Shown here: positions 1 through 6,632 of the stretch, one piece after another
How positions within the stretch are numbered: the first letter of the stretch is position 1
Layout: every line of letters begins with the position of its first letter
NCBI RefSeq assembly: GCF_014385005.1
Contig: NZ_JACRSZ010000036.1
Location: forward strand, 1 to 6,632
DNA: 6,632 nucleotides
Reading direction: 5' to 3'
Origin: Jingyaoa shaoxingensis
GTDB lineage: Bacteria > Bacillota > Clostridia > Lachnospirales > Lachnospiraceae
Notes under the pieces: model-generated
What the model was told of the DNA's origin: nothing
Databases searched by the model: none
The model's input: only the letters and a program-made list of their open reading frames with translations
Program-made: the position numbers and the translations under genes

Positions 1-119
1 GAAAATGGCTAGAGCATGACGTAATGCTGTAGAAAGAAGAATGTCGGAAAGCCGTGTGAGGGAGAACCTCATGCACGGTTTGATGAGGGGCGGATGAAAT
101 TTTCATCCGCCTACTCTAC
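1..119 (+). mobile_element. 3' end of a group II intron (domains V and VI)
   Basis: Catalytic RNA end of a self-splicing, mobile group II intron. Domain V is seen at about 49-81: the AGC triad (50-52) pairs with GTT (78-80 region) in the lower helix AAGCCGTG/CACGGTTT, a two-base bulge (TG, 72-73) follows, then an upper helix TGAGG/CCTCA capped by a purine-rich loop. Domain VI is at about 85-116: GAG/CTC at its base, a ten-pair stem GGCGGATGAA/TTCATCCGCC, and an unpaired A at 113 placed as the branch-point adenosine, six bases before the 3' AC (118-119). The intron would therefore end at 119. A small hairpin (AGCAT 13-17, ATGCT 24-28) probably belongs to the end of domain IV. The reverse transcriptase/maturase gene, if present, lies left of the window; its last codons could be in the first 30 bases but cannot be assigned. 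Subclass is not determined. Confidence 0.85.
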
Positions 120-124
120 CAGGT

Positions 125-931
125 TTATACAGACAATTTTAAAAATTCCGGTTTCCGGTTCTGGAAGATGCAGTAATAGCGAAAACCAAGGTCGTTCAGC
201 AGATCTGGAAGAAGGTCAAAGCCATAGGCGAGATGTTCTGGTTTGTGTCCGTCAGATCCGATGGTAATCAGTTCACCGCCCAATTCCAGATATCTCTTCA
301 GGACTTCTTCACGCGGATTTGGATGCCCCAGTCCGTATTTGAATCCGGCGGTATTGACCTCCAGACATTTTCCATGTTCGATCAGATAACGTAAGACAGG
401 ATCGATCACATCACTGTATTGACTGTAATGATAGGAAGTATGTCCAGACCCGGCATAACGGACGATATAATCCAGATGTGCCAGCGTATCATATTCTTTC
501 ATAAGCTGCAGATTCTTCAGTGTTTCTTCAAAGTAGCTGCAGATCACATCGGAAGGCTTTTTGCCGTTCCAGAAAGACGGATAATAAGGATCTGCATGAT
601 TCAGTACATGCTGGGATGCGATTACGAAATCAAATGGCCAGGATTGCACATATTTTGTATACAATGCCACGAGATGTGGCTGCATGCCGAGTTCCACACC
701 GAAACGAATATTAATTTTTGAAGCATATTGTTCTTTAAAAATACAAAGTGTTGTGTAATAGGCAGAAGTATCCAGCGAAAAGTCATCTTCCCCTTCTGGA
801 TAATCTTCATCATAGTGCTCGGTAAAGCAGATGGTCCCCAGACCGAGGGCAATGGCATATTCAATCATATCCAGCATTGGTGTATCAGAATCCCCGGAAA
901 AAGACGAATGCATATGAAAATCGCTTTTCAT
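125..931 (-). CDS. hisK: Histidinol-phosphatase, PHP family (HisJ/HisK type)
   Basis: Cytoplasmic metal-dependent phosphatase expected to convert L-histidinol phosphate to histidinol, the penultimate stage of histidine biosynthesis. The 268-aa protein has the usual length for the family and shows the PHP metal-site motifs in order: HMHSSFSGDS (H6, H8, D14), FTEH (H39), GVELG (E80), SQHVL (H108), AHLDY (H152) and IGSDGH (D227, H229). No signal peptide or membrane segment is seen. The ATG is supported by AAAGGAG (complement of 942-948), ten bases upstream. A strong minus-strand promoter lies about 100 bp further up, so it is probably transcribed alone, divergently from gap. Its stop codon is only five bases from the group II intron end, and no terminator of its own is visible. 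A PHP phosphatase acting on another phosphoester is the main alternative, since no other his gene is in view. Confidence 0.88.
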   Translation of the reverse strand: MKSDFHMHSSFSGDSDTPMLDMIEYAIALGLGTICFTEHYDEDYPEGEDDFSLDTSAYYTTLCIFKEQYASKINIRFGVELGMQPHLVALYTKYVQSWPFDFVIASQHVLNHADPYYPSFWNGKKPSDVICSYFEETLKNLQLMKEYDTLAHLDYIVRYAGSGHTSYHYSQYSDVIDPVLRYLIEHGKCLEVNTAGFKYGLGHPNPREEVLKRYLELGGELITIGSDGHKPEHLAYGFDLLPDLLNDLGFRYYCIFQNRKPEFLKLSV

Positions 932-1029
932 GGCAGGCTCACTCCTTTAAAATGATGTTTTTGAGAAAGAACAAAAAGACACAGTCGTGTTGAACCGGCT
1001 CATTGTCCGTTTATAATTTGTCATTTCTT

Positions 1030-1058
1030 ATAATAGAAGAAAAAATATAGGATGTCAA
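1030..1058 (-). promoter_or_regulatory. Sigma-A type promoter for hisK
   Basis: Read on the minus strand there is a consensus TTGACA (1058-1053), a 17-base spacer and TATTAT (1035-1030). Transcription would start near 1023, giving a leader of about 90 nt before the hisK ATG. It is the closest consensus match in the divergent intergenic region. Confidence 0.75.
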
Positions 1059-1100
1059 ATATACATATTTCCAAATCAAACCAAAAACATGAAAAATACC

Positions 1101-1129
1101 TTGAATTTTTTGAACAAATTGAGTAGAAT
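1101..1129 (+). promoter_or_regulatory. Sigma-A type promoter for gap
   Basis: TTGAAT (1101-1106), 17-base spacer, TAGAAT (1124-1129), predicting a start near 1136 and an 80-nt leader before the gap ATG. It lies 43 bp from the -35 of the divergent hisK promoter. Confidence 0.65.
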
Positions 1130-1139
1130 AACAAGTGGG

Positions 1140-1165
1140 TTGATGTTCATGAAAAAGAACATCAA
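1140..1165 (+). promoter_or_regulatory. Perfect inverted repeat in the gap leader (operator or mRNA 5' hairpin)
   Basis: TTGATGTTC (1140-1148) and GAACATCAA (1157-1165) are exact reverse complements, separated by eight bases. The repeat begins about four bases after the predicted transcription start. There is no T-run after it, so it is not a terminator. In this position it could be a repressor operator that blocks the promoter, or a 5' stem-loop that protects a highly expressed glycolytic mRNA. The sequence does not decide between them. Confidence 0.6.
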
Positions 1166-1216
1166 TAATCTGCAATGTCAGATAAAATTTTTAAATTCTC
1201 AGGAGGAATTACGATT

Positions 1217-2230
1217 ATGGCAGTAAAAGTAGCGATCAATGGATTCGGCCGTATCGGTCGTCTTGCATTCAGACAGATGTTTGGTGCAGAAGGTTATGAA
1301 GTAGTAGCAATCAACGATTTAACAAGCCCTAAAATGCTTGCACATCTGTTAAAGTATGATTCATCTCAGGGTAAATATGCTCTGGCTGATACAGTAACAG
1401 CAGGTGAAGATTCTATCACAGTTGATGGAAAAGAAATCAAGATCTACAAAGAAGCAGACGCTGCTAACCTTCCATGGGGAGAAATCGGTGTAGACGTAGT
1501 TCTGGAGTGTACAGGATTCTATACATCCAAAGCAAAAGCAGAAGCACACATCAAAGCAGGTGCTCGTAAAGTTGTTATCTCTGCTCCAGCAGGAAATGAC
1601 CTTCCTACCATCGTTTACAATGTAAACCATGAAACACTGAAAGCTGAAGATACAGTAATTTCTGCAGCTTCTTGTACAACAAACTGCCTGGCTCCTATGG
1701 CTAAAGCTCTTAACGACTATATGCCAATTCAGTCCGGTATCATGTGCACAATTCACGCTTACACAGGTGACCAGATGATCCTTGACGGACCACAGAGAAA
1801 AGGTGACCTCAGAAGATCTCGTGCAGGTGCAGTTAACATCGTTCCTAACAGCACAGGTGCTGCAAAAGCAATCGGTCTGGTTATCCCAGAACTGAACGGC
1901 AAACTGATCGGTGCTGCTCAGCGTGTACCGACCCCTACAGGATCAACAACAATCCTGAACGCAGTAGTAAAAGGAAAAGCTACTGTAGAAGAAATCAATG
2001 CAGCTATGAAAGCAGCAGCTACAGAATCTTTCGGTTACAACACAGATGAAATCGTATCCAGCGATATCGTTGGTATGAGATTCGGTTCTCTGTTCGATGC
2101 TACACAGACAATGGTAGTTAACCTTGAAGATGGAACATCTCAGGTACAGGTTGTTTCTTGGTATGACAATGAAAACAGCTATGTAAGCCAGATGGTTCGT
2201 ACAATCAAATACTTCAGCGAATTAGCATAA
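1217..2230 (+). CDS. gap: Glyceraldehyde-3-phosphate dehydrogenase, type I (NAD-dependent)
   Basis: Cytoplasmic glycolytic enzyme oxidising glyceraldehyde 3-phosphate to 1,3-bisphosphoglycerate with NAD and phosphate. The N-terminal Rossmann fold starts with INGFGRIGR (residues 7-15). D34 in AINDL is the acidic residue that usually marks NAD rather than NADP preference. The catalytic motif [10 protein letters not shown] places the nucleophilic cysteine at C153, and H180 (TIHAYTGDQ) is the partner base. The phosphate-binding [11 protein letters not shown] and C-terminal WYDNENSY motifs are intact. The start at 1217 follows AGGAGG (1201-1206) by ten bases and gives 337 aa, the family norm. An in-frame ATG at 1175 would add 14 unrelated residues without a ribosome binding site. 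First gene of a gap-pgk-tpiA cluster, followed by a terminator-like hairpin. Confidence 0.97.
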
Positions 2231-2249
2231 GTATTATCAAGACCTATCA

Positions 2250-2285
2250 GAGGTCCGGTCTTATTTGGACCGGACCTCATTTTAG
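2250..2285 (+). terminator. Intrinsic terminator (possibly partial) after gap
   Basis: A perfect 11-bp GC-rich stem, GAGGTCCGGTC (2250-2260) with GACCGGACCTC (2268-2278), has a seven-base loop and is followed by ATTTTAGTATT. The stem is strong but the T-run is short and interrupted. No clear promoter is seen before pgk, so this hairpin probably reduces rather than stops transcription into pgk, or protects the 3' end of gap mRNA. Confidence 0.75.
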
Positions 2286-2298
2286 TATTATGTGTTTT

Positions 2299-2320
2299 CA
2301 GCCAGGGGAGTCCTGAGCTG
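2299..2320 (+). other. Small hairpin in the pgk leader
   Basis: CAGCCAGG (2299-2306) pairs with CCTG/GCTG (2312-2315, 2317-2320) around a GGAGT loop, with a single bulged A at 2316. It ends ten bases before the pgk ribosome binding site. The GGAG in its loop resembles a ribosome binding site but has no start codon at a suitable distance. It could be an mRNA processing or stability element; function unknown. Confidence 0.4.
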
Positions 2321-2343
2321 AATGAAAAACGGAGGTTACGACA

Positions 2344-3567
2344 ATGGGATTAAGTAAAAAAACAGTAGATGATATCAATGCAAAAGGAAAACGCGTGCTG
2401 GTAAGATGTGACTTCAACGTACCTTTAAAAAATGGTGAGATCACGGATGAAACACGTATCGTGGCAGCACTGCCAACCATCAACAAGCTGATCAACGACG
2501 GAGCAAAAGTAATCCTCTGCTCACATCTTGGTAAAGTAAAGAATGGACCGAACGAAGGCGAATCTCTTGCACCTGTAGCAAAGAGACTTTCTGAGAAGCT
2601 TGGTAAAGAGGTAGTGTTCGTATCTGATTACAACGTAACAGGCGAAGCAGCTACCAAGGCAGTAGAAGAGATGAAAGAAGGAGATGTTGTTCTTCTGCAG
2701 AATACACGTTTCCGTGGAGCAGAAGAGACAAAGAATGGCGAAAAATTCAGTAAAGAACTGGCTGATCTGGCAGACGCTTATGTTTGCGATGCATTCGGAT
2801 CTTCCCACAGAGCACATGCTTCTGTAGCAGGCGTTACAAAGTTCATCAAAGAAAAAGGCGGCGAAAACGCGGTTGGATATCTGATGGAAAAAGAAATTGC
2901 ATTCCTTGGCAATGCAGTAGAGAATCCGGTGAGACCTTTCGTAGCAATTCTGGGCGGTGCAAAAGTTGCTGACAAGCTGAACGTTATCTCCAACCTTCTG
3001 GAAAAATGCGATACCCTGATCATCGGTGGTGGTATGGCTTATACATTCCTGAAAGCAAAAGGATATGAAATTGGAACATCTCTTTGCGATGAGACCAAAC
3101 TGGACTACTGCAAAGAAATGATGGAAAAAGCAGAAAAGCTTGGAAAGAAACTTCTTCTGCCAATCGATACTGTATGCACAAGCGAATTCCCGAACCCAAT
3201 CGATGCTGAGATCGCTACAGAAGTAGTAGATTCTGACAAGATTCCATCTGATAAGATGGGCATGGATATCGGACCTAAGACACAGGCGCTGTATGCAGAT
3301 GCTGTTAAGACTGCTAAGACTGTTGTATGGAACGGACCTATGGGTGTATTCGAGAACCCAATTCTTGCAAAAGGTACTATCGCAGTTGCAAAAGCACTGG
3401 CTGAGACAGATGCTACAACTATCATCGGTGGTGGTGACTCTGCAGCAGCAGTAAACCAGTTAGGATTTGGTGATAAGATGAGTCATATCTCTACAGGTGG
3501 AGGCGCTTCTCTGGAATTCCTGGAAGGAAAAGAACTTCCAGGTGTTATGGCTGCAGACGACAAATAA
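2344..3567 (+). CDS. pgk: Phosphoglycerate kinase
   Basis: Cytoplasmic enzyme transferring the acyl phosphate of 1,3-bisphosphoglycerate to ADP, the first ATP-yielding step of glycolysis. The 407-aa protein has both lobes. The N-terminal substrate lobe has RCDFNVP (21-27), DETRI with R38, HLGK (61-64), TRF with R122, and [12 protein letters not shown] (149-160, R156). The C-terminal nucleotide lobe has GGAKVADK (204-211), WNGPMGVFE (329-337), GGGDSAA (362-368) and TGGGASLE (384-391). HLGKVK and DAFGSSH are mild variants of the usual HLGRPKG and DAFGTAH forms. It is a few residues longer than the common 395-400. GGAGG (2331-2335) lies eight bases before the ATG. It sits between gap and tpiA and is probably transcribed with them by readthrough of the hairpin after gap. 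Confidence 0.97.
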
Positions 3568-3571
3568 ATTA

Positions 3572-3709
3572 TAATTGTTCAGAGCCAAGCAAAATTTTAC
3601 AAGCAGGTATAAAATGCTTACATTTTTAATCTGTTTTTGAAATTTTATTTAGCGGATACGCCGCACCGACAAAATGCGTAGCATTTTGGAGGTTAGCTTT
3701 GAACAGTTA
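3572..3709. repeat. 138-bp branched inverted-repeat element between pgk and tpiA
   Basis: Nearly the whole pgk-tpiA gap can fold on itself. The ends TAATTGTTCAGAGC (3572-3585) and GCTTTGAACAGTTA (3696-3709) pair over 14 positions, two of them G-U. Inside are three hairpins. The first is long (3591-3606 with 3631-3646, 15 of 16 positions paired, then a short mismatch and AAAATG-CTTA-CATTTT at 3611-3626). The second is GCGG-ATACG-CCGC (3652-3664). The third is CAAAATGC-GTA-GCATTTTG (3670-3688), which runs into GGAGG (3688-3692). A competing helix TACGC/GCGTA (3657-3661, 3676-3680) is possible. No T-run follows on either strand, so it is not a plain terminator. It could be a small non-coding mobile repeat (MITE- or REP-like) or a cis-acting structured RNA. 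I do not recognise a named family. Confidence 0.6.
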
Positions 3710-3743
3710 CAATAAAAATAAAATCAGAATCGAGGAAAAGACG

Positions 3744-4496
3744 ATGGCAAGAAAGAAAATTATCGCTGGAAACTGGAAAATGAACATGACACCAAGTCAG
3801 GCAGTGGAATTAGTAAATACATTGAAAGATCTGGTAGTTAATCCTGATGTAGATGTTGTATACTGCGTACCTGCAATCGACATCGTACCAGTTGTAGAAG
3901 CTGTAAAAGGATCTGATGTGGCAGTTGGTGCTGAAAACTTCTATATCGAAGACAAGGGAGCTTATACAGGTGAGATCTCTGCTCCAATGCTTCTGGATGC
4001 AGGTGTAAAATATGTAATCATCGGTCATTCAGAACGTCGTGACTACTTCAAAGAAGACGATGCTCTCTTAAATAAAAAAGTTCTGAAAGCATTTGCTTCC
4101 GGTCTTACACCAATCCTTTGCTGTGGAGAATCGCTGGAGCTTCGTGAAAGAAATGCATACAAAGACTGGATCAACCTTCAGATCAAAGCTGACCTGGAAG
4201 GTGTAACAGCAGATCAGGTTAAGACTATGGTCATCGCTTACGAACCAATCTGGGCAATCGGAACAGGCAAGACTGCAACAGCAGATCAGGCTCAGGAAGT
4301 ATGTGCAATGATTCGTCATACAATTGCTGAGATGTACGATGAAGCTACAGCAGAAGCAGTACGCATCCAGTACGGCGGATCTATGAATGCAGGCAATGCA
4401 GCAGAACTTCTCTCCAAACCAGACATCGATGGTGGTCTGATCGGTGGAGCGGCTCTGAAGCCAGACTTCGGCAAGATCGTAAACTACAACAAATAA
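3744..4496 (+). CDS. tpiA: Triosephosphate isomerase
   Basis: Cytoplasmic TIM-barrel enzyme interconverting dihydroxyacetone phosphate and glyceraldehyde 3-phosphate, which feeds the gap reaction encoded upstream. All catalytic elements are visible: AGNWKMN with N10 and K12, IIGHSERR with H95, [14 protein letters not shown] with E167 and the mobile loop after it (about 168-178), and the phosphate-binding YGGSM and GLIGGAAL motifs near the C-terminus. The ATG at 3744, preceded by GAGG (3732-3735) at eight bases, gives 250 aa, the family norm. An in-frame TTG at 3699 behind a stronger GGAGG (3688-3692) would add 15 basic residues. It lies inside the closing helix of the upstream inverted-repeat element and is probably not used. 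Last gene of the cluster; a large hairpin follows 36 bases after the stop. Confidence 0.97.
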
Positions 4497-4553
4497 GCAG
4501 AATTTGTTGAGAATTGACAAATAAAACACATCAAAACACCCCTAAGCGCCTTG

Positions 4554-4578
4554 AAAATTAGTTATATCTACTAAGTGA
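4554..4578. other. Candidate attachment-site core inside the terminator loop
   Basis: AAAATTAGT (4554-4562), TATATCT (4563-4569) and ACTAAGTGA (4570-4578) form an imperfect inverted repeat, with 6 of 9 positions symmetrical, around a seven-base centre. That is the layout of a tyrosine-recombinase crossover site, and it sits about 115 bp from the integrase gene at the junction between glycolytic and accessory DNA. The second copy that would prove it is outside the window. It may be only part of the terminator loop. Confidence 0.3.
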
Positions 4579-4603
4579 AAAGCGTTTGGGGGTGTTTTAT
4601 AAT
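4575..4603 (+). promoter_or_regulatory. Possible promoter for the integrase transcript
   Basis: GTGAAA (4575-4580, four of six consensus matches), 17-base spacer, perfect TATAAT (4598-4603). A transcript would start near 4610 and carry the whole repeat-rich integrase leader. It overlaps the right arm of the tpiA terminator. Confidence 0.4.
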
Positions 4604-4610
4604 TTTATTA

Positions 4611-4667
4611 ATATCACTTTTTGATATCACTTTTTTGCTCCTTTCTCGATAAAAATAAAAAAGTGAT
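4611..4667. repeat. Tandem 13-bp repeats plus an inverted copy upstream of the integrase
   Basis: ATATCACTTTTT occurs at 4611-4622 and again at 4624-4635, an exact 12-base match with a 13-base period. A third copy is inverted: AAAAAAGTGAT (4657-4667) is the exact reverse complement of 4626-4636. Short directly repeated and inverted sites beside an integrase gene are the usual form of arm-type binding sites for the recombinase N-terminal domain or of excisionase sites. The inverted pair could also form an 11-bp hairpin in the leader RNA. Confidence 0.6.
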
Positions 4668-4684
4668 AATTGACGAGAAGGAGG
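4638..4684 (+). promoter_or_regulatory. Integrase ribosome binding site with upstream complementary strand
   Basis: GAAGGAGG (4677-4684) precedes the ATG at 4693 by eight bases and is a strong ribosome binding site. CTCCTTTCTCG (4638-4648) is complementary to CGAGAAGGAG (4674-4683) except for one bulged T, so ten pairs could hide the site. This complementary strand lies in the loop of the 4626-4636/4657-4667 helix, so the two helices interleave in a pseudoknot arrangement or compete. This suggests translational control of the integrase. Confidence 0.45.
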
Positions 4685-4692
4685 AACATTAC

Positions 4693-4865
4693 ATGGCAGC
4701 AAAGAAAAATGTAAAAGAACAAAACGGGGAGGAAATGTCAGACAGCTAAAGGATGGATCATATGAGTGTCTGATTCAGAGCAAATATCTGAATCCAAAGA
4801 CAGGAAAGCCTAAACGAATAAAACGAAAAGCAGCTACAGAAAAGGAAGCAAGAGAAAAAGCCAAA
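4693..4865 (+). pseudogene. Frameshifted 5' part of the integrase gene (arm-DNA-binding domain)
   Basis: The well-placed ribosome binding site serves an ATG at 4693 that opens MAAKKNVKEQNGEE and reaches a stop at 4747-4749, after 18 codons. From about 4734 the next frame continues with NVRQLKDGSYECLIQ and a lysine/arginine-rich stretch, and runs without a stop into the integrase at 4866. This second part looks like the small beta-sheet N-terminal domain (AP2-like, arm-site binding) normal for such integrases. One extra A in the AAA run at 4733-4735 would join the two into a protein of about 449 aa. So either a base was lost here (mutation or sequencing error), or ribosomes shift frame. No classical slippery heptamer is seen, although a ribosome-binding-like GGGGAGG (4726-4732) lies just before the junction. 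Confidence 0.65.
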
Positions 4866-6041
4866 ATGGATCTGGCAGCATGGGAAAAAGATTATGAACG
4901 TGGAAGTGACACCAAAATAGATAAGAAGAGAACATTTGGTGAATATATGGATGAATTTGTGGATATGGAAGTAAAGTCCAATATTACGGCAAGTGGATAT
5001 CATACTTATATTCGGGCATTAAGTGCCAATTTTTATAATATGTCTATTTCAAAGTATCAGCTGCAAATGTTAAACGCAATGGAATTTCAAAAATATTATG
5101 ATGAACTTATGGAAAAGAAGGCGAGAAAGACCTGTCTTTTCCCGAGACAGTTATGCATTAGATGTTGTCAGTGGCTGGTAGATCGAAGCCTGCTAAAAGA
5201 AAATTATGCAAAACAGGCAATTTTGAAACAAGAAATAGCAGATGAATATGACAGAAAAAAAGAAGAAGATCTGAAAAAGCGAAAAAAAGTATTTACATCA
5301 GAAGATATACAAAAGTTTTATTACGCATATAAAAATGATATAGGTCAGTATCCGGTTGTAGTATTATTTTTACTGGAGACGGGCATGAGAAGTGGAGAGT
5401 TTTCAGCATTACGGAATGATAATATTGATTTGGAGAATAATAAGATTCATATTGTAGAAGCAATTGGAAGAAGATTTAAGGATAATGATAAAAACAATGA
5501 AATGGAGTATTATACAAAGGTTCCAAAAAATAAAGAAGCCCGATATATTATCATGTCGGATTTATGCAGGGAATGTGTTTTATATATGATGGAACAGACA
5601 AAATTGAAATGTAAGAATAATCCAGAGAATCTGTTGTATCCATCATTTAGAAGCGGTAAAAGAAGATCTGCGTCCTCTATGGAAACATGCTTTAAAGAAT
5701 TGTGTGACAGACTGGAAATAGAGCGGGATGTTCATGTAACCAAAACAGGACAGAAAAAAGGCTTATGCCTGCATTCTTTACGCCATACAGCAGATACGAT
5801 TGCAAATACAGCCAAAGGTGCCAATGTAGTAAATACAGCACTTATGATGGGGCACAAAGCGATTTCTGTTGAGAATCATTATACACATGCAACGGATGAT
5901 GTTATGCTGTGCATGAAGAAGAATACAACGAAAATTAAGAATATTAAAACCTATCTGATAACGGCATTATATAATGCTCCAACTACAATGAATAGCTTTT
6001 ATCAGGCAGAGGTCAATCATGATTTGTTTGGCGGTACATAA
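4866..6041 (+). CDS. Tyrosine recombinase (site-specific integrase)
   Basis: Catalyses integration and excision of a mobile element by cutting and rejoining DNA through a tyrosine-phosphate link. In the 391 residues from this ATG, a helical core-binding domain (about 24-110) is followed by the catalytic domain (about 142-350). All catalytic residues are present: R175 in TGMRSGE, K218 in the beta-hairpin, HSLRH with H303 and R306, H330 in MMGHK, and Y339 in NHYTHA. A basic C-terminal tail follows. This ATG is the first in frame but has only a weak upstream GA-rich stretch. The true start was probably 4693 before a single-base frameshift, so as it stands the arm-binding domain is cut off. The gene is visibly more A+T-rich than the glycolytic genes, in keeping with transfer. 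No excisionase gene is seen beside it. Confidence 0.88.
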   Translation: MDLAAWEKDYERGSDTKIDKKRTFGEYMDEFVDMEVKSNITASGYHTYIRALSANFYNMSISKYQLQMLNAMEFQKYYDELMEKKARKTCLFPRQLCIRCCQWLVDRSLLKENYAKQAILKQEIADEYDRKKEEDLKKRKKVFTSEDIQKFYYAYKNDIGQYPVVVLFLLETGMRSGEFSALRNDNIDLENNKIHIVEAIGRRFKDNDKNNEMEYYTKVPKNKEARYIIMSDLCRECVLYMMEQTKLKCKNNPENLLYPSFRSGKRRSASSMETCFKELCDRLEIERDVHVTKTGQKKGLCLHSLRHTADTIANTAKGANVVNTALMMGHKAISVENHYTHATDDVMLCMKKNTTKIKNIKTYLITALYNAPTTMNSFYQAEVNHDLFGGT

Positions 6042-6112
6042 AAAACTATGTGACACGATGACGCAAAGTGCAACAGAGATAAAAACACATAAAATTTTAA
6101 TATAATCACATA

Positions 6113-6141
6113 TTGACGATTATGGATATTTTCAGTATGAT
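6113..6141 (+). promoter_or_regulatory. Sigma-A type promoter for the small membrane protein gene
   Basis: TTGACG (6113-6118), 17-base spacer, TATGAT (6136-6141), each one base from consensus. Transcription would start near 6148, about 40 bases before the ATG at 6187. Confidence 0.65.
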
Positions 6142-6186
6142 AAAAGAAAAGCAATATGGTCAGGAATAGAAAAGGGAGGAAGGTAC

Positions 6187-6489
6187 ATGTTGAGGACAGT
6201 TGGAAGATTAATATTAAAATTAATGGCAATTGTGTGTATCATAGTAATTGTGGCATTGCTGGGAATCCTGGATGTATTTCTACTTCTTGGGTATGCGCTG
6301 CATGGCCTGATACTGGCATGTGCGGGATTCATGGTACTGATGATGATATTAGTCACACAGGACTGGCAGACGATTGGTGTGGTCCTTGCAATAGTAGCAG
6401 GAAGCAGTCTGGTGATGTTCTTTGGTACCAGTTTGACAACACTTATGAGGAGTATAGAATTTGGTCTGGCAGAGTTTATTGGATCATGA
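6187..6489 (+). CDS. Small integral membrane protein, three predicted helices; function unknown
   Basis: A 100-aa, strongly hydrophobic protein with a basic start (MLRTVGRLILK), membrane segments at about residues 12-35, 37-56 and 62-80, and a short amphipathic C-terminal tail ending in LAEFIGS. It has no catalytic motif or signal-peptide cleavage site. GGAGG (6175-6179) lies seven bases before the ATG, and the gene has its own promoter and a strong terminator, so it is a real single-gene unit. Its size, helix pattern and the RS...FI.S ending recall small membrane proteins carried by Tn1549/CTn-type conjugative elements of Clostridia (sometimes called CD1845-like). That resemblance is from memory and tentative. 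Its place beside an integrase fits mobile-element cargo. Confidence 0.75.
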   Translation: MLRTVGRLILKLMAIVCIIVIVALLGILDVFLLLGYALHGLILACAGFMVLMMILVTQDWQTIGVVLAIVAGSSLVMFFGTSLTTLMRSIEFGLAEFIGS

Positions 6490-6511
6490 TACAGGAGAAA
6501 AAGAAACGAGG

Positions 6512-6542
6512 AATCGCTACAAAATTTTTGTAGCGATTTTTT
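6512..6542 (+). terminator. Intrinsic terminator after the membrane protein gene
   Basis: AATCGCTACAAA (6512-6523) pairs exactly with TTTGTAGCGATT (6527-6538), with a three-base loop and a run of six Ts (6537-6542). It starts 23 bases after the stop codon. The A-rich left flank is short, so it mainly acts on the + strand. Confidence 0.9.
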
Positions 6543-6632
6543 GTCTCTTCAGTCTGAATACGCTGTTTCGGTTCTAAATTTCCAACTCATTCAACTTTTT
6601 TCCAAATTATTTAAAATAAATGGAACAAAATT
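6543..6632. other. A+T-rich tail without a recognisable gene
   Basis: No open reading frame with a ribosome binding site is seen in the last 90 bases. A weak promoter-like pair on the + strand, TTCAAC (6590-6595) and TAAAAT (6612-6617) with a 16-base spacer, could drive a gene beyond the window. Confidence 0.3.

Follow-up and report, generated by a model that had tools for sequence, protein, structure and literature searches.

The window analysed here, 6,632 nucleotides of Jingyaoa shaoxingensis (contig NZ_JACRSZ010000036.1), carries pgk and tpiA on its forward strand, separated by 176 nt from the pgk stop (3565–3567) to the tpiA ATG (3744). An element whose ends were set at 3571–3710 by comparison with other copies occupies 140 nt of this gap, and rather than a leader of tpiA it is one copy of a gene-less, dispersed MITE. 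The features of the locus are as follows.

2344–3567 (+): pgk, the upstream neighbour, aligned to relatives
3563–3570 (+): AATAAATT, the likely left target-site duplication, within which lies the pgk stop TAA (3565–3567)
3571–3710 (+): MITE copy, 140 bp, with ends ATAATTGTTCAGAGCC / GTAACTGTTCAAAGCT (consensus GTAACTGTTCAGAGCC) by copy comparison; 142.3 bits over model positions 1–142 in cmsearch with model R1, fold z −8.61
3571–3586 (+): left terminal inverted repeat, by copy comparison
3591–3646 (+): hairpin 1, 56 nt, with cap ATGCTTACAT in the window copy and ATGCTTGCAT in most copies
3652–3664 (+): hairpin 2, 13 nt, with loop GATA in 17 of 18 aligned copies
3665–3693 (+): hairpin 3, 29 nt, with GGAGG in its 3' arm
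3695–3710 (+): right terminal inverted repeat, by copy comparison
3711–3718 (+): likely right target-site duplication, AATAAAAA, decayed, by flank comparison
3744–4496 (+): tpiA, the downstream neighbour, with its own GAGG at 3732–3735, outside the element

A folded, branched inverted-repeat element between pgk and tpiA is confirmed. The 138 nt at 3572–3709 (+) that the first-pass annotation had singled out fold at −51.9 kcal/mol (z −8.61), which none of 200 shuffles equalled; the energy lies far beyond chance. The minus strand of the same 138 nt folds more weakly (−34.3 kcal/mol, z −4.65). The predicted structure contains the 14-position closing helix originally described (3572–3585 with 3696–3709), enclosing three hairpins, as well as the hairpin of about 56 nt (3591–3646). 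The GGAGG noted at the same time is present at 3688–3692, within the 3' arm of hairpin 3 rather than beside it, and across the 18 aligned copies this site reads GAGG in 16 and GGAGG in 11.

Elsewhere in the window, a group II intron domain match (RF00029, 54.6 bits) at 47–119 (+) falls just outside a PHP-domain gene at 125–931 (−). A tyrosine recombinase with a C-terminal DUF6017 match lies at 4866–6041 (+), and an inverted repeat at 4533–4598 is found behind tpiA and upstream of it; together the recombinase and the repeat possibly mark the edge of a mobile element.

Dispersal and target sites of the element

The element has the hallmarks of a MITE: it is short and gene-less, its copies share terminal inverted repeats and are many and dispersed, and target duplications are of fixed length. 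Copies run from GTAACTGTTCAGAGCC to its inverse and are mostly 142 bp long, with lengths of 139–155 bp in 70 of 71 and 120 bp in the remaining one (truncated forms excluded), too short to encode more than about 50 amino acids. Among these 71 distinct copies, assessed because at least 90% of the query was covered and both ends were recognisable, 8-bp flanks agree at 8/8 positions in 34 and at 7/8 in 11 more (45/71 at 7/8 or better), as compared with 1.2% (8/8) and 5.0% (at least 7/8) of shuffled flanks. The target site is AT-rich, approximating AATAATTT. The flanks of the window copy (AATAAATT / AATAAAAA) match at 6/8 positions, as do 17.5% of shuffled flanks or better, and its own duplication, taken alone, proves nothing. 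The element would have inserted at the stop codon of pgk (AATAAATT), leaving both genes whole and stretching the pgk–tpiA gap from about 28 nt to 176 nt. The former figure is simply the gap minus the element and one duplication; in relatives, 30 of 86 such gaps are 40 nt or shorter.

Of 397 Lachnospiraceae genomes sampled, 15 contain related copies (E ≤ 1e-8; the family is that of L001, whose TpiA is the closest match; at most two candidates were scored per genome). A class-level sample yielded the element in 2 of 391 genomes, both already known as carriers, and a set of 20 genomes gave a match in one, a 31-bp half-end only. With at most one mismatch, the end pattern occurs 70 times in genome G045 and 52 times in G310, whereas the reversed pattern had no match in any of the 15 carriers. 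A covariance model (R1) built from 18 copies matches all 15 carriers, with 75 matches in G045 and 73 in G310, counts that include both-strand matches to one copy. Our data thus bear out the proposal of a small non-coding mobile element, with dispersed copies, sharp common ends and target duplications. Two dispersed G045 copies are identical, which suggests recent transposition. Furthermore, G045 and G047 contain the window element at 91% identity, whereas the neighbouring genes are only 68% and 74% (pgk) and 72% and 72% (tpiA) identical; because the element is so much better conserved than pgk, it has likely spread between species horizontally.

Among phage records, two human faecal scaffolds carry the element, one full-length and one as a short form at a contig end; the plasmid and E. 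coli collections gave no element match. An IMG/VR scan for exact ends returned nine stretches, and none of the seven new ones holds the element according to the covariance model. The L082 copy comes from a 'phage' record, yet its neighbouring genes look chromosomal, while the copy in L085 sits near endolysin and lysozyme/CHAP genes. Shorter forms of 33–80 bp, down to little beyond the two ends, were also seen (L083 2988–3051, L106 1471–1550, L110 521–600, L154 508–540 and L140 561–593).

Among known repeats, ERIC and Correia (NEMIS) elements are likewise short, intergenic, gene-less and multicopy, with inverted ends and hairpins, according to the accessible part of PMC2229807, though they differ in hosts and ends and mostly have a terminal TA. 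MITEAba12, as described in the portion of PMC6382973 available, is similarly linked to an IS by its ends and has AT-rich targets, but its duplications are 9-bp and its IS is ISAba12.

The likely mover

The ends point to an IS66-type transposase, from the ISBst12 group with its single gene, as the likely mobiliser in trans; it would cut at the GTAACTGTTCAG ends. Members of this group (ISDge4 and the elements at L206 and L249) share with the MITE the GTAACT–TTCAG ends and the 8-bp target duplication; they differ in being about 1.8 kb long, in encoding one transposase gene and in having no interior match to the MITE. For ISDge4, the accessible part of PMC12898284 gives ends GTGACTACTCAGCA / GTAACTGCTCAGCA, an 8-bp repeat and observed transposition, and that of PMC11946415 gives 8-bp repeats for IS66. 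A near-parent is L206 in G034, a diverged IS66-type element of 1824 bp with ends GTATCTGTTCAGAACC and GTAACTGTTCAGAACC, the right one (GTAACTGTTCAGAACC) matching the MITE end at 15/16 positions; its flanks show no target duplication. Relatives in G336, G321 and G073 have GTAACTATTCAG ends, as does L249, a complete element of 1796 bp with an exact 8-bp duplication (CTATGGCA) and a transposase matching PF03050 and NF033517, which was the one locus returned by an IMG/VR search for IS66 relatives. Of 11 genomes matching the L249-type transposase, eight have an end with at most 3/16 mismatches in the fetched locus, and three (G060, G108 and G386) have no such end there. The element shows two marks of an ISBst12-type MITE, an IS66-type end match and an 8-bp duplication. 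Outside the pgk–tpiA gap, L046 holds another MITE (182–313, −) with a different interior, the same end type (GTATCTATTCAGTGCC / GTAACTGTTCAGTACC) and an exact 8-bp duplication, CCTACTAC.

Alternatively, the mover may be a transposase of another family with GTAAC ends and 8-bp duplications. Consistent with this, no element combining exact MITE ends with a transposase was found, and a PF03050 (IS66 transposase) search of the 15 carriers, which matched in seven (six over the cut-off), gave no match in the rich carrier G045, where no co-resident near-parent was found either. Against it, ends that adjoin IS66 genes in L206, L249, L210, L213, L214 and L274 match at 13–15 of 16 positions, and we regard a mover from another family as improbable. 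Classical IS66 elements in the carriers were rejected as parents, having different ends (GTAAGTG, GTAAACG, GTAAGTA; 8-bp duplication in 3/4). Where long end pairs occur, in G045:C15 and G310:C106, they enclose genes that look host-type by eye. The interior model R2 had no matches in 37 loci around IS66 elements.

The pgk–tpiA gap and the upkeep of the fold

A regulatory RNA ahead of tpiA, the other half of the first-pass reading, is not supported. Judged by five short core words, the ended element is absent from 86/86 assessable pgk–tpiA gaps of other genomes (95 loci searched, nine not assessable by these words), the gaps of L021 and L263 containing only the 7-mer CTGAACA; conservation solely before tpiA is contradicted both by these gaps and by the dispersal of copies. 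Over the same 95 loci the covariance model gave two weak matches, the L046 MITE at 182–313 and L044 414–533; the latter lies within the gap and shares its cap (CATGCTTGCATG) and hairpin order, though not its ends, with the element. An interior-only model added a further match within the gap, L007 4758–4860 (29.4 bits, E 0.0057). Two points favour a cis-regulatory RNA for the pgk–tpiA operon: 2/95 loci have weak relatives of the interior, with different ends, in the gap, and the fold is very strong on the coding strand and weaker on the opposite one. However, L007 and L044 are two of four matches in 771 kb, and this gap was over-sampled because the sequence searched was centred on the operon. 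Moreover, the GGAGG belongs to the element, and copies elsewhere adjoin other genes in even orientation: among 65 copies, 21 run along both neighbours, 19 against them, nine lie between convergent and two between divergent neighbours, and 14 are undecided (neighbours being long ORFs, with no gene caller). No ORF of at least 300 nt reads through a copy, a test that genes broken by copies would escape. Cis-regulation is therefore disfavoured as a general role, and we consider it highly improbable. As for the earlier interpretation overall, the mobile element is supported and the tpiA regulatory RNA is not.

Two of the carriers' pgk–tpiA gaps (L252 and L255) contain another repeat family with CGAGCC–AAGGCGA cores, in tandem units in L255. 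TpiA of L001 is 100% identical to that of the window in amino acids, with 86% identity in tpiA DNA and 78% in gap–pgk DNA.

Paired changes keep the fold. Its upkeep may lie in a role as RNA, in one as a DNA hairpin, or in copying from arm to arm. Across 48 distinct copies (alignment A4, 50 hand-picked loci), 95.7% of cells are paired and 35/48 pairs have changed on both sides, a result reached in none of 500 shuffles; slid structures, as a control, pair in 32 to 45% of cells, though the alignment itself was fitted to the model. One explanation is a MITE transcript with a selected role, shared with the Clostridiales-1 RNA discussed below. The conserved cap GCTTGC and loop GATA are consistent with such a role, CUUG being a stable RNA tetraloop, as is the excess of G-U over A-C cells in the 48 distinct copies (85 vs 37). 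There is precedent in ERIC and NEMIS, for which action on mRNA stability has been proposed (PMC2229807, in the part available), and Clostridiales-1 was itself rated a probable RNA that is not cis-regulatory in the accessible text of PMC2864571. Yet a single column pair contributes 31 of the 85 G-U cells, and young copies show parity between G-U and A-C mismatches (13 vs 12 and 15 vs 15, from 29/30 and 15/16 copies, one divergent copy per genome being skipped); the suggestion that G-U mismatches betray selection on an RNA fold gains little from these counts. Young copies also lack a strand preference, the consensus fold is nearly as good on the other strand (−60.9 vs −55.0), and orientation is unbiased, although ERIC, also a mobile repeat, acts orientation-dependently. 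On balance, a selected transcript appears somewhat doubtful.

Alternatively, the paired changes may reflect template switching, a mechanism that corrects imperfect palindromes during replication, with the fold itself unselected. The equal G-U and A-C mismatches of young copies fit this explanation, as do whole-block arm changes in L178, L188 and L082. On the other hand, the non-palindromic loop is conserved, and mutations are fewer at paired than at unpaired sites (0.52 vs 1.31 and 0.41 vs 0.73 per site), though a few hypervariable sites may drive this difference. We judge template switching to be no better placed than a selected transcript, and either is rather unlikely.

The interior, Clostridiales-1 and wider meaning

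The view that no named family has this layout was nearly right: the window copy reaches the gathering threshold of no Rfam family and is not matched by the Clostridiales-1 model (RF01699) at E ≤ 10, but related copies point to that RNA. The element and Clostridiales-1 have in common a long GCUUGC-capped hairpin followed by smaller hairpins with a UGCGUAGCA-like cap, an end-to-end closing helix, and an occurrence in Clostridiales and the gut in many copies per genome; they differ in that high-scoring Clostridiales-1 copies end in TGATAC–AGGGTCAAAAG and the MITE in GTAACTGTTCAG, and in that the window copy lacks a model match. Clostridiales-1 was listed in 2010 from Clostridiales and human gut (PMC2864571, in the part available). 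This RNA and the interior of the element are probably related, though divergent; the kinship is weakly supported, as the link runs via intermediates and bypasses the window copy.

Scans with RF01699 (gathering cut-off 48 bits), run with E-value thresholds, matched 5/10 loci (L300 85.1, L295 55.3, L303 44.6, L315 37.9 and L309 37.2 bits) and 8/20 loci (L316 44.8, L290 44.1, L312 42.0, L332 and L323 37.2, L116 35.4, L182 33.6 and L335 32.1 bits), leaving five and 12 loci without a match, including L170, the main G045 form. ISBst12-ended copies with 8/8 duplications are among the matches (L290 44.1, L315 37.9, L332 37.2 and L116 35.4 bits; E-values 1.5e-6 to 3.3e-4), and all ended copies, at 32–45 bits, fall below the cut-off of 48, outside RF01699 membership. 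L116 bridges the MITE and RF01699, since it scores 120.8 bits with the MITE model, has an exact duplication and reaches 35.4 bits with RF01699. The common caps may be convergent, though kinship is favoured by the E-values, which reach down to 1e-6 among ended copies.

The pattern ATGCTTGCATN{8,38}TTTGGCG is found in 31 of 329 genomes, with 45 occurrences in G227, as against one for the reversed control (in G093). Of 30 pattern loci inspected by eye, nine have both ISBst12-type ends (L290, L292, L294, L297, L301, L305, L310, L315 and L316); the ends of L296 are poor, the closing helices of others differ, and L299, L302 and L307 resemble chance occurrences. Copies in G227 with GTAACTATTCAG ends are 153 bp long, with duplications of 8/8 in L315, L332 and L337, 7/8 in L336 and L338, 6/8 in L335 and 3/8 in L333. 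In G206 and G175 (L320, L322–L327), 7/7 copies lie directly behind a terminator-like T run and have their own closing helix. RF01699 itself exceeds the cut-off in 5/8 genomes and 0/14 control genomes, with 24 matches in G227, 21 in G001, four in G206, three each in G310 and G120, two each in G045 and G339, and none in G175. High-scoring copies in G227 and G001 have inverted TGATAC–AGGGTCAAAAG ends, and 5/13 distinct ones show a direct repeat of at least 7 beside the ends (8.7% in shuffles), which is suggestive only as a sign of mobility. Tentatively, and at less than even odds, Clostridiales-1 as a whole may be a mobile branched fold carried from species to species in gene-less transposons, the selected cargo being the fold and not a gene, and its ends having been swapped (GTAACTGTTCAG, TGATAC–AGGGTCAAAAG, others behind terminators).

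Taken together, a MITE copy at 3571–3710, mobilisation in trans of the ISBst12 type and an interior related to Clostridiales-1 account for the locus with a probability of roughly 85%; that the conserved interior exceeds the needs of a minimal MITE counts against this explanation. MITEs as such are already known. In the literature searched, with ISfinder, supplements and subscription papers outside its scope, we found no ISBst12-ended MITE with an interior like that of an Rfam orphan, no use of CTGTTCAGAGCC as an element end and nothing pertinent on MITEs of Lachnospiraceae. The accessible parts of nine papers (PMC6382973, PMC12898284, PMC11946415, PMC3189936, PMC8024623, PMC9769881, PMC12888890, PMC2229807 and PMC2864571) contain neither an IS66-type MITE nor a statement on Clostridiales-1 mobility, the last paper included.

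A repeat family of Lachnospiraceae now has ends, a target and a likely mover, and it is linked to an Rfam family whose function is unknown; mobility would offer a first way into that family. If the kinship of the interior is true, the orphan Clostridiales-1 RNA would itself be carried by mobile DNA. Our analysis also counsels caution with gut genomes, where a fold with strong covariation can be a copy of a transposon and need not regulate the gene that follows.
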